From NCBI GenBank assembly GCA_025929895.1, contig JAICPI010000005.1, positions 1 to 64,000 on the forward strand: DNA of 64,000 bases, given 5' to 3'. Below are positions 1-64,000 of the stretch, one piece after another. The translations under genes and the position numbers were made by a program. The DNA comes from Thermoleophilia bacterium. Lineage in GTDB: Bacteria; Actinomycetota; Thermoleophilia; Gaiellales; Gaiellaceae. Every line of letters starts with the position of its first letter. Position 1 is the first letter of the stretch. The notes under the pieces were generated by a model. That model was given only the letters and a program-made list of their open reading frames with translations, ran no database searches and was not told the origin of the DNA.

Positions 1-1290
1 ATCGCGCGCACCGTCGGCCGCACGTTCACGCGCATCTCCGTCGGCGGCGTCCGCGACGAGTCCGAGATCCGCGGCCACCCCCGCACGTACAACGGCGCGA
101 TGCCCGGCACGATCAACCGCGCGCTCCGCGACGCCGAGTCGAAGAACCCCCTCTTCCTGATCGACGAGATCGACAAGATGGGCACCGACTTCCGCGGCGA
201 CCCGGCCAGCGCGATGCTCGAGGTGCTCGACCCCGAGCAGCACGTCTCCTTCCGCGACCACTATCTCGACCTCCCGTTCGACCTCTCGAAGGTGCTGTTC
301 ATCTGCACCGCGAACACGACCGACACCATCCCCTCGCCGCTGCTCGACCGGATGGACGTGATCCACCTCTCGGGCTACAGCGAGGAAGAGAAGTTCGGGA
401 TCGCGCGCAAGTACCTGATCCCGAAGCAGCTCCGCGAGCACGGGCTGACCGCGTCGCGCGTCACGCTGCACGACAAGGCGGTGCGGCTCGTGATCCGCGA
501 GTACACGCGCGAGGCGGGCGTCCGGAACCTCGAGCGCCAGTTGGCCGCGCTCTTCCGCAAGGCCGCGACGCAGATCGCGAAGGGGGAGGCGACGAAGCCG
601 AAGATCGACGAGGCCCGCGTGCGCGAGTGGCTGGGGCCGCGCCGCTTCTCGCACGAGGTCCGCAGGCGCACGTCCGAGCCCGGGGTGGCGACGGGGCTCG
701 CGTGGACGCCCGCGGGCGGGGAGATCCTCTTCATCGAGGCGAGCGCGTACGACGGGAAGGGGCGCCTGCGCCTGACCGGCCAGCTCTCCGAGGTGATGCA
801 GGAGTCCGCGCAGGCCGCGTTCTCGTGGGCACGTTCGAACGCGGCCGACCTCGGGCTCGACGCCGGCTGGTTCGCGACGCACGACATGCACATCCACGTC
901 CCGGCCGGAGCGGTGCCGAAGGACGGTCCGTCGGCCGGCGTCGCGATGGCGACCGCGATCGTGTCGCGCATCAGCGGCCGGCCCGTCGCCGACGACGTCG
1001 GGATGACCGGAGAGGTGACGCTGACCGGCCAGGTGCTCCCGATCGGCGGCGTCCGCGAGAAGGCGCTCGCCGCGCAGCGGGCGGGCCTCAAGCGCGTGAT
1101 CCTGCCGCACGAGAACGAGCACGACCTCGACGAGCTCCCGCCGGAGACACGCGACGCGCTCGAGTTCCTCTTCGCGGACGAGGTCACCGACGTGCTCGCG
1201 GCGGCGCTCGACGGCCGCGGCAGGGCGCGCGTCGGGCGGGCCGCCGGCACGGAGCGCCGCGCTGCGCGCGGGTTGAGGGTCGAGGATTAG
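1..1290 (+). CDS. lon: Lon protease, C-terminal part (5' end outside window)
   Basis: ATP-dependent serine protease that unfolds and degrades damaged or regulatory proteins in the cytoplasm. The reading frame is open from base 1 and begins just after where the Walker A loop would lie. The segment [20 protein letters not shown] is typical of the Lon AAA+ core, and [10 protein letters not shown] is Walker B. The protease domain holds the Ser-Lys dyad: Ser in DGPSAG (codon at 931) and Lys in VREKALAAQ (codon at 1060). The substrate-binding, N-terminal and Walker A parts are missing only because the window starts here. The C-terminal tail is basic and variable. Confidence 0.97.
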
Positions 1291-1343
1291 GCTGGTACGG
1301 CCGGGGGGAGAACGGCACGGCAAGCGAGCGAAAGGCGAAACGC

Positions 1344-1763
1344 ATGGCGAAGACGAAGGATCGGATCAGCGACAGGGCGGACAACCTCCGGCCCTACGTC
1401 GAGCGCGCGGTCAAGGACGAGGAGATCCGCAAGAACGTCCGCGACGCGTTCGACGCAGCCCGCGAGATCTACACCGAGCTGATGGGCCCGCGCGGGATGG
1501 TGCCGCTGGCGACGCGCGTCGCCTCGGACGAGGACATCCAGGACAACCTGCGCCGGGCGGTCGACGACCTGCGCAAGGCGGCCGGCCGGCTCCAGGGCAA
1601 GCAGGACCACTCCGGCCGGAACTCGTTCCTCCTGCTGGTCGGGGTCGCGATCGGCATCCTCTTCAACCCGGTCACGGGCCCGGCCACGCGCGAGTGGCTG
1701 AAGAGCCTGCTCGGCGGCGGGGACGAGGACTTCACCTACCAGGGCAACAACACGGGCGCGTAG
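1344..1763 (+). CDS. Small hypothetical protein with one C-terminal hydrophobic segment
   Basis: A 139-residue protein that I do not recognise as a named family. Residues 1-90 are charged and probably helical (repeats such as VKDEEIRKNVRDAFDAAREIY and DEDIQDNLRRAVDDLRKAAGRL). A hydrophobic stretch near residues 96-112 (SFLLLVGVAIGILFNPVTG) resembles the glycine-containing membrane segment of YtxH-like stress proteins. An AAGG-like ribosome site lies shortly before the ATG. It follows lon by 53 bases and may be transcribed with it. A membrane-anchored helical protein is an inference from composition only. Confidence 0.75.
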   Translation: MAKTKDRISDRADNLRPYVERAVKDEEIRKNVRDAFDAAREIYTELMGPRGMVPLATRVASDEDIQDNLRRAVDDLRKAAGRLQGKQDHSGRNSFLLLVGVAIGILFNPVTGPATREWLKSLLGGGDEDFTYQGNNTGA

Positions 1764-1774
1764 CGCCCGACTGC

Positions 1775-3232
1775 CTACGGACTCGAGCTTTCGCGCCCGC
1801 CGTCCTGCGCAGCAGGCGGCGGCGCGAACGCGCGGACCAGCGCGCCGTCGCCCTCGGCCGACGCCGGCGCGACGAACGCGCGCGCGACCGACCCCGGCCT
1901 GAGCCCGCTCGCGGTCGAGATGTCGGAGACCTGGAGCAGGATCGCGCCGGGCCGCGGCGCGGTCGCGCCGGCGGCGGGCGCGGGGGCCCAGCCGGTGCCG
2001 TCGGGGAAGTTGATGTCCTGCACGCGCCGCCACGCGATCAGGTACGGGTAGGCGGAGACCACCCCGTCGTAGCCCATGTGGAGCATCCCGACGGGATGGA
2101 TCTCGAAGTGGAGGTGGTAGGGCGTGCCCGCAGCGTCGCCCGAGTTCCCCATGAACCCGACCACGTCGCCCGCCTTCACGACCGCGCCCTCGACGGCGAG
2201 CGGCGAGAACGCGGACAGGTGCGCGTAGTAGAACTGGTTCCCCTGGCGGTCGCGGAGCCAGAGCCGGTACCCGCCGACGTCGTTCCAGCCGACCGAGAAG
2301 ACCGTGCCGTCGGTGATCGCCAGGATCGGCGCGCCGAGCGGCGCGAAGATGTCCTCGCCGTGATGCCATCCCGTCGAGGCGCGAGGCGCACTGAACGTGT
2401 TCGTGAACGACGACGGGCCGTAGACCGGGAAGACGTAGCGGCTGCGCGTCAGCTTCGGCTTGATCCCGACCGGGGGCCGGCGAACGACGGGTGGAATGCC
2501 GTTCGGCTCGGGCGGCACGACCTTCGCTCCGCGCGACGGCTTCGGCCGCGGGGGCACCGGCGTGGTCTCGCCCGTGGTGGTCTGGCCCGGCTCGGGCGCG
2601 GTCACGGCCGCCTCGGCGTACCCGACGAGGATCTGCGTCCCTGCCGGCAGCCCCCCGTGGTCGACGGTCAGGTGGATGTCGAGCGCGGTCACGTTGCCGC
2701 GGAAGGACGTGTCCGTCGGAGCGGTTCCCTGCGCGAGCACGATCGCGTAGCCCCAGTCCCCGAGCGCGACGCGCGCGTTCGGCGCGATCCCGACCGGCTG
2801 GCCGAGGACCGAGAGGCTGCCGACCGTCGCCCCGTCGAACGCACCGGTCGTCTCCGTCGCGTTCGCGCGCGCCTGCACGGCGCCGCGCACCGAGGTCGCC
2901 GTCACCTCGCCGCCGAACAGCGTCAGCGAGCTCACCTCGGCCGAGGCGCTCGCGGTCGCGCTCTGGCCTGCGGCGGCGGAGGCCGACGCGACGGACGGAC
3001 CCCACGAGACCACGTCGGAGCTCGGATAGGCGCCGGCGTTGCCGAAGGAGACCGCGTCGCTCGGCGCCGCGACCGCGGTCGTGGCGACGCCGGGCTGGCC
3101 GGGAGCGATCACCTTGAGCGCGTACGCCTGCGAGGTCGCGCCCCCGTCCCGCGCGGAGGTCTCCGCGTCCGCGAGCCCGGGCGCGAGCGCGAGCGGGAGC
3201 ACGGCCAGGACGATCGAGAGTCGCTTCCCCAC
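1775..3232 (-). CDS. Secreted M23-family metallopeptidase
   Basis: A 485-residue exported protein, probably a zinc endopeptidase that cuts peptidoglycan cross-links. The N-terminus is a signal peptide (basic MGKR, hydrophobic core, ALA/ADA-type end near residue 24). Residues about 30-220 are a Ser/Thr/Ala-rich region of unknown fold, followed by a proline-rich linker. The M23 domain holds HHGEDIFAPLG (first zinc ligands, HxxxD) and YHLHFEIHP (the HxH motif). Its 3' end faces the small gene at 1344-1763. It could instead be a non-catalytic activator, but the metal ligands look intact. Confidence 0.9.
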   Translation of the reverse strand: MGKRLSIVLAVLPLALAPGLADAETSARDGGATSQAYALKVIAPGQPGVATTAVAAPSDAVSFGNAGAYPSSDVVSWGPSVASASAAAGQSATASASAEVSSLTLFGGEVTATSVRGAVQARANATETTGAFDGATVGSLSVLGQPVGIAPNARVALGDWGYAIVLAQGTAPTDTSFRGNVTALDIHLTVDHGGLPAGTQILVGYAEAAVTAPEPGQTTTGETTPVPPRPKPSRGAKVVPPEPNGIPPVVRRPPVGIKPKLTRSRYVFPVYGPSSFTNTFSAPRASTGWHHGEDIFAPLGAPILAITDGTVFSVGWNDVGGYRLWLRDRQGNQFYYAHLSAFSPLAVEGAVVKAGDVVGFMGNSGDAAGTPYHLHFEIHPVGMLHMGYDGVVSAYPYLIAWRRVQDINFPDGTGWAPAPAAGATAPRPGAILLQVSDISTASGLRPGSVARAFVAPASAEGDGALVRAFAPPPAAQDGGRESSSP

Positions 3233-3288
3233 GAAGCGAACGATTCTCTCACAGGTCGCCGACGCCCTGACGCCGTCGCCCGACGCGT

Positions 3289-3294
3289 CAGAAT
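3289..3294 (+). promoter_or_regulatory. -10 element of leaderless ZIP transporter gene
   Basis: CAGAAT lies exactly 6 bases before the GTG at 3301, so transcription should start at or next to the start codon. No Shine-Dalgarno sequence is present. The same NANNNT-6-start spacing recurs across the window. Confidence 0.55.
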
Positions 3295-3300
3295 CGCCGC

Positions 3301-4014
3301 GTGACCTGGATCGCCCTCCCGTTCGCCCTCGCCACGGTCGCCGCGACGTTCGGCGGCGGGCTCGCCGCGCTCCGCCTGAGCCGGGACCTGACCACCGCGA
3401 TCGCGCTCACCGGCGGCGTCGTCGTCGCGGTCGCGCTCTTCCACGTGCTGCCCGAGGCGATCGAGATCCTCGACTCCCCCCAGCGGGTCGGCGTGCTCGT
3501 CGGGCTCGGCTTCCTCGCGTTCTTCGTGGGGGAGCGCCTGCTCGTGCTGCACCATCGCGACGCGCCCGAGGAGGCGCGCGCCCACCACCACGTCGGGGCG
3601 CTCGGCGCCGGCGCGCTCGCAGTGCACACGTTCGTCGACGGGCTCGGCATCGGGCTCGCGTTCAGCCTCGACGTCGCGACCGGGCTCTTCGTCTTCCTCG
3701 CCGTGATCGCGCACGACTTCGCGGACGGGCTGAACGCGGTCGCGTTCGTCCTGCACCAGGAGGGCACGCGCCGGCGCGCGCTCACGTGGCTCGCCGTCGT
3801 CGCCGTCGCGCCCCTGCTCGGAGCCGTGACCGGTGCCGCGCTCGACGTCACGGAGGAGTCGCTCGGGAGCGTGCTCGCGCTCTACGCCGGGTTCTTCCTC
3901 GCCATGGGCGCGACCGACCTGCTCCCACACGCGCACGAGCACCCGTCCGGGCGCCGGATCGCGGTCACCGTCGCGGGCTTTCTCGCGATCCTGGCGATCA
4001 GCCGGATCGGTTAG
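3301..4014 (+). CDS. ZIP-family divalent metal transporter
   Basis: A 237-residue integral membrane protein that probably imports zinc or another divalent metal. About eight membrane segments are visible. The paired metal-site motifs HTFVDGLGIGLAF (TM4) and HDFADGLNAVAFVLHQEG (TM5) match the ZIP signature with His and Asp ligands. A His-rich loop (LVLHHRDAPEEARAHHHVG) sits between TM3 and TM4, as in other ZIP proteins. The start is GTG with no leader. The stop overlaps the convergent stop of the next gene by 4 bases (4011-4014). Which metal is carried cannot be told from the sequence. Confidence 0.88.
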   Translation: MTWIALPFALATVAATFGGGLAALRLSRDLTTAIALTGGVVVAVALFHVLPEAIEILDSPQRVGVLVGLGFLAFFVGERLLVLHHRDAPEEARAHHHVGALGAGALAVHTFVDGLGIGLAFSLDVATGLFVFLAVIAHDFADGLNAVAFVLHQEGTRRRALTWLAVVAVAPLLGAVTGAALDVTEESLGSVLALYAGFFLAMGATDLLPHAHEHPSGRRIAVTVAGFLAILAISRIG

Positions 4015-4403
4015 TCGCCGAGCTGCTTGCGCGCGAACTCGCGGAAGCGCGCGCGGGTCTCGTCGTCCGGTCCGAGCGGCTCGTCGTCGGCGTAGGTCGG
4101 GTCGGCGGCGATCTCGTTCGCGACCGCGCGCACCTCCCGCTGGAGCGCCGACGCGTGCTTCGGGTTGCGCAGGAGGAGATCGACCCACGTCTCCGAGCCG
4201 TCGTAGGGCGGCAGGTCCTCCTCGAACAGCAGCTGCCCGAGGACGAGGCCGACGCGGATGTACGCGAACGTGCGGAACGCGAGGACGCGCCGCGGCGACT
4301 CGACGAGCGCGGCGAGCTCGGGGTCGTCCCGCTGAATGCGTTCGACGATCGCGCCGATCGGCTCGTCGACGAGCGGGATCCAGATGTCCTTGGAGTCGGC
4401 CAC
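4011..4403 (-). CDS. Hypothetical protein, 130 residues
   Basis: I do not recognise a family. The protein is acidic and mostly helical with no membrane segment or signal peptide. It starts VADSKDIWIPLVDEPIG and ends with a charged helix RARFREFARKQLGD. The GTG start is supported by CATCCT 6 bases upstream (4410-4415), which fits the leaderless pattern of the window. It lies between the ZIP gene (convergent) and the TauE/SafE pair upstream on the same strand, 14 bases away. No function is proposed. Confidence 0.7.
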   Translation of the reverse strand: MADSKDIWIPLVDEPIGAIVERIQRDDPELAALVESPRRVLAFRTFAYIRVGLVLGQLLFEEDLPPYDGSETWVDLLLRNPKHASALQREVRAVANEIAADPTYADDEPLGPDDETRARFREFARKQLGD

Positions 4404-4409
4404 GCGCTA

Positions 4410-4415
4410 AGGATG
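4410..4415 (-). promoter_or_regulatory. -10 element of leaderless gene at 4403
   Basis: On the minus strand the hexamer CATCCT stands 6 bases before the GTG at 4403. It follows the NANNNT-6-start rule seen at many other first genes here. Confidence 0.4.
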
Positions 4416-4417
4416 GC

Positions 4418-4780
4418 TTATCGGGAGCGTGCCCGCCAGGCGATTTGCGCCGCCACCACCAGGAGCAGCACGCCGAACAGCCGCCGGAGCACGTCCTCGC
4501 GCAGCGAGAGGGCGAGGACCGCGCCGAGCTGCACGCCGACGATCGAGGCGACGCCGAGCCAGAGCGCCGCGCGCCAGCGGACGTTGCCGTACGAGCGCTG
4601 GCGCCACGTCCCCGCTGCGACCGTCGGCAGGATCGCGGCGAGCGACGTCGCCTGCGCCTCCACCTGGCCCAGCCCGAGCGCGACGAGCGTCGGCACGAAC
4701 AGGATCCCTCCGCCGACGCCGAAAGTGCCGGCGACGAGGCCGGCTGCGAGCCCCAGCAGGATCGCGAGCGTGACCGTCAC
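4418..4780 (-). CDS. Half-size TauE/SafE-family exporter, second half
   Basis: A 120-residue membrane protein equivalent to the C-terminal half of a TauE/SafE anion exporter (a family that includes sulfite and organosulfonate exporters). It has about four membrane segments. The hallmark glycine motif GLVAGTFGVGGGILFVP is at residues 14-30, and it ends in a short basic tail. A complete TauE/SafE protein has about 240-270 residues with this motif once in each half. Here the halves are separate genes joined by an ATGA overlap (4777-4780), so the products probably form a heterodimer. The substrate is unknown. Confidence 0.82.
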   Translation of the reverse strand: MTVTLAILLGLAAGLVAGTFGVGGGILFVPTLVALGLGQVEAQATSLAAILPTVAAGTWRQRSYGNVRWRAALWLGVASIVGVQLGAVLALSLREDVLRRLFGVLLLVVAAQIAWRARSR

Positions 4781-5118
4781 AGGAGCATCCAGACGCCCAC
4801 CGCGGCGACGAACCCGGCGAACAGGAAGGAGAGCTCCCGTGCGCGGATCCGCTGCTGCACCGTCGCGCCGACCGCCGCCCCCAGCGCGGCCGGAAAGCCG
4901 ACGAGCGCCGCGTGCGCGAAGTCGACCTCGCCTGCGATCGCGAACGTGATCGCCCCCGCGAGCGCCGTGATCCCGATCGCCGCGAGCGACGTCGCCGTCG
5001 CGACGTGCGGCGTGTACGCACAGAGCAGGAGGAGCAGGGGCACGACGACGATCCCGCCGCCGACGCCGAAGAGCCCGCCCATGAAGCCCGCGGCGACGCC
5101 GATCAGCACGAGCCTCAC
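4777..5118 (-). CDS. Half-size TauE/SafE-family exporter, first half
   Basis: A 113-residue membrane protein matching the N-terminal half of a TauE/SafE exporter. GFMGGLFGVGGGIVVVPLL is at residues 11-29, followed by three further hydrophobic segments, and the frame ends cleanly after VGVWMLL. It starts with GTG at 5118, 6 bases after a TACGAT -10 element, and is translationally coupled to the second half through an ATGA overlap. Each half keeps its own start, stop and motif, so this reads as a genuine two-gene transporter rather than a frameshift. Confidence 0.82.
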   Translation of the reverse strand: MRLVLIGVAAGFMGGLFGVGGGIVVVPLLLLLCAYTPHVATATSLAAIGITALAGAITFAIAGEVDFAHAALVGFPAALGAAVGATVQQRIRARELSFLFAGFVAAVGVWMLL

Positions 5119-5123
5119 CCGCG

Positions 5124-5130
5124 TATCGTA
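5124..5130. promoter_or_regulatory. Shared two-way -10 element (TauE/SafE pair and otsB)
   Basis: The heptamer TATCGTA reads as TATCGT on the plus strand, 6 bases before the otsB GTG (5136). It reads as TACGAT on the minus strand, 6 bases before the TauE/SafE GTG (5118). The two start codons are separated by only 17 bp, leaving no room for leaders or separate promoters. Confidence 0.6.
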
Positions 5131-5135
5131 GGCGC

Positions 5136-5846
5136 GTGGAGCCGGACGAGCTGCTCGGGCGCCTGCGCGACGAGCCGCGACGCGCGGCGATCCTGCTCGA
5201 CGTCGACGGCGTGCTCGCGCCGATCGTCGACCGGCCCGAGGACGCGCGCGTGCCCGACGAGACGCGCGGGGAGCTGCGCCGCCTCGCGGATGCCTACGCG
5301 CTCGTCGCCTGCGTCAGCGGCCGCACGGGGAGCGATGCGTGCCGGATCGTCGGGCTCGACGAGCTCGTCTACGTCGGCGAGCACGGACTGGAGCTCGACC
5401 CGGAGGCGCCGCAGTGGCGTGAGCGCATCCGCGCGTTCGCCGAGACGGTCGCCTGGCCGGTCGAAGACAAGGGCCTGACGCTCTCGTTCCACTACCGCAC
5501 GGCTGAGGACCCCGAGGCGGCGGAGGCGTACCTGCTCGAGACGGCGGAGCGGGCGCGGAACGCCGGCCTCGTCCCGCGATTCGGGCGCATGGTGCTCGAG
5601 GTGCGCCCCCCGCTCGAGACGAACAAGGGGACCGCCGTCCGCGCGCTGCTCGGCGGGCGCGGGGTCACACGGGCGCTCTACGCGGGCGACGACTCGACCG
5701 ACCTCGACGCGTTCCGAGCGCTCGACGACCTGGAGTGGGGCATCCGCGTCGGCGTCGTGTCGGACGAGAGCCCGCGCGGGATCGCGGAGGCTGACATCGT
5801 CGTCGGCTCGCCGGCGGAGCTGCTCGAGCTGCTCCGGACGCTCTAG
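5136..5846 (+). CDS. otsB: Trehalose-6-phosphate phosphatase
   Basis: A HAD-superfamily phosphatase that converts trehalose 6-phosphate to trehalose, the last step of the OtsA-OtsB pathway. The nucleophile motif ILLDVDGVLAPI is at residues 19-30, the family-typical GEHGLE follows near residue 85, and GDDSTDLDAF is the C-terminal metal-binding motif. At 236 residues it is of normal length. GTG start, leaderless. No otsA is next to it. The stop overlaps the convergent polX stop by 4 bases. Confidence 0.87.
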   Translation: MEPDELLGRLRDEPRRAAILLDVDGVLAPIVDRPEDARVPDETRGELRRLADAYALVACVSGRTGSDACRIVGLDELVYVGEHGLELDPEAPQWRERIRAFAETVAWPVEDKGLTLSFHYRTAEDPEAAEAYLLETAERARNAGLVPRFGRMVLEVRPPLETNKGTAVRALLGGRGVTRALYAGDDSTDLDAFRALDDLEWGIRVGVVSDESPRGIAEADIVVGSPAELLELLRTL

Positions 5847-7552
5847 CTCTTCTTCAGCTTCTCGATCTGCTTCCACGTGCGCGTGTTCAGCACGTGGTCC
5901 TTCGTCAGCCACCCGCGCCGCGCCTGCGCGATCCCGACCTCCATCCAGTCGAGCGCGCTGAGCTGATGCGCGTCCGTGTTCACGGGCACCTTCAGGCCCG
6001 CCTCGCCCGCGCGGCGCGCGTTCACGTCGCGCAGGTCGAGCCGGTCGGGCTGCGAGTTCAGCTCCAGGAACGTCCCCGTCTCGAGCGCCTTCTCGATCAC
6101 GCGCTCGAGGTCGATGTCGGCCGGGCCGCGCTTGTTGATCTTCCGCGTCGTCGGATGGCCGATGCAATGCACGCGCGGGTGCTCCATCGCGCTGACGAGG
6201 CGCTCGGTCGGGCTCTTGTCGAACGCCTGGTGCAGCGACGCGACTACCCAGTCGAGCTGCGCGAGCAGATCCTCGGCGACGTCGACCTCGCCGTTCGCGC
6301 GGATGTTCGCCTCGATTCCGCGCAGGATCCGGAACGGCGCCAGCCGCTCGTTCAGCGCCTCGACCTCGCGCCACTGGGCCTCGAGCCGCTCCTCGCGCAG
6401 GTAGTGGGAGTGGTCGGTGATCGCCATGTACTGGTAGCCGCGGTCGATGCACCGGCGCGCCATCTCCTCGATCGTGTTCTTCCCGTCCGAGGACCACGTC
6501 GAGTGCAGGTGCAGGTCGCCGCGCACGTGCTTCGACTCGACGAGCGTGGGCAGCTCGCCCTTGCGCGCCGCGTCGAGCTCGCCGAGGTTCTCGCGGAGCT
6601 CCGGCGGGACGAACTGATAGCCGAGGAACTCGTACAGCTCGGCCTCGTCCCGCGTCGTGAAGACCTCGCCCGTGTCGACCGTCTTGACGCCGTACTCGGA
6701 GATCGAGAGCCCCCGTTTCACGGCCGCCTCGCGGAGCGCGACGTTGTGGTCCTTCGAGCCCGTGAAGTGCTGGAGGAGGTTCCCGAAGGACTCCGGCGGT
6801 ACGACCCGGAGGTCGAAGCGGAGCGCGTCGTGCGAGACGACCGTCGCCTTCGTGTCGCCGTGCGCGGCGACCTCCGAGACCCATGGGAGCGCGACGAAGT
6901 GGTCGGTCAGCGCGCGTGGGTCCTGCGCGGTCGCGATCACGTCCAGGTCGCGGAACGTCTCCTTGCGGCGCCGCACGCTGCCCGCCTCGGAGACGAGGTC
7001 GGCCGCGGAGTGCTCGCGCAGGGCCTCCACCACCGCCAGCACCGGCGCGAGGCCGGCGCCGAGCAGCGGTCGCACGGGCTCGAGCGTCTGCTCCTGCTTC
7101 AGCGCGGCGAGGATGCGCTCCTCGGTGCGCGCGCCGAACCCCGACAGCGTGCGGAGGCGCTCGGCCTCGGCCGCGGTCCGGAGATCGGCGACCGTCGTGA
7201 TCCCGAGCTCTTTCCAGATCTTCGCCGCCGACTTCGGGCCGAGACCCGGCAGCCGCATGAAGGTGACGACCTCCGGCGGGACGCTCGCCTTCCGCTTGGT
7301 CAACGCGTGCATCTCGCCGTCGTCGACGATCTGCACGATCTTCTCCTCGATCGTCTTGCCGATCCCCGGGAGGTCCTTCGCCTTCCCGTCGAGCGCGAGC
7401 TGCGCGACGGCTCCGGGGGTCTCGCGGACGCGCGTGGCTGCGCGACGGTAGGCGATCACGCGGAACGAGGCCTCTCCCTCGAGCTCGAGGAGGTCGGCCA
7501 GCAGCTCGAGCTGCTCGGCCACCTCCTGGTTCCTCGGGAGCGTCTTCGCCAC
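5843..7552 (-). CDS. polX: DNA polymerase/3'-5' exonuclease PolX
   Basis: A 569-residue family X DNA polymerase for gap filling in DNA repair. In order: helix-hairpin-helix segments (LPGIGKTIEEKIVQI and LPGLGPKSAAKIWKEL), the polymerase palm with GSVRRRKETFRDLDVI (metal-binding Asp pair in DLD), and a C-terminal PHP nuclease domain. The PHP domain has DLHLHSTWSSDG, ITDHSHYL, a middle Glu and NTDAHQ. This domain order is standard for bacterial PolX. It starts with GTG, 8 bases after TATGAT on the minus strand. Confidence 0.93.
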   Translation of the reverse strand: MAKTLPRNQEVAEQLELLADLLELEGEASFRVIAYRRAATRVRETPGAVAQLALDGKAKDLPGIGKTIEEKIVQIVDDGEMHALTKRKASVPPEVVTFMRLPGLGPKSAAKIWKELGITTVADLRTAAEAERLRTLSGFGARTEERILAALKQEQTLEPVRPLLGAGLAPVLAVVEALREHSAADLVSEAGSVRRRKETFRDLDVIATAQDPRALTDHFVALPWVSEVAAHGDTKATVVSHDALRFDLRVVPPESFGNLLQHFTGSKDHNVALREAAVKRGLSISEYGVKTVDTGEVFTTRDEAELYEFLGYQFVPPELRENLGELDAARKGELPTLVESKHVRGDLHLHSTWSSDGKNTIEEMARRCIDRGYQYMAITDHSHYLREERLEAQWREVEALNERLAPFRILRGIEANIRANGEVDVAEDLLAQLDWVVASLHQAFDKSPTERLVSAMEHPRVHCIGHPTTRKINKRGPADIDLERVIEKALETGTFLELNSQPDRLDLRDVNARRAGEAGLKVPVNTDAHQLSALDWMEVGIAQARRGWLTKDHVLNTRTWKQIEKLKKS

Positions 7553-7559
7553 TGGCAGC

Positions 7560-7566
7560 GATCATA
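7560..7566. promoter_or_regulatory. Shared two-way -10 element (polX and ppm-like gene)
   Basis: GATCATA gives GATCAT on the plus strand, 6 bases before the GTG at 7572. It gives TATGAT on the minus strand, 8 bases before the polX GTG at 7552. The start codons are 19 bp apart, and the layout matches three other divergent pairs in the window. Confidence 0.55.
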
Positions 7567-7571
7567 GGCGC

Positions 7572-8282
7572 GTGCAGGCGACCGTCTGTCTCCCGACCTA
7601 CAACGAGCGCGAGAACGTCGAGCGGATGGTGCGCGCTCTCGTCGCGGAGGGCGTGCACGTGCTCGTGGTCGACGACAGCTCGCCCGACGGGACCGGCGAG
7701 GTCGCCGACCGGCTCGCGGAGGAGCTGGAGCAGGTCGCGGTGCTGCACCGCGCGGAGAAGGAGGGGCTCGGACCGGCGTACCTCGCCGGCTTCCGCCGCG
7801 CGCTCGCGGACGGCGCCGAGCTCGTGCTGGAGATGGACTGCGACTTCTCGCACGACCCGCGGGACGTGCCGCGGCTGATCGCGGCGGCCGAGAACGGAGC
7901 GGACCTCGTGCTCGGGTCGCGCTACGTGCCGGGCGGGCGCATCCCGAACTGGGGGCTGCTCCGACGGTTCATCTCGCGGGGCGGCTGCGTGTACGCGCAG
8001 CTCTGGCTCCAGACGCGGCTGCGCGACCTGACGGGCGGCTTCAAGTGCTACCGGCGCGCGGTGCTGGAGACGATCGACCTGGACGCGATCGAGTCGAGGG
8101 GGTACGCGTTCCAGATCGAGGGGACGTACCGCACGCTGCGCAAGGGCTTCCGCGTCGTCGAGGTGCCGATCACGTTCGTCGACCGCGAGGAGGGCGGCTC
8201 GAAGATGTCGAAGGCGATCGTGCTCGAGGCGATCTGGAAGGTACCGGCGCTCCGCCTCGCCGCGCTCGCAGGCCGCCTCTAA
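7572..8282 (+). CDS. Polyprenol monophosphomannose synthase-like glycosyltransferase (GT2)
   Basis: Transfers mannose (probably from GDP-mannose) to a polyprenyl phosphate, giving a lipid-linked donor for cell-surface glycans or protein mannosylation. The GT-A fold starts at once with LPTYNERENVERMV. VVDDSSPDGTG is the nucleotide-binding motif, MDCDFSHDP the metal/donor motif, and GSRYVPGG and LTGGFKCY follow as in dolichol-phosphate-mannose synthases. The 236 residues lack C-terminal membrane segments, as in the single-domain Ppm1 type. The sugar specificity is inferred from the family. It converges with thiL, 3 bases apart. Confidence 0.87.
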   Translation: MQATVCLPTYNERENVERMVRALVAEGVHVLVVDDSSPDGTGEVADRLAEELEQVAVLHRAEKEGLGPAYLAGFRRALADGAELVLEMDCDFSHDPRDVPRLIAAAENGADLVLGSRYVPGGRIPNWGLLRRFISRGGCVYAQLWLQTRLRDLTGGFKCYRRAVLETIDLDAIESRGYAFQIEGTYRTLRKGFRVVEVPITFVDREEGGSKMSKAIVLEAIWKVPALRLAALAGRL

Positions 8283-8285
8283 GTA

Positions 8286-9080
8286 CTAGCGGAAGTGCTC
8301 CCAGCCGCCGGGCTCGATCCCCTCGACGCCCTCGCCCTCCTCGCAGCGGCCGACGACCGTGAACCCGAGCGGGTCCGGGGTCGCGGCGAGCAGCTCGAAG
8401 TCCTCGCCGAAGCCGAGGTCGGCCCGCGTCGCCCCGGGCGCGAGCGGGACGCGGTCGAGCTCGATCACGCAGCGCACGCCCGACCGCGACGCGAGGTGGC
8501 CCGCGTCGCGGGCGAGGCCGTCCGAGACGTCGAGCATCGCCGTCGCGACGCGCGCGAGGCGCGCGCCCTCCTCGATCCGCAGCGGAGGACGCACGTAGCG
8601 TCGCTCCCGGAAGGCCGCGCCGGCGGCTCCGAGCGGGCCTGTGACGACGAGCAGGTCGCCCGGGCGCGCGCCCCCGCGGCCGGGGACGCGCTCGGAGCGG
8701 CCCAGCGCGGTCACGCTGAGGAGGATCGAGTCCGCCCGCGACGTGTCGCCGCCGAGGACCGCCACGCCGGTCTCCGCGATCCCCTCGTAGAGCTCGAGCA
8801 CGTCCTCGACGCGCGTGTCCGGCGGCGCCGCGAGCGTGACGATCAGCCCGAGCGGCTCCGCGCCGGACGCGGACAGGTCGCTGATGTTGACGGCGGCGGC
8901 GCGCCAGCCGAGATCGCGCCAGGCGATCCATCCGAGGCGGAAGTGGACGTCCTCGACGAGCGCGTCCTGCGTCACGATCAGCCCTTCGATCTCCGCGGCG
9001 TCGTTCTCGATCCGCTGCACGAGCCCGCGCCGCTCGAGCTCCGCCAGGAGCCCGAGCTCACCGAGCTGCGAGAGCTCCAT
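8286..9080 (-). CDS. thiL: Thiamine-monophosphate kinase
   Basis: Phosphorylates thiamine monophosphate to the cofactor thiamine diphosphate, the last step of the pathway. The protein opens MELSQLGELGLLAEL and carries the ThiL core: TQDALVEDVHFRL, AVNISDLSASGAEP and GGDTSRAD, plus LDVSDGLARDAGHLA further on. The ATG at 9080 is chosen because homology starts there; the frame is open further upstream inside thiE. The 264 residues are somewhat shorter than the usual 300-330. It is the last gene of the thi operon and overlaps thiE by 23 bases. Confidence 0.9.
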   Translation of the reverse strand: MELSQLGELGLLAELERRGLVQRIENDAAEIEGLIVTQDALVEDVHFRLGWIAWRDLGWRAAAVNISDLSASGAEPLGLIVTLAAPPDTRVEDVLELYEGIAETGVAVLGGDTSRADSILLSVTALGRSERVPGRGGARPGDLLVVTGPLGAAGAAFRERRYVRPPLRIEEGARLARVATAMLDVSDGLARDAGHLASRSGVRCVIELDRVPLAPGATRADLGFGEDFELLAATPDPLGFTVVGRCEEGEGVEGIEPGGWEHFR

Positions 9081-9618
9081 CGATCGCCTTGCGCAGCGCG
9101 CGCGCGTCCCTCGCGGCGCGGATGACAGCGACTCCAGCGGCCCCGGCGGCGACGCACGCGCCTGCGTTGGTCGCGTCGATGCCGCCGATCGCGACCACGG
9201 GGATCCCGACGGCGTCGGAGACTCCGGCGAGGCCGTCCAGGCCGATCGGGCGCTCGGCATCGGGCTTCGACGGCGTCGACCAGATGGGGCCCACGCCGAG
9301 GTAGCCCGCGCCGGCGCGCTCGGCGGCGAGCGCCTGGCCGACGTCCCACGCCGAGAGGCCGAGCAGGAGCCCCTCGGCGACCGCACGGTCGGCGCCTTCG
9401 TCGTCCTGGCCGAGGTGGACGCCGTCGGCGCCGAGCCGAAGCGCGGCCTCGACGTCGTCGTTCACGACGAAGGTCGCGCCGAGGTCCCGGAACGGGCGGC
9501 CGCGCTCGACGAGCTCGTCCGTGGTCGCGTCCTTGACCCGCAGCTGCACCACCGTCGCGCCGCCGTCGACCGCGGCGCGCGCGATGGCGAGGTCGTCGAC
9601 GAGCGCGTGCAGCCTCAC
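9058..9618 (-). CDS. thiE: Thiamine-phosphate synthase
   Basis: Joins HMP-diphosphate and THZ-phosphate to give thiamine monophosphate. A compact TIM barrel of 186 residues. VQLRVKDATTDEL, FVVNDDVEAALRLGADGVHLGQDD and GYLGVGPIWSTPSKPDA are the substrate- and phosphate-binding segments, and PVVAIGGIDATNA closes the barrel. GTG start, joined to thiM by a GTGA overlap (9615-9618). It overlaps thiL at its 3' end. Confidence 0.93.
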   Translation of the reverse strand: MRLHALVDDLAIARAAVDGGATVVQLRVKDATTDELVERGRPFRDLGATFVVNDDVEAALRLGADGVHLGQDDEGADRAVAEGLLLGLSAWDVGQALAAERAGAGYLGVGPIWSTPSKPDAERPIGLDGLAGVSDAVGIPVVAIGGIDATNAGACVAAGAAGVAVIRAARDARALRKAIDGALAAR

Positions 9619-10409
9619 GAGACGCGCGCCCGCTCGTCCAGCGTCGCCGGGTCGAGCCCGTAGAGCGCGTCGTAGAGGGCCGCGTGGAACGAGCCCGGCC
9701 CGCGCGCGCCGGCTGCGGCGTCCTCGCCCGCGACGCCGAAGGCCGCGAGCGCCTCCGCCGCGGCCTCGAGGGGCGCGTCCGGCTTCGCGGCCAGGAAGCA
9801 GCCGGTGATCGCGGTCGACATGCAGCCCGTCCCCGTGACGGCCGCGAGCAGCTCGTGGCCGTTCGCCACCGCCAGCACGGTCTCTCCGTCGGAGACGTGG
9901 TCGACCGGGCCCGTCACGGACGCGACGACCCCGAGCGCCTTCGCGGCCTCGCGCGCGAGCTCGGCCGGCTCGCCGCCGACGCTGATCGACTCGACGCCGC
10001 GCACCTCGGCGTCCGCGCCGACGAGCGTGCCCACCTCGCCCGGGTTTCCGCGCAGCACGGTCACGTCGACCTCCCCGAGCAGGCGCTTGGCCGTCTCGGT
10101 GCGGTAGCTCGTCGCCCCCGCGCCGACGGGATCGACGACGACGGGAATCCCCTTCGCGTTCGCGGCGCGTCCCGCCGCGAGCATCGCGTCGACCCAGTGC
10201 GGCGAGAGCGTGCCGATGTTGATCACGAGCGCGCCGGCGAGCGCGACCATCTCCTCGACCTCCTCGCGCGCGTGCGCCATGACGGGCAGCGCGCCGAGCG
10301 CGAGCGTCGCGTTCGCCGTCTCGTTCATGACGACGTAGTTGGTGATCTGATGGACGAGGGGCTTCCGCTCGCGAATCGCGGCGAGCGTGGCGCCGGGCGA
10401 GACGGTCAT
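9615..10409 (-). CDS. thiM: Hydroxyethylthiazole kinase
   Basis: Salvages the thiazole half of thiamine by phosphorylating hydroxyethylthiazole. The 264 residues match the family: KPLVHQITNYVVMNETAN near the N-terminus, VVVDPVGAGATSYR in the centre and VTGTGCMSTAITGCFLA, the ribokinase-like active site. The ATG at 10409 gives a 4-base overlap with thiD upstream. With thiD, thiE and thiL but no thiC or thiG in the cluster, this looks like salvage plus final assembly of thiamine. Confidence 0.94.
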   Translation of the reverse strand: MTVSPGATLAAIRERKPLVHQITNYVVMNETANATLALGALPVMAHAREEVEEMVALAGALVINIGTLSPHWVDAMLAAGRAANAKGIPVVVDPVGAGATSYRTETAKRLLGEVDVTVLRGNPGEVGTLVGADAEVRGVESISVGGEPAELAREAAKALGVVASVTGPVDHVSDGETVLAVANGHELLAAVTGTGCMSTAITGCFLAAKPDAPLEAAAEALAAFGVAGEDAAAGARGPGSFHAALYDALYGLDPATLDERARVS

Positions 10410-11182
10410 GCCGCTCCTCTCAGGCCGAAGACGTCGACCGGGCCCTCGCCGGCCCCGACGTCGACGAGGCCGTCGCGGACGGCGTCCGAGGCGACGCGCG
10501 CGGCCGTTCGCGCAGCGTCCTCGAGGCGCGCACCCTTCGCGAGCTCGGCGGCGAGCGTGGCGGAATGCGTGCAGCCGGCGCCGTGTGTCGCGCGAACGTC
10601 GTGGCGCGCGACCGGAATCTCGAGGTGCCCGGCACCGTCGAAGAGATGGTCCACGGCGGACGCGCCGTGCCCGCCCGTGACGATCACCGCGGGCGCGCCG
10701 AGCTCGTGCAGCCGTTCCGCGAGCTCGCGGCGCGTGCCCTCCGCACGGACGAGCGCGACCGCCTCGTTCAGGTTCGGCGTGACCACCGTCGCGAGCGGGA
10801 ACAGCCTGCCGACGAGCGTCTCCACCGCGTCGTCGCGCAGGAGCTTCGCGCCCGAGCTCGCCACCAGCACGGGGTCGACCACGAGCGGGACGCGGTGCTC
10901 CTCGAGGAAGTCCGCCACGACGTCGATCAGCGGCTTCGAGAAGAGCATCCCGGTCTTGGCTGCGTCGACCCCGATGTCGTCCCACACCGCCTCGAGCTGC
11001 TCGCGCACGAAGCCCGGCGGCAGCTCGTGCACGGCCGTGACCGCGACCGTGTTCTGGGCGGTCAGCGCGACGAGCGCCGACAGGCCGTGCACGCCGGCCG
11101 CGGCGAAGGCCTTGAGGTCGGCCTGGATGCCCGCCCCGCCGCCCGAGTCGGACGTCGCAATCGTCAACGCTCGTGGTGTCAA
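10406..11182 (-). CDS. thiD: Hydroxymethylpyrimidine/phosphomethylpyrimidine kinase
   Basis: Phosphorylates HMP and HMP-phosphate to HMP-diphosphate. Ribokinase-like fold of 258 residues with ATSDSGGGAGIQADLKAF at the N-terminus, AAKTGMLFS, VVDPVLVASSGAKLL and THGAGCTHSATLAAELA. The start is a TTG (11180-11182) placed directly after the riboswitch, preceded by a strong AGGGAGG ribosome site. No ATG or GTG fits as well. First gene of the thiDMEL operon and the direct target of the TPP riboswitch. Confidence 0.94.
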   Translation of the reverse strand: MTPRALTIATSDSGGGAGIQADLKAFAAAGVHGLSALVALTAQNTVAVTAVHELPPGFVREQLEAVWDDIGVDAAKTGMLFSKPLIDVVADFLEEHRVPLVVDPVLVASSGAKLLRDDAVETLVGRLFPLATVVTPNLNEAVALVRAEGTRRELAERLHELGAPAVIVTGGHGASAVDHLFDGAGHLEIPVARHDVRATHGAGCTHSATLAAELAKGARLEDAARTAARVASDAVRDGLVDVGAGEGPVDVFGLRGAA

Positions 11183-11186
11183 CTGC

Positions 11187-11258
11187 CTCCCTTCGCCGGC
11201 ATGACCCGGATCAGGTTCGACGGGTGTGATCTCAGCCTCGTGCGAGGCACCCCGGTCC
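11187..11258 (-). promoter_or_regulatory. TPP riboswitch (THI element)
   Basis: Read on the minus strand, the conserved parts are all present in order: GGGGTGCCTC, the GCTGAGA core, ACCCGTCGAACCTGATC, GGGTCATGCCGGCGAAGGGA. The 3' end of the aptamer (GAAGGGAGG) is also the ribosome site of thiD, 5 bases before its TTG start. Ligand binding should therefore hide the ribosome site directly, giving translational control without a separate expression platform. No terminator with a U-tract lies between aptamer and gene. Confidence 0.95.
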
Positions 11259-11263
11259 CGTCG

Positions 11264-11269
11264 ATGCTA
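11264..11269 (-). promoter_or_regulatory. -10 element of the thi operon
   Basis: TAGCAT on the minus strand would start transcription about 7 bases later, at the first base of the TPP riboswitch stem. This placement supports both the promoter and the riboswitch boundary. Confidence 0.5.
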
Positions 11270-11273
11270 CCGG

Positions 11274-11279
11274 CACGAT
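11274..11279 (+). promoter_or_regulatory. -10 element of the MrfA-type helicase gene
   Basis: CACGAT lies 6 bases before the GTG at 11286, matching the leaderless spacing used elsewhere. It favours that GTG over the one at 11280. Confidence 0.4.
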
Positions 11280-11285
11280 GTGGGC

Positions 11286-13529
11286 GTGGCGGTCGAGACC
11301 GCAGCCTGGCACGACCTGCTCGAAGCCGAGGAGGTCGCGTTCACGCGCACGGAGCCTGCACGCGGTCCTCGGCTCGAGCCGATTCCCGACGAGCTCGACC
11401 CGCGCGTCCGAGAGCGGCTCGCGCACGACGCGCTCTTCTCCCACCAGCGCGAGGCGTGGGACGCTGCGCGACGCGGCGAGCACGTCATCGTCACGACCGG
11501 GACCGCCTCCGGGAAGACGCTCGCGTTCAACCTGCCCGTGCTCGACTCGCTCGCGCGCGAGCCGAAGAACCGCGCGCTCTACCTCTACCCGACGAAGGCG
11601 CTCGCCCAGGACCAGCTGCGCTCGCTCCAATCGCTCGCGGTGCCGCGCGTGCGCCCGGCGATCTACGACGGCGACACGGAGGCCGACCGCCGCTGGCAGA
11701 TCCGCAGGTGGGCGAACCTGATCCTGACGAACCCCGACATGCTCCATGTCGGCGTCCTCCCCCACCACGACCGCTGGGGCGACGTCCTCCAGAACCTCCG
11801 CTACGTCGTCGTCGACGAGGCGCACGTCTACCGCGGGGTCTTCGGCTCGCACGTCGGCAACGTCCTGCGCCGCCTCCGCCGCGCGGCGGCGATGTACGGC
11901 GCCGACCCGCAGTTCCTGCTCGCGTCCGCGACGATCGCGAACCCGGCCGAGCTCGCGGAGAGCCTCCTGGGCGTCGAGGCGACCGTCGTCCCCGAGGACG
12001 GCGCGCCGCGCGCCGAGCGGACGGTCGTGCTCTGGAACCCCGAGCTGCTGGACGAGGAGCTCGGGGTGCGCGCGTCCGCGCTCGGCGACGCCTCCCGCCT
12101 GCTCGCAGAACTCGCGCAGCGCGGCCTGCGCACGATCTGCTTCGCGAAGAGCCGCAAGGCGGCGGAGCTGATCCACCGCTTCGCGGCCGACCGGGTCCCC
12201 GAGCTGCGCTCCCGCCTCGCTCCCTACCGCGCCGGCTACACGCCGCAGCAGCGCCGCGAGATCGAGCGGCGCCTCGTCGAGGGCGACCTGCTCGGCGTCA
12301 GCGCCACCGACGCGCTCGAGCTCGGGATCGACATCGGTCTGCTCGACTGCGCGATCTCCGTCGGCTTCCCCGGCACGGTCGCATCCCTCCGGCAGCAGTG
12401 GGGGCGCGCGGGTCGGCGCGGGCACGGGCTCGCCGTGCTCGTCGCGAGCGAGGACGCGCTCGACCAGTACTTCGTGCGCGAGCCCGAGACGCTGCTCGGC
12501 CGCCGCGTCGAGGCGGCGATCCTCGACCACTCGAACCCGCGCGTGCTCGACGGCCACGTGCTCTCGGCCGCCTTCGAGGCGCCGCTCGACGAGGCCGACC
12601 GGCCGACGCTCGGCGCTGCGGCGCTCGAGCGCGCGCCCGAGCTGCCCGAGCTGCAGCACACGCCGCGCGGCTGGGTCTGGGCCGGCAAGGACTACCCCGC
12701 CGCACGCATCCCCCTGCGCTCCACGAGCCCCGACTCGTTCTCGGTCGTCGACACGGCGACGGGCGCCCTGCTGGGGTTGGTCGAGCGCGAGCGCGCGTAC
12801 TCGACCGTCCACGACGGGGCGGTCTACCTGCACCTCGGCGAGCCGTACCTCGTGCAGGAGCTCGACCTCGCCGCGCGCCACGCGCTCGTGCAGCCGTTCT
12901 CCGGCGACTGGTACACGCAGGTGAAGAAGGAGACGATGACCGAGATCGCCGAGCCGCTCCGCACCGAGCGCCGGCTGGGGCTGGAGGTGACGTTCGGCCG
13001 CGTCATCGTGACCGAGCAGGTCGTCGGCTACCAGCGCAAGTCGATCCGCGACCAGTCCACGCTCGGCCTCGTCCGGCTCGAGCTGCCCATGACCGAGTTC
13101 GAGACGGAGGCCGTCTGGTACCTGCCCGAGCCGGAGCAGCTCGAGGGGCTCGAGCGCGAGCCGCGGCTGCTCGGGACGCTGCACGCCGCCGAGCACGCGA
13201 TGATCGCGATCCTCCCGCTCTGGGCGATGTGCGACCGCTGGGACATCGGCGGCCTCTCCACGAACGTCCACCCGCAGACGGGCCGGCCGACGATCTTCGT
13301 CTACGACGGCCACCCCGGCGGCGTCGGGATCAACGAGCGGGGATTCGAGGTGTTCGAGGGCTGGGTCGAGGACACCGCCAGGATGCTCGCGGGCTGCCCG
13401 TGCAGCGACGGCTGCCCCTCGTGCGTGCAGTCGCCCAAGTGCGGCAACCTGAACGAGCCGCTCGACAAGCACGGCGCGCTGACGTTCCTCCAGCGCCTTG
13501 TCGATTACCGGCCCGTCCGTTCGTCGTAG
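11286..13529 (+). CDS. MrfA/YprA-type DEAD/DEAH-box helicase with DUF1998 zinc module
   Basis: A superfamily 2 DNA helicase of about 747 residues, related to MrfA (YprA), which acts in repair of mitomycin-type lesions. Motif I is TTGTASGKTLAFNLP, the Walker B-type motif is VVDEAHVYRG, motif III is LASATIAN, and motif VI is QQWGRAGRRG. The C-terminal DUF1998 region carries CPCSDGCPSCVQSPKCG, the four-cysteine metal site of MrfA. The frame is open upstream of 11286, but that part only crosses the riboswitch. MrfA usually works with the exonuclease MrfB, which is not seen nearby. Codon use matches its neighbours. Confidence 0.9.
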   Translation: MAVETAAWHDLLEAEEVAFTRTEPARGPRLEPIPDELDPRVRERLAHDALFSHQREAWDAARRGEHVIVTTGTASGKTLAFNLPVLDSLAREPKNRALYLYPTKALAQDQLRSLQSLAVPRVRPAIYDGDTEADRRWQIRRWANLILTNPDMLHVGVLPHHDRWGDVLQNLRYVVVDEAHVYRGVFGSHVGNVLRRLRRAAAMYGADPQFLLASATIANPAELAESLLGVEATVVPEDGAPRAERTVVLWNPELLDEELGVRASALGDASRLLAELAQRGLRTICFAKSRKAAELIHRFAADRVPELRSRLAPYRAGYTPQQRREIERRLVEGDLLGVSATDALELGIDIGLLDCAISVGFPGTVASLRQQWGRAGRRGHGLAVLVASEDALDQYFVREPETLLGRRVEAAILDHSNPRVLDGHVLSAAFEAPLDEADRPTLGAAALERAPELPELQHTPRGWVWAGKDYPAARIPLRSTSPDSFSVVDTATGALLGLVERERAYSTVHDGAVYLHLGEPYLVQELDLAARHALVQPFSGDWYTQVKKETMTEIAEPLRTERRLGLEVTFGRVIVTEQVVGYQRKSIRDQSTLGLVRLELPMTEFETEAVWYLPEPEQLEGLEREPRLLGTLHAAEHAMIAILPLWAMCDRWDIGGLSTNVHPQTGRPTIFVYDGHPGGVGINERGFEVFEGWVEDTARMLAGCPCSDGCPSCVQSPKCGNLNEPLDKHGALTFLQRLVDYRPVRSS

Positions 13530-13558
13530 AGGATGACAACGAGCCGAAGGAGGACGAG

Positions 13559-13924
13559 ATGCAGTACATGCTGTTGATCTACGACGACGAGAGCGTCTGG
13601 CAGTCCATGCCGGAGGACGAGCGCAACACCGTGATGGGCGAGTACTTCGCGTACACCGAGGCGCTCAAGGCCGCCGGGAAGTACGTCGCCGGCGACGCGC
13701 TCCAGCCGGTCGGCACCGCGAGGTCGCTCCGGGTCCGCGACGCCGGCGTCACCACGACCGACGGCCCCTTCGCCGAGACGAAGGAGGCGCTGGGCGGCTA
13801 CTACCTCGTCGACGTCGATTCGGAGGACGAGGCGCTCGAGTGGGCGGCGAAGATCCCGTCCGCTCGCTACGGCACGATCGAGGTGCGGCCGATCGTCGTC
13901 TTCCCCGTCGAGACGACGGCGTGA
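13559..13924 (+). CDS. DGPF/YCII-domain protein 1
   Basis: A 121-residue YCII-related protein. The segment TTTDGPFAETKEALGGYYLVDVDS holds the DGPF signature near residue 70, and a MQYMLLIYDDE beta strand starts the ferredoxin-like fold. The ATG at 13559 is preceded by a clear AAGGAGG ribosome site. It is the first of three paralogues followed by an ECF42-type sigma factor, each joined by a 4-base GTGA overlap. DGPF proteins are known partners of ECF42 sigma factors but their biochemical role is unresolved. Confidence 0.92.
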   Translation: MQYMLLIYDDESVWQSMPEDERNTVMGEYFAYTEALKAAGKYVAGDALQPVGTARSLRVRDAGVTTTDGPFAETKEALGGYYLVDVDSEDEALEWAAKIPSARYGTIEVRPIVVFPVETTA

Positions 13925-14274
13925 AGGTCCTCGCGCTGATCTGGTCGGACGAGAACGTGTGGCAGCAGCTCCCGAAGAAGGAGCAGGAGGCGTGGTACGA
14001 GCGCTACCGCGCGTTCGGGAGGCAGGCCGAGGGAAAGATCGTCGACGGAGCGGAGCTCGCGCCCACGCGCACCGCCACGACCGTGCGCGTCCGGGGCAGC
14101 GACACGGCGCTCACCGACGGGCCCTTCGCGGAGACGCGCGAGCAGCTCGGCGGCTACTACGTCCTCGACGTCGACAGCCTGGACGAGGCCGCCGCGCTCG
14201 CGGCGCAGATCCCGGGCGCCTCGCACGGCGCGGTCGAGCTCCGCGCGGCCCACGAGGAGGAGGAGGCGTCGTGA
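13921..14274 (+). CDS. DGPF/YCII-domain protein 2
   Basis: A 117-residue paralogue of the preceding gene. VKVLALIWSDENVWQQLP starts the fold and ALTDGPFAETREQLGGYYVLDVDS contains the DGPF motif. The GTG start overlaps the previous stop (GTGA at 13921-13924), so the two are translated together. The end is acidic (HEEEEAS). The tandem arrangement suggests duplication followed by divergence, as identity is concentrated around the DGPF segment. Confidence 0.9.
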   Translation: MKVLALIWSDENVWQQLPKKEQEAWYERYRAFGRQAEGKIVDGAELAPTRTATTVRVRGSDTALTDGPFAETREQLGGYYVLDVDSLDEAAALAAQIPGASHGAVELRAAHEEEEAS

Positions 14275-14636
14275 AGTACCTACTGCTGCTCAACAACGAC
14301 GCCGACCAGGCCGCGAGCTGGTCGACGCTCGCGCCCGCAGAGGCGGCACGGCTCCGCGAGGCCGAGCTGCCGAAGTGGAACGCGCTCTTCGCCTGGCTCG
14401 GGGAGCAGGGGCTCGAGACCCAGGGCCTCGAGCTCGAGGGGCCCGAGCAGGCGCGCGTGGTCCGGGTCGTCGACGGCGACACTGTCGTCTCCGACGGCCC
14501 GTACGCCGAGACGAAGGAGGTGATCGGCGGGTACTTCCTCGCCGACTGCGACGACCTCGATCAGGCGATCGAGCTCGCGAAGCGGGTGCCGCTCGTCGAG
14601 ACCGGGTCGGTGGAGATCCGCCCGCTGGCTGAGTGA
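14271..14636 (+). CDS. DGPF/YCII-domain protein 3 (DGPY variant)
   Basis: A 121-residue third paralogue. The signature reads [24 protein letters not shown], so the Phe of DGPF is Tyr here. It starts [13 protein letters not shown] and has a longer helical middle than the other two. GTG start overlapping the previous stop (14271-14274), and its own stop overlaps the sigma factor start (14633-14636). It may be the paralogue closest to the sigma factor in function, but this is only suggested by position. Confidence 0.9.
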
Positions 14637-15841
14637 CGATCGACGCGCTCTTCCGCGAGGAGTGGGGGCGCGCGGTCTCGATCCTGATCCGCGCCCTCGG
14701 CGACTTCGAGCTCGCGGAGGACGCTGTCCAGGACGCGTTCGCCACCGCGCTCGAGCGCTGGCCGCGCGAGGGCACGCCGCGCAACCCGTCGGCGTGGATC
14801 GTCACGACGGCGCGGAACCGCGCGATCGACCGGATCCGCCGCGAGCGGACGCTCGCACGGAAGACCGAGCTGCTCGCGCGACTCGAGGAGCTCAGGACCG
14901 ACGAGGAGGAGGACGTGGCTGCGATCCCCGACGAACGGCTGAGCCTCGTCTTCACGTGCTGCCACCCGGCGCTCGCGCCGGAGGCGCAGGTCGCCCTGAC
15001 GCTGCGCGAGGTCGCCGGCCTCCAGACGCCCGAGATCGCCCGCGCGTTCCTCGTGCCGGAGCCGACGCTCGCGCAGCGCCTCGTGCGCGCGAAGCGGCGG
15101 ATCCGGGAGGTCGGGATCCCGTTCCGCGTGCCGCCGGACCACCTCCTGCCGGAGCGGCTGCGGTCGGTCCTGGCCGTGCTCTATCTCGTCTTCAACGAGG
15201 GCTACTCGGCGACGGCGAGCGAGGAGCTCGTGCGGCGGGAGCTCTGCGACGAGGCGATCCGGCTCGCGAAGCTCCTCGCGGTGCTGATGCCGGATGAGCC
15301 CGAGACGCGCGGATTGCTCGCGCTGATGCTGCTCCAGGACTCGCGGCGCGACGCCCGCGTGAGCGCGGAGGGCGAGCTCGTCCTGCTCGAGGACCAGGAC
15401 CGGCGGCTCTGGGACGCGGGGAAGATCGAGGAGGGGCTGCGCGTGCTCGACCGCGCCGTGGCGCTCCGGCGGCCGGGGCCGTACCAGCTCCAGGCCGCCA
15501 TCGCCGCGCTCCACGCGCAGGCGCAGACCCCGGAGGAGACGGGCTGGGAGCAGATCGCGGCGCTCTACGGGGCGCTGGAGGAGCTGACGGGCTCTGCGGT
15601 CGTGTCGTTGAACAAGGCGGTGGCCGTGGCGATGGCGCGCGGCCCGGATGCCGGGCTGCACGAGGTCGACGGGCTCTCGGGGCTCGAGGCGTACCACCTC
15701 TTCCACGCGACGCGCGCCGACCTGCTGCGGCGGCTCGAGCGCGCCGAGGAGGCGGCGGCGGCATACCGGCGGGCGCTCGAGCTCGTCACGAGCCCGGTCG
15801 AGCGGCGGTACCTCGAGCGCAGGCTACGATCGCTCGCGTGA
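14633..15841 (+). CDS. ECF42-type RNA polymerase sigma factor
   Basis: A 402-residue extracytoplasmic-function sigma factor. Region 2 includes [18 protein letters not shown] and [19 protein letters not shown]; region 4 includes [38 protein letters not shown]-terminal extension of about 220 helical residues ([20 protein letters not shown] through [25 protein letters not shown]) resembles TPR helices and is typical of ECF42. No anti-sigma gene is present. This group is thought to be controlled through its C-terminal domain and DGPF partners. GTG start in a GTGA overlap with the third DGPF gene. Confidence 0.93.
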
Positions 15842-16668
15842 CGATGACCGCGACGCTTCGCCGCGTCCTCGTCAGGCGGCCGGGGTCGGTCGAGCGCTGG
15901 CGGGAGTTCGGGTGGCGCGAGCGGCCGGATCCTGCCCGCATGGTCGAGGAGCACGAGGCGCTCGTGGCGCTCCTCCGCGGCGCGGGCGCGGACGTCGTCG
16001 TCGGGGAGCCGCTCGACTCGGCGCTCGACGCGGTCTACGTCCACGATCCCGCGGCGGTGACCGAGCGCGGCGCGGTGCTGCTCCGGCCGGGCAAGGAGTC
16101 GCGGCGCGTCGAGGTCGACGCCATCGAGCGCGACCTCCGTGCGGCCGGCGTCGACGTGCTGGCGCGGCTCGAGGCGCCGGCGACGGCGGAGGGCGGCGAC
16201 ATGCTCTGGGTCGACGACCGGACGCTCGTCGTCGGGCGCGGCTACCGGACGAACGACGCGGGGATCGCGGCGTTGCGCGAGGCGCTTCCCGAGGTCGACG
16301 TCCTGGCCGTCGACCTGCCGCACTGGCACGGCCGCGACGAGGTCATGCACCTGCTCTCGCTGATCAGCCCCCTCGCGGCCGACCTGGCCGTGGTCTACCC
16401 GCCGCTGCTGCCGGTGCGCCTCGTCGAGCTGCTCGACGAGCGCGGCGTCTCGTTCGTGGAGGTCCACGACGACGAGTTCGAGACGATGGCGTGCAACGTG
16501 CTCGCCCTCGGTCCGCGGCGGGCGCTCGCACTCGACGGGAACCCGGAGACGCGGCGCCGGCTCGAGGCCGCGGGGGTCGACGTGCTCGTCTACTCCGGAG
16601 AGGAGCTCTCCCGCAAGGGCGACGGCGGACCGACCTGCCTGACCCGGCCGCTCAGCCGATCAGCCTGA
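15838..16668 (+). CDS. Dimethylarginine dimethylaminohydrolase-like enzyme
   Basis: A 276-residue amidinotransferase-fold protein, most likely hydrolysing methylarginine or a related guanidine to citrulline. Visible active-site parts are YVHDPAAV, the Glu/Asp segment [21 protein letters not shown], the catalytic His in [13 protein letters not shown], and the nucleophile Cys in GPTCLTRPL near the C-terminus. GTG start overlapping the sigma factor stop by 4 bases, so it may belong to that operon. The substrate could also be arginine. Confidence 0.82.
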
Positions 16669-16786
16669 TGCACCCGTTCAGCAGGAGCGTCAGAACGATC
16701 GAGACGGCGAGCGAGACGAGCAGGCAGCCGGGCGAGCAGCCGTAGAGCCCGACCCGCCCGCCGCGGTACTCCCGCGGCCGGAACAT
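16652..16786 (-). CDS. Small single-pass membrane protein, 44 residues
   Basis: A 44-residue protein: a basic N-terminus (MFRPREYRGGRVGLYG), then [28 protein letters not shown], a single membrane helix with three cysteines. The ATG overlaps the stop of the upstream LOG-like gene by one base (TGATG at 16784-16788), which supports real translation. Its 3' end overlaps the convergent DDAH-like gene by 17 bases. Function unknown. Confidence 0.6.
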   Translation of the reverse strand: MFRPREYRGGRVGLYGCSPGCLLVSLAVSIVLTLLLNGCIRLIG

Positions 16787-17229
16787 CAGCGCGCGGCCGC
16801 GAGCGCGAGCTCGACCGCCTCGGCGGGCGTCGCTGCGCGCGGCACGTCCTCGATCTCCCAGCCGGGTTCCAGGATCACGACGTACCGCCCCACCACCCGG
16901 GCGAAACCGATCTCCGCGAGCGTGCCCCAGCGGCCGCCCACGGCGATCACCGCGTCGCCCGAGGCGACGACCGCGAGGTTTCGCGCGTGACCGATCCCGG
17001 TGACGACGACGTGGTCGATCCACTCGTTCGCGGTTGCGCGAGCCTCGCCCGGGAGGATCCCGATCGTGGTTCCGCCCGCGGACTTCGCTCCGCGCGCCGC
17101 CGCGGCCATCACCTCCCCGAGGCCGCCGCAGACGACGGTGGCTCCGCGCTCGGCGAGCAGGCGCCCGACCTCCTCCGCGCGCTGCTCGTGCTCCGCGCCC
17201 GACCCGATCACCGCGACCTGAACGGCCAT
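16786..17229 (-). CDS. LOG-like (TIGR00725-type) Rossmann protein
   Basis: A 147-residue Rossmann-fold protein of the nucleoside-monophosphate phosphoribohydrolase-related group. VAVIGSG is at the N-terminus, VVCGGLGEVMAAAARGAKSAGG the phosphate-binding region, TGIGHARNLAVVASGDAVIAVGGRWGTLAEI the family signature (GGxxGTxxE). It is short compared with plant LOG proteins (about 200), as usual for this subgroup. The activity in bacteria is not settled; nucleotide binding is the safe inference. Confidence 0.8.
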   Translation of the reverse strand: MAVQVAVIGSGAEHEQRAEEVGRLLAERGATVVCGGLGEVMAAAARGAKSAGGTTIGILPGEARATANEWIDHVVVTGIGHARNLAVVASGDAVIAVGGRWGTLAEIGFARVVGRYVVILEPGWEIEDVPRAATPAEAVELALAAAR

Positions 17230-17271
17230 GCCCGAACCAAGCGAAGCGCAGTGGCCGGACGAGACCCGGCC

Positions 17272-17364
17272 GGTGCCAGGCACCTGCCAGGTCCGCAACG
17301 GCCGGATGACCGGGCCGTTTGCAGCGACTTCGCCGCGAGACGGACAGGTCCGGTGCCTGGCACC
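17272..17364. repeat. REP/MITE-like inverted-repeat element
   Basis: Ends are GGTGCCAGGCACC (17272-17284) and its exact reverse complement GGTGCCTGGCACC (17352-17364), each itself nearly palindromic. Between them lies an inner hairpin, GCAACGGCC (17295-17303) with GGCCGTTTGC (17313-17322), one base bulged. The element sits in the gap between the ABC permease and the LOG-like gene. It codes for nothing visible, and no REP-associated transposase gene is in the window. Confidence 0.65.
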
Positions 17365-17387
17365 GGGCCTCTTTGTTCGGGACTCGG

Positions 17388-18122
17388 CTACGGGGTACGG
17401 CGGCGGAGGGTGGCGGCCGCGAGGGCGAGCGCGACGAGCGTGACGCCCACGACGATCGCCGCGTCCCTGGCGACGAGCGCGGCGTCGCCGCCCTCGACGG
17501 CTCGCCGGAGCCCGTCGTAGGCCCACGTCAGCGGCAACGCGTACGAGACCCACTCGAGCGCGTCCGCCATCCGCTCGCGCGGGACGAGCAGGCCGCAGAG
17601 CAGGAACTGCGGCAGGACGAAGGCCGGCATGAACTGCACCGCCTGGAACTCCGACTGCGCAAAGGCGCTCGCGAACAGGCCGAGCGCCATCCCGAGCAGC
17701 GCGTTGCAGACCGCGAGCGCCGCGACGACGACGACCGAGCCCTCCACGTCCAGCCCGAGCAGCCCGAACGCGACGGCGCAGGTGACGGCGGCCTGGAGCG
17801 CAGCCACGAGCGCAAACGCCAGCGCGTAGCCGGCGAGGAGGTCGAGCTTCGACAGCGGCAGCGTCATCAGCCGTTCGAGCGTGCCCGTCGTCCGCTCGCG
17901 CAGCATCGTCACCGACGTGACGACGAACATCATCACGAACGGGAAGATCCCGACGAGCGGGCCCCCGACGCGGTCGAACGTCTCGGGCTGGCCGTCGAAG
18001 ACGTAGCGGAAGAGCGCGAGCAGGAGCGGCGGCACGACGAAGACGAGCGCGACCGTGCGCCGGTCGCGCCGCAGCTGGTGAAGCACGCGTTCGGCGGTCG
18101 CCAGCGCGACGCGGCCGTTCAC
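17388..18122 (-). CDS. ABC-2 type transporter permease
   Basis: A 244-residue membrane subunit of an ABC exporter with about six membrane segments. FPFVMMFVVTSVTMLRERTTGTLERLMTLPLSK is the characteristic ABC-2 stretch after TM2, followed by PQFLLCGLLVPRERMADALEWVSYALPLTWAYDGL near the end. GTG start overlapping the ATPase stop (GTGA, 18119-18122), so the two subunits are co-translated. Such pairs often export drugs or lipids; the substrate is not deducible. Confidence 0.9.
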   Translation of the reverse strand: MNGRVALATAERVLHQLRRDRRTVALVFVVPPLLLALFRYVFDGQPETFDRVGGPLVGIFPFVMMFVVTSVTMLRERTTGTLERLMTLPLSKLDLLAGYALAFALVAALQAAVTCAVAFGLLGLDVEGSVVVVAALAVCNALLGMALGLFASAFAQSEFQAVQFMPAFVLPQFLLCGLLVPRERMADALEWVSYALPLTWAYDGLRRAVEGGDAALVARDAAIVVGVTLVALALAAATLRRRTP

Positions 18123-18823
18123 GCGCCCTCCACGAGCACGAGGAACGCGTCGTTCAGGTTCTCCGCCCGAGTGCGCGCGAGCAGCGCCTCGGGCTCGCCC
18201 GCTGCCACCACCCGACCCTCGCGCATCAGCACGAGCGAGTCGCAGCGCTCCGCCTCGTCCATCACGTGGCTCGAGACGAGCAGCGTCGCCCCCTCCGCCG
18301 CGAGGCGATGGAACGCGCTCCAGAGGTCGCGGCGCAGCACGGGATCGAGCCCGACCGTGGGCTCGTCCAGCACGAGCAGCTCCGGCTCTCCGAGCAGGGC
18401 GACCGCAAGCGAGACGCGCGCCTGCTCGCCTCCCGAGAGCTCGCGCACGGGTCGGCGCGAGCTGCGCGAAAGGTCGACGAGCTCGAGCGCGCGCTCGACG
18501 CGCTCGCCCGGGACGCGGAGGATTCGCGCGAAGTACGCGAGGTTCTCGCGCGCGGCCAGGTCGCCGTAGACCGACGGCGCCTGCGTCACGTAGCCCACGC
18601 GCGACCGGAGCGGCGGCGATCCGGCGGGCAGCCCGAGCACCTCGACCGTCCCACCCCGCACGACCTGCACCCCGACGATCGCGCGCAGCAACGTCGTCTT
18701 GCCGGAGCCGCTCGGCCCGAGGAGGCCCGTCACGCGCCCGGAGGGCACTTCCAGGCTCACGGACCGGAGCGCGTGCGTCGAGCCGCGGACGACGTCGAGC
18801 CCCCGGACACGAACCGCGGTCAC
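18119..18823 (-). CDS. ABC transporter ATP-binding protein
   Basis: A 234-residue ATPase of the daunorubicin-resistance/ABC-2 exporter group. Walker A GPSGSGKTT, Q-loop VTQAPSVYGDLAARENL, signature LSGGEQARVSLAVALL, Walker B LLVLDEPTVGLD and the switch His in VSSHVMDEAERCD. GTG start with TATGGT 6 bases upstream on the minus strand. It lies back to back with the NDH-2 gene, with start codons 17 bp apart. Confidence 0.93.
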   Translation of the reverse strand: MTAVRVRGLDVVRGSTHALRSVSLEVPSGRVTGLLGPSGSGKTTLLRAIVGVQVVRGGTVEVLGLPAGSPPLRSRVGYVTQAPSVYGDLAARENLAYFARILRVPGERVERALELVDLSRSSRRPVRELSGGEQARVSLAVALLGEPELLVLDEPTVGLDPVLRRDLWSAFHRLAAEGATLLVSSHVMDEAERCDSLVLMREGRVVAAGEPEALLARTRAENLNDAFLVLVEGA

Positions 18824-18828
18824 CCTGC

Positions 18829-18835
18829 GACCATA
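18829..18835. promoter_or_regulatory. Shared two-way -10 element (ABC exporter and NDH-2)
   Basis: GACCATA reads GACCAT on the plus strand, 6 bases before the ATG at 18841. It reads TATGGT on the minus strand, 6 bases before the GTG at 18823. The whole spacer between the two start codons is 17 bp. Confidence 0.6.
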
Positions 18836-18840
18836 GCCCC

Positions 18841-20091
18841 ATGCCCGACGATCGCCTTGCGCGCGGTGGCCTCCTGGTCGTCGGCGGCGGCTACGCGGGA
18901 AGCGTCGTCGCCCGACGCCTCGGGGAGTGCACGATCGTGAACCCCGAGAACTACATGCTCTTCCGCCCGCTGCTGGCGGAGGCCGCGTCGGGAACGCTCG
19001 AGCCCAGGCACGTCGTCGTCCCGCTCCGCGTGCTCTGTCCCCGCGCCGAGCTGATCGTCGGCAGCGCGACTCGGCTCGACGAGTCGACGCGCACGCTCGT
19101 CGTCGCGACGGACGCCGGCGAGTACGGCGTGCGCTACTGGAACCTCGTGATCGCGCTCGGCGCGACGACGCGGACGCTGCCCGTGCCGGGCCTCTCGGAG
19201 CACGGCCGCGGCTTCAACGACCTCGCCGACGCGATCGAGCTGCGAAACCACGTGCTCCGCGAGCTCGAGGCCGCGGACGCCGAGCTCGACCCCGAGCGGC
19301 GGCACCGGCACCTCGGCTTCGTGTTCGTCGGCGCCGGCTACGCAGGGACGGAGGGCCTCGCCGAGCTCCAGGACCTCGTGCGCGACGCGCTGCGCTACTA
19401 CCCGCGGCTCCGCAACGCGCCGCAGCGCTGGGTGCTCGTCGAGGCGCAGGACCGGATTCTCCCCGAGGTGCAGGAGTCGCTCGCCGCGTACACCGCGCAC
19501 CTCCTCGAGCGGCGCGGCGTCGAGATCAGGACCGGCACGCGGCTCGAGTCGGTCGACTCCGAGTCCGCGACGCTCTCGGACGGCACGACGATCCCGACGC
19601 ACACGCTCGTCTGGACCGCGGGAGTCGCGCCGCACCCGCTCGTCGAGGCGTTCGGGCTCCCCGTCGACGAGCGCGGCCGCGCGCGCGTCGACCAGCACCT
19701 CCGCGTCGAGGGCCGGCGGGACGTCTGGGCGCTGGGCGACTGCGCGCGCGTCCCGAACGCCGCGGCGACCGGCCCCGACCCGCCCACGAGCCAGCACGCG
19801 CTCCGGCAGGCACGCCGGCTCGCGCGGAACCTCGTGCGGAAGCCACGGCCCTACCGCTACCGCATGATCGGCCAGGGCGCAACCCTCGGGCGCTACAAGG
19901 GAATCGCGGAGATCTTCGGACTCCGCTTCCGCGGCTTCCTCGGCTGGTTCGCGACCCGGACGTACCACCTCTACCAGCTCCCCCTGCTCACCCGGAAAGC
20001 CCGGGTCGTGGCCGACTGGACCGTCGCGCTCTTCTTCCGGCGCGACATCTCCGAGCTCGGATCGCTCGGGCACCCGCGCCGGCTGCGCTAG
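18841..20091 (+). CDS. ndh: Type II NADH dehydrogenase (NDH-2)
   Basis: A 416-residue FAD-dependent, non-pumping NADH:quinone oxidoreductase at the membrane surface. FAD site VVGGGYAGSVVA near residue 13, NADH site VFVGAGYAGTEGLAEL near residue 160, the FAD-binding GDCARVPN near residue 300, and a hydrophobic C-terminal region (GWFATRTYHLYQLPLLTRK) that anchors such enzymes. ATG start, leaderless. A hairpin follows the stop. Confidence 0.88.
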   Translation: MPDDRLARGGLLVVGGGYAGSVVARRLGECTIVNPENYMLFRPLLAEAASGTLEPRHVVVPLRVLCPRAELIVGSATRLDESTRTLVVATDAGEYGVRYWNLVIALGATTRTLPVPGLSEHGRGFNDLADAIELRNHVLRELEAADAELDPERRHRHLGFVFVGAGYAGTEGLAELQDLVRDALRYYPRLRNAPQRWVLVEAQDRILPEVQESLAAYTAHLLERRGVEIRTGTRLESVDSESATLSDGTTIPTHTLVWTAGVAPHPLVEAFGLPVDERGRARVDQHLRVEGRRDVWALGDCARVPNAAATGPDPPTSQHALRQARRLARNLVRKPRPYRYRMIGQGATLGRYKGIAEIFGLRFRGFLGWFATRTYHLYQLPLLTRKARVVADWTVALFFRRDISELGSLGHPRRLR

Positions 20092-20092
20092 A

Positions 20093-20116
20093 GGCTTCCC
20101 TCGGACGGGGGAGGCC
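20093..20116. terminator. Ten-base-pair hairpin after ndh
   Basis: GGCTTCCCTC and GGGGGAGGCC pair over 10 positions (with G-U pairs) around a GGAC loop, starting 2 bases after the ndh stop. There is no U-tract, so it could be a factor-dependent stop, an RNA stabiliser or part of the leader of the next gene. Its inner 18 bases recur exactly at 43305-43322. Confidence 0.45.
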
Positions 20117-20150
20117 GCAAACCCGGACCGGGCCGAAGATTCGCAGTCGA

Positions 20151-21554
20151 ATGCTGCGGCAGTTGACTCGCGAGCCCGTGCTCGCGGTGGGGATCGCCCT
20201 CGCGGTTCTCCCGCCTGCGCTCCTCCACTACCTCTCGACCGAGCAGGTCGGGTGGGGAGGCGTCACGCACCTGCTCTTCGTGGGGGCGAGCGCCGGCGGC
20301 GCGACCGCTGCCGCGCTGGCGCTGACGGTCGCGGCTGCCCGCCGGGGAGACGGGCGCAGCATGATGGTCGGGATCGCGTTCGCGGCGATGGCGGCCCTGC
20401 TCGTGCTGCACGGGATCGCGACGCCCGAGGTGCTCTTCGACGACTACGGAGTCGTGGCGTTCTCCGGCGCGGCGACGATCCCGGTCGGCGGTGCGCTGCT
20501 CGCCCTCTGCACGCTGCCCGTGCTCCGCCGGCCCGAGGCCGTGAAGCCGCTCTTCGGCCTGCTCGCGGCGATCCTGGTCGGGATCTTCGGCTTCGGCTTC
20601 GTCGGGCTCGCATTCCCGAACACCGTCCCGGGTGTCCCAGAGCCGCGCTCGGCGCCCGCCTGGATCACGCTCGGCGTCGGCCTCGCGCTCTACGGGCTCG
20701 TCGGGTGGCGCGTCTTCCGGACCTACCGCCTCACCCGGCGCGCGTCCGATCTGCTCATCGTGATCGGAACCGTCTGGCTCGCCGCCGCGCTCGCCGCCTC
20801 GCTCCTGCTCACGTACATGGACCTCGGCTGGTGGATCGGCCACGGGCTCGAGGTGCTCGGGATCGCGGCGATCGGCGTCCCGGTCGCGCTCGACCTGCGC
20901 CGCGGCACGCAGTCGCGGCCGCTGCTCGGCGACCTCAGCCCGTGCGAGCTGGTCGCCGCCGAGGAGGCCTTCCTCGGCGGCCAGGTGAGCGCGCTCACGC
21001 AGCTGCTCGCGCAGCGCGACACGTACACCGAGGAGCACACCCGCCGCGTCGCGCTTCGCTCGGTCCAGGTCGGCGAGGAGCTCGGCCTTCCGCCCGAGCG
21101 GCTGCGCGTGCTCGCAGCGGGGGGCTTGCTGCACGACATGGGCAAGCTGTCGGTCCCGGACGAGATCCTGAAGAAGCCGGGCTCGCTGACCGAGGAGGAG
21201 TACGAGCTCGTCAAGCGCCACTCCGAATGGGGCGATGAGCTGCTCGCGAACCTCGGCTTCCCCGGCGACGTCCGCCGGCTCGTGCGCGACCACCACGAAC
21301 GTCTCGACGGCTCGGGCTACCCGTTCGGCGCGTACGGCGACCAGCTCGACCTGGAGACGCGGATCATCGGCGCGTGCGACGTCTACGACGCGCTCATCTC
21401 GCCGCGCGTCTACCGCGGCGCGTGGTCGCACGACAAGGCCGTGCAGCTCCTGCGCCAGGAGGCGGGCCGCCAGTTCGACGAGCGCTGCGTCGACGCGCTC
21501 GAGCGGGTGCTCGCGCGCGACGTGCCCGAGCTCCAGCTGGCAGTAGCCGTCTAG
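20151..21554 (+). CDS. Membrane-bound HD-GYP-domain protein (putative c-di-GMP phosphodiesterase)
   Basis: A 467-residue protein with about eight membrane segments in residues 1-255, then a cytoplasmic HD-GYP domain. Catalytic features: EEHTRRVALRSVQVG, LLHDMGKLSVPDEIL (the HD pair), KRHSEWGDELL, and DHHERLDGSGYPFG (the GYP signature). These metal ligands suggest active hydrolysis of cyclic di-GMP or a related dinucleotide. The membrane part probably senses a signal, but I recognise no named sensor fold. A GGDEF gene with the opposite activity lies at 27.5 kb. Confidence 0.9.
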   Translation: MLRQLTREPVLAVGIALAVLPPALLHYLSTEQVGWGGVTHLLFVGASAGGATAAALALTVAAARRGDGRSMMVGIAFAAMAALLVLHGIATPEVLFDDYGVVAFSGAATIPVGGALLALCTLPVLRRPEAVKPLFGLLAAILVGIFGFGFVGLAFPNTVPGVPEPRSAPAWITLGVGLALYGLVGWRVFRTYRLTRRASDLLIVIGTVWLAAALAASLLLTYMDLGWWIGHGLEVLGIAAIGVPVALDLRRGTQSRPLLGDLSPCELVAAEEAFLGGQVSALTQLLAQRDTYTEEHTRRVALRSVQVGEELGLPPERLRVLAAGGLLHDMGKLSVPDEILKKPGSLTEEEYELVKRHSEWGDELLANLGFPGDVRRLVRDHHERLDGSGYPFGAYGDQLDLETRIIGACDVYDALISPRVYRGAWSHDKAVQLLRQEAGRQFDERCVDALERVLARDVPELQLAVAV

Positions 21555-23872
21555 CCCAGCGCGCCGGTGAGGCGCTGCCTCGTCTTCAGCACGCCCTCGA
21601 AGAGGTCGCCGTGCTCCTCGACCCGGCGCCGCACGACGTCCATCGTGAACGACATCGGGTCGAGGTCCTCGGTGACCTCCTCCCAGCGAAGCGGCGTCGA
21701 GACGGGCGCGCCGCGGCGCGGGCGCACCGAGTAGACCGACGCGATCGTCTTCCCCTCGCCGTTCTGGTTCGCGTCGATCAGGACGCCGCGGCGCTTCGAC
21801 TTCGTCCACTCCGTCGTCGCGAGGCCGCGATTCGTGCGCGCGATCGCGCCCGCGACGATCTCCGCGAAGCGGCGCGTGTCGTCGTACGTGTAGCGCCGCT
21901 CGATCGGCACGAGCACGTGCATCCCGTCCGCGCTCGACGTCTTCGGGAAGCCGACGAGCCCGAACGCGTCGAGCGCCGCCTTCACGAGCAGCGCGACCTG
22001 CACCGTCTCGCGAAAGCCGACGTCGGGCGATGGGTCGAGGTCGAAGAGGACGAAGTCCGGACGGTCGGGCTTGTCGATGCGCGAGTACCACGTGTTCAGG
22101 TCGATGCAGCCCATGTTCACCATCCAGAGCAGCGCGAGCTCGTCGTTGACGAGCGCGAAGTCGACCCACTTCCTCTTGCGCGGCGACTCGCGCGTGGACA
22201 CGAGCGCGCGATGGCGTGCGATCCAGTCGGGCATGTGCGAGGGCGCGTCCTTCTGGAAGAAGTGCTTCCCCTCGATCCCGTCGGGATAGCGGATCATCGT
22301 GAAGGGGCGCTCCTTCAGGTGCGGGACGAGCACGGGGGCGACGGCGCGGTAGTACGCGAGCAGGTCCCCCTTCGTGATCCGCTCGACGGGGAAGAACGTC
22401 TTGTCGAGGTTCGAGAGCTTCAGCGTCCGCGACCCCTTCCGAAGCTCCGTCGGCAGCGGCTCCTCCTCGGCCCGGACCTCGGCCGGCTCCTTGTCCTCGC
22501 GGAGGCCCTGGTAGGAGGGCGCGCGCAGGCGGTTGTCGTGCGTGCGCTCGACGAACTGGACCTGGGCGACGAGCCGAGGCTCGACCCAGACGATGTCGCC
22601 CTTGCGGACGCGCGGCGGCTTCGGCACGGGGTCGAACGCGGGCGTCGGGCGCTCGAGCGGGCGCAGGAGGCTCAGAAGACGCGAGATCTCCTTCTCGTTG
22701 AACCCGGTCCCCACGCTCCCGACGTACGAGAGGCGGCCCTCGTCGTCGTACTCGCCGAGCAGGAGCGAGCCGAAGGTGTTTGCGCGGCGGCCCTCGCCCT
22801 TCGTGAAGCCGCCCACGACGAACTCCTCGTTGCCGTGCGTCTTGACCTTGATCCAGTCGCGCGAGCGGCGCCCCGCCTGGTAGGTCGAGCGGGCCCGCTT
22901 GGCGATGATCCCCTCGAAGCCCTGCTGCTCCGCGGCGTGGAAGAGCGCGTCGCCGTCGTCGAACGCCTCCGAGAACTGCACGTCCGACACGCGCTTGTCG
23001 AGCAGGCTCTCGAGCCGCTTCCGCCGCGCGGTCAGCTCCTGGTCGACGACTGGCTCACCTTCGACCTCGAGCAGGTCGAAGGCGACGAAGATGTGGCGCG
23101 TCCCGGCCTTGCCCTGCTGCATCGCGGAGAACGTCGCGCGACCGTCCTGGTCGAGCGCACACACCTCGCCGTCCAGGACCGCGTTCGGCGTGCGGAGCGC
23201 CTTGCCGATCGCCTTCGCGACGCCCGGGAAGCGCGCGGTCAGGTCGTTGCCGTTCCGGCTCACGAGCCCGACCGTGGCGCCGGCGACGTACGCGATCGCG
23301 CGATAGCCGTCCCACTTGACCTCGTACAGCCACCCGTCGCCCTTCGGAACCTCCTTGGCGAGCGTCGCGAGCATCGGCGAATACCGTGCCGGCCTGACCG
23401 CCGGAGCACCGTCGTCGTCGCGCTTGCGCAGGATCAGCCAGTTCTTCTCGTCGCCGCTCAGCTTCGCCGGCACGAGCGCCCAGACGCCCTCGAGCTTCTT
23501 GCCGTGCAGGCGGACGGTCAAGCCGCCGTTCCGTTTTCGCTCGACCAGCTCGTACGTCCCGTTGTCCCAGATCTCGACCGTGCCCGCGCCGTAGTTCCCC
23601 TTCGGGATCTCGCCCTCGAACGTCGCGTAGTCGAGCGGGTGGTCCTCGACGTGCACGGCGAGGTGCTGCTGCCCCGGCTCGAGCGGGACGCCCTTCGGGA
23701 CCGCCCAGCTCGCGAGCGCGCCGTCGAGCTCGAGCCGGAAGTCGTAGTGGAGCCGCGTCGCGTCGTGGCGCTGCACGACGAAGATCGGATCCTTGCCCTT
23801 GCGCTTCGAGCCGAAGGGCTCCGGGGTCTGCTTCGGGTCGCGTTTGCGGCGGTACTCAGCGAGCGGCGGCAC
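21551..23872 (-). CDS. ligD: DNA ligase D (phosphoesterase-ligase-polymerase)
   Basis: Multifunctional enzyme of non-homologous end joining, about 773 residues. Residues 30-150 are the 3'-phosphoesterase (HDATRLHYDFRLEL and EIPKGNYGAGTVEIWD). Residues 165-460 are the ATP-dependent ligase, with the adenylated Lys186 in YEVKWDGYR. Residues 480-773 are the primase-like polymerase, with the metal Asp pair in FDLDPSPD (611-613). The GTG at 23872 was chosen because homology begins there; the frame is open to 23914. It overlaps the end of ku by 17 bases, implying joint expression. Confidence 0.95.
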   Translation of the reverse strand: MPPLAEYRRKRDPKQTPEPFGSKRKGKDPIFVVQRHDATRLHYDFRLELDGALASWAVPKGVPLEPGQQHLAVHVEDHPLDYATFEGEIPKGNYGAGTVEIWDNGTYELVERKRNGGLTVRLHGKKLEGVWALVPAKLSGDEKNWLILRKRDDDGAPAVRPARYSPMLATLAKEVPKGDGWLYEVKWDGYRAIAYVAGATVGLVSRNGNDLTARFPGVAKAIGKALRTPNAVLDGEVCALDQDGRATFSAMQQGKAGTRHIFVAFDLLEVEGEPVVDQELTARRKRLESLLDKRVSDVQFSEAFDDGDALFHAAEQQGFEGIIAKRARSTYQAGRRSRDWIKVKTHGNEEFVVGGFTKGEGRRANTFGSLLLGEYDDEGRLSYVGSVGTGFNEKEISRLLSLLRPLERPTPAFDPVPKPPRVRKGDIVWVEPRLVAQVQFVERTHDNRLRAPSYQGLREDKEPAEVRAEEEPLPTELRKGSRTLKLSNLDKTFFPVERITKGDLLAYYRAVAPVLVPHLKERPFTMIRYPDGIEGKHFFQKDAPSHMPDWIARHRALVSTRESPRKRKWVDFALVNDELALLWMVNMGCIDLNTWYSRIDKPDRPDFVLFDLDPSPDVGFRETVQVALLVKAALDAFGLVGFPKTSSADGMHVLVPIERRYTYDDTRRFAEIVAGAIARTNRGLATTEWTKSKRRGVLIDANQNGEGKTIASVYSVRPRRGAPVSTPLRWEEVTEDLDPMSFTMDVVRRRVEEHGDLFEGVLKTRQRLTGALG

Positions 23873-24683
23873 GCTTGGACTTTGCCGCACGCGCGGGCTT
23901 CTTGGCCTTCGCACGCGACTTCTTCGTCCGCTCGACCGACTCGCGCAGCGCGGCCATCAGGTCGACGACCTCACCGCCCCCGTCTTCGGCTGGCTCCGGC
24001 AGCTCCGTGCCCTCCGCCTTCGCGCGGAGCAGCTCGAGCAGCTCCTTGCGGTACGTGTCGTCGTACTTCTCGGGGTCGAAGGGCTCGCTCAGGTTCTCCA
24101 CGAGCGACCTGGCCATGTCGAGCTCGGCCTTCCGCAACTCGCCCTTCACCTCGACGGGCTCCGGCTTCCGCACCTCGTCGGCGTAGTACATCGTCTCGAC
24201 CACGAGCTTGCCGTCCACGGGCCGCAGGCACGCGAGGTGCTGCTTGTTGCGGATCACGACCTTCGCGATCCCGACCTTCCCCGTCTCCTCGAGCGCGCGC
24301 ACGAGCAGCAGGTACGGCTTCTCCGCGCCGTCCTCCGGCAGCAGGTAATACGCCTTCCGGAAGTAGATGGGGTCGATCTCGTCGAGGTCGACGAAGTCGC
24401 AGATGTCGATCGCCTTGGTCAGCTCGACGTCGAGGCGGTCGAGGTCCTCCTCCTCGAGCGGCACGTAGCGTCCCTTCTCCACCTCGAACCCGCGGACGAT
24501 GTCCTCCGGGTCGACGTGCTCCCCGGTGTCCTTCCGGACCTTGTCGTAGCCGATCGGGGTCAAATCCTCCTTGTGGAGGAAGTGGAAGCGGAGCTCCTTC
24601 GAGGACGTGGCCGTGAACATCCGCACCGGGACGCTCACGAGGCCGAACGAGATCGCTCCGCGCCAGATCGAACGGGGCGCCAT
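23856..24683 (-). CDS. ku: Ku, DNA end-binding protein
   Basis: A 275-residue bacterial Ku that binds DNA ends as a homodimer and recruits LigD. The beginning MAPRSIWRGAISFGLVSVPVRMF is diagnostic, and the core contains VRGFEVEKGRYVPLEEEDL and DFVDLDEIDPIYF. The C-terminal tail (RTKKSRAKAKKPARAAKSKRAAAR) is very rich in Lys, as in Ku proteins with an extended DNA-binding tail. It is followed directly by ligD in an overlapping frame. Confidence 0.96.
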   Translation of the reverse strand: MAPRSIWRGAISFGLVSVPVRMFTATSSKELRFHFLHKEDLTPIGYDKVRKDTGEHVDPEDIVRGFEVEKGRYVPLEEEDLDRLDVELTKAIDICDFVDLDEIDPIYFRKAYYLLPEDGAEKPYLLLVRALEETGKVGIAKVVIRNKQHLACLRPVDGKLVVETMYYADEVRKPEPVEVKGELRKAELDMARSLVENLSEPFDPEKYDDTYRKELLELLRAKAEGTELPEPAEDGGGEVVDLMAALRESVERTKKSRAKAKKPARAAKSKRAAAR

Positions 24684-24790
24684 GCGCGGCTCGTCCCCGC
24701 AGGGAGCAGGGCGAAAACGCGGAGGATTCGTTCTGCGCCCTGGCGGTAAGAGGTGAGGCGGAGAGTCCTCTCTCCTAGTGGGGGGTCCGC

Positions 24791-24820
24791 ACTCGAGGCC
24801 GGGTTTTCCCGGCCTCGAGT
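24791..24820. terminator. Perfect 13-bp inverted repeat with TTTT loop
   Basis: ACTCGAGGCCGGG, TTTT, then CCCGGCCTCGAGT pair without a mismatch. The site lies in the 200-base gap between the end of accA and the start of ku, both on the minus strand. No U-tract follows in the direction of accA transcription. It is probably a structured transcript end, but a palindromic protein site is possible. Confidence 0.5.
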
Positions 24821-24883
24821 CATAAAAGGGGCAGGGGAAAACACTGTGGACACTGTGGAAGAGCGGCCAGGGAGCCGCCTGTT

Positions 24884-25816
24884 CTAGGCGAAAACGCCGA
24901 GCGCCCGGAACCGGGCCCGCCGCCGGCGGGTCAGCTCGTCCACAGGCAGCGCCTCGAGCTCGTCGAGGGCCTCCTGCACCGCCCCCCCGAGCAGCCGGGC
25001 GGCCTCGTCGTGGTCTGTGTGGGCGCCGCCCGGCGGCTCCGGGACGATCCCGTCGATCACGCCGAGTTCCAGGCAGTGGGCGGCGTCCGGCTTGAAGGCG
25101 GCCGCGGCCTTCTTGGCCTCCGAGGCGTCGCGCCAGAGGATCGCCGCGCACCCCTCCGGGGAGATCACCGAGTAGATCGCGTTCTCCGACATCAGCACCC
25201 GGTCGCCGACCGCGATCGCGATCGCTCCGCCCGACCCGCCCTCGCCGATCACGACGCTCACGATCGGGATCCCGAGCCGGAGCATCGTCGCCTGGGACGC
25301 CGCGATCGCGCCGCCCTGGCCGTGCTGCTCGGCGGCGACGCCGGGGTATGCGCCGGGCGTGTCGACGAGCGTCAGCAGCGGGAACCGGAAGCGGTCGGCG
25401 AGCTTCATCACGCGCATCGCCTTCCGGTAGCCCTCCGGGTACGCCATCCCGAAGTTCCGCTTCGCGCGCTCCTTCACGTCGCGTCCCTTCTGGTGCCCGA
25501 CGACGACGACCGTCCGCCCCTGGAAGCGGCCGAGTCCCGAGATGATCGCGGCGTCGTCCCCGCGCCCGCGGTCCCCGTGCAGCTCGACCCAGTCGTCGAA
25601 GAGGCGCTCCACGTAGTCGAGCGTGTACGGGCGATCCTGGTGACGCGCGAGCTCGACCGAGCGCCAGATGTCGTCCTCGGTCGGCTCGGCCGTGATCCGG
25701 TCGAGCTGCTTCTGGAGCCGCTCGAGCTCGCCCGAGAGCCTCGCGCCGCCGAGCAGGTTGATCGACTTCAGCTTCGAGAGACGCTCCCGGAGCCGGAGCT
25801 CCGCGTCACTTGCCAT
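24884..25816 (-). CDS. accA: Acetyl-CoA carboxylase carboxyltransferase, alpha subunit
   Basis: Together with AccD it transfers the carboxyl group from carboxybiotin to acetyl-CoA to make malonyl-CoA. 310 residues with WRSVELARHQDRPYTLDYV, DRGRGDDAAIISGLG, FPLLTLVDTPGAYPGVAAEQHGQ and VIGEGGSGGAIAIAVGDRVLM, all typical of AccA. It overlaps the 3' end of accD by 11 bases. No accB/accC is in the window; birA at 37.1 kb would biotinylate the carrier. Confidence 0.96.
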   Translation of the reverse strand: MASDAELRLRERLSKLKSINLLGGARLSGELERLQKQLDRITAEPTEDDIWRSVELARHQDRPYTLDYVERLFDDWVELHGDRGRGDDAAIISGLGRFQGRTVVVVGHQKGRDVKERAKRNFGMAYPEGYRKAMRVMKLADRFRFPLLTLVDTPGAYPGVAAEQHGQGGAIAASQATMLRLGIPIVSVVIGEGGSGGAIAIAVGDRVLMSENAIYSVISPEGCAAILWRDASEAKKAAAAFKPDAAHCLELGVIDGIVPEPPGGAHTDHDEAARLLGGAVQEALDELEALPVDELTRRRRARFRALGVFA

Positions 25817-26651
25817 TGGCGAAGAGCCGCAGCAGGCGCGCGAGGTAGGGCTTCAGCTCGGGCCGGGGAACGATCGCGTCGACGTGGCCGAAACGCAGGT
25901 TCGCCTCGGCGCGGCCGAAGTCGTCCGGGAGCTTCTCGCGCGTCGTCTGCTGTACGACGCGCGGGCCGGCGAAGGACATGAGCGCGCCGGGCTCGGCGAC
26001 GAGCACGTCCCCGAGGCTCGCGAAGCTCGCCAGCACGCCGCCGGTCGTCGGGTGCGCGAGGACCGAGACGTACGGCGAGCCGGCGTCGTGCAGGTCGGCG
26101 ACCGCCACGATCGTCTTCGGCAGCTGCATCAGCGCGAGGATCCCCTCCTGCATCCGCGCACCGCCGGAGGCGCTGACCGAGATCAACGGCAGGCCGTGCT
26201 CGGCGGCGGACTCGCATGCCCGCGCGAACTTCTCGCCGACCGCGCTCCCCATCGATCCGCCCATGAACGCGAAGTCCATGACCGCGAGCTCGCACGGAGC
26301 CCCGTCGACGGCCGCCCGGCCGATCACGATCGCCTCGCCGAGCCCGGTGTTCACCTCGGCCTCGGCGAGCCGCTCGCCGTAGGGCCGCAGGTCGAAGAAG
26401 TCGAGCGGGTCGTCGGAGCGGAGCTCCGCGGCCTCCTCGGCGAACGAGCCGTCGTCGGCGAGGCTGGCGATGCGCGACCGCGCCCGCATCGGGAAATGGT
26501 GGCCGCACTGCGCGCAGACCCAGAGCGCCGCCTCGAGCTCGTCGTTCCGGTAGTGCGAGTGGCACGCCGGGCACGTGTTCGGGTGCTGCTTCTCGTCCTT
26601 CGGCGCAGCGTCCGGGGTCTCGACCTGCACGTCGATGCGCGGCTCCGCCAT
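25806..26651 (-). CDS. accD: Acetyl-CoA carboxylase carboxyltransferase, beta subunit
   Basis: 281-residue beta subunit. The N-terminal zinc ribbon is CPACHSHYR...CAQCGHHFPM (residues about 28-52). The carboxyltransferase core includes MDFAFMGGSMGSAVGEKFARA and PLISVSASGGARMQEGILALMQ. The ATG has TAAGAT 6 bases upstream and no ribosome site, so the accDA transcript is probably leaderless. Confidence 0.96.
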   Translation of the reverse strand: MAEPRIDVQVETPDAAPKDEKQHPNTCPACHSHYRNDELEAALWVCAQCGHHFPMRARSRIASLADDGSFAEEAAELRSDDPLDFFDLRPYGERLAEAEVNTGLGEAIVIGRAAVDGAPCELAVMDFAFMGGSMGSAVGEKFARACESAAEHGLPLISVSASGGARMQEGILALMQLPKTIVAVADLHDAGSPYVSVLAHPTTGGVLASFASLGDVLVAEPGALMSFAGPRVVQQTTREKLPDDFGRAEANLRFGHVDAIVPRPELKPYLARLLRLFANGK

Positions 26652-26657
26652 GCGACG

Positions 26658-26663
26658 ATCTTA
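26658..26663 (-). promoter_or_regulatory. -10 element of the leaderless accDA operon
   Basis: TAAGAT on the minus strand is 6 bases before the accD ATG (26651). Confidence 0.5.
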
Positions 26664-26685
26664 GACCCGCCGCAGCGCGGGCCGG

Positions 26686-27462
26686 TTACAGGCCCAGCGC
26701 GCGCGTCAGGCGCTGGAGCCGCTCGACGTTCGCGGGATCCGGAGCGAGCCCCGTCAGCCCTGCGCCCACGAGCGACGAGCGCTCCCGCACGTCCGACAGG
26801 ATCGCCTCCGCCTCGTCGAGGGCGAGGCCGTCGGGCTCCGGCATGAACGACGTCAGCTCGGCCGCGTCGAGGGAGTCGGCGTCGAGCGCGACGTAGACGC
26901 ACGAGCAGTCCTGGAGCGCCCGGTCGACCGCGTCGGCACTCGTGTGCACCCCGTGCTCCTGGATGAACTCGCGCTCGGGCGGGTCCAGGTTCCGCGCGCC
27001 GACGAGCGCGACGTTCTTCGGCTTCACCGTGCCTGCGTCGATCAACATCCGCAGCGGCATCCCCCAGGCGTTGCCCGAAGGCGAGGTCTGGGGCGTGTTC
27101 AGGTCTCCGTGGGCGTCGATCCAGACGACCGCGAGCGCGTCGTGACGCGCCGCGAGCCCTTCCACGGCGCCCACGTGCGAGCAGCAGCAGCCGCCGAGCA
27201 CGAGCGGCCGGTCGGGGAGCTCCGCGGCGATCGCGAGATTCTGGTCGGCCAGCGAGTCCTCGTCGACGACGGCTGCCTCTGGGTAGTCGAGCGGGAGGTG
27301 CGCCGCCTGGACCATCGGCTCGCCCCCGTCGCCCCACGCCCGCGGGACGCGCACGAGCCCGGCGGCGAACTCGCGGCCGCACGAGTGGCACTGGTACTCC
27401 GGCCCGAGCGCGACGGCGGTGTACGTCCTGCAGTCCGGGCACTTCGCGCGACGGCGCGACAC
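26686..27462 (-). CDS. Ureohydrolase (arginase/agmatinase fold) with N-terminal zinc ribbon
   Basis: A 258-residue arginase-superfamily protein. All six expected manganese ligands can be placed: His96, Asp116-Ala-His118-Gly-Asp120 in VWIDAHGDLNTP, and Asp194/Asp196 in VALDADSLDA. Two features are odd. An N-terminal zinc ribbon (C8-x2-C11, C25-x2-C28) is fused to the enzyme, and the usual GGDHS motif reads GGCCCSHVG, with three cysteines before the ligand His. The start is GTG with TAGCCT 6 bases upstream. Substrates of the family are arginine, agmatine, guanidinobutyrate or formiminoglutamate; none can be chosen from sequence alone. Confidence 0.8.
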   Translation of the reverse strand: MSRRRAKCPDCRTYTAVALGPEYQCHSCGREFAAGLVRVPRAWGDGGEPMVQAAHLPLDYPEAAVVDEDSLADQNLAIAAELPDRPLVLGGCCCSHVGAVEGLAARHDALAVVWIDAHGDLNTPQTSPSGNAWGMPLRMLIDAGTVKPKNVALVGARNLDPPEREFIQEHGVHTSADAVDRALQDCSCVYVALDADSLDAAELTSFMPEPDGLALDEAEAILSDVRERSSLVGAGLTGLAPDPANVERLQRLTRALGL

Positions 27463-27468
27463 GCCGGG

Positions 27469-27474
27469 AGGCTA
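27469..27474 (-). promoter_or_regulatory. -10 element of the ureohydrolase gene
   Basis: TAGCCT on the minus strand is 6 bases before the GTG at 27462, matching the leaderless pattern. Confidence 0.5.
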
Positions 27475-27526
27475 CCGGCGCCGACCGGCGCTCGCACGCC
27501 TCCAGGTGGTGCGAAGCTACGGCGGC

Positions 27527-29191
27527 GTGGACACTTCTCTTGCCCGGGCTGGCGGCGGCCCAGGCGTTGCGCGGCAGGCGTCGCTCACGCTGCTCACGGC
27601 CGCCGTCCTGGCCGCACTCGCCGCCGCGGCCTATCTCGGGGCGAGCGCGTCGGCCGACGCGCACCGGCGCGCCGTCGACGAGCGGCTCGCCGAGGTGGCG
27701 CGGGCGGCAACGCTCGCGTTCGACCGGGAGGTCGCGGATTTGTCCGAGCGCGCGACGGGTGTGGCCCGGCAGCCGCGGGTCGCGCGTGCCCTCGCCCGCT
27801 CGGACGCGACGGCGCTCCGATCCGTCGCCGCGGCCGAGCAGGATGTCTCCTTCTGGAAGGACGGGACCCTGCTCGCCGGCTCGCGGCCGCCTGCGGACGC
27901 GGTCACGCGCAGCGCAGACGTCACCTTCGACGGAGCGGTGCTCGGGCGCGTCTCGGCCGAGCTCCGGCTGGACGAGGAGCTCGCGGGGCGGCTGGCGGGC
28001 GCGGCCGCCCCACGTCCGAGCGAGGGGATCGGGGTCGCCGTGGCAGGACGGCTGTACGACACGGCGGGCGTGCGGACGTTCGACCTCGCTCCGACGGGTC
28101 GAACCGCCAGCGCCGGCGGCGAGCGGCTGCGGGTGGCGTCGTCGCCGCTCCTGCGCGACCGCCGCGACGTCTTCGTCGTGGCGGCGACGCCCGCCGCGGC
28201 CGTGGACGCCGAGGCCAGCGAGCGGCGACGCCGTGTTCTCGTCGCGATCGGCGCTACCGGGCTCACCCTGCTGGCGGGCCTGGCCGCGTTCCTGATCTGG
28301 CGTAGCGGGCGCCGCACGGAGCTGCGCAGCGCCCGCGCCGAGGCCGACCGTCGTCATGTTCGCGACGCGCTCTCGCTCGTCGGCGACGCCCTCGCGGCGA
28401 CGCACGACGCCGAGGGCTTGCTGCCCGTGATCGCGCAGACGGCGATGGAGGCGGCCGGGGCGACCGAGGCGCGCCTCGTGCGCGGCGAGACGGAGATCGT
28501 GCGGGTCGGGGGTCCGAGCTCCTCCCGGACACCGCTCGTGCTCCCCCTCGGCGCCGACGACGACGGAGTCCCGCTGCGCCTGCTGCTGTTCTCCGCGGGG
28601 GGCACGCTCTCCCCCGGGGCGCGGGAGCTGGCCGAGTGGTTCGTGTCGCAGGCCGCGATCGCGCTCGAGAACGCGAGGCTGCACGGGGTCGTCCAACGCC
28701 AGGCGATCACCGACGACCTGACTGGGCTGGCGAACCGGCGACGGTTCGTCGATGCGCTCGAGAGCGAGCTCAGCCGCGCCGAGCGGTTCGGGAACGAGCT
28801 CGCGGTCGTGATCGGCGATCTCGACGACTTCAAGAGCATCAACGACCGGTTCGGGCACGAGTTCGGAAACGAGGTCCTGCGCGCGTTCGGGCAGCTCGTG
28901 ACCGACTCGACGCGCGACATCGACGTTGCCGCGCGCCTGGGCGGAGAGGAGTTCGCGGTGCTGCTCCCGCAGACGGACGTCGACGGGGGAGCGGTGTTCG
29001 CCGAACGGCTCCGCGACGGCCTCTCCGGCCTGGGGCTGGAGGGACCCGACGGGCAGCCTCTCGGCGTGACGGCGAGCTTCGGTGTGGCGGCGTATCCGCC
29101 GATCGACACCGTCGACGGCCTGCTGCGGATCGCCGACTCGGCGCTGTATCGCGCGAAGGCGCACGGCAAGGACCGCGTCGTCGCCGGGTAG
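27527..29191 (+). CDS. Membrane diguanylate cyclase with GAF-like and GGDEF domains
   Basis: A 554-residue signalling enzyme predicted to make cyclic di-GMP. A first membrane helix lies at residues 14-35 (LTLLTAAVLAALAAAAYLG), followed by an extracytoplasmic sensory domain. A second helix follows at about 240-265 (VAIGATGLTLLAGLAAFLIW), then a GAF-like region (DALAATHDAEGLLPVIAQTAMEAAG), then GGDEF with RLGGEEFAVLL. The inhibitory site RDID is placed five residues before GGEEF, so product feedback is likely. The GTG at 27527 is chosen as the membrane helix follows at once; GAAGCT lies 8 bases upstream. Confidence 0.9.
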   Translation: MDTSLARAGGGPGVARQASLTLLTAAVLAALAAAAYLGASASADAHRRAVDERLAEVARAATLAFDREVADLSERATGVARQPRVARALARSDATALRSVAAAEQDVSFWKDGTLLAGSRPPADAVTRSADVTFDGAVLGRVSAELRLDEELAGRLAGAAAPRPSEGIGVAVAGRLYDTAGVRTFDLAPTGRTASAGGERLRVASSPLLRDRRDVFVVAATPAAAVDAEASERRRRVLVAIGATGLTLLAGLAAFLIWRSGRRTELRSARAEADRRHVRDALSLVGDALAATHDAEGLLPVIAQTAMEAAGATEARLVRGETEIVRVGGPSSSRTPLVLPLGADDDGVPLRLLLFSAGGTLSPGARELAEWFVSQAAIALENARLHGVVQRQAITDDLTGLANRRRFVDALESELSRAERFGNELAVVIGDLDDFKSINDRFGHEFGNEVLRAFGQLVTDSTRDIDVAARLGGEEFAVLLPQTDVDGGAVFAERLRDGLSGLGLEGPDGQPLGVTASFGVAAYPPIDTVDGLLRIADSALYRAKAHGKDRVVAG

Positions 29192-29205
29192 CCCTCGCCG
29201 TCCTT

Positions 29206-29224
29206 CGCGCTTGATACAAGCGCG
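29206..29224. repeat. 8-bp inverted repeat before the proline-rich gene
   Basis: CGCGCTTG-ATA-CAAGCGCG is a perfect palindrome with a 3-base centre, placed 2 bases before the ATG at 29227. It may act as an operator or as an RNA hairpin masking the start codon. It also follows the diguanylate cyclase stop by 15 bases. Confidence 0.4.
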
Positions 29225-29226
29225 GG

Positions 29227-29988
29227 ATGAGCGTGCTCTCTCGGGTCGGCTCGGGCGCGCTCGGCGTGTCGGCGCTGACCACGCTCGCGGGCGGGGTCGT
29301 GTCGGTCCACCTGTGGCTGCGCGCCCTCACCGGCAGCGTCGACGTCGTCGTTCCCGCGCCGTCGTCCGTCGCCTGGGATCGGGAGGTCGTGCCGACGTTC
29401 GTCGACCCGCGCCGGCCGCTACGGGCCGACTCGGGGCGGAGCGTCGACGCGCGGCCCTCGCTCGCTTCTGCCGTCTCGCGGGCTCGGCCCGCATCGACGC
29501 AGGTCGGGGACCGGGCGAGACGCCCGGCGAGGCCCACCGGGGCGCCCGGACGCCCGACCCCGGCGCCGGGCGGGCCGGGAGCGCCGGCGCCCTCACCGCC
29601 GCCGGCGACCCCTGCGCCGACTCCCCCGCCGCCCGCTGCCCCGGCGCCCCCCGCGACGCCTGCTCCGGGCGGCTCGGGCCCGGCGGTCCAGCCTCCGTCG
29701 CAGCCGCCGCAACCGAGCCCCCGGCCGCAACCGCCGCAGACGCAGCCACAACCGCCGCGCCCGCAGCCGACCCCGAGCCCACCCCGGAACCCGCCCCTGA
29801 AGCGTGACGGGCACCCGCGCGCGACGCCCGCCCAGCCCGCGGTCCCGCCGCATCGGCAGGACCCCCCGGGAACGCCCGCCGCCACGCCCGCCGTGCCGGC
29901 GATCCCGCCGCCGCACGCCGCCGCGCACGAGAACCGCCCCGAGTCGGACGACCGCGGCGACCGCGAGAAGCCCGGGAAGAAGCCCTAG
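29227..29988 (+). CDS. Proline-rich exported or membrane-anchored protein
   Basis: A 253-residue protein with one hydrophobic segment near the start (residues 10-33, LGVSALTTLAGGVVSVHLWLRAL). A long low-complexity region follows from about residue 85, dominated by Pro, Ala, Gln and Gly (PAPTPPPPAAP, PQPPQTQPQPP), ending in a charged tail (RGDREKPGKKP). The composition suggests a cell-wall-spanning linker. No catalytic domain is visible. The stop overlaps the convergent GNAT stop by 4 bases. Confidence 0.6.
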   Translation: MSVLSRVGSGALGVSALTTLAGGVVSVHLWLRALTGSVDVVVPAPSSVAWDREVVPTFVDPRRPLRADSGRSVDARPSLASAVSRARPASTQVGDRARRPARPTGAPGRPTPAPGGPGAPAPSPPPATPAPTPPPPAAPAPPATPAPGGSGPAVQPPSQPPQPSPRPQPPQTQPQPPRPQPTPSPPRNPPLKRDGHPRATPAQPAVPPHRQDPPGTPAATPAVPAIPPPHAAAHENRPESDDRGDREKPGKKP

Positions 29989-30890
29989 CCGGGTTCCACG
30001 GCGCGCTCGAGGAAGACGGTGTCGCGGTAGACGGTCATCCCCGCGCGCTCGTAGAGCCGCGTCGCGCCGGTCGGGCTCGACGCGTCGACGCCGAGCGTCG
30101 CGCGCGTGTAGCCACGCTCCCGGAAGACGGCGAACGAGTGCAGCAGCAGCGCCTCGCCGAGCCCGCGCTTCCGCCACGGCCGGCGCACGCCGAGCGTGGC
30201 CACGTACCCCGCGTTCGGGTCGACGTCGTCCTGGCGGCAGAGCGAGAAGCCCGCGAGCCGATCCCCGTCGAAGACGAGGAACCAGAGCGACGGATCGAAC
30301 GTCGCGCGCCTCGTCGTCCAGTGCCTCCAGTCCTCGAAAGTGTCCTCGATCGGGTCGGACGCATCGAGCCACACCTCGACGACGATGTCGAAGACGAGGC
30401 GCTCGTCCTCGTCGCGGTACTCCCGCAGCTCGAGCCCCGTCGGCCAGGCCGGCTCGCGCGCCTCGCCGTCGAGCGCGATCTCCATCCGGTACGAGTGGCG
30501 GCGCTCCTCGAAACCGAGGCGCGCGAAGGCCTCGACCGTCCGTGCGTCCTCGGCCGAGGTCCAGACGCGGACGATCCCGCCGTCCACGCGCTCCTCGATC
30601 CAGTCGACGAGCTGCGGAAGGGTCGAGTCGAAGTCGACGTCGGGTGCGACCTTGACGTCGCACCACCAGGTGCCCGTCGCCTCGGCGAAGTCGACGTCGG
30701 CGTACCCCACGAGCCGCCCGTCGACGTCGAGCACCCTGATGTCGCGCTCCACGTCGACGTACGGCGTCGTCAGCCAGGTGCGCAGGTCGTCCGCGGTGAC
30801 GTCCTCCTCGCCGAACACTGCGAGCTGGCTCGCGTTCATGAGCTCGAGGATCGCGTCGAAGTCGTCCTCGCGGGGAGGCCGCAGGCTCAC
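29985..30890 (-). CDS. Double-domain GNAT acetyltransferase
   Basis: 301 residues forming two GNAT domains in tandem, an arrangement shared with mycothiol synthase. The C-terminal domain has a good acetyl-CoA loop (LGVRRPWRKRGLGEALL) and the terminal ATRLYERAGMTVYRDTV. The N-terminal domain (residues 1-135) lacks a clear loop and may be inactive. It is last in a three-gene operon with the M48-type peptidase and a HAD hydrolase, coupled by a GTGA overlap (30887-30890). The substrate is unknown. Confidence 0.82.
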   Translation of the reverse strand: MSLRPPREDDFDAILELMNASQLAVFGEEDVTADDLRTWLTTPYVDVERDIRVLDVDGRLVGYADVDFAEATGTWWCDVKVAPDVDFDSTLPQLVDWIEERVDGGIVRVWTSAEDARTVEAFARLGFEERRHSYRMEIALDGEAREPAWPTGLELREYRDEDERLVFDIVVEVWLDASDPIEDTFEDWRHWTTRRATFDPSLWFLVFDGDRLAGFSLCRQDDVDPNAGYVATLGVRRPWRKRGLGEALLLHSFAVFRERGYTRATLGVDASSPTGATRLYERAGMTVYRDTVFLERAVEPG

Positions 30891-31540
30891 CCTCGCGGCG
30901 CGACGAGCTCGTCCAGGACGTCGGGCAGCGGGCGCAGATCCGGGAGCTCGCGGGTAGGTGTCGTGTCGAAACGCTCCCCGAGCCGGTTGATCCAGACCGA
31001 CGGAATCCCGAGCTCGTTCGCCGGAACGATGTCGTGGAACATGCTCTGCGCGACGTGCACGTGCTGCGAGGGGTCGGCGCCCGCGCGCGACCGGAACTCC
31101 TCCCAGTGCCGGGTCGCCGGCTTGTACGAGCCGATCTCCGACGCGACGACCGTCTCGTCGAACTCGACACCGAGCGTCGCCTTCGAAGCCTCGACGAGGT
31201 CGCGGTCGGTGTTCGAGAGGATCGCGAGGCTCCAGCCGCGGTCGCGCGCCTCCTCGAGCGCCTCACGGGCCTCGGGGAACGGATCCCAGGTGGGCAGCGA
31301 CTCCGCGAGCGCGTCCTCCTCGCCCTCGGGAACGTCGCCGAGACGGGCGAGCGCGCGCCGCATCACCTCGCGGTAGGCGAGGCCCGGCTCCTCCGCCTGC
31401 ACGGCCGGCTCGAGCTCGTGGTAGCGGTCGAGCAATGCGCGCGTGTCCTCGTCCGGCCAGAGCCGCCGAAGCTGCGCGGCGATCCCGCCGTTCCAGTCGA
31501 TCAGCGTGCCGTAGCAGTCAAACGTCGCCCAACGCGTCAT
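30887..31540 (-). CDS. HAD-family hydrolase, haloacid dehalogenase-like
   Basis: 217-residue HAD protein. The nucleophile motif is TFDCYGTLIDWNGG at residues 6-19 (FDxYGTL is typical of type II haloacid dehalogenases). SNTDRDL is motif II, the Lys is in EIGSYKPA, and the fourth motif region is HVAQSMFHDIVPANELG. The usual Asp pair is represented by a single Asp there, as in the dehalogenase group. It overlaps the peptidase gene by 23 bases. Confidence 0.85.
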   Translation of the reverse strand: MTRWATFDCYGTLIDWNGGIAAQLRRLWPDEDTRALLDRYHELEPAVQAEEPGLAYREVMRRALARLGDVPEGEEDALAESLPTWDPFPEAREALEEARDRGWSLAILSNTDRDLVEASKATLGVEFDETVVASEIGSYKPATRHWEEFRSRAGADPSQHVHVAQSMFHDIVPANELGIPSVWINRLGERFDTTPTRELPDLRPLPDVLDELVAPRG

Positions 31541-32108
31541 GCGGCGGACGATACGCCAGCAGCTCCCAGCCGTGGTCGCTCAGCCACCTGCGCTCCTCGC
31601 GGTACGTCGACCGCACGCCGGCGAGGAGCGACCAGAAGCGCCTCGAGTGGTCGTGGTGGACGAGGTGGCAGAGCTCGTGCACGACCACGTAGTCGAGGAT
31701 GCGCCGCGGGGCGAGCGCGAGCCGCCACGAGAACGAAAGTGAGCCGCTCGAGGAGCACGAGCCCCAGCGGGAGCTCGTGTCGCGGATCGAGATGCGGCGA
31801 TAGACCACGCCGATCCGCGGCGCTTCCTCTTCCGCGGTCTCGGTCACCAGCGCTCGTGCGCGGCAACGCCCCTGCGTCTCGGTCAGCGGTGGCAGCGTCA
31901 GGACCGGCTCGGGAGCACGCTCCGCCTGACGCGCGAGCCAGGGCGCGTACTCGCGAAGCGCGCGGTCGACCGTCCGCCCGCTCGTCCCGACCGGAACGAC
32001 GAGCTCGGCCTGGTCGCCGTACCGGAACACGGCACGCACGACGCGTGCCCGCGCAGACTCGCGCACCTGCACCTCGATCAGCCGTCCCCCGACGTCGACG
32101 AGCCTCAC
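31518..32108 (-). CDS. YgjP-type zinc metallopeptidase (DUF45)
   Basis: 196-residue protein of the YgjP/SprT-like metallopeptidase group. VVHELCHLVHHDHSRRFW supplies the HExxH...H zinc site near residue 150, preceded by RDTSSRWGSCSSSGSLSFSWRLALAP, the conserved segment of DUF45 proteins. GTG start with TACGTT 6 bases upstream. A 21-bp palindrome covers the predicted -35 position, so this operon may be controlled by a repressor binding there. Confidence 0.87.
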   Translation of the reverse strand: MRLVDVGGRLIEVQVRESARARVVRAVFRYGDQAELVVPVGTSGRTVDRALREYAPWLARQAERAPEPVLTLPPLTETQGRCRARALVTETAEEEAPRIGVVYRRISIRDTSSRWGSCSSSGSLSFSWRLALAPRRILDYVVVHELCHLVHHDHSRRFWSLLAGVRSTYREERRWLSDHGWELLAYRPPHDALGDV

Positions 32109-32114
32109 GACCCG

Positions 32115-32120
32115 AACGTA
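32115..32120 (-). promoter_or_regulatory. -10 element of the peptidase-HAD-GNAT operon
   Basis: TACGTT on the minus strand is 6 bases before the GTG at 32108. The palindrome at 32138-32158 is then centred about 40 bases upstream of the start point. Confidence 0.5.
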
Positions 32121-32137
32121 GCGGCCGGGCCGGTCGC

Positions 32138-32158
32138 CAAGTAACAGCCTGTTACTTG
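32138..32158. promoter_or_regulatory. 21-bp palindrome, putative operator (copy 1)
   Basis: CAAGTAACAG-C-CTGTTACTTG is a perfect 10+1+10 palindrome and is AT-rich against its surroundings. It lies between the fabF stop (32181) and the peptidase start, overlapping the -35 region of the latter. The left arm and the first seven bases of the right arm recur inside rsmG at 55189-55206. Such symmetry fits a TetR- or MarR-like dimer site; the binding protein is unknown. Confidence 0.6.
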
Positions 32159-32180
32159 TGAACCGGCAGCCGACCCGGTA

Positions 32181-33437
32181 CTAGTCGGAGAACCGCCGGA
32201 CGACGATGCAGGCGTTGTGGCCGCCGAAGCCGAACGAGTTCGAGCACGCGACGTCGAGATCCGGCGCGTCGCGCGCCTCGTTCGGGATGTAGTCGAGGTC
32301 GCAGTCGGGATCGGCGGCGTCGTAGTTGATCGTGGGCGGCAGCTTCCGGTCGCGGACGGCCAGCACCGTGAAGACCGCCTCGACCGCCCCGGCGGCGCCG
32401 AAGCAGTGCCCGGTCGAGCCCTTCGTCGAGGAGATCGGCGTCTTGTGCGCGTTCTCCTCGCCGAGCGCGAGCTTCAGCACGCGCGTCTCGCTCGCGTCCC
32501 CGAGCGGCGTCGAGGTCGCGTGCGCGTTGACGTAGCCGACCTCGGACGGATCGACCCCGGCGTCCGAGAACGCCATCGTCATCGCGCGGGCCGGGTTCTC
32601 GCCGGTCGGGTCGGGCTCGGTCATGTGCGCGGCGTCGGACGAGACGCCGTAGCCGACCAGCTCCGCGTAGACCTTCGCGCCGCGCGCTTTCGCGTGCTCG
32701 AGCTCCTCGAGGACGAGCACGGCGCCGGCCTCGCCCATCACGAGCCCGTCGCGCCCGGCGTCGAACGGCCGTGACGCGCTCGCCGGGTCGCCGTTGCGCC
32801 GGGAGAGCGCGCGCATCGAGTCGAAGCCGGCGATGCCGACCGCCGTGACCGGCGCCTCGGTGCCGCCGGCGATCATCGCCTCCGCCCTGCCGACCCGGAT
32901 CGCGTCGAGGGCGTCGCCGATCGCCATGTTCGAGGCGGCGCACGCGGTGCACTCCGACATGAGCGGCCCCTTGGTCCCTAGCTCGATCGAGACCCAGCCG
33001 GCACCCATGTTCGGGATGATCGAGGGGATCGAGAACGGCGAGACGCGGTCGGGCCCGCGGTCCTTGAGCACGTCGTAGCAATCCTGGAACGAGCGCAGCC
33101 CGCCGATCCCGGTCGCGATCGAGGCCCCGACGCGGTCCGGCTCCTTTGCGATGTCGATGCCGGAGTCCGCCTCCGCCTGCCGCGCGGCGGCGAGGATCAT
33201 CTGCGCGAAGCGGTCCATCCGGCGCGCGGCCTTGCGGTCGATCCAGGTCGTCGGGTCGAAGTCCTTCAGCTCGCAGGCGAAATGGACCGGGTAGTCGGTG
33301 TGGTCGAACTGCGTGATCTCCCCCGCCCCGGACTCGCCCGCGAGCAAGCGCTGCCACGACGTCTCGGCGTCGTTGGCGAGCGGCGTGACCGCGCCCATCC
33401 CGGTGATGACGACTCTTCTCCGACCGTTGGTGTTCAT
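32181..33437 (-). CDS. fabF: 3-oxoacyl-ACP synthase II
   Basis: 418-residue condensing enzyme that extends acyl-ACP with malonyl-ACP. The catalytic Cys166 is in SECTACAASN, His306 in NAHATSTPLGD, Lys339 and His344 in SSTKGSTGHCFGAAG, and the glycine-rich end is NSFGFGGHNACIV. The ATG at 33437 overlaps the fabG stop by one base (TGATG). It is the last gene of the fab operon. An acyl carrier protein gene, which often sits between fabG and fabF, is absent. Confidence 0.96.
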   Translation of the reverse strand: MNTNGRRRVVITGMGAVTPLANDAETSWQRLLAGESGAGEITQFDHTDYPVHFACELKDFDPTTWIDRKAARRMDRFAQMILAAARQAEADSGIDIAKEPDRVGASIATGIGGLRSFQDCYDVLKDRGPDRVSPFSIPSIIPNMGAGWVSIELGTKGPLMSECTACAASNMAIGDALDAIRVGRAEAMIAGGTEAPVTAVGIAGFDSMRALSRRNGDPASASRPFDAGRDGLVMGEAGAVLVLEELEHAKARGAKVYAELVGYGVSSDAAHMTEPDPTGENPARAMTMAFSDAGVDPSEVGYVNAHATSTPLGDASETRVLKLALGEENAHKTPISSTKGSTGHCFGAAGAVEAVFTVLAVRDRKLPPTINYDAADPDCDLDYIPNEARDAPDLDVACSNSFGFGGHNACIVVRRFSD

Positions 33438-34165
33438 CACATCCCCAATCCCCCGCCCACGACGAGCACCTCGCCCGTGATGAAGGCGGCGTCGTCGGAG
33501 CACAGGAACCGTACCGCTCTGGCCACGTCCTCCGGATCCCCGAATCGGCCGAGCGGCGTCAGCCCGAGCATCTGCTGCTGCGCCTCCTCGGGGATCGCGT
33601 CCGTGAGCTGCGTCTTGATGTATCCGGGCGCGACCACGTTCGCCCTCACGCCGCGCGACCCGAGCTCCTGCGCGAGCGACTTCGTGAACGCGACGATCCC
33701 GCCCTTCGACGCGGCGTAGTTCGTCTGGCCCCAGTTGCCGTGCAGGCCGACGATCGAGGAGAGGTTGACGATCGCGCCGGCGCGCCGCTTCATCATCCCG
33801 CGGGAGACGGCCCGGCAGGTGTAGAAGACCGAGCTGAGGTTCGTCTCGAGCACCGATCGCCAGTCGTCGTCGGTCATCCGCGCGAGCACGCCGTCGCGCG
33901 TGATCCCTGCGTTGTTGACGAGCACGTCGAGGTCGCCCGCCTCCTCGACGAGCCGCTTCGCGTCCTCGACGTCCGCCACGTCGGCCTGCACTGCGCTCCC
34001 GCCGATCTCCGAGGCGATCGCCTCGGCCTCGTCGGCCCCCGAGCGATACCCGACGACGACGGTCGCGCCGGCGCGAGCGAGCTCGCGGACGACGGCCGCG
34101 CCGATGCCGCGCGAGCCACCGGTGACGAGCGCGGTCTTTCCCTCCAGCGTTGCGAACTCAGCCAA
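33437..34165 (-). CDS. fabG: 3-oxoacyl-ACP reductase
   Basis: 242-residue short-chain dehydrogenase that reduces 3-oxoacyl-ACP with NADPH. Cofactor loop VTGGSRGIGAAVV, NNAGITRDG, and the Ser-Tyr-Lys triad in NLSSIVGLHGNWGQTNYAASKGG. It overlaps fabD by 8 bases and fabF by 1. The operon position supports the FabG assignment over other short-chain dehydrogenases. Confidence 0.95.
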   Translation of the reverse strand: MAEFATLEGKTALVTGGSRGIGAAVVRELARAGATVVVGYRSGADEAEAIASEIGGSAVQADVADVEDAKRLVEEAGDLDVLVNNAGITRDGVLARMTDDDWRSVLETNLSSVFYTCRAVSRGMMKRRAGAIVNLSSIVGLHGNWGQTNYAASKGGIVAFTKSLAQELGSRGVRANVVAPGYIKTQLTDAIPEEAQQQMLGLTPLGRFGDPEDVARAVRFLCSDDAAFITGEVLVVGGGLGM

Positions 34166-35078
34166 GCGCTTCGGTTGCTTCGTCCAGCGCCTTCAGGTCG
34201 TTCACCGTGAAGGTCTTGACCGATCTGTCGATCCTCTTCAGTAAACCGCTGAGGACGTTGCCCGGCCCGACCTCGACGAACGTCGTCACGCCGTGGCTCA
34301 TCAGCTCCCGCGCCGCCTGCGTGAACTTCACCGGCGCGGTCAGCTGCTCGACGAGGAGCGTGCGGTAGCGCTGCGCCTCCTCGAGCTTCGCGGTCACCGT
34401 CGACATGAACGCGGCCTTCGGCATCGAGAACTCGATCTTGTCGATCGCGGGCCGCAGCCGGTCGGCCGCACGCTCGACGAGCGGCGAGTGGAACGCGCCC
34501 GAGACGCGGAGCTTGATCGCCCGCTTCGCCCCTTCGCGCTCGGCCTCCTCGCAGCACTCGACGACGGCGGGGTCCTCGCCCGAGATCACGATCTGACCCG
34601 GGCAGTTGTAGTTCGCCGGCCACACGTTCGCGATCTTCTTGCAGAGCGACTCCACGACCTCGTCTGCGAGACCGAGGATCGCGGCCATCGAGCCTGGACG
34701 CTCGCGCGCCGCGGCCGCCATCGCGAGCCCGCGCTCGCGCACGAGGCCGATCGCGTCGGCGTCCGGGATCGATCCCGCGGCCGCGAGCGCGGCGAACTCG
34801 CCGACGGAGTGACCGACGACGAAGTCCGGCGCGATCCCGCGCACGCGCAGCGCGGCGTTGAACGCGAGCGACGTGGCGACGAGCGCCGGCTGCTGCACCT
34901 CGGTCTCGACGAGCTCCTCGACGGGCGACTCGAAGCAGAGCCTGCGCAGGTCGAGCCCGGCGGCCACGCTACCCGCCTCGTACACCGCCATCGCCTCGGG
35001 CACGGCCTCGGCGACGTCCTTGCCCATCCCCACGGCGAACGAGCCCTGCCCGGGGAACATGAAGGCGATCTTGGTCAC
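34158..35078 (-). CDS. fabD: Malonyl-CoA:ACP transacylase
   Basis: 306-residue transacylase that loads malonate on ACP. FMFPGQGSF at the N-terminus, the nucleophile Ser91 in VVGHSVGEFAALAAAG, and the catalytic His in RVSGAFHSPLV. GTG start within a GTGA overlap with fabH (35075-35078). Confidence 0.96.
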   Translation of the reverse strand: MTKIAFMFPGQGSFAVGMGKDVAEAVPEAMAVYEAGSVAAGLDLRRLCFESPVEELVETEVQQPALVATSLAFNAALRVRGIAPDFVVGHSVGEFAALAAAGSIPDADAIGLVRERGLAMAAAARERPGSMAAILGLADEVVESLCKKIANVWPANYNCPGQIVISGEDPAVVECCEEAEREGAKRAIKLRVSGAFHSPLVERAADRLRPAIDKIEFSMPKAAFMSTVTAKLEEAQRYRTLLVEQLTAPVKFTQAARELMSHGVTTFVEVGPGNVLSGLLKRIDRSVKTFTVNDLKALDEATEALG

Positions 35079-36070
35079 GCGGCCATCTCCTCCGTCCATT
35101 CGATCAAACTCGAACCCCACGTCAGCCCTGCTCCCATACCCGTCATCAGCACCTTCGCACCGGGGCGCACCCGACCGTCGGCGATCGCGTCCGCGAGCGC
35201 GAGCGGAATCGACCCCGAGGAGGTGTTCCCGTAGCGCTGGACGTTGATCACGACCTTCTCCGGCGGAACGCCCAGCTTCCGCGCAGCGTGGTCGATGATC
35301 CGGATGTTCGCCTGGTGCGGGATGTACACATCCACGTCGTCGACGGTCAGCCCGAGCTCGTCCAGCAGCTTCTCGGCGGACGACACGAGCACCCGCGTCG
35401 CGAACTTGTAGACCTCGCGCCCGTTCATCTTCACGAACTTGTCCGGCTCGTCGAAGTGCCGTGAGCCGCTGCCGGGGAGCCAGAGACTCTCGCCGCCACC
35501 GCCGTCGGCGCCCAGCTCGAAGCCGAGGAAGCCGCCGCGCTCGACGGGCTCCATCACCACGGCGCCCGCCCCGTCGCCGAAGAGCACGAGCGTGGAGCGG
35601 TCGTCGAGGTCGAGGATCTTGGAGAGCACGTCGCCGCCGACGACGAGCGCGCGTCGGCAGAGCCCGGAGGCGAGCATCCCGTACGCCTGGGCGATCGCGT
35701 AGACGAAGCCGGTGCATCCCGCGAGCAGGTCGAACGCCGCCGCGTCCGGCATCCCGAGCTCGTCGGCGAGGAGCGCGGAGCTCGTCGGGAACATCATGTC
35801 GGGCGTCACCGTCGCGCAGAGCACGAGGTCGATCGACGACGGCTCGCCGCCCGCCTGCTCGAGAGCGCGGATCGCCGCCGGGCGGGCGATGTCCGTCAGC
35901 GCCTCGCCCTGCTCGGCGAAGCGGCGCTCGTGGATCCCGGTGCGCTCGACGATCCACTCGTGCGACGTGTCCACGAGCTTCGCGAGATCGTGGTTCGTAA
36001 CGACCTTCGCGGGAACGTGCACGCCGAGGCCCGTGATCCCGATCCGCGCGCCGTTGGCTTTGCCGATCAC
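35075..36070 (-). CDS. fabH: 3-oxoacyl-ACP synthase III
   Basis: 331-residue enzyme that starts fatty-acid synthesis by condensing an acyl-CoA primer with malonyl-ACP. Active-site Cys119 in [11 protein letters not shown], His252 in [10 protein letters not shown] and Asn282 in [13 protein letters not shown] start overlapping the fabZ stop (36067-36070). In Actinomycetota such enzymes often prefer branched primers; the preference here is not readable. Confidence 0.96.
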
Positions 36071-36495
36071 TGCTCCACCGCGAACGTCAGCGTGCCGCGG
36101 ACGGCCAGCTCGCCGTCCACCGTCGCGCGTGCCTTGCCTCGCCCGATCGGACCGCGGACCTGCTCGAGCGAGCACTCGAGCGTCAGCTCGTCCCCCGGGC
36201 GGACGACGCGCTTGAAGCGCACGTCGTCGATCCCGGCGAAGAGCGCGAGCTTCCCGCGGTTCTCCTCCTGCACGAGCACGGCCACCGCGCCCGCCTGCGC
36301 GAGCGCCTCGACCATCTTCACCCCGGGCATGATCGGGTTTCCGGGGAAGTGGCCGGCGCAATCGGCCTCGGTCACGCTCTTGCGCGCGACCACGCGCACG
36401 CCGGGCTCGAGCTCGACGACCTCGTCGAGGAGGAGGAAGGGGTCGCGGTGCGGGAGGATCTGCTCGATCTCGGCCTTTCCGAACGGCGCGTTCAC
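36067..36495 (-). CDS. fabZ: 3-hydroxyacyl-ACP dehydratase
   Basis: 142-residue hot-dog-fold dehydratase. [21 protein letters not shown] and the catalytic His in [23 protein letters not shown] match FabZ. The GTG at 36495 forms a GTGA overlap with the upstream sigma factor, so fatty-acid enzyme synthesis is directly coupled to translation of that sigma factor. The frame is open further upstream, but the family length fits this start. Confidence 0.94.
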
Positions 36496-37073
36496 GCCGC
36501 GTACTCGAGCCGGCGCCGGAGCGCGGCCCGCGCCCTGTGCGCGTAGCACTTCGCCGTTCCGACGGGCATCGCCGTCGCCTCCGCGATCTCGGCGAAGGAG
36601 TAGCCGTACGCGTCCTTGAGCACGACCACGCGCGCCTGGGCCGGGGGCAGCTCGAGCAGGCAGGCGCGCAGCTCGTCCGCGTCGCCGAGATCCGCCGTCG
36701 GGGCCGCCGGGGCGTCGTCCGGCAGGGGCTCCCAGAGCTTCTTGCGGGCCGCGGAGTCGTGGCAGGTGTTCGCCACGAGCCGGTGCAGCCAGGTCGCGAA
36801 CGCCGCCTCGCCGCGGAACTGCCCAAGCCGGGCGCAGAGCTTCGCCAGGGCCTCCTGGGCCGCGTCCCGGGCATCCTCGCGGTCGCCGAGCAGGCGTCGC
36901 GTCAACCGCTCCACCCGCGGCTGATGGCGGGCGCAGAGCGCCTCCAGGGCACGTGGGTCGCCGTCCTTCGCGCGCTTGACCAAGATCGGGTCGCTCAACC
37001 GTTCGTAGGCGAGCGTCGGGCCCGCCCGGAGGGGTTGCCGGATTGGACGGCGCTTGGCTCCGGGGGGTTGCAC
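36492..37073 (-). CDS. ECF-type RNA polymerase sigma factor leading the fab operon
   Basis: About 193 residues. Region 2: [27 protein letters not shown] and [45 protein letters not shown]-like sequence. Region 4: [47 protein letters not shown]. The GTG at 37073 is preferred over 37079 as TAGAGT stands exactly 6 bases before it. No anti-sigma gene is adjacent. It is translationally coupled to fabZ, suggesting it either controls or senses fatty-acid synthesis; no target promoter is known. Confidence 0.88.
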
Positions 37074-37078
37074 GGCCA

Positions 37079-37085
37079 CACTCTA
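37079..37085. promoter_or_regulatory. Shared two-way -10 element (sigma-fab operon and birA)
   Basis: CACTCTA reads TAGAGT on the minus strand, 6 bases before the GTG at 37073. It reads CACTCT on the plus strand, 7 bases before the birA ATG at 37092. The start codons are 18 bp apart. Fatty-acid synthesis and the ligase that biotinylates acetyl-CoA carboxylase would thus share one promoter core. Confidence 0.55.
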
Positions 37086-37091
37086 CGGCCC

Positions 37092-37682
37092 ATGGCCGAC
37101 TCGCTCGCCGCGGACGCCGTCCTGCCCCGCCTGCGTGGCCGCTTCGGCCGCGAGTACACGTTCGTCGAGCGCTGCGACTCGACCCAGCGGCTGCTCCCGG
37201 AGGACGCGCCCGAAGGGGCCGTGTCCGCGACCGACGAGCAGACGGCCGGCCGCGGTCGCCTCGGTCGGGCCTGGCTCGCCCCGCCGGGCTCGAGCGTTCT
37301 CGCCTCGATCGTGCTCCGGCCCGACGTCCCCACCGCGCGGCTCGCCGAGCTCTCGGTCGTCGCCGGCCGGGCCTGCGCCGCCGCGATCGCGGAGCTGACC
37401 GGGCTCGAGCCCACGGTCAAGTGGCCGAACGACGTGCTCGTCGCGGGACGAAAGGTGGCCGGGATCCTCGCCGAGGCGCGGGAGGGTCGCGTCGTGCTCG
37501 GCGTCGGGATCAACGTGGCCCAGCGCGAGGGGGAGCTCCCCGAGCGCGCCGAGCACCCCGCGACGTCCCTGCTGCTGGAGACCGGCACCGTCCTCTCGAA
37601 GGCCGAGCTGCTCGCCGCGTTCCTCGACCACCTCGAGCGCGAGTACGACGCCTGGGTGGCCGCGGTTCGGCAGACCACATAG
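37092..37682 (+). CDS. birA: Biotin--[acetyl-CoA carboxylase] ligase, short form
   Basis: 196-residue catalytic domain that attaches biotin to the carrier subunit of acetyl-CoA carboxylase. [12 protein letters not shown] is the biotinyl-AMP loop, [19 protein letters not shown] the active site with its Lys, and VVLGVGINV the following strand. There is no N-terminal DNA-binding domain, and the small C-terminal domain of longer BirA proteins is very short or absent. A repressor role is therefore unlikely. Confidence 0.9.
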
Positions 37683-37824
37683 TCGAGACTCTGGTGCGCG
37701 AGGAGCAAGCGATGCAAGGACGCAGGGAGCGCTCATGCCAGAAGGCATGGGCGCGACTGAGGACGCGGCAGCGCGCCGCTCATCGCGTGCCAGAGGCCGG
37801 CTCATGTGGCCTGGCGAGCCGCTG
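37683..37824. other. Structured intergenic element between convergent birA and amidase genes
   Basis: 142 bases without a credible gene. GCTCATGCC and GGCATGGGC (37731-37752) form a 9-bp hairpin with an AGAA loop. GCCAG/GGCC arms (37789-37815) form a second, interrupted hairpin. The hexamer GCTCAT occurs three times (37731, 37778, 37800). It may be a two-way terminator region, a structured RNA or the remnant of a mobile element. Confidence 0.4.
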
Positions 37825-39903
37825 TTATCGGTGACGCAGCGCCGTGCGGTTGCCGCCCTGGTCCCACGCGGCGATCGCGATCCGACCGGCGGCGCCGGAG
37901 AGCACGAACCGGCCCGGGCCGACGACGGCCTGCACGCGGAGCCCGCCGATCGAGCCCGTGATCGTGACGCGCTCGTCGACCCAGAAGCGGCGGGCGCGCG
38001 CGTTCAGGAGCCGAAGCCTCGGCTTGCGCGTGTCCACGACGAAACGTGCGGTCTGCGCACGCCGGCCCAACGGGCCCGTCGCCTCGAGCACGGCGGCGTG
38101 CCGTCCGTCGCGCAGCCGCTCGGTCAGCCGGAACGCCTGCGGGCCCGGCTGGAGGTCGCCCTCGAAGACCGTCGGCCCGCCGATCACGCGCAGCTTCACG
38201 TTGGCGGGCGCGGCGAGCACGAAGCCGAGCGTCAGCTGCTCCAGGCGACGGTCGCCGTTCGGCGAGAACACCCCCGGCTTCGCCGCGAACGCGGCGAGCG
38301 TTCGGTCGACGACGACCGGGATCTCCATCCGCGATTCCTGCCCAGCCGAGTTGCGCGCTGCGAGCGCGATCGTGTAGCGCCCGTCGGCGATCCCCGACGC
38401 GGTGAAGCGGAAGGACTGCCGACCGGCCGCCTTGGGCTCGCTGAAGAGCGTCGCGATCGTCAGTCCCGAGCCGTCGCGCAGCGTCGCCGTGACCGTCGCG
38501 GGCAGGCTGAGCGCGTAGGCGATCGTCGTCGAGTCGGCCTGGCTGTCGCCGTTCGGCGTAAAGGTCGCGGGCCGCGCCTGGGCTCCGGTCAGCGCGAGCG
38601 TCGTCGCGGTCTGGCCGACGGCACCCGTGGCCGGCCGGACGTCCGCGCCCGCCTCGATCGAGTAGAGGTAGCGCCCGTTCGGCGAGGGCGTCGCGTCCCA
38701 CGTCCAGTCGACGGTCGAGCCGATCCCGCTGCCGGCAGCGACCACGTTCCCCTCCCCGTCGGTCACCCGCACGCTCCAGGGCAGCGAGGAGGATAGTCGC
38801 GCGGTGAAGCGCACCGGCGCCCCCGGCCGCCCGGTGACGACGGGGTCGTAGAGCTTCGGCAGCCCGATCGCGGCCGCCTTGCGCGCGATCGCCCCGAGCT
38901 GGGCGTAGAGCGCGTTGCCGGGGCACGCACTCGGGCCGGTGTCCCGATGGCCGGAGATCGCAGCGAGCGGAGTCGGCGTCCCCGACGGGAAGCGAGCGTT
39001 TCCGCCCGAGGTCCACGTCAGCCGCGCGAGCGGGTCGACGTGGCCGACGTCGAGGCGCCACGCGAGCAGTGCGGCGATCGCGTCGATCGCCTTCGCGCTC
39101 GGCCTCACCGATCCGTACGCCCCGAGCAGCGCGACGCCGACCGAGCCGGTGTTGAAGCCCTCCGCATGTGCACCCACGACGTTCCGCTCGACGCCGCCGT
39201 AGCGGCCCTCGAACACCTGGCCGTACTTGTCGACGAGGAAGTTGTAGCCGATGTCGTTCCAGCCGTTCCCCTTGACGTGGTACGTCTGGATCGCGCGCAC
39301 GATGGCCGCCGACTGCGCGGCCGTGTAGTTGTTCGAGCCGGCGGTGTGGTGGACGACACCGAAGCGGAGCGCAGGTGCGTAGAACGGGCCGCCGCGGCGG
39401 ATCGCCTCGTTCGCTCCCCACGACGAGCGCGGCGCGACGAGCGGCGAGCCCGCGATCGAGAGCGTGCGCACCGGGACCGCCTTCGCCCGGCTGACGACGA
39501 AGTGGGCGCGCAGGCGAGTGACCGAGCCGCGCAGGCGGTACTGGATCGCGTTCGAGGCGCCGACCCAGTACGGATTTCCGAGCTTCCACACGAGCGCCGA
39601 CCGCGCCTCGTCGGTCCCGGCGTCGGGCAGGTCGAGCGGCGAAGGCTGGGCGTCGCGCCACGCGCTCCAGCGACCCGACGTCGAGCGCGTGCGGAAGGCG
39701 ACGGCTCCCGGTCCCTGCCAGTGCAGCCCGACGAGGTGGAACACGGACGGGCGCGCGCCCGCGAGCGAACGCTCGCCCCGAAGCGGGACCTCCTGCGCCA
39801 CGAGCCGCGTGCCCTCCGCGAGAGCAGCGGCGGGAAACGCGAGCGCGACGAGGAGTGCGGCGAGCAACTTCACGAGAACGGGACCCCAGAGTGGCAAACG
39901 CAC
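37825..39903 (-). CDS. Secreted N-acetylmuramoyl-L-alanine amidase (PGRP type) with FlgD-like repeats
   Basis: 692 residues. A signal peptide (LLAALLVALAFPAAALA, residues 13-29) is followed by a beta-rich N-terminal part and an amidase_2/PGRP domain (about 155-330). The zinc ligands are in VVHHTAGSNNYT and ISGHRDTGPSACPG. The C-terminal 330 residues hold repeated Ig/FlgD-like modules (FTPNGDSQADSTTIAY and FSPNGDRRLEQLTLGF). It should cut the amide bond between muramic acid and the stem peptide outside the cell. Confidence 0.9.
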   Translation of the reverse strand: MRLPLWGPVLVKLLAALLVALAFPAAALAEGTRLVAQEVPLRGERSLAGARPSVFHLVGLHWQGPGAVAFRTRSTSGRWSAWRDAQPSPLDLPDAGTDEARSALVWKLGNPYWVGASNAIQYRLRGSVTRLRAHFVVSRAKAVPVRTLSIAGSPLVAPRSSWGANEAIRRGGPFYAPALRFGVVHHTAGSNNYTAAQSAAIVRAIQTYHVKGNGWNDIGYNFLVDKYGQVFEGRYGGVERNVVGAHAEGFNTGSVGVALLGAYGSVRPSAKAIDAIAALLAWRLDVGHVDPLARLTWTSGGNARFPSGTPTPLAAISGHRDTGPSACPGNALYAQLGAIARKAAAIGLPKLYDPVVTGRPGAPVRFTARLSSSLPWSVRVTDGEGNVVAAGSGIGSTVDWTWDATPSPNGRYLYSIEAGADVRPATGAVGQTATTLALTGAQARPATFTPNGDSQADSTTIAYALSLPATVTATLRDGSGLTIATLFSEPKAAGRQSFRFTASGIADGRYTIALAARNSAGQESRMEIPVVVDRTLAAFAAKPGVFSPNGDRRLEQLTLGFVLAAPANVKLRVIGGPTVFEGDLQPGPQAFRLTERLRDGRHAAVLEATGPLGRRAQTARFVVDTRKPRLRLLNARARRFWVDERVTITGSIGGLRVQAVVGPGRFVLSGAAGRIAIAAWDQGGNRTALRHR

Positions 39904-39937
39904 CCCTTCGGCGTCGAGTCGAGCTGTCCCTCCCTGA

Positions 39938-39943
39938 TAGAAT
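39938..39943 (+). promoter_or_regulatory. Extended -10 promoter of the NfeD gene
   Basis: TGATAGAAT contains TAGAAT with an upstream TG (extended -10 form), 8 bases before the GTG at 39952. The transcript is probably leaderless. Confidence 0.5.
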
Positions 39944-39951
39944 CCTTACGA

Positions 39952-41235
39952 GTGAAACCGGCTGCTCTGCGGGGTTTTTTCGTTCTGCTCGCAGCGGGCG
40001 CCGCACTCGCTCTTCCGGCCGGCGCCGCCGCGGCGCGCGTGCTCGCGATCGAGTTCGACAACGACGTCAACCCCGTCACGCGCGACTACGTGAGGGAGAA
40101 CCTCGACCGCGCCGCGGACGAGGGCTACGACGCCGTGGTGATCCTGCTCGACACCCCGGGCGGGCTCGTCAGCTCGATGGAGGACATCGTCCAGGCCGAG
40201 CTCGCGTCGGAGGTGCCGGTGATCGTGTACGTCTCGCCCGCGGGGGGTGAGGCGACCTCGGCCGGCGCCTTCATCGCGCAGGCCGCGGACCTGCTCGCGA
40301 TGGCGCCGCAGACGACGATCGGCTCGTCGACCCCCGTGGGCGGCGGCGGCGAGGACCTGCCGGAGGACCTGCGCGAGAAGGCCGTCGAGAAGCTGTCGGC
40401 CCAGCTGCGCGGGCTCGCGCGCGACCACGGGCGGAACCCGGACATCGGCGAGCGTGCGGTGCGCTCCGGGGACAGCTGGACGGCGCAGGAGGCGCTCGAC
40501 GACGACCTGATCGAGCTGATCGCCGCCGACCTGCCCACGCTCCTGGCCGAGGCCGACGGCCGCACGACGCAGCCGAAGGGCGCCGTGCTCGACACAGCGG
40601 GCGCCGAGGTGACGCGCGTCGAGATGAGCCTCTGGAAGCAGATCCTCGACCTGCTGATCGATCCGAACGTCGTCTTCGTGATGGCCTCGATCGGGTTGAT
40701 CGGGATCGTCGTTGAGCTCTGGAACCCCGGGTTGATCTTCCCCGGGACCGTCGGGGCGATCTCGCTGATCATCAGCCTCTTCGCCGCGCAGGTGCTGCCC
40801 GTCAACTGGGCCGGCTTCCTGCTGATGCTGCTCGCCGCGGCCTTCATCGGCGCCGAGCCGTTCGTCGCCAGCCACGGTGCGCTCACGGTTGCGGGCGCGG
40901 TCTGCTTCGTGCTGGGCGGGCTGCTCCTGTTCGAGCCCTCGGGGGGCGTCTACGAGGTCTCGACCCCGCTCGTGCTCGGGTTCTCGACGATGCTCGCCGC
41001 GATGATGGCGTTCCTCGTCGTCAAGATCGTCCAGGTTCGCCGGCGGCCGGTCGAGACCGGCGCCGGCACGATCGTCGGCTCGAGCGGTGTCGTGCGCCGC
41101 GAGGGAATGGTGTTCGTGAACGGCGAGCTCTGGCGGGCGCGCAGCGACGCCGGCGAGCCGCTTCGCACCGGCGAGGAGGTCGAGGTCGAGGACGTGGACG
41201 GGCTCGAGCTCGTGGTCAGGTCTCGCGGCGCGTAG
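39952..41235 (+). CDS. NfeD-family membrane serine protease
   Basis: 427 residues. Signal sequence (FFVLLAAGAALALPAGAAAA), then a ClpP-like protease domain with VVILLDTPGGLVSSMEDIV, the catalytic Ser in SPAGGEATSAGAFIAQAAD and a downstream Lys candidate. Four membrane helices follow (residues about 235-355) and a C-terminal OB-like NfeD domain (TIVGSSGVVRREGMVFVNGELWRARS). The next gene is a slipin, the usual partner that such proteases cleave. The leaderless GTG start is supported by TAGAAT. Confidence 0.92.
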   Translation: MKPAALRGFFVLLAAGAALALPAGAAAARVLAIEFDNDVNPVTRDYVRENLDRAADEGYDAVVILLDTPGGLVSSMEDIVQAELASEVPVIVYVSPAGGEATSAGAFIAQAADLLAMAPQTTIGSSTPVGGGGEDLPEDLREKAVEKLSAQLRGLARDHGRNPDIGERAVRSGDSWTAQEALDDDLIELIAADLPTLLAEADGRTTQPKGAVLDTAGAEVTRVEMSLWKQILDLLIDPNVVFVMASIGLIGIVVELWNPGLIFPGTVGAISLIISLFAAQVLPVNWAGFLLMLLAAAFIGAEPFVASHGALTVAGAVCFVLGGLLLFEPSGGVYEVSTPLVLGFSTMLAAMMAFLVVKIVQVRRRPVETGAGTIVGSSGVVRREGMVFVNGELWRARSDAGEPLRTGEEVEVEDVDGLELVVRSRGA

Positions 41236-41265
41236 GATCGCGGCGACCCAGACGAAAGGACGTCG

Positions 41266-42030
41266 ATGGCCTTCCTTGTCCTGATCGGCGCGGCGGCGTT
41301 CCTGCTGCTGCTCTTCCTGATGGCCGCGGTGAAGGTCGCCCGGGAGTACGAGCGCGGCGTCATCTTCCGGCTCGGCCGCCTGCTCCAGCCGCCCAAGGGC
41401 CCCGGCCTCTTCCTGCTCATCCCCGTCATCGACCGGATGGTGCGGGTCGACCTCCGCACGATCACGTTGAACGTCCCGCCGCAGGAAGTGATCACGAAGG
41501 ACAACGTCCCGGTGCGCGTGAACGCCGTCGCGTACTTCCGGATCGTCGACCCCGCCGCTGCGATCGTCCAGGTCGAGAACTTCATGGTCGCGACGTCCCA
41601 GATCGCGCAGACCACGCTCCGCTCGGTGCTCGGCCAGCACCTGCTCGACGAGCTCCTCTCGGAGCGCGACAAGATCAACACGATCCTCCAGCAGATCATC
41701 GACGAGGCGACCGCGCCCTGGGGCGTGAAGGTCTCGATCGTCGAGGTCAAGGACGTCGAGATCCCGGCCGGCATGCAGCGCGCGATGGCGCGCCAAGCGG
41801 AGGCCGAGCGCGAGCGGCGCGCGAAGGTGATCGCCGCGGAGGGCGAGTTCCAGGCCTCCGAGCGGTTGAAGGACGCGGCCCTCGTGATGGGCGAGACGCC
41901 GATCGCGCTCCAGCTCCGCTACCTCCAGACGATGCTCGAGCTGGGCTCGTCCCAGGCGACGACGATCGTCTTCCCGGCTCCGATCGACCTCTTCACGTCG
42001 TTCATCGACCGCGGCGGCAAGAACAGCTGA
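41266..42030 (+). CDS. Slipin (stomatin-like SPFH protein)
   Basis: 254-residue membrane scaffold protein. N-terminal hydrophobic anchor ([23 protein letters not shown]), then an SPFH domain ([37 protein letters not shown]) and a charged helix ([27 protein letters not shown]). TAGGAT at 41233-41238, overlapping the nfeD stop, and an AAAGGA ribosome site give it its own possible promoter. The nfeD-slipin pair is widespread and probably organises membrane microdomains. Confidence 0.93.
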
Positions 42031-42854
42031 GCGGCGAGCTCCGCGAGGACCCCCTCTCGGGGCGTCTGGTCGTGATCGCCCCCGGCCGCGCGGGGCGGCC
42101 GGGCGCCGGGTGGCCACGCGTCGACGAGCCGACGGCGGAGGAGCTCGTCAACTGCCCGTTCTGTGTCGGGCGCGAGGACCGCACGCCGCCGGAAACGCTC
42201 CGCGTCGGCGACCCGTGGCGCGTCCGCGTCGTCCCGAACCTCTACCCGGCGTTCGAGCGGCAGGAGGTGGTCGTCCACGCGCCGGAGCACGTCCGCACGA
42301 TCGCCGAGCTCGACGACGACCAGCTCGCGCTCGTCGCCGAAGCGTGGCAGCGCCGCCGCCACGACGAGCCGGAGGGGTACCTGCACGCACTGATCAACGA
42401 GGGCAAGGCCGCGGGCGGCAGCCTCGCCCACTCGCACTCGCAGCTCGTCTGGCTGCCGAACGCACCGCCGGCCGTGACCGCGGAGCGGGAGCTCGCCCCG
42501 GTGCTCGACGACGAGGTCGTGGTCGAGCGAGACGGCGTCGTCGCCGTCCTCCCCCGAGCCGGCCGAGTCCCCTACGAGGCGCTGATCGCCCCCTCGGGCC
42601 CCGACTCGGACCCCTGGAGCGGCGGCACGCTCGCCACGGCGCTCCAGCTGCTCGCCGGGCTCACGCGCCGCCTGCACACCCTCGGCGGCGGCCCGATCCC
42701 CCTGAACGCCTGGCTCCACGCAGGCCCCTGGTGGCACCTCGAGGTCTTCCCCAGGCTCACCGTGCTCGCAGGCATCGAGCTGGGAGCCGGCCTGTACGTC
42801 AACACGCTCCCGCCGGAAGAGGCAGCGAGCCAGCTGCGAGAGACCGCGAGTTGA
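42027..42854 (+). CDS. Galactose-1-phosphate uridylyltransferase-like HIT-superfamily protein
   Basis: About 275 residues if it starts at CTG 42027; the first canonical start in frame is GTG 42072 (260 residues). The upstream stretch [18 protein letters not shown] is the conserved beginning of GalT proteins, so the longer form is preferred. It gives a CTGA overlap with the slipin stop. The zinc pair NCPFC is present, and the catalytic segment is [11 protein letters not shown] (HxHxQ). [13 protein letters not shown] matches the second metal region. A nucleotidyltransferase is likely, but galactose as substrate is not established. Confidence 0.78.
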
Positions 42855-42859
42855 CGCGG

Positions 42860-42877
42860 AGGGCGGGCTTTGCCCGC
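42860..42877. terminator. Hairpin at the end of the galT-like gene (repeat copy 1)
   Basis: GCGGGC-TTT-GCCCGC (42863-42877... arms 6 bp on each side) follows the galT-like stop, and a second stem CGCTTC/GAAGCG (42875-42895) follows. A 17-base stretch, AGGGCGGGCTTTGCCCG, recurs in reverse orientation at 57535-57551, also next to a second CTT/AAG hairpin. Confidence 0.45.
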
Positions 42878-42885
42878 TTCGGGAG

Positions 42886-43305
42886 CTACGAAGCGTCGAG
42901 GGTGTCCGTAACCACACCCGGCGAAGAAGCGGAGCTTCTTTGGCGGAACGAACGGGCGGCGTCGATCGCGGCGCCCAGGTTCAGGCCCTTGTCCTTCGCC
43001 TGCTTGATCAGCATCACGGTCTCGAGCGCGTCGATGTCGTAGATCCGCTGCTTCTTGCCCTTCGTCGGGATCTGCGCCTTGTTCGTCCAGTAGTCGAGCT
43101 GCATCTTCGAGATGCCGGCGATCTGGCACACCTGGCCCAGATACAGCTCCACCTTGCCGAGGTGCTCGGCGAGGTTGATCGGCTCGAGCAGATCGACCTG
43201 TCTTCCTCCCGCCACTTCCACGCTCCTATCGTCGCCGGATGCCCGACCCCGTTCAGAGTTATAGAACGGTTCGTTGATCATGGGAAGGGCACGCCGCGAA
43301 AACAT
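42886..43305 (-). CDS. MerR-like helix-turn-helix regulator
   Basis: 139 residues. The DNA-binding part is YLGQVCQIAGISKMQLDYWTNKAQIPTKGKKQRIYDIDALETVMLIKQAKDKGLNLGAAIDAAR, a MerR-type winged helix (residues about 54-118). There is no long dimerisation helix or effector domain. Start uncertain: ATG 43305 or ATG 43281 (MINEPFYN). Placed after gyrA on the same strand, separated by a hairpin. Regulator targets are unknown. Confidence 0.82.
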   Translation of the reverse strand: MFSRRALPMINEPFYNSERGRASGDDRSVEVAGGRQVDLLEPINLAEHLGKVELYLGQVCQIAGISKMQLDYWTNKAQIPTKGKKQRIYDIDALETVMLIKQAKDKGLNLGAAIDAARSFRQRSSASSPGVVTDTLDAS

Positions 43306-43322
43306 CCCTCGGACGGGGGAGG
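43305..43322. repeat. 18-base repeat forming a GGAC-loop hairpin (copy 2)
   Basis: TCCCTCGGACGGGGGAGG is identical to 20097-20114. The hexamers TCCCTC and GGGGGA pair around GGAC. Here it lies between the gyrA stop and the MerR start, touching both. Confidence 0.45.
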
Positions 43323-43323
43323 G

Positions 43324-45843
43324 CTAGGCCGGCGGGGGCTCCGGGACCGGCTCGTCGACCGCCGTCTCCGGGTCGGCCTCGACGACCGGCGCCAGCGTGG
43401 AGACGCGCTCGCCCTCGCGGAGGCGCATCACGATCACGCCCTGCGTCGAGCGGCCGAGGCGCTTGATGTCGCCCACGCTCATCTTGATGACGGTGCCGCC
43501 GGTCGAGATCAGCATCACCTGGTAGCCCTCGCGGACGACGCGCGAGCCGGCGAGCTTGCCGCGTGCCTCGGTGAGCTGCACCGTCTTCACGCCCATCCCG
43601 CCGCGGCCCTTGACCGGGTACTCCGAGACGCGCGTCCGCTTTCCGTATCCGTTCTCCGTCACGACGAGCAGCTCGGCGTCGTCCTGCGCGACGCTGACGC
43701 CGATCACCTCGTCGTCTGCGCGGAGGCGCATGCCCTGCACACCGGACGCGTCGCGTCCCATCGGACGCACGTCCCGCTCGTTGAAGCGGATTGCCTGACC
43801 GTTCCGCGAGACGAGCAGCACGTCGTCGCTGCCGGAGGAGTGACGAACTCCGACGAGCTCGTCGCCGTCGCGCATCTTGATCGCGATGATCCCGTCGGAC
43901 TTCAGCGGCGTGTTGTACGCGGCGAGCCTCGTCTTCTTGACGACGCCGTTCTTCGTTCCGAAGAACAGGAACTCCGCCTCCTCGAACGCGCGCGTCTGGA
44001 TGACCGCGCGGACGGCCTCATCCTGTCGGAACGGCAGCAGGTTCACGATCGCCCGACCCTTCGACTGGCGCGAGCCGAGCGGCAGCTCGTGCACCTTGAG
44101 CCGATAGACCTTCCCGACGTTCGTGAAGAAGAGGATGTAGTCGTGCGTCGAGGCGACGAACAGGTGCTCGATGTAGTCCTCGTCCTTCAGCTCCATGCCC
44201 ATCACGCCGATGCCGCCGCGCTTCTGCTCGCGGTAGGTCGTGACCGGCAGCCGCTTGATGTAGCCGGACCGCGTGATCGCGATCACCATGTCCTCCTCCG
44301 CGATCAGGTCCTCGAGCTCGAGCTCGCCCTCGGCTGCGACGATCTCGGTGAGCCGCTCGTCCCTCCGTCCGTAGATCTCCTTGATCTCGAGCAGCTCGTC
44401 CTTGATCAGCCCGTCGATCCGCGCGCGGTCTCCGAGGATGGCGCGGAGCTCGGCGATGCGCTCCTGGAGGTCGGCGTACTCGTTCTCGACCTCCTTCCGG
44501 GCCAGCCCGGTCAGCCGGGAGAGCCGGAGGTCGAGGATCGCCTGCGCCTGGAGCTCGCTCAGGTCGAACTGCTCCATCAGGGTCGTGCGCGCGGTGTCGG
44601 TGTCCGCGGCGGCGCGGATGAGCTTGATCACCGCGTCGAGGTTGTCGAGCGCGATCAGGTAGCCGGTGAGGATGTGCGCGCGGCCTTCCGCCTTCCGCAG
44701 CTCGTACTTCGAGCGGCGGATGACGACTTCGCGCTGATAGTCGAGGTAGTGCCGAACGAGCTCGAGAAGCGACAGCGTCCTCGGGACGCCGTCGACCAGC
44801 GCCACCGCGTTGTAGCCGAACGACGTCTGCAGCGACGTGTGCTTGAAGAGCTTGTTCAGCGCGACCTGTGGGATCGCCTCGCGCTTCAGCTCGATGTAGA
44901 TGCGCATCCCGTCCTTGTCGGAGTGGTCGGCGAGCGCGTCGTCGCTCATCGGCACCTCGGTGAGAACCTTGCTCTCCACGAGCTCGGCGATCTTCTCGAT
45001 CACGCCGCCCTCGCCGCCCTTGCGAACGCCGTACGGGAGCTCGGTGACGATGATCGCGCTCTTGCCGCCGCGCAGCTCCTCGATGTGCGCACGAGCGCGC
45101 ATGACGATGCGGCCGCGCCCCGTCCGGTAGGCGTCGCGAATCCCGGACCGGCCGACGATGTACCCGCCGGTCGGAAAGTCGGGCCCCTTGAGGTGCTTCA
45201 TCAGCCCCTCGACGTCGATGTCCGGGTTCTCGATCATCGCGATCACGGCGTCGACCGTCTCGCCGAGATGGTGCGGCGGAATGTTCGTCGCCATGCCCAC
45301 GGCGATTCCGGATGAGCCGTTGACGAGCAGGTTCGGGAAGCGCGAGGGCAGGACGGTCGGTTGCCGGCGCGACTCGTCGTAGTTCGGCTCGAAATCGACG
45401 GTGTCCGCGTCGATGTCGCGCAGCAGCTCGGTGGCCATCCGCGAGAGGCGCGCCTCGGAGTAGCGCATCGCTGCCGCGGGGTCCCCGTCCACCGATCCGA
45501 AGTTGCCCTGCCCGTCGACGAGCGGATAGCGCAGCGAGAAGGGCTGCGCCATGCGAACGAGCGTGTCGTAGATCGCGGAGTCGCCGTGCGGGTGATAACG
45601 GCTCATCACGGTTCCGACCGTGGCCGCGGACTTCTTGTACGGGCGGTTCGGCTGCAGGCCGTCCTCGTGCATGCCGTAGAGCACGCGGCGGTGAACGGGC
45701 TTGAGACCGTCGCGCACGTCGGGCAGGGCGCGGCTGACGATGACGGACATCGCGTAGTCGAGGAAGCTCGAGCGCATCTCCTGCTCGAGCTCGCGGCTCT
45801 CGACGCGGCCGCCGCCGATGGGATCGTGGATCAGGTCCGACAT
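43324..45843 (-). CDS. gyrA: DNA gyrase subunit A
   Basis: 839-residue subunit that cuts and rejoins DNA during supercoiling. Catalytic Tyr in [12 protein letters not shown]; the quinolone region reads [18 protein letters not shown] with the susceptible-type Ser and Asp. The C-terminal pinwheel holds the GyrA box as QKRGGIG, where the sixth position is usually Lys or Arg. It ends in an acidic/proline tail ([14 protein letters not shown]). Starts 4 bases after gyrB. Confidence 0.97.
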
Positions 45844-45847
45844 CCGG

Positions 45848-48739
<2,892 letters not shown>

Positions 48740-48743
<4 letters not shown>

Positions 48744-49801
48744 GCCGCACGCACCGCCCCGGGCGAGACCTCGAGCAGCTGGGCGGGAGCGACCGGCAAC
48801 GCGGCCGCGGTCGTCGACGTGATCAGGGTCTGAGCGCCCCCGGGCAGCACGCGCGCAAGCGTCGAGCGGCGGCCGGGGTCGAGCTCGGAGAGCACGTCGT
48901 CGAGCAGGAGCAGCGGGGCGATCCCCGTCCGCTCGACGAGCACCGCCGCCTCGGCGAGGAGCAGCGAGAGGACCGCGAGCCGCTGCTCGCCCTGCGATCC
49001 GTAGCTGCGCAGGTCGCGCCCGCCGGCGAGCAGGGCGACGTCGTGCAGGTGCGGACCGACGCTCGTCGTGCCGCGCTCGAGGTCCCGCTGCTCTCGCCCG
49101 GCGAGCTCCTCGCGCGTGGGCGCGTCCCCCTCGTAGGCGAGGCGTCCACCGCCCAGCCCGAACTCGGCCGTCAGCGACGCGAACGGCGCCTCGAGCGGCT
49201 CGAGCGTGCGACGCCGCGCGGCGACCAGATCGGACCCGAGCGCGACCACCTGCTCGTTCCACGGCTCGAGCGCGTCGCGCGACGAGAGGCCGGACGCGAC
49301 CCTGCGCAGCGCCGCGTTTCGCTGTCCGACCGCAGCGCCGTACTCGGCCGAGAGGCCGGCCTGCGCGGGGAACAGGCGGCCGAGAGCGCGATCGAAGTAC
49401 GCCCGCCGGACCGCCGGCGCAGCCTTCACGATCGCGAGCCGGTCGGGCGTGAAGACGAGGGTCGAGGCCTCCGCGCGCAGCAGCTCGGCGGCACGCAGCG
49501 GCGCCCCGTTCAGCTTCGCCCGCTTGCCCTTGCCAGGCTCGAGCGTCACCTCGAGCTCGAGCTCGGCCTCGCCCCGGCGCCCGCGCAGGGAGACGCGGCC
49601 GGCGTCCGTTCCGAAGCGGACGAGTTGCGTGTCGTTCCGCGTCCGCGGCGAGAAGCCTTGGGTCCCCACGTGCAGCGATTCCAGCAGGTTCGTCTTGCCG
49701 GCGCCGTTCGGGCCGACGACGAGCACCAGCCCCGGCTCGAGGTCGACGTCGAGCGTCGCGTACGAGCGGATGTTCCGGAGCGAGACCCTGGCGACGATCA
49801 G
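48740..49801 (-). CDS. recF: DNA replication and repair protein RecF
   Basis: 353-residue SMC-like ATPase that helps RecA load at gaps. Walker A VVGPNGAGKTNLLESLHV, signature LRSYGSQGEQRLAVLSLLLAEA, Walker B PLLLLDDVLSELD. The first canonical start (GTG 49726) would remove 25 residues that belong to the family (LIVARVSLRNIRSYATLDVDLEPG). A CTG at 49801, overlapping the dnaN stop as CTGA, restores them and is preferred. Confidence 0.92.
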
Positions 49802-50931
49802 GTGCTCGGGAGCCGGATCGGCATCACGAGGTACGTGAAGTCGTCGCTCTCGCCCTGGATGACGGCCGGGCGCAGCGGGCTGATCAGCTTGAACTCGGCG
49901 TCGTCCCCCGTGACCGACTCGAAGCCGTCGCGGAGGTAGTCCGCGTTGAAGCCGATCTCCATCGGCTCGCCGACGTAGCCGACCGGCAGCGACTCGTGCG
50001 ACTCGCCGACGTCCTGCGTCTGCGCCGACACCGTCAGCTCGCCCTCGGTGAAGCGCAGCCGGATCGGCGAGTTGCGCTGCGCCATCACGCCGACGCGGCG
50101 GACGACCTCGAGCACGTCGTTGCGCGGAAGGGTCACGACCTGCTCGTAGCTCTCCGGGATCAGCTGGCGGTAGTTCGGGAACTGGCCCTCGATGCGGCGC
50201 GTCGTCAGCGTGACGCCGCCGGCGACGAAGACGACCTGGTTCTCCTGGACGCCGAGCTCCAGCGTGTCGGCCGCGGACGCGATGCGTGTGACCTCCGTGA
50301 GCGCGCGCGCCGGGATGATCGCCTCGAGCTCGGGTGCCTCGCCTTCCATCGGCGTCTCCTTGACCGAGAGCCGGTACGAGTCGGTCGCGGCCATCACGAG
50401 CTTGCCGGCTTCGAAGCGCGCGAGGATCCCGGTCAGCACCGGTCGCGACTCGTCGCGCGAGGCCGAGCGGGACACCCGCGAGACCGTGTCGAGGAGCGCG
50501 TCCTTGTCGACCGAGAACGTCCCGACCGCGCCGATCTCCGGCAGTCGCGGGAAGTCCTCGACGTTGTAGGTGTGCAGACGAGAGCTGTACGCCCCGGAGT
50601 CAACGCGAACGACGCCTTCCTCCGCTCGGTGCTCGATCACGACGTCCTCGTCGGGGAGCAAGCGGGCGAGCTCGACGAGCATCTTCCCCGGGACGACCAC
50701 CGCGCCCTCGCCGTCGACCTGCGCGTCGAGGGTCGTTCGCAGCGAGAGCTCCATGTCGGTCGCCGCGAGGCTGAGCTCGCCGTTCTCCGCCCGGAGCAGG
50801 ATGCCGCCCAGCACGAGCACGGTGGTACGCGTCGACACCGCCCTCGAGACGATCGAGAGCTTCTGGACGAGCTCGTCCCTCGAGACGCTGACCTTCATCC
50901 CCGACCCAACCATGATCTCGGTGTCTGTCAT
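49798..50931 (-). CDS. dnaN: DNA polymerase III beta sliding clamp
   Basis: 377-residue sliding clamp with three repeated clamp domains. KVSVSRDELVQKLSIVSRAV opens domain 1, SYRLSVKE closes domain 2, and YLVMPIRLPST is the typical C-terminus. ATG 50931 has an AAAGAA ribosome site. A second ATG at 50898 (MKVSVSRDE) matches the usual family start and may be used instead. The upstream 20 bases are strikingly AT-rich. Confidence 0.96.
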   Translation of the reverse strand: MTDTEIMVGSGMKVSVSRDELVQKLSIVSRAVSTRTTVLVLGGILLRAENGELSLAATDMELSLRTTLDAQVDGEGAVVVPGKMLVELARLLPDEDVVIEHRAEEGVVRVDSGAYSSRLHTYNVEDFPRLPEIGAVGTFSVDKDALLDTVSRVSRSASRDESRPVLTGILARFEAGKLVMAATDSYRLSVKETPMEGEAPELEAIIPARALTEVTRIASAADTLELGVQENQVVFVAGGVTLTTRRIEGQFPNYRQLIPESYEQVVTLPRNDVLEVVRRVGVMAQRNSPIRLRFTEGELTVSAQTQDVGESHESLPVGYVGEPMEIGFNADYLRDGFESVTGDDAEFKLISPLRPAVIQGESDDFTYLVMPIRLPST

Positions 50932-51065
50932 TTCTTTAAAAGAAGTTTAGGAGCAGTAGTAGGGGGTGTGCGGACCGGGGACAAGGGCCTCACGCGACTC
51001 CGGGAGGGGGTTCGACCCCGGGAGAGGCGCTGGGGAGAACGGGACGCTGTGCACAGGCCTCGGCA
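50932..51065. other. dnaA-dnaN intergenic region (possible origin part)
   Basis: 134 bases. The dnaN-proximal end (about 50931-50952) is an AT-rich run (TTTCTTTAAAAGAAG), exceptional in this genome and a candidate unwinding element. CTGTGCACAG at 51047-51056 is a DnaA-box-like palindrome, and TTGTACACA at 51109 (inside dnaA) matches TTATCCACA at 7 of 9 positions. An origin function is plausible but unproven. Confidence 0.45.
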
Positions 51066-52415
51066 CTAACGGACCTGTTTGATCCGAGCTGTGAGTTCCT
51101 GGACGAGGTTGTACACAGATCTGTCCTCACGGATCAAGCGGGCGATCTTCGAGGTCGCGTGGATCACGGTGGTGTGATCGCGGCCGCCGAACTCCTTGCC
51201 GATCTTCGGCAGCGACGAGTCGGTCAACTCGCGGGAGAGGTACATCGCGACCTGCCGCGGGTAGACGATGCTCTGCGAGCGCTTCTCACCCGTTAGCTCC
51301 GAGAGCGGGAGGTTGAAGCGCTCCGAGACGGTCTCCTGGATGCGCCGGATCGAGACCTCCGCCGCCTCGCCCTGGGGGAAGACATCCTTCAGGACCTCCT
51401 GGGCGAGCTCGACCGTCATCGGCCGGCCGGTCAGCGACGAGAACGCGACGACGCGGGTCAGCGCCCCCTCGAGCTCTCGGATGTTCGTCTCGATCCTGCT
51501 GGCGACGAAGGTGAGCACCTGCGGGTCGGGAACGTGGATCCCGTCAGTCTTGACCTTCTTGCGCAGGATCGCGATCCGGGTCTCGAGGTCGGGCGGCTGG
51601 ATGTCGGTGATCAGCCCCCACTCGAACCGCGACCGCAGCCGCTCCTCGAGCGTCGAGATCTCCCGCGGGGGGCGGTCGGAGGACATGACGATCTGGCTGC
51701 CGGCCTCGTAAAGCGAGTTGAAGGTATGGAAGAACTCCTCCTGGATCCGCTCCTTGTGCTCGAAGAACTGCACGTCGTCGACGAGCAGGAGGTCGTACGC
51801 GCGGTAGCGCTGCTTGAACCCCTCGATCCGCTTGTCGCGGAGCGAGTTGATGAAGTCGTTCATGAACGTCTCGCTCGTCACGTAGCGGACGCTCAGGTCG
51901 CGCGAGTGCTGCATCACGTACTGCGCGATCGCCTGCATCAGGTGCGTCTTGCCGAGCCCGGTGCCGCCGTAGATGAAGAGCGGGTTGTACGCCTGCGCCG
52001 GCGCTTCGGCGACGGCGAGCGCGGCGGCATGGGCGAAGCGGTTCGACGACCCGATCACGAACAGGTCGAAGATGTACTTCGGGTTCATCCCGGCCTCGCC
52101 GCGCTTGGGCGGGCGCTCGACCTCGGCCGGCAGGGGCTCCGGCAGGCCGCTCTCCTCCACGACGCGGAGCCCGACGCGCCGCTCGTGGCCGATCGAGTCC
52201 TTGACCGCGGCCTTGATCAGCCCGAGGAAGTGCCCCTCGATCCACTCGCGCGCGAAGTCGTTCGGGACGCGGAGCACGAAGCCGTCGTCGGTGAGCTCCT
52301 CACCCTCGACGTCGTCGAACCACGTGCGGTACGTGGTGTCGTTCAGCGCCCCTTTGAGCCGACTGGAAACCTCGCCCCACAGACTCTCGGCAGTCAGCTC
52401 GACTTGGTGTTCCAC
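51066..52415 (-). CDS. dnaA: Chromosomal replication initiator protein DnaA
   Basis: 449 residues from GTG 52415. Domain I begins [25 protein letters not shown]. Domain III has Walker [16 protein letters not shown], Walker [10 protein letters not shown] and the box VII region. Domain IV carries the DnaA-box signature [19 protein letters not shown]. The frame is open to 52493, but the extra residues look unlike DnaA, and an AAGGAG site precedes 52415 at a longer than usual distance. Divergent from rpmH. Confidence 0.96.
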
Positions 52416-52456
52416 CGAGGTGGGTTCTCTCCTTGGAGGGGACGCGCGAGCGTGTG

Positions 52457-52485
52457 ACCATAGCAGGGTCGCATCCGCGCGACAA
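52457..52485 (-). promoter_or_regulatory. dnaA promoter
   Basis: On the minus strand TTGTCG (52485-52480), a 17-base spacer, then TATGGT (52462-52457). Transcription would start near 52450, leaving a leader of about 35 bases with an AAGGAG site before GTG 52415. Confidence 0.55.
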
Positions 52486-52629
52486 CACGCCACCTCTGGA
52501 AAGAAAAGCCGCCGTTTGCAGGGATTTCTTCAAGTCCACACGACTCTCCACACCTGTGGAACGTTGCACGTTTTCACCCCCTCTGCAGGTGCTTCGTGCT
52601 GTGGAAAACAGTGCGCGAGAACGCGTGTC

Positions 52630-52635
52630 TATACT
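52630..52635 (+). promoter_or_regulatory. -10 element of the rpmH operon
   Basis: TATACT is the best -10 match in the window. No strong -35 is visible at the usual distance. The leader of about 45 bases contains a stable CGCCCC-GAAA-GGGGCG hairpin. Confidence 0.5.
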
Positions 52636-52686
52636 GGCCGCTCGCCCCGAAAGGGGCGCGCATTTTCCTCTCGAAGCGAGTAACTC

Positions 52687-52821
52687 GTGAAGCGCACCTA
52701 CCAGCCCAACGTCCGTCGTCGGAAGCGCAAGCACGGCTTCCGCGCACGCATGTCGACGCGCGCCGGGCGCTTGATTCTCAAGCGCCGCCGCTCGCGGGGC
52801 CGTAAGCGCCTCTCCGCCTGA
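52687..52821 (+). CDS. rpmH: Ribosomal protein L34
   Basis: 44-residue large-subunit protein. [44 protein letters not shown] covers the complete family sequence (positions 52687-52818). GTG start. First gene of the plus-strand operon leaving the origin; rnpA begins 5 bases after its stop. Too short for many gene finders. Confidence 0.97.
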
Positions 52822-52826
52822 CCGGC

Positions 52827-53180
52827 GTGCAGCGACGACATCGCCTGTCGCGCTCACGGGACTTCGACGCCGTCTACCGTCAGGGCCGCTCGGTGTCCAC
52901 GCGCTTCCTCGTCCTCTACTGGTTCGCCCGTCCCGAGGACGGCGCCGGCGGCGAGCCGCGGCTCGGGATCGCGGTTCCGAAGCAGCTCGGCGGCGCGGTC
53001 GTGCGGAACCGGATCAAGCGGCAGCTGCGCGAGAGCTGGAGCGCGACGCTCGAGCGCGTGCCCGCGGGGAGCGACTACGTCCTGATCGCGCGGCCCGGGC
53101 TCCCGGAGACGGTGGAGGCGCAGGGGTTCGAGTGGCTGAAGGAGCGGGTCGCCGAGGTCCTCCAGAAGGCGGCGGCGTGA
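52827..53180 (+). CDS. rnpA: Ribonuclease P protein component
   Basis: 117-residue protein subunit of the tRNA-processing ribozyme. HRLSRSRDFDAVYRQGRSVSTRFLVLYW opens the protein, and AVPKQLGGAVVRNRIKRQLRES is the RNR signature. GTG start; its stop overlaps yidD (GTGA). Confidence 0.95.
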   Translation: MQRRHRLSRSRDFDAVYRQGRSVSTRFLVLYWFARPEDGAGGEPRLGIAVPKQLGGAVVRNRIKRQLRESWSATLERVPAGSDYVLIARPGLPETVEAQGFEWLKERVAEVLQKAAA

Positions 53181-53383
53181 GACACGTCGGGATCGGGCTC
53201 GTCTACGGCTACCGCTACACGCTCGGCGCGCTCTTCCCGGCGAGCTGCAAGTACCACCCGTCGTGCTCGCAGTACGCGATCGACGCGCTTCGCAAGCACG
53301 GCTTCGTGAAGGGCTCGCTGAAGGCCGGCTGGCGGCTGCTGCGCTGCAACCCCTGGAGCCACGGGGGAGTCGACCCGGCATGA
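53177..53383 (+). CDS. yidD: Membrane protein insertion efficiency factor
   Basis: 68-residue basic protein of the YidD family that assists YidC-dependent membrane insertion. GLVYGYRYTLGALFPASCKYHPSCSQYAIDALRKHG and LLRCNPWSHGGVDPA are diagnostic. GTG start in a GTGA overlap with rnpA; its stop overlaps the yidC ATG (53380-53383). Confidence 0.95.
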   Translation: MRHVGIGLVYGYRYTLGALFPASCKYHPSCSQYAIDALRKHGFVKGSLKAGWRLLRCNPWSHGGVDPA

Positions 53384-54213
53384 TCCCGCTCGCGATCCCC
53401 GTCCTGAACGAGCTCGAGCTGGCGCTGACCTGGCTGCTCGAGTGGCTGCACAACTCGGCCGGGCTGTCCTGGGGCTGGTCGATCGTCGCGACGACGATCA
53501 TCGTCCGGACGATCCTGTTGCCGCTGACCGTGCGCCAGATCCACTCGATGCAGCGCCTCCAGCGCCACGCGCCCGAGATGAAGGCGATCCAGCAGCGCTA
53601 CAAGCAGGACCGGGCGAAGCAGCAGGAAGAGCTGATGAAGTTCTACCGCGAGAACAAGATCAACCCGGCCTCGTCGTGCCTGCCGATCCTGTTCCAGATC
53701 CCGGTCTTCCTCGGCCTCTTCTTCGTCCTGCGCGACTTCGACACGGAGGTGCTCTCGAAGGCCCGCTACCTCGGCACGGAGTCGGTCACCGACCTGGGCT
53801 GGCTGAGCATCGTCCCCGACATCACCCAGAACCTGAACAAGGACACGTTCTCGATGGTCGTGCTGCTGATCCTCTACGCGACGAGCCAGACGACCTCGAC
53901 CCTGCTGATGTCGTCGACGATGGACAAGACGCAGCGCTACCTGCTGCTCGCGCTCCCGCTCGTGTTCCTCTTCTTCGTCGCGGCGTTCCCGGCCGGGCTG
54001 ATGATCTACTGGGTCACCACGAACCTGTGGACGACGGGCCAGGGGCTCGTGACGCGGAAGCTCCGCCCCGCGCCGGTGCAGCCCGAGAAGCGCAGCTCGC
54101 GCACCCCTCCCGGCGGCGCCGACGGCAAGCGCGACGACGAGGTGGCGCGGGCCAAGACCGCCTCTGCTCCGCCCCGGAAGGTCAAGCGCAAGAAGAAGCG
54201 CACCCGGCGATGA
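53380..54213 (+). CDS. yidC: Membrane protein insertase YidC
   Basis: 277-residue insertase of the Oxa1/YidC family for membrane protein insertion and folding. The five-helix core includes GWSIVATTIIVRTILLPLTVRQIHSMQ (with the Arg used in the hydrophilic groove), NPASSCLPILFQIPVFLGLFFVL and the last helix FVAAFPAGLMIYWVTTNLWTTGQ. No large periplasmic domain, as in Gram-positive types. The C-terminal tail is very basic (RKVKRKKKRTRR), fitting contact with the ribosome. Confidence 0.95.
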   Translation: MIPLAIPVLNELELALTWLLEWLHNSAGLSWGWSIVATTIIVRTILLPLTVRQIHSMQRLQRHAPEMKAIQQRYKQDRAKQQEELMKFYRENKINPASSCLPILFQIPVFLGLFFVLRDFDTEVLSKARYLGTESVTDLGWLSIVPDITQNLNKDTFSMVVLLILYATSQTTSTLLMSSTMDKTQRYLLLALPLVFLFFVAAFPAGLMIYWVTTNLWTTGQGLVTRKLRPAPVQPEKRSSRTPPGGADGKRDDEVARAKTASAPPRKVKRKKKRTRR

Positions 54214-54881
54214 GCGAGGACGGCTCCCTCCGGGTCGAGACGACGGGGGAGACCGTCGGCGAGGCGAAGTGGTCGGCGCTGCGCGAGCTCGAGCGGCTGC
54301 ACCCGACGCTCGACAAGTCGGCGGTGCGGTTCCAGGTCGTCTCGGAGGGCGAGCGCGGCCTGCTCGGCGTGGGCTACGCGCCGGCCCGCGTGGTCGCCGT
54401 GGTCGACGAGGACGCGATCGGCCCGCCGGTCGAGGAGAGCGAGGCCGCCGCCCGCGCGCGGGAACTGGTGCGCCGGGTAGCGGAGGGGATCGGCGTCGAG
54501 TGCCGGATCGATGTGCGCGAGGACGACGACGCGGTCCACGTGCTGTGCGCAGGCCCGGAGCTCGGGCTGCTGATCGGCAAGCACGGCCAGACGATCGACG
54601 CGATCCAGTACCTCGCGAACGCGTCCGCGCGGCGCGGCGGCGGCGAGGCGAAGGACGTGGTCGTCGACGCGGCCGGCTACCGCGACCGCAGGCGCGCGAC
54701 GCTCGAGACGATGGCTGTTCGCTCCGCGCAGCAGGCGCTCCGGGAGGGCCGCGCCGAACTCGAGCCGATGACCGCGATCGAGCGGAAGATCGTGCACCTG
54801 CGGCTGAAGGAGTTCCCCGGCGTCGAGACGTCGTCCGAAGGCGCCGAGCCCAACAGGTTCGTCGTCGTCACGAGTGAGTGA
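54210..54881 (+). CDS. jag: RNA-binding protein Jag (KhpB)
   Basis: 223 residues in the family order: Jag-N (EDGSLRVETTGETVGEAKWSALREL), a KH domain (ELGLLIGKHGQTIDAIQYLAN) and R3H (RSAQQALREGRAELEPMTAIERKIVHLRLKEFPGVETSSEG). It binds RNA, and homologues affect cell-wall synthesis and division. ATG overlapping the yidC stop by 4 bases. Confidence 0.94.
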   Translation: MSEDGSLRVETTGETVGEAKWSALRELERLHPTLDKSAVRFQVVSEGERGLLGVGYAPARVVAVVDEDAIGPPVEESEAAARARELVRRVAEGIGVECRIDVREDDDAVHVLCAGPELGLLIGKHGQTIDAIQYLANASARRGGGEAKDVVVDAAGYRDRRRATLETMAVRSAQQALREGRAELEPMTAIERKIVHLRLKEFPGVETSSEGAEPNRFVVVTSE

Positions 54882-55464
54882 CGAGCGCCTCCGGCGCTGG
54901 GTCGAGCAGCTCGTCGCGACACCCGGTCTGACTGGGATCGACGACGTCGAGGAGGCGTGGCGCGAGCACGTCGAGCGCTCGCTCGAGGCGGTGCCGGTCG
55001 TGGCTCGCTACGCGGGGTCGATCGTGGACGTCGGCTCGGGCGGCGGCTCCCCGGGCATCCCGCTCGCCGCCGCGTTCCCGGACCGCGAGGTCACCCTGCT
55101 CGAGGCGCAGGAGCGGAAGGCAGCGGCTCTCGAGCGGTTCGCGCGCGAGTTTCCCAACGTGCGCGTCCTCCGCGGGCGGGCCGAGGAGCAAGTAACAGAC
55201 TGTTACGCGGTCGCCGTCGCGCGGGCCCTCGCCGAGCCTCCGGTGGCCGCCGAGTGGTGCCTGCCGCTCGTCGCTCCGGGCGGCGCGGTCGTCCTCTTCG
55301 TCGGGCCCTCGGCCGACCCCGTCCGGGTCCAGCGCGCCGCCGATCGGATCGGCGGCGGGGCGGTCGAGCAGGTCGGCGGACTGCTCGTGATCCCGAAGCT
55401 CGCACCGACGCCCGAGGGGTTTCCGCGCCGGCCGGGGATCGCGAAGAAGCGTCCGCTTGCCTGA
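54874..55464 (+). CDS. rsmG: 16S rRNA m7G527 methyltransferase
   Basis: 196-residue SAM-dependent methyltransferase. SIVDVGSGGGSPGIPLAAAFPDREVTLLEAQERKAAALERF is the SAM site, and AVARALAEPPVAAEWCLPLVAPGG follows. GTG start, overlapping jag by 8 bases. Codons at about 55189-55206 (CAA GTA ACA GAC TGT TAC) are unusual for this GC-rich genome and spell out a palindrome that matches the putative operator at 32138. They lie in a variable loop between two conserved segments. Confidence 0.93.
   Translation: MSDERLRRWVEQLVATPGLTGIDDVEEAWREHVERSLEAVPVVARYAGSIVDVGSGGGSPGIPLAAAFPDREVTLLEAQERKAAALERFAREFPNVRVLRGRAEEQVTDCYAVAVARALAEPPVAAEWCLPLVAPGGAVVLFVGPSADPVRVQRAADRIGGGAVEQVGGLLVIPKLAPTPEGFPRRPGIAKKRPLA
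55192..55206. promoter_or_regulatory. Palindromic site inside rsmG (copy 2)
   Basis: GTAACAG-A-CTGTTAC, preceded by CAA, matches the first 17 of 21 positions of the palindrome at 32138-32158 apart from the central base and preserves both 7-bp arms. Four of the six codons that carry it are A/T-ending. It lies about 270 bases before parA. Confidence 0.5.
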
Positions 55465-55465
55465 G

Positions 55466-55471
55466 TAGTCT
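55466..55471 (+). promoter_or_regulatory. -10 element of leaderless parAB transcript
   Basis: TAGTCT lies 6 bases before the parA GTG (55478), just after the rsmG stop. Confidence 0.5.
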
Positions 55472-55477
55472 GGCTGC

Positions 55478-56230
55478 GTGGCGCGGATCTACGCCGTCGC
55501 GAACCAGAAGGGGGGCGTCGGCAAGACGACGACGGCCGTCAACCTGGCCGCCTGCCTCGCCGAGGCGGGCGAACGCTCGCTCGTCGTCGATCTCGACCCG
55601 CAGGCGAACGCGACCTCCGGGCTCGGCGAGCACGCGAACGGCACCTCGAGCTACGACCTGCTCGACGGCGCGCCGCTCCACGAGCTCGCGAAGCCGACGC
55701 GCTTCGCGAACCTCTCGCTCGTCCCGTCGAAGGCCGCGCTCGCCGGCGCGGTCGTGGAGCTGTCGCGTCGCGACGACGGCGATCGCTACCTCGCGGAGTC
55801 GCTCACGCAGGGGAGCGAGGAGTACGAGTACGTCTTCCTCGACTGCCCACCCTCGCTCGGCCCGCTGACCGTGAACGCGCTCGCCGCGGCCGACCGCGTG
55901 CTCGTGCCGGTGCAGGCCGAGTACTACGCGCTCGAGGGGCTGGCCGAGATCCTGCGCTCGATCGAGCTCGTGAAGACGCGCCTGAACCCGCGACTCGGGG
56001 TCGCGGGCCTCTTGATCACGATGGTCGACGGCCGTACCCGCCTCGCCCAGGACGTGGAGGACGAGGTGCGGCGGCACTTCGGCGACCTCGTCTTCCGCAC
56101 GACCGTGCCGCGCTCGGTCCGCCTCGCCGAGGCGCCGAGCCACGGCCTCCCCGCGATCGCGTACGACCGCCGTTCCCCCGGGGCGGACGCGTACTGGAAG
56201 GTGGCGATGGAGCTTGTCGAGCGCGCCTAA
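55478..56230 (+). CDS. parA: Chromosome partitioning ATPase ParA
   Basis: 250-residue ATPase that moves or positions the origin region with ParB. The deviant Walker A is NQKGGVGKTTTAVNL with its signature Lys, then VVDLDPQANATSGLG, Walker B VFLDCPPSLGPLTVNAL and VPVQAEYYALEGL. The short N-terminus is typical of chromosomal ParA (Soj). GTG start, leaderless. It overlaps parB by 17 bases. Confidence 0.96.
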   Translation: MARIYAVANQKGGVGKTTTAVNLAACLAEAGERSLVVDLDPQANATSGLGEHANGTSSYDLLDGAPLHELAKPTRFANLSLVPSKAALAGAVVELSRRDDGDRYLAESLTQGSEEYEYVFLDCPPSLGPLTVNALAAADRVLVPVQAEYYALEGLAEILRSIELVKTRLNPRLGVAGLLITMVDGRTRLAQDVEDEVRRHFGDLVFRTTVPRSVRLAEAPSHGLPAIAYDRRSPGADAYWKVAMELVERA

Positions 56231-57059
56231 CCGCCGAGGCCTCGGGAAGGGCCTCGAGGTCCTGATCGGCGGCCGCGAGGGCGGGCCCGAGCTCGCCGCG
56301 CTCCCGGTCGACCAGATCCACCCGAACCCGCGGCAGCCACGCCGGCGCTTCGAGCCCGACGCCGCGGCGGGGCTCGCGTCCTCGGTTCGCTCGCAGGGGC
56401 TGCTCCAGCCGGTGGTCGTGCGCCCTCGGAAAGCGGGCGGCTGGGAGCTGATCGCCGGCGAGCGCCGGTGGCGCGCCGCGAAGGACGCCAAGCTCGAGAC
56501 CGTCCCCGCGCTCGTCCGCGAGGCCGACGACCGCGACACGCTCCTGCTCTCCCTCGTCGAGAACGTCGCGCGCGAGCAGCTGTCCGCGGTCGAGGAGGCG
56601 CGGGCGTACGCGATGTTGATCGACGAGTTCGGCCTCTCGCTCGGCGACGTGGCCGAGCGGGTCGGGAAGGCGAAACCGACGGTCTCGAACCGCGTGCGCC
56701 TGCTCGAGCTGCCCGAGGACGTGCTCTGGATGCTCGCCCGCGGCGACCTGACCGAGCGCCACGCCCGCGCGGTGCTCGCGGTGCCGGACCGCGAGGGCCA
56801 GAAGCGGCTGGCGAAGCGGATCGTCGAGCAGGGCCTCTCCGCGCGCGCCGCGGAGCGTGCCGCCCAGGACGCCGGCGCCCGGCGCAAGCCTCGGAAGAAG
56901 ACGGCCGTCGACCCGGCGCTCGCGGGCCGGGTGCGGGAGGCGCTGAAGCGAGCGACGGGCTTCGAGGCCCGCATCGCCGCCGGCCGCGTGGAGATCGAGT
57001 TCCGCGACGAGCACGAGCTCGAGGAGCTCGCCGAAGCGCTCGAGCAGCTCTCGCCGTAG
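56214..57059 (+). CDS. parB: Chromosome partitioning protein ParB
   Basis: 281-residue CTP-dependent DNA clamp. RRGLGKGLEVLIGG at the start (ParA-contacting segment), the CTP-binding motifs GGWELIAGERRWRAAKDA and ENVAREQLSAVEEARAY, then a helix-turn-helix, then a dimer domain. The helix-turn-helix reads LGDVAERVGKAKPTVSNRVRLLEL, where most ParB proteins have GKSRxxVxN; Ser-to-Ala and Arg-to-Lys changes lie in the recognition region. TTG start inside the end of parA. No canonical parS was found nearby. Confidence 0.95.
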   Translation: MSSAPNRRGLGKGLEVLIGGREGGPELAALPVDQIHPNPRQPRRRFEPDAAAGLASSVRSQGLLQPVVVRPRKAGGWELIAGERRWRAAKDAKLETVPALVREADDRDTLLLSLVENVAREQLSAVEEARAYAMLIDEFGLSLGDVAERVGKAKPTVSNRVRLLELPEDVLWMLARGDLTERHARAVLAVPDREGQKRLAKRIVEQGLSARAAERAAQDAGARRKPRKKTAVDPALAGRVREALKRATGFEARIAAGRVEIEFRDEHELEELAEALEQLSP

Positions 57060-57098
57060 GCCGTATCCCGCCCGCCCACCCGGTCGTTCAACCGGTGG

Positions 57099-57350
57099 AT
57101 GCTGGCGGCCTGGATCCACGACGACCTCGAGTCCTTCGAGGCGATCTCGCAGAACGCGGACGCGCGGCGGATCTTCTTGCGCATGGCCGCGATGTCGCAG
57201 GACGGGAACCTGCGCCAGTTCCTCGCCGAGCTCCGCCACGACCCCGACGTCGACGACGAGACGAAGGGCACGCTCACCGAGCTCGCCGGCGACCGCACCT
57301 TCCTGCTCGCGGTCGAGGACTACCTGCGCCGCACCCACCACTTCCACTAG
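57099..57350 (+). CDS. Hypothetical 83-residue protein
   Basis: Not recognised. A small acidic, helical protein, MLAAWIHDDLESFEAISQN...DYLRRTHHFH, with no membrane segment. Coding signs are fair (balanced composition, normal codon use, a clean stop before the tRNA). It lies 39 bases after parB and could belong to that transcript. No Shine-Dalgarno of note. Confidence 0.55.
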   Translation: MLAAWIHDDLESFEAISQNADARRIFLRMAAMSQDGNLRQFLAELRHDPDVDDETKGTLTELAGDRTFLLAVEDYLRRTHHFH

Positions 57351-57375
57351 CCCCTGGCTACACTGAGCCGGCTTC

Positions 57376-57449
57376 GGGCGATTAGCTCAGTTGGTTAGAG
57401 CGCCGCTCTGATAAGGCGGAGGTCCGTGGTTCGAATCCACGATCGCCCA
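57376..57449 (+). tRNA. tRNA-Ile (GAU anticodon)
   Basis: 74 nucleotides forming the full cloverleaf. Acceptor stem GGGCGAT/ATCGCCC, D arm GCTC...GAGC, anticodon stem CCGCT/GGCGG around CTGATAA with anticodon GAT, T arm CGTGG-TTCGAAT-CCACG, discriminator A. CCA is not encoded. It is not linked to an rRNA operon. Confidence 0.97.
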
Positions 57450-57454
57450 CTTGC

Positions 57455-57495
57455 CCGGAAAAGTCGCCGCCCTCTGGGCGGCTCAACTTTTCCGG
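57455..57495. terminator. Two-way terminator hairpin after tRNA-Ile
   Basis: CCGGAAAAGT pairs with ACTTTTCCGG and, inside it, GCCGCCC pairs with GGGCGGC around a TCT loop, giving a long stem. The A and T runs on the arms let it work as a terminator in both directions. It starts 6 bases after the tRNA. Confidence 0.7.
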
Positions 57496-57534
57496 TCTCG
57501 TAGGTGGTCTCCATTCACGCTTGCTAGGCAAGGA

Positions 57535-57551
57535 CGGGCAAAGCCCGCCCT
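57535..57551. repeat. Hairpin repeat before the LysE gene (copy 2)
   Basis: CGGGCAAAGCCCGCCCT is the reverse complement of 42860-42876. It is preceded by CTTGC-TAG-GCAAG (57520-57532), a second hairpin. Copy 1 likewise has a neighbouring CTT/AAG stem, so both sites look like members of one tandem-hairpin family. Confidence 0.45.
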
Positions 57552-57561
57552 GGCGGCGTCG

Positions 57562-57567
57562 TACGAT
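57562..57567 (+). promoter_or_regulatory. -10 element of the leaderless LysE gene
   Basis: TACGAT lies 6 bases before the ATG at 57574. Confidence 0.5.
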
Positions 57568-57573
57568 CCTCCG

Positions 57574-58203
57574 ATGCTGGGGCAGATCGTGGCATTCACC
57601 GTCGCCGCGACCGTGGTGACGATCGCGCCCGGGGCCGACATGGCGCTCGTTGCTCGGCGGGCGATCACCGACGGGTGGCGACGGGCGTCGTGGACCAGTG
57701 CCGGGATCCTCTCCGGGTTGCTCGTGCACGCGACGGCGTCGGCGATCGGGATCTCGGCGATCCTGCTGCGCTCGGCGACCGCATTCACCGTGCTGAAGGT
57801 CGCCGGCGCGTGCTACCTCGCCGTGCTCGGAGTGCTCAGCTTCCGGTCCGCGCGGCGGACCGCGCGCGGCGAGGTGCCGACCGTCGACGCGCGGCCCGCG
57901 CGGTCGGCGCGGGCGAGCTTCGCGCAGGGTTTCCTGAACAACGTGCTCAACCCGAAGCCGGCGCTCTTCTACCTTGCGTTCATGCCGCAGTTCTTCGAGC
58001 CCGGCGATCCGGTGGTGCTGCTCACCGCGATCTTCGTGGCGATCCACATCGCCATGGGCGTCGTGTGGCTCGTCACGTGGGCGTGGTTCGTCGGGCGAAC
58101 CAGCGGAGCGCTCGGCGGGACGAGGTGGCGCGCCGCGCTGGAGCGTGTGACCGGCGCGGTGTTGATCGCCCTCGGCGCCCGGCTGGCGACGGCTTCGCGC
58201 TGA
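57574..58203 (+). CDS. LysE/RhtB-family amino-acid exporter
   Basis: 209-residue membrane protein with six helices. It starts LGQIVAFTVAATVVTIAPGADMALVARRAITDGWRRASWTSAGILSG, containing the conserved PGAD motif of the family, and GFLNNVLNPKPALFYLAFMPQF is the second hallmark. It probably exports an amino acid or homoserine lactone-like compound; the substrate is not known. Confidence 0.92.
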   Translation: MLGQIVAFTVAATVVTIAPGADMALVARRAITDGWRRASWTSAGILSGLLVHATASAIGISAILLRSATAFTVLKVAGACYLAVLGVLSFRSARRTARGEVPTVDARPARSARASFAQGFLNNVLNPKPALFYLAFMPQFFEPGDPVVLLTAIFVAIHIAMGVVWLVTWAWFVGRTSGALGGTRWRAALERVTGAVLIALGARLATASR

Positions 58204-58301
58204 ACGCACAGGAAGTTCACATCTCGTTCGAGTGACGCCGTTCCAGGGATCGTTCCCCGGTTCGGGTGAACCGATGTCACCCACAGGAAGTACTGCGGCA
58301 C

Positions 58302-58484
58302 ATGGCAATCGGCGACCACGTCCTCCACAACGGTCGTCGCTATCGCCTTCGGGGCATCGACCCGATGAGCGTCAGCGAACGACAGGCAGAGCTCGAGGAT
58401 CTCGAGACGGGCGAGCGCGTGCGCGTGTTGCTCGACGAGGTCGAGACGATGGAGCCACAGCCCCCGGATTCCGAGAGGTTTTAG
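58302..58484 (+). CDS. Hypothetical 60-residue protein
   Basis: A small acidic protein, MAIGDHVLHNGRRYRLRGIDPMSVSERQAELEDLETGERVRVLLDEVE..., which has the look of a small beta-barrel (SH3- or KOW-like strands). It is not assigned to a family. It lies 98 bases after the LysE gene and 41 bases before the bifunctional nuclease gene. Confidence 0.55.
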   Translation: MAIGDHVLHNGRRYRLRGIDPMSVSERQAELEDLETGERVRVLLDEVETMEPQPPDSERF

Positions 58485-58500
58485 GAAAAAGGGCCTGAGC

Positions 58501-58506
58501 TAGACT
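58501..58506 (+). promoter_or_regulatory. -10 element of the bifunctional nuclease gene
   Basis: TAGACT lies 19 bases before the ATG at 58526. A CGGGAGC ribosome-site candidate follows at 58511-58517, so this transcript has a short leader rather than none. Confidence 0.45.
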
Positions 58507-58525
58507 CAGCCCGGGAGCGATCCGG

Positions 58526-59026
58526 ATGCAGGAGATGGACATCTACGGGGTCAGTTTCGACCTTGTTGGCAAGCAGCCGATCGTCCTGCTGAAGACGAAG
58601 GACGGCAACCGCTACCTGCCGATCTGGATCGGCCAGCCCGAGGCCGCGGCGATTCTGATGAAGCTCCAGGGCGCGTCGACGCCCCGTCCGATGACGCACG
58701 ACCTCCTCACGGAGATCCTCAGCCAGCTCGACGCACAGGTGACGCGCATCACGGTCACCGAATTGCGGGAGAACACGTTCTTCGCGCAGGTGACGGTGCA
58801 GCTCGACGGGCAGGAGATCGACGTCGACTCGCGCCCCTCCGACGCGATCGCGCTCGCGATCCGTGCCGAGGCGCCGATCTTCGCGGCCGACCACGTGATC
58901 GAGGAGTCGGCAATCGAGTTCGAGGGCGAGGACGTGAACGAGGAGGAGATCGTCTCCGAGTTCAAGCGCTTCCTCGACGACGTCTCCCCCGAGCAGTTCG
59001 CCGACGTCGACGAAGAAGAGCGCTAG
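58526..59026 (+). CDS. Bifunctional nuclease family (DUF151) protein
   Basis: 166-residue protein with the BFN domain: DIYGVSFDLVGKQPIVLLKTKDGNRYLPIWIGQPEAAAILMKLQG, then RPMTHDLLTEILSQLDAQVTRITVTEL and the hallmark DSRPSDAIALAIRAEAPIFA. An acidic tail follows (EFEGEDVNEEEIVSEFKRFLDD). Plant homologues show nuclease activity; the bacterial role is not clear. Its stop overlaps the convergent L,D-transpeptidase stop by 4 bases. Confidence 0.9.
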   Translation: MQEMDIYGVSFDLVGKQPIVLLKTKDGNRYLPIWIGQPEAAAILMKLQGASTPRPMTHDLLTEILSQLDAQVTRITVTELRENTFFAQVTVQLDGQEIDVDSRPSDAIALAIRAEAPIFAADHVIEESAIEFEGEDVNEEEIVSEFKRFLDDVSPEQFADVDEEER

Positions 59027-60126
59027 TACACGAAGATCGTCTGGCCGTATGCCGTGACGGCGTGCAGTTGCGGGGCGATCCACATCGGCACGCGCACGCA
59101 GCCGTGCGAGGCGGGGAACGCCGGCACCGACGGGTAGCCGTGGATCGCGAAGCCGCGTAGGAAGTACATCGGGTACCAGAGCACCCAGTCCCAACCCGCG
59201 ACCTTCCGGTAGACCCGCCAGCGCCCGATCGGCGTGTTGCCGGTCGCGCCGGTGGAGACGTGCACGACCTGGCGAACCTCGCCGCCGCGCACGACGAGCA
59301 GGTACTGACGACGCTTGCTGACCTCGATGTGGTCGCCCGCGTACCGGGCGCGCGGCACGTGCGCGCGCGTCAGCGCGGCCCACACCCGTGCGTCGACCCG
59401 TCCGGTCCAGGGCAGCCCGTTCACCTTCTGGAACGCGAGCACGGCCTCGACGGTGTCGTGTCCGTAGAGCCCGTCGACGCGCGGGAGCACGTAGCGCAGC
59501 TCGCGCAGGCGCGACTCGAGCGCGCGGACGCTCGCGCCGCGCGAGCCGGGGCCGAGCCGCGGCCGGACGGCGACCGCGGCGAGCGTCCGGGCGCTCGGGC
59601 TCCAGCCGGCAGGTGCCTCGACGACGATTCGGATCCGGAAGGAGGCCGGCGAGCGCGTGCCGAGCCCGATCCGCGCTCGTCCCGCGTACGTCTCGGCGAG
59701 CGTCACCTTGCCGTTGCGACGGATCTCGACGCGCAGCGGCGCCGCGGGCTCGACCCGCGCCTCGAGCCGCAAGGGGCGGCCGACGACGCCGGAGCCGACG
59801 ACACGCGCGACCAGCCGCGGCCGCACGGCGAGCGGGACGGCCGAAGCGGCCAGCTCGCCCGCGGTCGCCGAGTAGCTCCCGGGTCCCTCGGCGCGGGTAC
59901 GGAAGGCGAACGTCCCGGTCGGCCCCGTGGCGATCGTCCCGATCGCGACGCCGTCTCGGAGGATCGTGACGGGCGCGGCGACGAGCGCCGGGACGATGGC
60001 CCCGCGAAGGACGACGGTGCTGCCGAACGTCGCCGGCGCGGGCGCGCGGAGCTCGAGCGAGAAGGGCGACGCGGTCGCCGTCGGCGCGAACGCGAGAGCC
60101 AGGACGCAGACGGTCGCGTGGCGCAC
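59023..60126 (-). CDS. Secreted L,D-transpeptidase (YkuD) with peptidoglycan-binding domain
   Basis: 367 residues. A short signal peptide (ATVCVLALAFAPTATA), two Ig-like regions (residues 25-190), a peptidoglycan-binding domain (ASVRALESRLRELRYVLPRVDGLYGHDTVEAVLAFQKVNGL) and a C-terminal YkuD domain. The YkuD domain has the catalytic motif IHGYPSVPAFPASHGCVRVP (His and Cys). It should form 3-3 peptide cross-links. The GTG at 60126, with TATCCT 6 bases upstream, is chosen; the open frame runs to 60891. Confidence 0.92.
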   Translation of the reverse strand: MRHATVCVLALAFAPTATASPFSLELRAPAPATFGSTVVLRGAIVPALVAAPVTILRDGVAIGTIATGPTGTFAFRTRAEGPGSYSATAGELAASAVPLAVRPRLVARVVGSGVVGRPLRLEARVEPAAPLRVEIRRNGKVTLAETYAGRARIGLGTRSPASFRIRIVVEAPAGWSPSARTLAAVAVRPRLGPGSRGASVRALESRLRELRYVLPRVDGLYGHDTVEAVLAFQKVNGLPWTGRVDARVWAALTRAHVPRARYAGDHIEVSKRRQYLLVVRGGEVRQVVHVSTGATGNTPIGRWRVYRKVAGWDWVLWYPMYFLRGFAIHGYPSVPAFPASHGCVRVPMWIAPQLHAVTAYGQTIFVY

Positions 60127-60132
60127 CGCGCG

Positions 60133-60138
60133 AGGATA
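60133..60138 (-). promoter_or_regulatory. -10 element of the L,D-transpeptidase gene
   Basis: TATCCT on the minus strand is 6 bases before the GTG at 60126, fitting the leaderless pattern and fixing the start. Confidence 0.5.
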
Positions 60139-60143
60139 TCCCG

Positions 60144-60845
60144 TCAGCTCGAGGCGCTCGCGGCGGCGGCCGCAAGCGCGAGCGCGTTGAAGATCCCGTG
60201 CAGGATCATTCCCGGGACGATGCTCCCGCTGGAACGGCGGAGGATGCCGAGCCCGAGCCCGAGCGCGAAGATGAGCGGGAACGCCTCGAGCAGCCCGTGT
60301 GCGGCCGCCCACCCTGCCGACGGCACGACGATCGCGGCGACCGAGCCGAAGCGCTCGAACAGCGAATAGCCGAGCCCGCGAAAGAGCAGCTCCTCGGCGA
60401 GCGGCGCGCCGATCACGACGGCCGCGGCGTTCAGCGCGAACACGGCCGCATCGGGAGGCGGCCACTCGTCCGGCAGCAGACCTTGCTCCTCGCCGGGGTC
60501 GATGAACGGACTGACCGCGGCGCTGAGGACGAGGATGCCGACCAGGACGAGGAACGAGATCCCGGCTGCACGGCCCCAGGACCGGGGTCGGCGGAGCGCG
60601 AACAGCTCCCGCTTCCGCGCGCCGACCGCGACGAGCAGCGCGACGCCGACCATCATCCCGAGGCCGACGACGCTTGCGAAGAAGAAGGACGAGTCGTACA
60701 GGGGCTCCTCGACGGTGCTGTCGTCGGCGACGAGATTCGAGCTGTACGCGAGGGCGGCGAACAGCGTGACGAACCCGAGCCAGCCTGCGAGCCTGCGGTC
60801 GTCGTTCGCCGCTCGTTGACCTTCGGCCACCTTCCTCACGATCAT
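60144..60845 (-). CDS. CPBP-family intramembrane metalloprotease
   Basis: 233-residue membrane protein of the CPBP/Rce1 group, with about seven helices. Motif 1 is APLAEELLFRGLGYSL (EExxxR), motif 2 is GWAAAHGLLEAFPLIFALGLGLG, and motif 3 is GMILHGIFNALA. Homologues process peptides or act as anti-stress membrane proteases. Divergent from the MscS gene (87 bp). Confidence 0.9.
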   Translation of the reverse strand: MIVRKVAEGQRAANDDRRLAGWLGFVTLFAALAYSSNLVADDSTVEEPLYDSSFFFASVVGLGMMVGVALLVAVGARKRELFALRRPRSWGRAAGISFLVLVGILVLSAAVSPFIDPGEEQGLLPDEWPPPDAAVFALNAAAVVIGAPLAEELLFRGLGYSLFERFGSVAAIVVPSAGWAAAHGLLEAFPLIFALGLGLGILRRSSGSIVPGMILHGIFNALALAAAAASASS

Positions 60846-60896
60846 ACGGACGTGCCGCCGGGCAGAGCCCGGCCTCGCGCCGCTTCGACAAGAACC

Positions 60897-60902
60897 TAGG
60901 AT
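60897..60902 (+). promoter_or_regulatory. -10 element of the mscS-PBP operon
   Basis: TAGGAT about 30 bases before the ATG at 60933. An AGGAC ribosome site sits shortly before the ATG, so this transcript carries a leader. Confidence 0.4.
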
Positions 60903-60932
60903 GGTTCAGCGATCTGTCGAACAGGACGCGGC

Positions 60933-61655
60933 ATGGACGACTGGGAACGTCTTGCCATAGCCGGAGCAGTGGTCGTCGTCGCCGCGCTGCTCGCGCGGAT
61001 CGTCGATCACCGGATGTCGCGGCGGACGCTCGATCCCGCCGCGGCGACGCGGTACCGCGTGCTCCGGCGGACGATCTCCACCGTCATCGTCGCGGTCGGC
61101 GTCCTCTCGGCGCTGCTGACCGTGCCGGCCGTCCGCGCGGTCGCCGGGGGCGTGCTCGCCTCGACCGCGATCCTCGGCCTGATCATCGGGCTGGCCGCGC
61201 AGAAGACGCTCTCGAACTTCGTCGCCGGCATCCTGATCGCGGTCTCGCAGCCGGTCCGGCTCGGCGACCTGATCACGATCGACGGCCAGAGCGGCCGCGT
61301 CGAGGAGATCGGGCTGACCTACACCTTCATCCGCCTCGGCGACGGCGCCCGGCTCGTGGTCCCGAACGACACGCTGGCCTCGGATACCATCCGCAACTCG
61401 ACGATTCGGAGCGTGGACACGGTGGCAGAGATCAAGGTGCAGGTGCCGCTCGCGCAGGACGTTGCAACCGCCGTAGACGCGCTTCGCGAGGAGACCGCCG
61501 AGTACGACGGGGCGCAGGTCGTCCTCAGCGGGCTCGACGGGAACGCGACCCTGACGGTGCGCGTTCCGTCCCCGCGCGGCGGCGCGGAGAAGCTCGAGCA
61601 CGAGCTCCGCCTGCGGGCGCATCGGCGGCTCCGCGCCGCGGGGGTGTTCGGATGA
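60933..61655 (+). CDS. Small-conductance mechanosensitive channel (MscS family)
   Basis: 240-residue channel that opens on membrane stretch. Three membrane helices; the pore-lining TM3 is GGVLASTAILGLIIGLAAQKTLSNFVAGILIAVSQP, followed by the beta domain (VRLGDLITIDGQSGRVEEIGLTYTFIRLGDGARLVVPNDTLASDTIRN). Its stop overlaps the PBP start by 4 bases (ATGA), linking osmotic relief to wall synthesis in one operon. Confidence 0.94.
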   Translation: MDDWERLAIAGAVVVVAALLARIVDHRMSRRTLDPAAATRYRVLRRTISTVIVAVGVLSALLTVPAVRAVAGGVLASTAILGLIIGLAAQKTLSNFVAGILIAVSQPVRLGDLITIDGQSGRVEEIGLTYTFIRLGDGARLVVPNDTLASDTIRNSTIRSVDTVAEIKVQVPLAQDVATAVDALREETAEYDGAQVVLSGLDGNATLTVRVPSPRGGAEKLEHELRLRAHRRLRAAGVFG

Positions 61656-63826
61656 GCCCACCCGCACGCCGAGGCGTCCCCGAGCTGCCGGAGTACGAGC
61701 GCAGGCGCCGCCGCACGCGGCGCACGAAGCGGCGTAAGCGGCAGAGGTTCGTCCTGCTCGGGATCGCTGGGCTCGTGTGCGTGCTGCTCGTGATTCCCGT
61801 CGGCGGTGCCGGGGGCGCGGCGGTGCTCTGCGCCAACGTCGACCTCGACGAGCTGCGCCCGGTCGAGATCGGCGAGAACTCGTTCATCTATGCGGCCGAC
61901 AACACGCTGCTCGGTTCGATCCCTGCGGAGAAGAATCGCCAGCCGGTCGCGCTCGACAAGATCAGCCAGTGGATGCCTCGCGCGACGATCGCGATCGAGG
62001 ACCGGCGCTTCTACGAGCACCGTGGCGTCGACGTCGAGGGCATCGCGCGCGCCGCGTTCAAGAACCTGAGCGAGCGGGAGGTCGTCGAGGGCGGGTCGAC
62101 GATCACCCAGCAGCTCGTCCGCAACCTCTACATCTCGCAGGAGCGGACGTTCGAGCGGAAGCTCCGTGAGGCGTGCCTCGCGATCAAGGTCGAGCGCGCG
62201 TACACGAAGCAATGGATCCTCGGCAACTACATGAACACCGTGTACTACGGCAACCACGCGTACGGCGTCCAGGCCGCGGCGAGGACGTACTTCAGCCGGC
62301 CCGCTCGCGCGTTGACCCTCGAGCAGGCGGCGCTGCTCGCCGGCCTCACGCAGGCGCCGTCGACGTACGATCCGTTCCAGAGCCCCGAGCGCGCACTCGC
62401 CCGCCGCGACGAGGTGCTGCGCGCGATGCTCTCGACGGGCGCGATCGAGCGCGAGGCGTACAACGTCGCCGTCGCGAACCGCGAGCTCGGCCTCGACCCC
62501 GGCTCGCTGTACAAGCGCATCCGCGAGCCGTACTTCTTCTCCTACGTCTACAACGAGCTCGTCCGCGAGTACGGCGGCGCGACGGTGCGCTCCGGCGGGC
62601 TCCGCGTCTACACGACCGTCGACCGGCGGCTCCAGCTCGCCGCGCGCCGTGCCATCCTCGACACGCTGCCGTACAAGACCGACCCGGCGGCGGCGGTCGT
62701 CTCGATCGACCCAGGGACCGGCGCGATCAGGGCGATGGTCGCGGTCACGCCGAACAGCAAGAAGAACCAGTACAACCTCGTCTCGCAGGGACGCCGGCAG
62801 GCGGGCTCGACGTTCAAGACCTTCGTGCTCGTCGCCGCGGTCGAGCAAGGCGTCAATCCCGACTCGACGTACTACACGTCCGCGCCGTTCCGCTACCAGC
62901 CCGATCCGCTGACCGAGGCGTGGGAGGTCGAGACGTACAGCAAGAGCTACATCGGCTCGACGTCGGTCGCCCGCGCGACGCTCAGCTCGGACAACACGGT
63001 GTACGCGCAGCTCACGCTCGACCTCCAGCCCGAGACCGTCGCCGCGACCGCGCGCAAGATGGGAATCACCGTTCCCCGGAACGAGGTCGTGCCCGCGATG
63101 GGCCTCGGGGCGATCTCGGTCTCGCCGCTCGAGATGGCCGCGGCCTACGCGACGATCGCGTCGGGCGGGATCTACTCCAAGCCGATGGCCATCCGCAAGG
63201 TCGTGCTGCCGGGGGGCAAGGAGGACGAGGACGCAGGCTGGGGCGTCCCGAAGCGCAAGCGCGTGCTCCAGGACTGGGTCGCCGCCGAGGTGACCCGCAT
63301 CCTCGAGGACAACGTGCAGGCTGGCACGGGCACCGGGGCAGCGATCGGCTGGCCGGTCGCCGGCAAGACCGGGACGACCGACAACCACGCCGACGCCTGG
63401 TTCTGCGGCTACACGCGCCAGCTCGAGACGACCGTCTGGGTCGGCTATCCGCAGGCGCAGATCCCGATGGAGAACGTCCACGGCATCTCGGTCGCCGGCG
63501 GCACGTTCCCGGCCGACATCTGGCGCCGCTACATGTCCGTCGCGATGGAGGGTCGCGCGTATCTCGAGTGGCTCCAGCCGAAGGGGAGCCCCGAGTGGAA
63601 GCCGTTCGAGCAGGGCCAGTACGCGCTCGAGTTCGTGAGTCGTCCGAGCGCCCCGGCGCCGCCGACGACCACGGAGGCACCGCCGCCTCCGCCGGCCGAG
63701 CCGGCAGCCCCACCCGAGCCGACCCCTCCCGCTCCGACCGAGCCCGTGCCGACGGAGCCGCCCGCGCCGGTGGAGCCGCCGCCGCCTCCGCCTCCGCCGA
63801 CGACACCCGGCTCGACCACGCCCTGA
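61652..63826 (+). CDS. Class A penicillin-binding protein
   Basis: 724-residue bifunctional peptidoglycan synthase. A basic cytoplasmic tail, a membrane helix (about 33-56), a glycosyltransferase domain with catalytic Glu116 in IAIEDRRFYEH and GGSTITQQLVRNLY, and a transpeptidase domain with Ser386 in AGSTFKTF, Ser445-Asp-Asn447 and Lys571 in AGKTGTTDNHADAWF. A proline-rich tail (residues about 655-724, with PPPPPP runs) closes the protein. ATG overlapping the mscS stop. Confidence 0.95.
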   Translation: MSPPARRGVPELPEYERRRRRTRRTKRRKRQRFVLLGIAGLVCVLLVIPVGGAGGAAVLCANVDLDELRPVEIGENSFIYAADNTLLGSIPAEKNRQPVALDKISQWMPRATIAIEDRRFYEHRGVDVEGIARAAFKNLSEREVVEGGSTITQQLVRNLYISQERTFERKLREACLAIKVERAYTKQWILGNYMNTVYYGNHAYGVQAAARTYFSRPARALTLEQAALLAGLTQAPSTYDPFQSPERALARRDEVLRAMLSTGAIEREAYNVAVANRELGLDPGSLYKRIREPYFFSYVYNELVREYGGATVRSGGLRVYTTVDRRLQLAARRAILDTLPYKTDPAAAVVSIDPGTGAIRAMVAVTPNSKKNQYNLVSQGRRQAGSTFKTFVLVAAVEQGVNPDSTYYTSAPFRYQPDPLTEAWEVETYSKSYIGSTSVARATLSSDNTVYAQLTLDLQPETVAATARKMGITVPRNEVVPAMGLGAISVSPLEMAAAYATIASGGIYSKPMAIRKVVLPGGKEDEDAGWGVPKRKRVLQDWVAAEVTRILEDNVQAGTGTGAAIGWPVAGKTGTTDNHADAWFCGYTRQLETTVWVGYPQAQIPMENVHGISVAGGTFPADIWRRYMSVAMEGRAYLEWLQPKGSPEWKPFEQGQYALEFVSRPSAPAPPTTTEAPPPPPAEPAAPPEPTPPAPTEPVPTEPPAPVEPPPPPPPPTTPGSTTP

Positions 63827-63827
63827 G

Positions 63828-64000
63828 CTGAGCCCGCTCGCCGCCGCGACCGCGGTTCTCGCCTGCGTCGCCGCCTGCGTCGCGCTGGCCTGGCCCGCGG
63901 GCTCGCCGGTGGCGGCCGCTGCGGGCGGGGAGATCACGGGCAGCTCCTCGTGGGCCTGGGCGTTCCTGGTCGTGCTCGCGGTCGGCTTCGTCGCCTACCT
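63828..64000 (+). CDS. Membrane protein, 5' part only
   Basis: An open frame to the end of the window. Two hydrophobic segments, LAAATAVLACVAACVALAWPAG and SWAWAFLVVLAVGFVAY, are separated by a short Gly/Ser loop. It begins directly after the PBP stop; the only start-like codon at the junction is CTG 63828, so the true start is uncertain. It may be a polytopic membrane enzyme, but too little is visible to name a family. Confidence 0.45.
   Translation, partial: MSPLAAATAVLACVAACVALAWPAGSPVAAAAGGEITGSSSWAWAFLVVLAVGFVAY

Follow-up and report, generated by a model that had tools for sequence, protein, structure and literature searches.

Results

The window analyzed here, a stretch of 64,000 nucleotides, is contig 44 of the 2.64-Mb genome, in 115 contigs, of a soil actinobacterium (family Gaiellaceae, order Gaiellales, class Thermoleophilia). 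Four of its about 10 divergent gene pairs are compact, with only 17 to 19 bp between the two start codons (Table 1). The initial annotation had singled out these four sites, and its sequences and coordinates are correct: all four intergenic sequences check, the start codons on both sides lie 6 to 8 nt from a heptamer of the -10 type, and there is no room between the divergent starts for a second promoter or a Shine-Dalgarno site. TauE/SafE is encoded by two adjacent half-length genes of 120 and 113 amino acids (4421-5118, minus strand); in the 113-amino-acid gene, which is equally short in relatives, only the C-terminal half of the Pfam profile finds a match. The sigma gene heads an operon with KAS III and acyltransferase genes. 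Relatives speak for its start at 37073, since they retain a GTG or ATG with CAA next to it at the corresponding position and the reading frame that follows is conserved in them; the codon-based caller had chosen a downstream TTG, at 36998.

Table 1. Genes and intergenic elements at the four compact divergent sites of the window
Feature	Position	Strand	Details
Site 1, intergenic	CAC(5116-5118)-CCGCG-TATCGTA(5124-5130)-GGCGC-GTG(5136)		gap 17 bp
Site 1, common heptamer TATCGTA	5124..5130	.	TANNNT in both directions; spacer of 5 nt to each start codon
TauE/SafE, half-length, 113 aa	4777..5118	-	GTG start 5118-5116; Pfam PF01925
otsB, trehalose-phosphatase	5136..5846	+	GTG start; Pfam PF02358
Site 2, intergenic	CAC(7550-7552)-TGGCAGC-GATCATA(7560-7566)-GGCGC-GTG(7572)		gap 19 bp
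Site 2, common heptamer GATCATA	7560..7566	.	TATGAT for polX, GATCAT for glycosyltransferase
polX-type DNA polymerase/PHP	5843..7552	-	GTG start 7552-7550; Pfam PF14791, PF14716, PF02811
Family 2 glycosyltransferase (ppm-like, GT2)	7572..8282	+	GTG start; Pfam PF00535
Site 3, intergenic	CAC(18821-18823)-CCTGC-GACCATA(18829-18835)-GCCCC-ATG(18841)		gap 17 bp
Site 3, heptamer GACCATA	18829..18835	.	TATGGT for ABC gene, GACCAT for ndh
ABC transporter ATPase	18119..18823	-	GTG start 18823-18821; Pfam PF00005
Ndh-like pyridine nucleotide-disulphide oxidoreductase	18841..20091	+	ATG start; Pfam PF07992
Site 4, intergenic	CAC(37071-37073)-GGCCA-CACTCTA(37079-37085)-CGGCCC-ATG(37092)		gap 18 bp if sigma start is 37073
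Site 4, heptamer CACTCTA	37079..37085	.	TAGAGT for sigma gene, CACTCT for birA
ECF-like sigma factor	36492..37073	-	GTG start 37073-37071; Pfam PF04542, PF08281
birA-type biotin protein ligase	37092..37682	+	ATG start; Pfam PF03099

The symmetry of these sites had been described as a heptamer that reads NANNNT on both strands. This is true at all four sites, but it is an empty test: when a -10 element carries A at position 2 and T at position 6, its reverse complement carries both too, so every such -10 element passes. The bare pattern CAY-N6-A-NNN-T-N6-RTG shows no excess in the genome (24 matches versus 26 for the reversed control), and bare NANNNT was discarded as evidence. The informative bases are T1 together with A7, in combination with the exact distances to both start codons. 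Judged in this way, a -10 element can be recognized at the same place on both strands, with A(-11) and T(-7) coinciding, at each site, but the symmetry is complete only at site 1, the one site with TANNNT on both strands. The other three are asymmetric; they offer TANNNT to the minus-strand gene and GANNNT or CANNNT, with A7 only and a G or C in place of T1, to the plus-strand gene.

To place these elements, genes were called by codon usage in the own genome and seven other Gaiellales, about 1.6 Mb of sequence in all; the caller chose starts blind to motifs, and some of them will be wrong. In this set of eight genomes, TANNNT is found 6 to 9 nt before operon-leading starts, with a peak at 6. 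In tandem genes, it ends 6 nt before the start in 41/191 cases when the preceding gene lies 11 to 40 nt away and in 32/413 when the distance exceeds 40 nt. The sides of wide divergent pairs give 29/304, and in operon-internal genes the element is rare at this position (5/474). No enrichment of TTG as a -35 element was seen at any spacing in the unidirectional, wide, or compact sets, Shine-Dalgarno-like motifs are rare before compact divergent genes (3%), and none of the genes with TANNNT at 6 to 7 nt starts with TTG. At the level of sequence, this combination of TANNNT spacing, absent -35 element, and few Shine-Dalgarno motifs is the leaderless signature described for Actinobacteria. Leading genes that lack TANNNT show a peak of GANNNT at exactly 6 nt (24 versus about 8 at other distances). 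The G form can thus be a -10 element, which strengthens the case for the plus-strand genes of sites 2 and 3.

Among the genes of the window, otsB, TauE, and the ABC gene have TANNNT 6 to 7 nt before ATG or GTG and no Shine-Dalgarno motif. TANNNT lies 6 to 8 nt before the starts of polX and the sigma gene, and the glycosyltransferase, ndh, and birA have GANNNT or CANNNT instead. The proposal that the starts are leaderless on both sides agrees with the signature at the level of spacing, with the qualification that the sigma side probably has a leader of 0 to 5 nt.

Compact pairs differ from other genes in the seventh base. Across the eight genomes, 23 of the 27 pairs with gaps of 10 to 30 bp have TANNNT 6 to 9 nt before a start, and 10 of these 23 elements have the form TANNNTA. 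In pairs with gaps above 60 bp, only 3 of 55 elements have this form (Fisher P = 1.5e-4 versus compact pairs), and unidirectional genes yield 3 of 138 (P = 1e-7); in intergenic DNA, the background value for A after T is 0.11. That TANNNTA is common in compact pairs and rare in unidirectional genes suggests that symmetry is maintained only at elements used by two genes.

Pattern counts were made in 129 genomes (103 of Gaiellaceae and 26 of other Gaiellales) with the reversed pattern as the control, an imperfect null in that codon frames differ between the patterns. The strict unit CAY-N5-TANNNTA-N5-RTG has 191 matches in Gaiellaceae versus 26 for the control and 35 versus 17 in the other Gaiellales. 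With N6 spacers the counts in Gaiellaceae are 94 versus 30, and with each spacer one base shorter than in the strict unit (N4) only 2 matches occur in all 129 genomes. A minimum of five spacer bases is expected if the -10 element and the start are 7 nt apart. Coding open reading frames begin exactly at both codons in 49 of the 90 strict sites examined; the same codon spacing without the motif gives such reading frames in 10 of 414 cases. Once the informative bases and the spacings are used, the recurrence is beyond chance, and the suggestion that the arrangement recurs as a class in relatives was borne out, both by the enrichment of TANNNTA in compact pairs and by the excess of the unit across Gaiellaceae. 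Phylum-wide generality was rejected: in a table of 396 genomes of the phylum, read by eye, the strict unit shows no clear excess outside Gaiellales (for example, 15 versus 15 in the 19 genomes of family f28 and 15 versus 30 for the control in the 20 genomes of family f33).

An excess of gaps of 15 to 20 bp, which the initial annotation had expected genome-wide, is present, but it is modest and part of a broader compact class of about 15 to 30 bp. Gaps in the eight-genome sample have a lower wall at about 15 bp and cluster at 15 to 29 bp, and a count that is free of start choice is only modestly raised at 17 to 18 bp. The histogram behind this last count was rejected as evidence, being swamped by antisense pseudo-open reading frames with a 3-base periodicity. 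In a 568-kb sample of stretches of the own genome (about 21% of it, window included), 15 of 81 divergent pairs have gaps of 10 to 30 bp, which extrapolates to roughly 70 compact pairs per genome. Compared to this sampled genome, the window is unusually rich in them. An enrichment of ATG, considered in connection with a T at -18, was also rejected; the start codons of compact pairs, 41% of them ATG, do not differ from those of other genes.

Orthologous pairs were compared for the four sites. TANNNTA is present in 23 of 28 TauE/otsB pairs, where the TauE spacer is 5 in 22, the otsB spacer is 5 in 17, and both are 5 in 13. At two otsB loci (L082 in G019 and L083 in G018), TauE lies about 140 bp from otsB, and TATCGTA is still beside otsB with A7 intact; TauE may there be transcribed from this element with a long leader, or from a promoter of its own. 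For polX and the glycosyltransferase, GATCATA, GATGATA, or GAATATA is found in 22 of 23 pairs, with a glycosyltransferase spacer of exactly 5 in 14 of 22 orthologues and a polX spacer of 5 to 6 in 16; GATCATA stays with polX also at loci without an adjacent glycosyltransferase. The sigma/birA pairs have TAGTCTA or TAGTGTA in 19 of 21 cases, and the CACTCTA of the window is a degenerate copy of this form. The birA spacer is 5 to 7 in 19 of 21, and the sigma spacer is mostly 8 to 10 in relatives, which points to a short leader on that side. The ABC/ndh compact pair was found only in the own genome, and the ABC partner is mostly not conserved in relatives. In several of them ndh faces another divergent gene of about 150 amino acids across GATGCTA, GATGATA, or GATGGTA; among the ndh orthologues (L131-L160), the divergent neighbor changes between genera, and in several a heptamer of the GATGCTA type stays 5 to 7 nt before the start. 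In family f2, birA is preceded by a conserved palindrome, CACNNGGGTATCGTAGCCGCGTG (L001-L003, L005-L007, L009-L011, and L013), even though the opposite GTG opens a reading frame of only 14 to 19 codons; this may reflect a divergent short transcript, a leader peptide, or a one-sided promoter.

Discussion

We consider it likely that each of the four sites is a minimal bidirectional promoter, in which a single -10 element would serve two genes that are leaderless, or nearly so, on both sides. For site 1 our confidence is high, and higher than for the plus-strand genes of sites 2 to 4, where T1 is absent and use of the heptamer is suggested by spacing and conservation. From the observed sequence, spacing, enrichment, and conservation of the sites, we infer how the polymerase would use them. 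One A/T heptamer, ideally TANNNTA, would be the -10 element for both genes, and RNA polymerase, probably with the housekeeping sigma factor, would bind it one way or the other, each orientation excluding the other, with no conserved -35 element. RNA would start about 7 nt past the hexamer, at or a few bases from each ATG or GTG, so that both mRNAs would have no leader or a very short one. With 18 bp from one start site to the other, exactly 17 bp would remain between the start codons; for the four sites and their orthologues, the distances between start sites predicted from the start codons are 18 to 20 bp. Competition of the paired genes for one polymerase site, which had been presented as forced by such an arrangement, is possible and not a necessary consequence. 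All five of the E. coli bidirectional promoters tested fired too weakly for basal competition, and when one direction was activated the other could be repressed (PMC12825309).

A different reading is that only one gene of each pair uses the heptamer, and that its partner has a weak promoter within the neighboring coding region or begins at a different start codon, the symmetry being built into any -10 element. The lack of excess for bare NANNNT, the absence of T1 at sites 2 to 4, and the retention of GATCATA by polX without its adjacent partner are all in line with this. Two results are hard to fit to it, namely, the strong enrichment of A7 in compact pairs only and the preservation of both spacers at 5 to 7 nt in orthologues, including the exact spacer of 5 before most glycosyltransferase genes, and we regard one-sided use as unlikely. 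A shared promoter has its own weak points, as ABC/ndh is not a conserved pair and some start codons may be misassigned.

The palindrome might also be the operator of a dimeric regulator that acts on both genes, with promoters elsewhere or overlapping. The flanks of strict sites (for example, CACCCGGTTAGCCTAACCGGGTG in G026 and CATTTAGTTAGGCTAACTAAATG in G019) are more inverted-complementary than shuffled ones, and some strict sites are perfect 23-bp palindromes. This extended palindromy is strong across all pattern matches but weak in verified gene pairs (0.41 versus 0.35; P about 0.02), and we do not claim it. Moreover, there is free variation in the flanks and at the three central bases, the pairs of genes have no relation to each other, and the spacing to the start codons fits a -10 element, with nothing at one base less; an operator thus seems very improbable. 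We give slightly less credit still to coincidence, that is, a choice by eye of striking cases in a genome with many short gaps. The four sites were indeed picked by eye, in a window where compact pairs are more frequent than in the remainder of the genome sample, and the bare motif has no excess, but the family-wide excess, the sharp spacing cutoff, and the conservation over many genera speak against coincidence.

Returning to the shared promoter, we propose, tentatively and with somewhat less than even confidence, that palindromic, doubly leaderless divergent promoters of 17 to 19 bp form a standing class in Gaiellaceae within a larger compact class. Selection for symmetry would act only where one element serves two genes, and some linkages, kept over many genera, would give coupled or mutually exclusive expression of unrelated genes such as the trehalose-phosphatase and the TauE-type transporter. 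Such units offer a clean setting for polymerase exclusion between two genes without leaders, without a -35 element, and without room for regulators. In leaderless genomes the start codon marks the start of transcription, so that the sequence itself suffices for a count of bidirectional promoters, in uncultured lineages too.

Both two-way promoters and leaderless genes have been described before, but apparently not their compact, conserved combination as a class; our literature search, which was incomplete and did not include the 2021 source paper on bidirectional promoters, found no description of the compact doubly leaderless divergent unit as such. Leaderless genes of Actinobacteria have TANNNT about 12 nt upstream of the start, no -35 consensus, and ATG or GTG starts (Zheng et al. 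2011, PMC3160421; Cortes et al. 2013, PMC3898074), and the genes studied here resemble them in all three respects. In the portions of these two papers available to us, such genes are described as unidirectional, and the sharing of an element by two genes is not treated. Divergent leaderless pairs are known in M. tuberculosis; the single tabulated case, prpD/Rv1129c, is leaderless on both sides according to start-site mapping (PMC3898074). Its starts, at 1254510 and 1254630, are 120 bp apart, so its -10 element is not shared, unlike the arrangement proposed for the compact pairs.

The closest relatives of the units are the bidirectional promoters of Warman et al. (2021, Nat Microbiol), as presented in the accessible parts of two later articles (PMC10268837, PMC12825309). 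These promoters share a pseudo-symmetric -10 element, their divergent start sites lie 7 to 25 bp apart, most commonly 18 bp, and at 18 bp the -7T and -11A of both promoters coincide; they are said to exist in all prokaryotes and to be mostly linked to mRNA synthesis. On this description, the common pseudo-symmetric -10 element is alike, and the predicted start-site distances of 18 to 20 bp fit. The Gaiellales units differ in showing no enrichment of T at -18, the base associated with an ATP start, since GTG is a frequent start codon in them. Both predicted transcription starts here fall on start codons, so that the gap itself is 17 bp, without leaders and without a -35 element. Finally, TANNNTA is rare in the unidirectional promoters of this lineage, and the symmetry is not inherent to its -10 element.

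Follow-up and report, generated by a model that had tools for sequence, protein, structure and literature searches.

The window, a stretch of 64,000 nucleotides from a Thermoleophilia soil bacterium, carries on its minus strand a gene (26686..27462, stop codon included, GTG start) for a 258-residue protein that is of a known kind, a member of the ureohydrolase superfamily, in a new variant form whose chemistry is putative. The protein is ordinary in its fold and superfamily, and unusual in its metal-ligand set, its substrate pocket and the zinc ribbon fused to its N-terminus. From comparison with its relatives we suggest, at a probability of roughly 45%, that it belongs to a Gaiellales-specific branch of the arginase superfamily and would be an active metallohydrolase of a small free amino acid, or an analogue of one, in which the scissile end group is not guanidine. 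This reading is supported by a confidently predicted arginase fold, the invariance of five of the six metal ligands, retention of the loop that contacts the substrate carboxylate, and purifying selection.

The protein, its zinc ribbon and their distribution

Orthologues of the gene were found, and Pfam Arginase (PF00491) matched residues 78-244 of the product at 100.1 bits, against a gathering cut-off of 22. An AlphaFold2 model made from a 50-row alignment (pLDDT 91.7, pTM 0.91) aligned best by VIA-align with PDB chain 6nfp_E, the B. subtilis arginase (Z 29.4, rmsd 1.9, 228 residues), and Foldseek concurred on the arginase fold; the loop bearing the carboxylate residues (121-130) was modelled less surely, with pLDDT 72. 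The family match and the model together bear out the initial annotation, which had called the protein a ureohydrolase. TIGR01229, the NCBIfam arginase model, gave 93.5 bits, below its equivalog cut-off of 227.6, and no equivalog cut-off was reached in an NCBIfam scan of the 258-residue protein. Within the literature collection searched, there was no paper in which 'arginase family' appears together with 'zinc ribbon'; by these two criteria the further claim, that the ribbon and the entry motif described below are combined in no named subfamily, has held up. Comparison with the relative L034 by the NG86 method gave dN 0.144 and dS 0.643, which indicates that selection preserves the zinc-ribbon protein. 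Two further arginase-family genes are present in the same genome.

The ribbon, CPDC-x13-CHSC, occupies residues 8-28 (27379..27441, minus strand). Among 70 recovered pieces of clade members, 3 are cut off before the N-terminus, and both CxxC knuckles were observed in 65 of the 67 that could be scored; the only 2 members that lack them, L175 and L176, both belong to family f76. In an alignment of 16 sequences, conservation begins at the Met/Val-Ser start and takes in both knuckles. The ribbon described earlier as preceding the enzyme is therefore genuine, and the possibility that it arises from a mis-called start, raised at the time as grounds for rejecting it, is ruled out. None of the Pfam zinc-ribbon gathering scores was reached, the best being Zn_ribbon_8 at 22.2 bits versus 34.4. 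Descent of the ribbon from the adjoining AccD was also considered and is unsupported (hhalign probability 11.8). We suppose that the ribbon would serve as a structural or docking element, outside catalysis.

A profile search for homologues having both the ribbon and a Cys-rich entry motif recovered a clade with both features in the window's order. A scan of contigs had yielded 80 loci, including 16 close relatives at 52-78% identity. With the clade profile, 68 of the 129 genomes of the order matched at E <= 1e-30 (24 of the 43 high-quality ones); 66 of these belong to f1, the family of the window itself, and the other 2 to f76. We take f1 to be Gaiellaceae, since the named orthologues include Gaiellaceae bacterium and Candidatus Gaiellasilicea. 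Across the class, 55 of 299 genomes matched at E <= 1e-40, every one of them in the window's order, and in a sample of 396 genomes from the phylum, scores above 300 bits were seen only for the window, G320 and G111, with the next best at 89.

The metal site and the substrate pocket

The metal site of arginase is a textbook di-manganese centre. For the residues referred to here as His101, His141, Ser230 and Thr246 we use what we take to be the arginase numbering. The six ligands of the site lie in the sequence elements GGDHS, DAHxD and SxDxDxxDP, according to PMC10028609. The counterparts of these elements in the window's protein, all on the minus strand, are GGCCCSH (residues 90-96; 27175..27195), DAHGD with 3 retained ligands (residues 116-120; 27103..27117) and DAD with 2 (residues 194-196; 26875..26883). 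In alignments with PDB arginases, and in a MAFFT alignment of 50 sequences that set the protein against 49 homologues, the segment from GG to DAHxD was gapless, so that GGDHS lies over GGCCC, and the segment from GG to DAH was likewise gapless against 6dkt and 2ef4. The register is settled by natural relatives: five clade members (L138, L139, L145, L148 and L153) have GGDCCSH, which shows that in GGCCC the first Cys stands for Asp100 and the second for His101, and another, L170, has GGSCCAH. In this register Cys93 occupies the position of the ligand His101, and His96 lies off it, at 101+3.

Residue counts over the clade refer to the 70 pieces, which come from 68 genomes (two genomes being split over two contigs each). 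Cys93 and His96 were each found in 66/66 sequences, Cys94 in 65/66 and Cys92 in 60/66, the exceptions at the last position being Asp in 5 and Ser in 1; D116, H118 and D120 are each present in 68/68, and D194 and D196 each in 67/67. Thus 5 of the 6 arginase metal ligands are retained, and the His of GGDHS is Cys in 66/66. The initial annotation was correct in describing the GGCCCSH motif, and mistaken in assigning its His as the ligand and hence in counting all six manganese ligands as kept; to place His96 at position 101 requires a gap of three residues, which the gapless alignment and the GGDCCSH members oppose. Poor conservation of the cysteines, which it had named as a second ground for doubt, was not observed at Cys93 or Cys94 and applies in some degree to Cys92. 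The first metal site may be completed by Cys93, perhaps together with His96, which would lie a helical turn further along, and a site containing this Cys would favour a metal softer than manganese, or a modified di-metal centre.

In human arginase the alpha-carboxylate of the substrate is held by N130, S137 and N139, and the alpha-amino group by loop B, D181-P184 (PMC9224512). The corresponding loop here, NTPQTSPSGNAW (residues 122-133; 27064..27099, minus strand), keeps the equivalents of all 3 carboxylate residues, N122 (68/68), S129 (66 Ser and 2 Thr) and N131 (66 Asn and 2 Asp), together with S127 (68/68), and has W133 in place of His141 (68/68 pieces). D160 and E163 were also found in 68/68 each. 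The position of arginase D181 varies in the clade among Asn, Ser, Ala and Asp, with Asp in 2/68. Glu277, a residue of human arginase-1 (PMC10028609), is replaced by Gly238 (26749..26751, minus strand), and this position is Gly in 16/16 clade rows and Glu in 70/70 canonical homologues. Taken together, positions 101, 141 and 277 read His, His and Glu in 70/70 canonical homologues and Cys, Trp and Gly in 16/16 ribbon-clade rows. In summary, the clade resembles arginase (TIGR01229; PDB 6nfp, 1cev, 2ef4) in its fold, 5 of 6 metal ligands, the N130/S137/N139 set and an R-x-x-D-x-x-E loop, and differs from it at these three positions, in having Met for Thr at residue 207, and in the ribbon that precedes the enzyme.

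A useful comparison is with the peptide arginases, as they are described in PMC10028609. OspR resembles the clade in having an arginase-like metal site with Glu277 replaced. Yet OspR keeps all of its metal ligands and has lost amino-acid recognition, the residues that hold the alpha-carboxylate being lost in peptide arginases, and the ribbon clade is the reverse of this; the peptide arginases also have EEH(N/H)EAF in place of GGDHS, where the clade has GGCCCSH or GGDCCSH. Since the residues with which arginase holds the alpha-carboxylate of its substrate, a free amino acid, are kept in essentially all members, the earlier suggestion of a macromolecular substrate is disfavoured. The retention of residues for amino-acid recognition, with replacement of those at the guanidine end, would point to an end group other than guanidine, and we infer that the pocket fits a free amino acid of this kind.

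A wider group of Cys-type proteins

We placed the clade among 109 homologues in a maximum-likelihood tree (IQ-TREE, drawn with a midpoint root), from which L004, L038, L048, L049 and L078, as duplicates or fragments, and open reading frames without a DxHxD match were omitted. Of these rows, 39 split off from the other 70 with support of 100/97, and position 101 is Cys in 39/39 rows on one side and His in 70/70 on the other; because the rows are related, these counts represent few independent events. The 39 Cys-type rows include Actinomycetota, Chloroflexota, Pseudomonadota and Bacillota. The tree has long branches, and the joining of L052 and L059 may be false.

Besides 16 rows of the ribbon clade, the Cys-type side holds 23 unnamed ureohydrolases (L007-L011, L013, L014, L020, L026, L027, L033, L051, L052, L059, L082, L091, L095, L097, L099, L107, L110, L112 and L113), with entry motifs such as GGDC, GGNC and GDCC (for example in L007-L011, L051 and L091). 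Cys stands at the ligand-His position in 23/23, and the paired CxxC ribbon was found in none. Three of them (L007, L052 and L059) retain both His141 and Glu277, and the remaining 20 have neither. Among loci of this group, 20/20 scanned matched the NCBIfam arginase model by E-value (best 7e-39), most being without His141 and Glu277. The residue two before DxD is His in 23/23 of these rows; in contrast, it is Ala in 16/16 ribbon-clade rows (residue 192 of the window's protein), and among the canonical rows it is Ser in 65, Thr in 4 and Gln in 1. Conversely, His96 is present in 16/16 ribbon-clade rows, 0/23 other Cys-type rows and 0/70 canonical rows. N131 is mostly lost outside the ribbon clade on the Cys-type side.

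Canonical enzymes have an imidazole at position 101; its role may have passed to the His that lies two residues ahead of DxD in the other Cys-type proteins, and to His96, at 101+3, in the ribbon clade. It is a tentative and still doubtful proposal, drawn from these alignments, that the first-site imidazole has moved twice with Cys left in its old place, and that the ribbon clade is a new amino-acid hydrolase with a Cys-liganded metal that need not be manganese.

Gene neighbourhood and alternative readings

The next gene downstream in the clade is accD (25806..26651, minus strand; Pfam Carboxyl_trans and synteny), and it is followed in the window by accA (24884..25816, minus strand; Pfam ACCA and synteny). 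Our neighbourhood count covers 74 loci, of which four from the contig scan may repeat genomes already counted. A same-strand accD came next in 68 of the 69 loci with room for it, within 200 bp in 64, with longer gaps in L115, L133, L149 and L156. On the upstream side, among 65 loci with more than 900 bp of room, a HAD-family hydrolase gene was seen in 52 and a GNAT acetyltransferase gene in 39, the latter directly upstream of the ribbon gene in many relatives and the former a neighbour of both ribbon-less members as well. In the window these two genes (GNAT, 29985..30890; HAD, 30887..31540; both minus strand) lie beyond a GGDEF-domain gene (27419-29191, plus strand; Pfam PF00990) and a Pro/Ala-rich open reading frame (29227-29988, plus strand), which split a row of genes that is contiguous in most relatives; L034 also has a GGDEF gene upstream on the opposite strand. 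Many relatives have Ku and LigD after accDA (21551-25151 in the window, minus strand), which places end-joining genes beside fatty-acid synthesis genes in a row that is conserved; the LigD domains are in the order phosphoesterase, ligase, polymerase (Pfam). None of the neighbouring genes examined named a substrate or pathway.

This setting bears on the reading that we consider rather unlikely, namely that the protein is a pseudoenzyme or a regulatory subunit, which may use the ribbon to dock onto AccD/AccA. Without His141 and Glu277 the protein could just as well be catalytically dead, one metal ligand is lost as well, and there is a precedent in MefH beta, an inactive ureohydrolase subunit with a degenerate metal site (PMC11399263). 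However, five of the ligands, and with them the substrate loop, do not vary in the clade, unlike a decayed site. As for the carboxylase, the constancy of accD as neighbour would suit a partner, yet 9 genomes without the ribbon gene keep accDA (10 were searched, and one gave no accD), so that the place is conserved and the gene is dispensable for accDA. In four such cases (L183, L184, L185 and L186) the gene immediately upstream of accD is GNAT or HAD, and a functional operon with accDA is weakened accordingly. Moreover, both ribbon-less members sit elsewhere than the usual place before accD-accA, and in L175 accD is absent from the surrounding 6 kb. On the L175 contig (1-6000) the gene follows a HAD gene and is preceded by putative trmD, rplS, lepB, rnhB, comM and dprA, recognized by eye from their translations.

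We regard as unlikely the view that the clade hydrolyses guanidines after all, acting in the manner of DcsB, an N-omega-hydroxy-L-arginine amidinohydrolase (PDB 6lug), on an arginine analogue, N-hydroxyarginine or an agmatine-like compound. DcsB is a sequence relative (clade-profile match 9.8e-18), and the offsets of two alignments put its residue 86, which we take to be a Cys near the manganese site, on the Cys93 column; the offset of another alignment gives residue 85. That a Cys-type site can coexist with His141 and Glu277 is seen in L007, L052 and L059, whereas both residues are lost in 16/16 ribbon-clade rows. The matched stretch of DcsB shows no zinc ribbon, unlike the clade. A redox or metal sensor, in which the Cys cluster and the separate four-Cys ribbon report oxidants or metals, takes up a suggestion of the initial annotation and is improbable: Cys93 alone of the triplet is invariant while C92 and C94 vary, the ribbon-less L175 and L176 still have GGCCC, and no DNA-binding or signalling partner was seen.

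In every Cys-type member, here and in the wider set, one ligand of the arginase site is Cys and the remainder are invariant, and a His that would compensate occupies two different places across these proteins. They may thus offer a natural series in which to study how a di-metal hydrolase changes its metal and leaving group while amino-acid recognition is kept. In annotation, an 'arginase family' protein that has GGDC, GGNC, GDCC or GGCCC should not be called an arginase.
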